In this document: positions 1-5,206 of the stretch, one piece after another | How the letters are laid out: each line of letters opens with the position of its first letter | Position numbering within the stretch: the stretch's first letter is position 1 | DNA from: Bacillota bacterium | GTDB taxonomy: Bacteria > Bacillota > Sulfobacillia > JAJZYS01 > JAJZLH01 | Reading direction: 5' to 3' | Length of the DNA stretch: 5,206 nt | NCBI GenBank assembly: GCA_021850485.1 | Contig: JAJZLY010000031.1 | Location: 1 to 5,206 of the forward strand | The notes under the pieces: generated by a model | Database searches by the model: none | What the model was told of the DNA's origin: nothing | The model's input: the letters and a program-made list of their open reading frames with translations, nothing else | Translations under genes and position numbers: made by a program

Positions 1-268
1 CGTAACTGAACCACGATCCGCTCTTTTGCAACACCTTGGTTTCAGTTCCGAGGTCGATCAAGCTCCCCTCGCGGGAGATGCCGTGGCCGTACAAGATGTC
101 GAAGTCAGCCACCCGAAACGGCGGTGCCACCTTGTTCTTGACCACGCGGACACGCGTCCGGTTGCCCACCACCTCGGTCCCCTGTTTGATCGCCTCGATG
201 CGGCGCACATCCAGGCGGACAGACGCATAGAATTTGAGCGCCCGCCCACCGGGCGTAACCTCTGGGCT
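1..268 (-). other. RecA C-extein (first 89 residues; rest beyond the window)
   Basis: It starts with the +1 Ser of the splice junction where E. coli RecA has Asn205, then completes loop L2 (PEVTPGG) and the strand [14 protein letters not shown]. It continues through KNKVAPPF and DILYGHGIS to SGSWFSY at the left edge. The missing part would be the end of the C-terminal domain and the acidic tail. Confidence 0.94.
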
Positions 269-1840
269 GTTGTGCACAATCACACCGCTGGCCACAAATG
301 TGTGGCTGTGCTCTACCTGAATGTCAAACCGCTGTTTGGAGCGGACCGCCACGTCCGCCTCAATCTCGAGCACCGGCCTGGGCACCACCTGCCAGCCACC
401 AACCTGAGCCGGCGGCTCTTTGGCCTGCCCCGGCTCGGGCGGCATGAACGGCGCCACCAGCTTCAGCAGCCGAGCCAGCGTCGGACCGGCAACGATCACC
501 TCGGAGGTCAGCCCAAAAATCCGCATCTCGCAGTCCAGGCCAAAGCGCTCTGTCAGCGTCTTGGCCAATGCAGCCAAGCCCTCCGGGGTCAGGTAGGCGG
601 GCAGGACTAGGCGGTCTCCTTCCAAGCGGCCGCCTTCAATGGTCCACACAGCCAGGGCCAGTGCATCCAGGCGCTCGAAAAAGGCCGGCTGATAGGCCCG
701 TCGGCCCAGATCCGCGATCTCGTCGCGGAGCAGCGCCAAAGGCAGGGCCGGCGTTTCCAGATGAGCTCGGGCCCGGCTCAGGCCAGGGGCGAGCCGTTTC
801 TCCCAGGCCAACAGCCCAAAGTCTAGACGTGGACTGCGCACCCGAATCGCACCGCCGTCCGTGTGCAGCCTGCCCCCAGCAATCAGCCAGCCGCGGGCTA
901 CTGACCACATGGCATCGCCGCCGCCTTCGGCGACGGTCATGACCAAATCCCCAACTTTCAGTTCGCCCGCCGGCCGAAACCCGTCGGGCGTGAGCACGGG
1001 ATGGTTCGGGGTGAGCCGCAGCCGATTGGGATCCGCCTTGCCGCTGGCCACCTTGATCTCCACGAAGGACGCGGCCGGGCCGTTTCGGTACCAGCCGACA
1101 ATCTTGCCTTCTCGCACCTGGCCGCTTTGCCGGTCAAAGGTAAGAATTGGCGGTGACTCGTGTTGGTTGACCACACGGCCAATCGGCCTGCGCCGGCCGT
1201 CCGCTTGAACCACCGGTGTCTCATAGTCCAGACAGCCGAACATGACGCCGACTTTTTCTCGAATCTGGTTGATGAAGATGGCGCAGGTATTGCTCTTCGA
1301 GATCACACCGGTCAGTTTGCGCAGCGCTTGGGACATCAGTCGGGCCTGCAGGCCGACATGAGAATCTCCCATCTCACCCTCGATCTCAGCCCGCGGCACC
1401 AGGGCGGCCACCGAGTCGACCACGATCACATCGATCGCACCGCTGCGCACCAGGGCTTCGACGATCTCCAGGGCCTGTTCACCCGTATCCGGCTGCGAGA
1501 TCAATAACTCGTCCACATTCACACCGAGGTTTTTGGCATAAAGCGGGTCCAACGCATGCTCAGCGTCGATGAAGGCAGCAGTTCCGCCCTGGCGCTGGGC
1601 TTGAGCAATGATGTGCAAACCGACAGTGGTCTTGCCACTGGATTCCGGTCCGAAGATCTCTACCACCCGGCCGCGCGGCACACCGCCAACGCCCAGGGCG
1701 TTGTCCAAGACAATCGATCCGGTATGGATCACATCAATGTCATAAAGATGGGCCTGGTCGCCCAATTTCATGACGGCTCCCTTGCCGAATTGCCGCTCTA
1801 TTTGGGCAAGGGCCAGTTCCAACGAGTTATTTCGGTCCAC
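1..1840 (-). CDS. recA: RecA recombinase precursor with in-frame intein (C-terminus beyond left edge)
   Basis: RecA forms ATP-dependent filaments on single-stranded DNA, carries out strand exchange and triggers LexA-type autocleavage. The frame is open from a GTG at 1840 to base 1, which I checked codon by codon. The GTG is chosen because the protein then begins [21 protein letters not shown], a normal RecA start; AAAGGCGG lies just upstream, and an in-frame TAA lies 16 codons upstream with no ATG, GTG or TTG between. Walker [10 protein letters not shown] is at residues 64-72 and Walker B VIVVDS ends around D142-S143. The L1 region [12 protein letters not shown] and the stretch [14 protein letters not shown] follow. 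After residue 202 a 322-residue intein interrupts loop L2. RecA resumes with [20 protein letters not shown] and runs to GSWFSY, whose Trp aligns with E. coli W290, so roughly 60 residues are missing at the edge. Seen: 202 + 322 + 89 codons. Identity as RecA is certain; spliced activity is inferred. Confidence 0.96.
269..1234 (-). mobile_element. Intein in RecA loop L2 (322 residues)
   Basis: This is a protein-splicing element that excises itself from the RecA precursor and joins the two exteins. Its boundaries come from RecA homology: the N-extein ends VGVMFG and the C-extein starts SPEVTPGG, which abut in ordinary RecA proteins. Block A starts with the nucleophile Cys1 ([10 protein letters not shown]). 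Block B is [15 protein letters not shown] at residues 71-85, with the T75-x-x-H78 pair. Block F is [15 protein letters not shown] at 302-316, including D304 and H311. Block G is GVIVHN at 317-322 with the His-Asn pair, followed by Ser as the +1 nucleophile. All residues expected of a class 1 cis-splicing intein are therefore present. The central part resembles a decayed LAGLIDADG endonuclease. The insertion point matches E. coli G204/N205 and, from memory, the site used by the Mycobacterium leprae RecA intein rather than that of M. tuberculosis. Base composition is not visibly different from the host gene, which suggests an old or well-adapted element. Confidence 0.95.
431..913 (-). other. Degenerate LAGLIDADG-type homing endonuclease domain within the intein
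   Basis: This covers about residues 108-268 of the intein, between splicing blocks B and F. Two segments look like the paired LAGLIDADG helices. The first is [11 protein letters not shown] (intein residues 113-123, bases 866-898), comparable to the family pattern LIGLLLGDGSL. The second is [10 protein letters not shown] (195-204, bases 623-652), comparable to AIWYMDDGSL. The second is followed by the typical tail pattern [18 protein letters not shown], then a strand and a helix ending [12 protein letters not shown]. In both motifs the residue aligned with the catalytic acidic residue is Gly (AGG for GDG, EGG for DDG). DNA cleavage is therefore unlikely, though the fold may survive for stability. 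The alignment is by eye and the domain limits are approximate. Confidence 0.72.
1235..1840 (-). other. RecA N-extein (202 residues)
   Basis: This is the part of RecA before the intein. It contains the N-terminal polymerisation helix, the ATP-binding core with Walker A (residues 64-72, K70) and Walker B (D142), the catalytic-Glu segment [11 protein letters not shown], and the L1 loop. It ends in the first half of loop L2 at Gly202. Numbering runs two behind E. coli RecA throughout, so there is no insertion or deletion relative to the family apart from the N-terminus. Confidence 0.95.
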
Positions 1841-1917
1841 CGCACGGCCGCCTTTCTGAATCTGAGTAGTGGTCTCACCGTTCGATTACCACGGATCATG
1901 TCTAAGACCTGCGCTTG
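1841..1917 (-). other. thpR-recA intergenic gap (77 bases)
   Basis: This is the only gap larger than a few bases in the window. I see no GC-rich hairpin followed by a T-run on the minus strand, so no intrinsic terminator is supported and read-through from thpR is plausible. I also see no convincing -35/-10 pair. A single GAAC half-site (minus strand, GAACGGTGAGAC) lacks the GTTC partner needed for a Gram-positive-type LexA box, so SOS control cannot be claimed from the sequence. Confidence 0.6.
1848..1855 (-). promoter_or_regulatory. Ribosome binding site of recA, supporting the GTG start
   Basis: The minus strand reads AAAGGCGG, ending seven bases before the GTG at 1840. It is a partial match to the Shine-Dalgarno consensus. 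It supports the GTG start because no standard start codon lies between the upstream in-frame TAA and this position. Confidence 0.6.
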
Positions 1918-2448
1918 TCAGTCGGCCAGCAAAAAGGTTGCCAGTCGCTCGTAGTGGACACCCTCTGGGCGAAGGTGGCTCTGGTACAAGACGACCGCGC
2001 CGGCACGCAGGCTGATCGGCGGGCGAAGCGGACGTCCTGGCGGCTGCCGACTCCACTCGCCGCGGGCCAAGGTCAAGTGGACCAAGGGTGGCCTAGTCGC
2101 CTCGCGCTCGGACAGCCATGGCCGGAACACCTGTTGCGCTCTGTGGACAGCTGCCTTTGCCACAGAGCTGTCAGAGCAAAGGGCCCACACCCGGATCGGC
2201 GGACGATGGCCAATGGCGCCCACCCGCTGGAAGCTGATCTCCAGGGCCTGTTGTCCCTGGGCATACTCGGCGGCCCGCTCTTGAATAGCCACAGCCGCCA
2301 CGGGCGGCACCTCGCCAAAAAATCCGAGCGTCAGATGCCACATCTCGGCTGGCACCAGGCGGCCACCAGGCGGCGGTGCCAGCTCAGCTTGGCGGGCCGA
2401 AACCTGACCCGCCAGCTGATCGGCAGCCAGCCCCAAAAACAGCCGCAT
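1918..2448 (-). CDS. thpR: RNA 2',3'-cyclic phosphodiesterase (2H phosphoesterase, LigT/ThpR)
   Basis: This 176-residue protein belongs to the 2H phosphoesterase family, whose bacterial members open 2',3'-cyclic phosphate RNA ends to 2'-phosphates and were first assayed as 2'-5' RNA ligases. The N-terminus MRLFLGLAADQLAGQV is the family's first strand and helix. Both catalytic HxTx motifs are present: WHLTLGFFGEV (H38, T40) and VHLTLARG (H124, T126). They lie about 86 residues apart, as usual, and the length is normal. The ATG starts one base after the cinA stop (TGACATG), with GGAG just upstream inside the cinA end, so translation is probably coupled. It is a cytosolic enzyme. The recA neighbourhood is a recurrent arrangement in bacteria, but a direct role in recombination is not known. 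The family assignment is firm; the physiological substrate is not. Confidence 0.92.
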   Translation of the reverse strand: MRLFLGLAADQLAGQVSARQAELAPPPGGRLVPAEMWHLTLGFFGEVPPVAAVAIQERAAEYAQGQQALEISFQRVGAIGHRPPIRVWALCSDSSVAKAAVHRAQQVFRPWLSEREATRPPLVHLTLARGEWSRQPPGRPLRPPISLRAGAVVLYQSHLRPEGVHYERLATFLLAD

Positions 2449-2449
2449 G

Positions 2450-3676
2450 TCACTCCGCCTCGTCCAATACCTGGTAGAGGTGCCACAGAGCGGCCTGGGC
2501 CAGGCGATGGCGAACGTCGTGGCGGTTGTGACCCAGGCGATGCTCGCGCCAAGTCACCCCTGCGCTGCCCGCCACCGCCGTGTAGGCCAGCCCCACCTCG
2601 CCATCAGCCTCCGGTCCGGCCCAACCGCAACTGGCCAGTCCCCAGGTTGCATCGAGCTGGTGGCGGACACTATGCGCCAGCTCTTCTGCCGCCCAGGCAC
2701 TGACCGGTCCGTGGCGCCTCAGCTCGCCAGCATCCAGTGCGCCGAAGTGGACCTTGGCCGAAGCGGTATAGACGATACTGCCCCCGAGGAAGACTTGAGA
2801 CGCCCCGGCTGGATCGCTCAACCGGGCACTGATCAGCCCGCCAGTGGCACTTTCCGATACGGCCACCGTCTGCTGGCGTTGGCGCAGGCGGTCGAGCAGC
2901 ACGCTCTCCAGGCTGACGTCTCCCTGGCCGTAGACGTAGGGGCCGATCAGCGCCATCACCGCCGCCAGGCGCTGAGCTGCCATCTGCTCAGCTGCCGGCT
3001 GACTGGCTGCGTCCGCCAGAATGCGCAGATGGACCTCGCCAAGCTTTGCATAGGGCAAGACGGAGGGATTGGTGGTGGTCAGCAGATCACCAAGCATGTC
3101 TTGCAAGGTGGATTCGCCGATGCCGCTGGTGCGCAGCCAGATCACCTGACGCCCGCCCTCCAGCCGCTGGCGCAAGCGAGGCAGCACCGTTTCACGAAAC
3201 ATCGGTGCGAGTTCGATCGGCGGTCCAGGCAGCGCCACCACCACTTGGCTGTCCACTTCCAGCCACAACCCCGGTGCCGTCCCGCGCTGGTTGGCAAGCG
3301 CCTGGCCACCCACCGGCACGAGAGCCTGCTGGCGGTTCGACTGTGACATCGGCCGCCGCCGCTCGGCAAAGTAGCGCTCGACATCCGCCAGTGCGGTCGG
3401 GTCCAGCTGCAAGGGGCAGCCGGTGGCGTCGGCGATGGCCTGACGGGTGATGTCGTCAACGGTGGGGCCTAGACCGCCGATCAGCACCACCAGGTCAGCC
3501 ACGCGACGTGCTTGCGAAATGGCTGCCACCAGTTGCGAGATCTGGTCGGGGACAACGGTCTGCAGGACCATCTGCACCTTGGCCGCAGTTAATTCGGCAG
3601 CAACGAAGGCGCCGTTGGTGTTCACCGTATCGCCGAACAGCACCTCATTGCCGACTGCGATCACCGCCGCCTTCAT
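2450..3676 (-). CDS. cinA: CinA family protein (two-domain: MoCF-like + NMN amidohydrolase)
   Basis: The 408-residue protein has the standard two-domain CinA layout. Residues 1-170 are the molybdopterin-binding-like COG1058 domain: start MKAAVIAVGNEVLFGDTVNT, GGLGPTVDD at 67-75, NQRGTAPG at 129-136, ALPGPP at 148-153. Family members with this domain hydrolyse ADP-ribose-like pyrophosphates. Residues about 255-408 are the C-terminal PncC domain, which deamidates nicotinamide mononucleotide to nicotinate mononucleotide. Its landmarks are SESATGGL (274-281, conserved Ser276), VFLGGSIVYTASAK (295-308), AGP (353-355), and Arg385 and Arg389 near the end. Two positions depart from the usual motifs: Ala replaces Cys in ESCTGG, and CGWAGP replaces T/SGIAGP. 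The ATG at 3676 is preferred over upstream in-frame starts because the protein then begins at the family start and overlaps the previous gene by only four bases (ATGA). In some bacteria cinA is co-transcribed with recA and induced in competence. Confidence 0.94.
   Translation of the reverse strand: MKAAVIAVGNEVLFGDTVNTNGAFVAAELTAAKVQMVLQTVVPDQISQLVAAISQARRVADLVVLIGGLGPTVDDITRQAIADATGCPLQLDPTALADVERYFAERRRPMSQSNRQQALVPVGGQALANQRGTAPGLWLEVDSQVVVALPGPPIELAPMFRETVLPRLRQRLEGGRQVIWLRTSGIGESTLQDMLGDLLTTTNPSVLPYAKLGEVHLRILADAASQPAAEQMAAQRLAAVMALIGPYVYGQGDVSLESVLLDRLRQRQQTVAVSESATGGLISARLSDPAGASQVFLGGSIVYTASAKVHFGALDAGELRRHGPVSAWAAEELAHSVRHQLDATWGLASCGWAGPEADGEVGLAYTAVAGSAGVTWREHRLGHNRHDVRHRLAQAALWHLYQVLDEAE
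2453..2461 (-). promoter_or_regulatory. Ribosome binding site of thpR inside the end of cinA
   Basis: The minus strand reads GAGGCGGAG and encodes the last codons of cinA (Glu-Ala-Glu before TGA). The GGAG core ends four bases before the thpR ATG. This supports the chosen start and coupled translation. Confidence 0.6.
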
Positions 3677-4782
3677 TGCGGTGTCCAGACCCGGTGGTCC
3701 ACCGTGTGGCGCAAGACCCGATCTTTGATCACGTGCACACCCAATCCCGGTCCCGTTGGCACTTCCAAGCAGCCATCGGCAGTCAGGACGAAGGGGGGGT
3801 CGGCGACATCCTCGGCAAAGTAGCGCGACGTGGCCGCGGTGTCTCCGGGCAAGGTGAAGGCATCGAGAGACGTCAAGGCGACGTTCAGGGCGCGACCCAC
3901 CCCGGACTCCAGCATGCCGCCGCACCAGACGCCGATGCCCAGGCGACGGGCGGCGGCGACTGTCTTCAGCGCCTCCCCCAATCCGCCTAGGCGGCCGATC
4001 TTAATATTCACGATGCGCAGCGCACCGATGGCGTGGGCCTGTTCCAAGATGTGCGCCGAGCGGATGCTCTCGTCCAGGCAGATGGCGGTCTTCAGCTGGG
4101 CCTGCAAGGTGGCGTGGTCGATCAGGTCGTCGTGTGCCAGGGGCTGCTCGATCATCATCAACCCATAGTCATCGAGCGCCCGGAGCCGATCGGTGTCGGC
4201 TAGCGTATAAGCGCTGTTGGCGTCCACCATCAGTGGCACATCCGGCAGGGCCCGGCGCACGTCGCGCACCACATCCACATCGTAGCCAGGCTTGATTTTG
4301 ATTTTGATCCTCTGGTAGCCCTCGCCCAGACGCTGCTTCATCACTTCGACCAGCGCCGCGCTGCTGGATTGGATGCCAATGCTGATCCCAACCGGCACCC
4401 GGGTGCGGCTGCCACCGATCAGCTTGGCCAGCCCCACGCCCTGGCGCTGCGCCGTCAGGTCCCACAGGGCGGTCTCGATAGCCGATTTGGCCATCGGGTT
4501 CAGGCGCACCGGCGACAAGCGCTGGCTCACGGTCTCCAGATCCAAAAGGTCGCCCTTGAGCCGCGGCAAGAGGTGTTCGGTGAGCATCCACACAGCGGTT
4601 TGTGTCGTCTCTTCGCTGTAAAACGGCCCAGCCGACGCCACACACTCTCCCCAGCCGGTATGTTCTCCGTCGGACGCCTCCACCAGCAAAAAGTCCTTCA
4701 CCAGCTCGGTGCCAAACGACGTCTCAAAGGGCGTCAGCATCGGCAGCTTCAGCCGGTAGAGGTCCACCCGCGCCAGCCGCAT
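3673..4782 (-). CDS. menC: o-Succinylbenzoate synthase / N-succinylamino acid racemase family enzyme (enolase superfamily)
   Basis: This 369-residue protein has the full length of the NSAR/OSBS subgroup of the muconate lactonizing group. The N-terminal capping domain (about 1-125) starts MRLARVDLYRLKLPMLTPFE and contains GWGECVAS. The TIM-barrel holds the catalytic residues: K160-I-K162 in RIKIKIKPG; metal ligands D187 (MVDANSAYT), E212 (MIEQPL) and D237 (CLDES); and general acid/base K261 (VNIKIGRLGG). All have the spacing known from the Amycolatopsis enzyme, two residues behind it. The family dehydrates SHCHC to o-succinylbenzoate for menaquinone and/or racemises N-succinyl amino acids; sequence alone does not separate the two. 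The GNAT gene directly upstream favours racemase, and no other men gene is visible. A run of seven C bases on the coding strand (3793-3799) is crossed without loss of frame. The stop overlaps the cinA start. The symbol menC denotes the family and does not prove the reaction. Confidence 0.9.
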   Translation of the reverse strand: MRLARVDLYRLKLPMLTPFETSFGTELVKDFLLVEASDGEHTGWGECVASAGPFYSEETTQTAVWMLTEHLLPRLKGDLLDLETVSQRLSPVRLNPMAKSAIETALWDLTAQRQGVGLAKLIGGSRTRVPVGISIGIQSSSAALVEVMKQRLGEGYQRIKIKIKPGYDVDVVRDVRRALPDVPLMVDANSAYTLADTDRLRALDDYGLMMIEQPLAHDDLIDHATLQAQLKTAICLDESIRSAHILEQAHAIGALRIVNIKIGRLGGLGEALKTVAAARRLGIGVWCGGMLESGVGRALNVALTSLDAFTLPGDTAATSRYFAEDVADPPFVLTADGCLEVPTGPGLGVHVIKDRVLRHTVDHRVWTPQ

Positions 4783-4786
4783 CGGC

Positions 4787-4795
4787 TCACCTCCT
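4787..4795 (-). promoter_or_regulatory. Strong Shine-Dalgarno of the menC-like gene, built into the end of the GNAT gene
   Basis: The minus strand reads AGGAGGTGA, a near-perfect anti-16S match, ending four bases before the ATG at 4782. The same nine bases encode the final Arg-Arg and the TGA stop of the upstream gene. This settles the start codon and indicates coupled translation. Confidence 0.85.
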
Positions 4796-5206
4796 GCTAA
4801 ATAGATAGGCCGAGGCAGCGCCCCTGTCCCGCACGGCCAGAGCGCGCAGACCCGCTGCGAACAGTGGCTCTACCGCCTGTCGAAAATGGAGTTGGAGGGC
4901 CCTGGCCCGCTCCAGATCCGTTGCCTTGATGGCCTCCATGTCCTTCGGGATCTCCACCCAGATCCCCTCATCCGGGGTCTGCTGCGGGGCCTTGCCCAGA
5001 CAGCGATCTTCCACCAGCGGATGGTCGAGCTGCCACTCCACCCAGAAGCGATCGCTGTCCAATCCCCAGTTCAAACTGTCGCTCATCGCGCCGTAGCAAT
5101 TCACGATCAGCCGCGTCGCCTCGCCACCCAGGACCTCGAGATTAAACAAGGCGTTGAGCCGACGCAGGGGGTCGTAGGTCCAGGCCATCCGCCGATAGCC
5201 CTCAGC
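4787..5206 (-). CDS. GNAT-superfamily acyltransferase, COG3375 type (N-terminus beyond right edge)
   Basis: This is the C-terminal 139 residues of a protein whose start lies outside the window. The frame is open at the edge (AEGYRRMAWTYDPL), so the internal ATG at 5188 is not the real start. The sequence WTYDPLRRLNALFNLEVLGG, then VNCYGAMSDSLNWGLDSDRFWVEW, matches my recollection of the predicted acetyltransferases of COG3375, in which the final GNAT strand and helix are followed by an extra C-terminal region. The acyl-CoA-binding motif A would be upstream and cannot be checked. Homologues are frequently encoded beside NSAR/OSBS genes. In Geobacillus kaustophilus a GNAT enzyme next to the racemase succinylates D-amino acids, so an N-succinyltransferase is the favoured role. 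The gene ends five bases before the next start, and its last codons form that gene's ribosome binding site. The family call is fairly secure; the substrate is inferred. Confidence 0.78.
   Translation of the reverse strand, partial: AEGYRRMAWTYDPLRRLNALFNLEVLGGEATRLIVNCYGAMSDSLNWGLDSDRFWVEWQLDHPLVEDRCLGKAPQQTPDEGIWVEIPKDMEAIKATDLERARALQLHFRQAVEPLFAAGLRALAVRDRGAASAYLFSRR

Follow-up and report, generated by a model that had tools for sequence, protein, structure and literature searches.

The recA gene in the window, by which we mean the whole 5,206 nucleotide stretch of DNA that was analysed, is interrupted in frame by an intein of 322 residues. This intein contains a LAGLIDADG endonuclease domain which is predicted to be nuclease-dead and which is conserved across the three sequenced species of the genus; the loss of both catalytic Asp residues from it, in all three, is a new observation. 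Purifying selection acts on the dead domain. It is probable that the intein is splicing-proficient, has passed beyond homing and is inherited vertically, and that the inactive endonuclease domain is kept as a structural part of it.

The open reading frame list for the window includes a minus strand frame of 613 open codons, running from 1840 to 2, which encodes RecA with the in-frame insert (Table 1). The insert is preceded by VGVMFG and followed by SPEVTPGG, it starts with Cys and ends with VIVHN, and the next residue is Ser. The host genome (1.61 Mb, 97% complete) has one copy of recA. When the joined exteins are aligned with solved RecA proteins (E. coli and mycobacterial structures) there is no gap at the junction, and the insertion point directly follows the residue that corresponds to Gly204 of the E. 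coli protein. We take this residue to be inside loop L2, with limits of about 195–209. In RecA filaments L2 contacts single-stranded DNA, and we reasonably infer that the unspliced precursor is inactive. The original prediction was of an intein splitting loop L2 of RecA; its coordinates proved exact, the frame is uninterrupted, both intein terminal profiles score above cut-off, and the L2 position is borne out by the Gly204 alignment. The minus strand, the endonuclease domain and the loss of its catalytic residues were absent from that prediction. The minus strand gene order is cinA, thpR (2'-5' RNA ligase family), recA (window positions 1918–3694 for this stretch), and orthologues of cinA and thpR adjoin recA in both other species of the genus. 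An open frame of 139 codons at 4787–5206, at the window edge, has no Pfam or NCBIfam match.

Table 1. Features of the interrupted recA gene, in window coordinates.
Feature	Position	Strand	Details
recA with in-frame intein	2..1840	-	GTG start at 1840; C-terminus beyond window end; ORF, TIGR02012 RecA 502 bits
N-extein	1235..1840	-	RecA residues 1-202, upstream of the insert at VGVMFG
Intein, 322 aa	269..1234	-	Frame residues 203-524, Cys1 to Asn322, +1 Ser
Hint domain, N-terminal part	920..1234	-	Intein residues 1-105; blocks A and B: C1, T75xxH78
Inactive LAGLIDADG endonuclease domain (predicted)	383..919	-	Intein residues 106-284; Gly for both catalytic Asp (G120, G201)
Hint domain, C-terminal part	269..382	-	Intein residues 285-322; blocks F and G: D304, H311, H321, N322
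C-extein (SPEVTPGG...)	5..268	-	88 codons inside the window

The splicing domain is recognised by TIGR01445 (intein_Nterm, 34.1 bits, cut-off 24.5), TIGR01443 (intein_Cterm, 24.1 bits, cut-off 15.6) and PF14890 (intein splicing domain, 37.4, cut-off 35.8). The residues predicted for class 1 splicing (C1, T75, H78, D304, H311, H321, N322 and +1 Ser) are all where they had been placed, and the T75xxH78 motif of block B is conserved in all three species. The AlphaFold2 model of the intein has a mean pLDDT of 89.7, and its Hint part superposes on the splicing domain of the Mycobacterium tuberculosis RecA intein with a Z score of 24.7 and an rmsd of 1.4 over 138 residues. The segment thus has the marks of a class 1 intein, namely a nucleophile at position 1, TxxH in block B, HN followed by Ser at +1, and the Hint fold.

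The precursor very probably splices, because the genome has no recA other than the interrupted one and no region examined is more constrained than the exteins. With a single copy, an insert that did not splice would be equivalent to a recA null, and the strong constraint on the exteins (omega 0.008, the tightest of all regions) suggests that the spliced product is used. Splicing would follow the class 1 route, with an N-S shift at Cys1, transfer to the +1 Ser, cyclisation of Asn322 and ligation to give ...VMFG-SPEV.... The intein would remove itself from RecA soon after translation, presumably with no need for a signal.

The domain inserted into the splicing domain matches PF03161 (LAGLIDADG_2) with 25.5 bits, just over the cut-off of 25. 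In the AlphaFold2 model it is a complete two-helix LAGLIDADG fold inserted in the Hint domain, and its fold matches include I-SceI, I-WcaI and I-DmoI over about 185 columns, and also WhiA. In active LAGLIDADG enzymes each of the two helices ends in an acidic residue that serves in catalysis; here the predicted fold is present and the acidic residues are missing. In the alignment the first helix reads G-S-L-L-G-D-G in relatives and G-W-L-I-A-G-G in the window's genus, the second reads W-x-M-D-D-G/A in relatives and W-T-I-E-G-G in the genus, and both catalytic positions are Gly in each of the three species. Both Asp residues are kept in 17 of 17 distinct full-length viral inteins and in the intein of G006, a genome of the same order. 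A second genome of the order, G012, has lost the second catalytic Asp of its intein and kept the first, and in G065, from elsewhere in the class, the first motif is intact and the sequence ends at the contig end beyond that motif. The YKL motif of the relatives is also missing in the window's genus. The net charge of the endonuclease region is +1, -4 and 0 in the genus compared with +8 and +6 in the nearest relatives, with other relatives varying widely; the lower positive charge is consistent with lost DNA binding, although it is not proof of it. The loss of Asp residues from G006 through G012 to the window's genus resembles the graded decay expected by the homing-cycle model (PMC3229294, PMC1654191).

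The genus is represented by three genomes (G000, G001 and G002), which are all the genomes of the family that were sampled and which are metagenome-assembled and 96–97% complete. An affiliation with Chloroflexota had been considered for the window; the records do not support it, as contigs of the same genus are deposited as 'Bacillota bacterium'. The other two species contain the same 322 residue intein at the same codon, 85% and 76% identical to the window's, so that all three species are carriers and an empty target site was not seen in the genus. The insert is free of frameshifts and stops in the window and in both further species. An artefact, in the form of a frameshift, a mis-assembly or a pseudogene, has a negligible probability: the genomes are all metagenome-assembled, but three separate assemblies hold the same uninterrupted insert at the same codon, and it is under strong purifying selection.

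Among the 15 genomes of the order, G006 and G012 contain larger inteins at the same site (361 and 358 residues), and recA is free of inteins in G003, G004, G005, G008, G009, G010 and G014. Across the class, where 146 of 154 genomes have a RecA match, there is one further carrier at this site outside the order, G065. The intein-free RecA proteins of G010 and G014 (L034 and L038) have Asn in place of Ser directly after VMFG, and an Asn at +1 would not serve as the splicing nucleophile for an incoming intein. A scan of the phylum for the junction pattern found only the three known genomes among 398, in a search that misses variants such as GVLFG and a sample that does not include G006 or G012. 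In a maximum likelihood tree the six inteins of the class form one clade (98/95), separate from the viral ones; the stem leading to the window's genus is long (2.73), and the placement of such long branches is uncertain. One order holds intact (G006), half-decayed (G012), dead-but-kept and intein-free states. The intein probably homed into the L2 position of recA in an ancestor within the class, and would then have been fixed in the genus and lost its endonuclease activity when both LAGLIDADG Asp residues changed to Gly. Since then it would have been inherited vertically with recA.

The same insertion site is used widely by viral inteins. When IMG/VR was scanned for the codons of the junction, 64 DNA stretches were retrieved, and in 29 of them a RecA-like gene is interrupted by an intein directly behind VMFG. 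Both junctions are present in 24 of these viral contigs, and 20 of the 24 are distinct, including three distinct mini-inteins of 157–187 residues that occupy the same junction and have no endonuclease domain (L047, L062 and L077). It had been predicted that the site is also occupied in a distant lineage. This is true but ordinary, given that 29 viral contigs and three other genomes in the class have inteins here, since occupation of a conserved homing site in distant lineages is to be expected. The best identity of the window's intein in phages is 23.5%, the best plasmid match is about 30% identical (with the G006 sister intein as the query), and the window's intein has no close counterpart among the sequenced inteins of phages and plasmids. 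The RecA inteins of Acinetobacter plasmids were considered as occupants of the same site and rejected, as they are inserted three residues downstream (GVMFGDPT/C...HN/CTPGG). An example is the plasmid NZ_CP018333.1 of about 110 kb, with RecA at 2344–4542; similar matches occur in 138 Acinetobacter plasmid records.

Selection on the intein was estimated by a GY94-type likelihood for the three species. Regions were fitted jointly with shared neutral branch lengths, because separate fits reached the branch-length bounds owing to synonymous saturation; as synonymous sites are near saturation, the absolute values of omega are rough, and the sample is of three species only. Omega is 0.053 for the dead endonuclease region (range 0.05–0.06) and 0.044 for the splicing domain (range 0.04–0.05), and equality of the two is not rejected (2dlnL 1.1). 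Neutrality of the dead domain (omega = 1) is rejected with a 2dlnL of 653. The neighbouring genes cinA (0.079) and thpR (0.080) both have a higher omega than the dead domain. By the Nei-Gojobori method the dN/dS of this domain is 0.10–0.21 with dS near 1 among the three species, which corresponds to a dS/dN of 4.8–10.4. At this divergence there are no indels over the 322 aligned residues. Overlapping genes were considered as a source of the constraint and rejected: antisense frame 0 has 4 stops in the window. In G001 and G002 this frame is open along the full length of the intein, and no other overlapping frame is open in all three species.

Constraint of this strength might be explained if the endonuclease were still active through other residues, for example E200 beside the lost Asp, so that homing maintained selection. 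The dS/dN of the domain does fall among the values for active VMA endonucleases of yeast, unlike that of most inactive ones (PMC1508164). However, Gly at two positions that are Asp in every one of the full-length viral relatives, together with the loss of the conserved YKL motif, argues against catalysis. Synonymous divergence is similar for the intein and the host genes, so there has been no recent homing, and the genus offers no empty target among its carriers. We regard continued endonuclease activity as very improbable. The favoured reading is instead that the domain would be a folded, non-catalytic part whose disturbance would impair RecA folding or splicing, and that DNA cutting is not the reason for its retention. 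Two observations weigh against this structural reading. Inteins without an endonuclease domain occur at the same site in phages, so the domain is not a general requirement for splicing there, and a simple folding constraint leaves unexplained why the RecA domain is more tightly constrained than that of another intein which these genomes carry.

The second intein is found in all three genomes of the genus, has 338 residues and interrupts an apparent B12-dependent ribonucleotide reductase (NrdJ) with the junctions NPC/...WVHN/CSEYLF. It starts near 163731 on G000:C2 and has counterparts in both other genomes (L131–L133). Both LAGLIDADG Asp residues are lost in all three species and the frame is intact; the loss of homing is therefore genus-wide and not specific to RecA. 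Omega is 0.097 for the dead domain of the NrdJ intein and 0.011 for its own splicing domain, a constraint about 9 times weaker. Dead endonuclease domains are thus generally under constraint in the genus, and that of RecA is the tighter relative to its own splicing domain. In G006 there is a mini-intein (NPC/VTGDTL...VVHN/CGEQ; C90, L116) in an apparent ribonucleotide reductase, at a site different from the NrdJ one.

The original prediction also proposed that splicing could act as a switch on the SOS response, with unspliced RecA unable to promote the self-cleavage of LexA. Insertion into a loop that contacts single-stranded DNA fits this proposal. However, none of the genus's three genomes, at 96–97% completeness, has a match to LexA (TIGR00498), and Peptidase_S24 (PF00717) had no match in them either; the same LexA search was positive in 11 of 12 other members of the order, and 9 of the 14 genomes used as controls also gave a match. 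SOS boxes show no excess in the window, including near recA (5 weak matches where 2.5 are expected). With LexA and S24 peptidases missing from all three genomes, we regard the SOS switch as very unlikely. The apparent loss of the SOS repressor has occurred in a lineage with smaller genomes (1.5–1.6 Mb).

Splicing could still be conditional and independent of LexA, if RecA were kept inactive by the intein, together with the vestigial endonuclease domain, until a signal such as single-stranded DNA, temperature, redox state or a metal was received. There are precedents: the Pyrococcus horikoshii RadA intein is activated by single-stranded DNA and heat, with a hinge formed by the loop that remains of its former endonuclease (PMC5790916), and for the RecA precursor of M. 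leprae splicing has been reported in mycobacteria and its absence in E. coli (PMC5874633). The unusual constraint on the RecA domain relative to the NrdJ one points the same way, and the loss of LexA from the genus makes some other control of RecA conceivable. On the other hand, the sequence names no signal, the reduced positive charge of the endonuclease region argues against a DNA sensor (with the proviso that relatives vary widely in charge), and the shared fate of both inteins in the genus means that no story specific to RecA is needed. We consider conditional splicing unlikely. A more elaborate form of it, in which the nuclease-dead L2 intein became a LexA-independent post-translational damage switch after LexA was lost, with the non-cutting LAGLIDADG domain as its regulatory part, seems improbable. 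If splicing did depend on a signal, RecA would be controlled after its translation in a lineage that lacks LexA.

A non-nuclease member of the LAGLIDADG fold is already known in WhiA (DUF199), one of the fold matches of the model; it is a stand-alone regulator and does not belong to an intein. The inteins of G006, G012 and G065 share the window's site and clade, and of these the G006 and G012 inteins differ from it in length and in the Asp residues that they keep. Phage RecA/UvsX-type inteins share the identical junction, GVMFG/C...HN/SP(E/D), and are 18–27% identical to the window's over the full length, and their full-length distinct members keep the Asp residues that it has lost. The best solved relative by both sequence and fold is the M. 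tuberculosis RecA intein (PI-MtuI; PDB 2IMZ, 3IFJ), with which it shares the RecA host and a class 1 splicing domain. The contrast with PI-MtuI is that the window's intein has lost its endonuclease residues. The M. leprae RecA intein (RecA-b), which we take to share the junction of the window's intein (GVMFG/SPET), has endonuclease motifs that keep their Asp, and PI-MtuI presumably sits further downstream. The M. tuberculosis and M. leprae RecA inteins occupy different places (PMC5874633).

Under the homing-cycle model an endonuclease that has died should decay towards a mini-intein or be lost cleanly, but here the domain is conserved without a single indel, and why dead endonuclease domains persist is directly testable in this intein and its sister. 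Yeast VMA inteins with an inactive endonuclease are likewise full-length, with a domain that is dead yet not deleted (PMC1508164); pairs of these have a dS/dN of mostly about 1–3, well below the values for the window's domain. The RadA mini-inteins of P. horikoshii and T. sibiricus are also found in a RecA-family recombinase and have a vestigial endonuclease region (PMC5790916). They are inserted at the P-loop and their domain is reduced to a loop, whereas the window's intein is in L2 and keeps the whole domain. RecA inteins at the L2 site are an already known kind, of which the window's appears to be a new one that has come late in the homing cycle.
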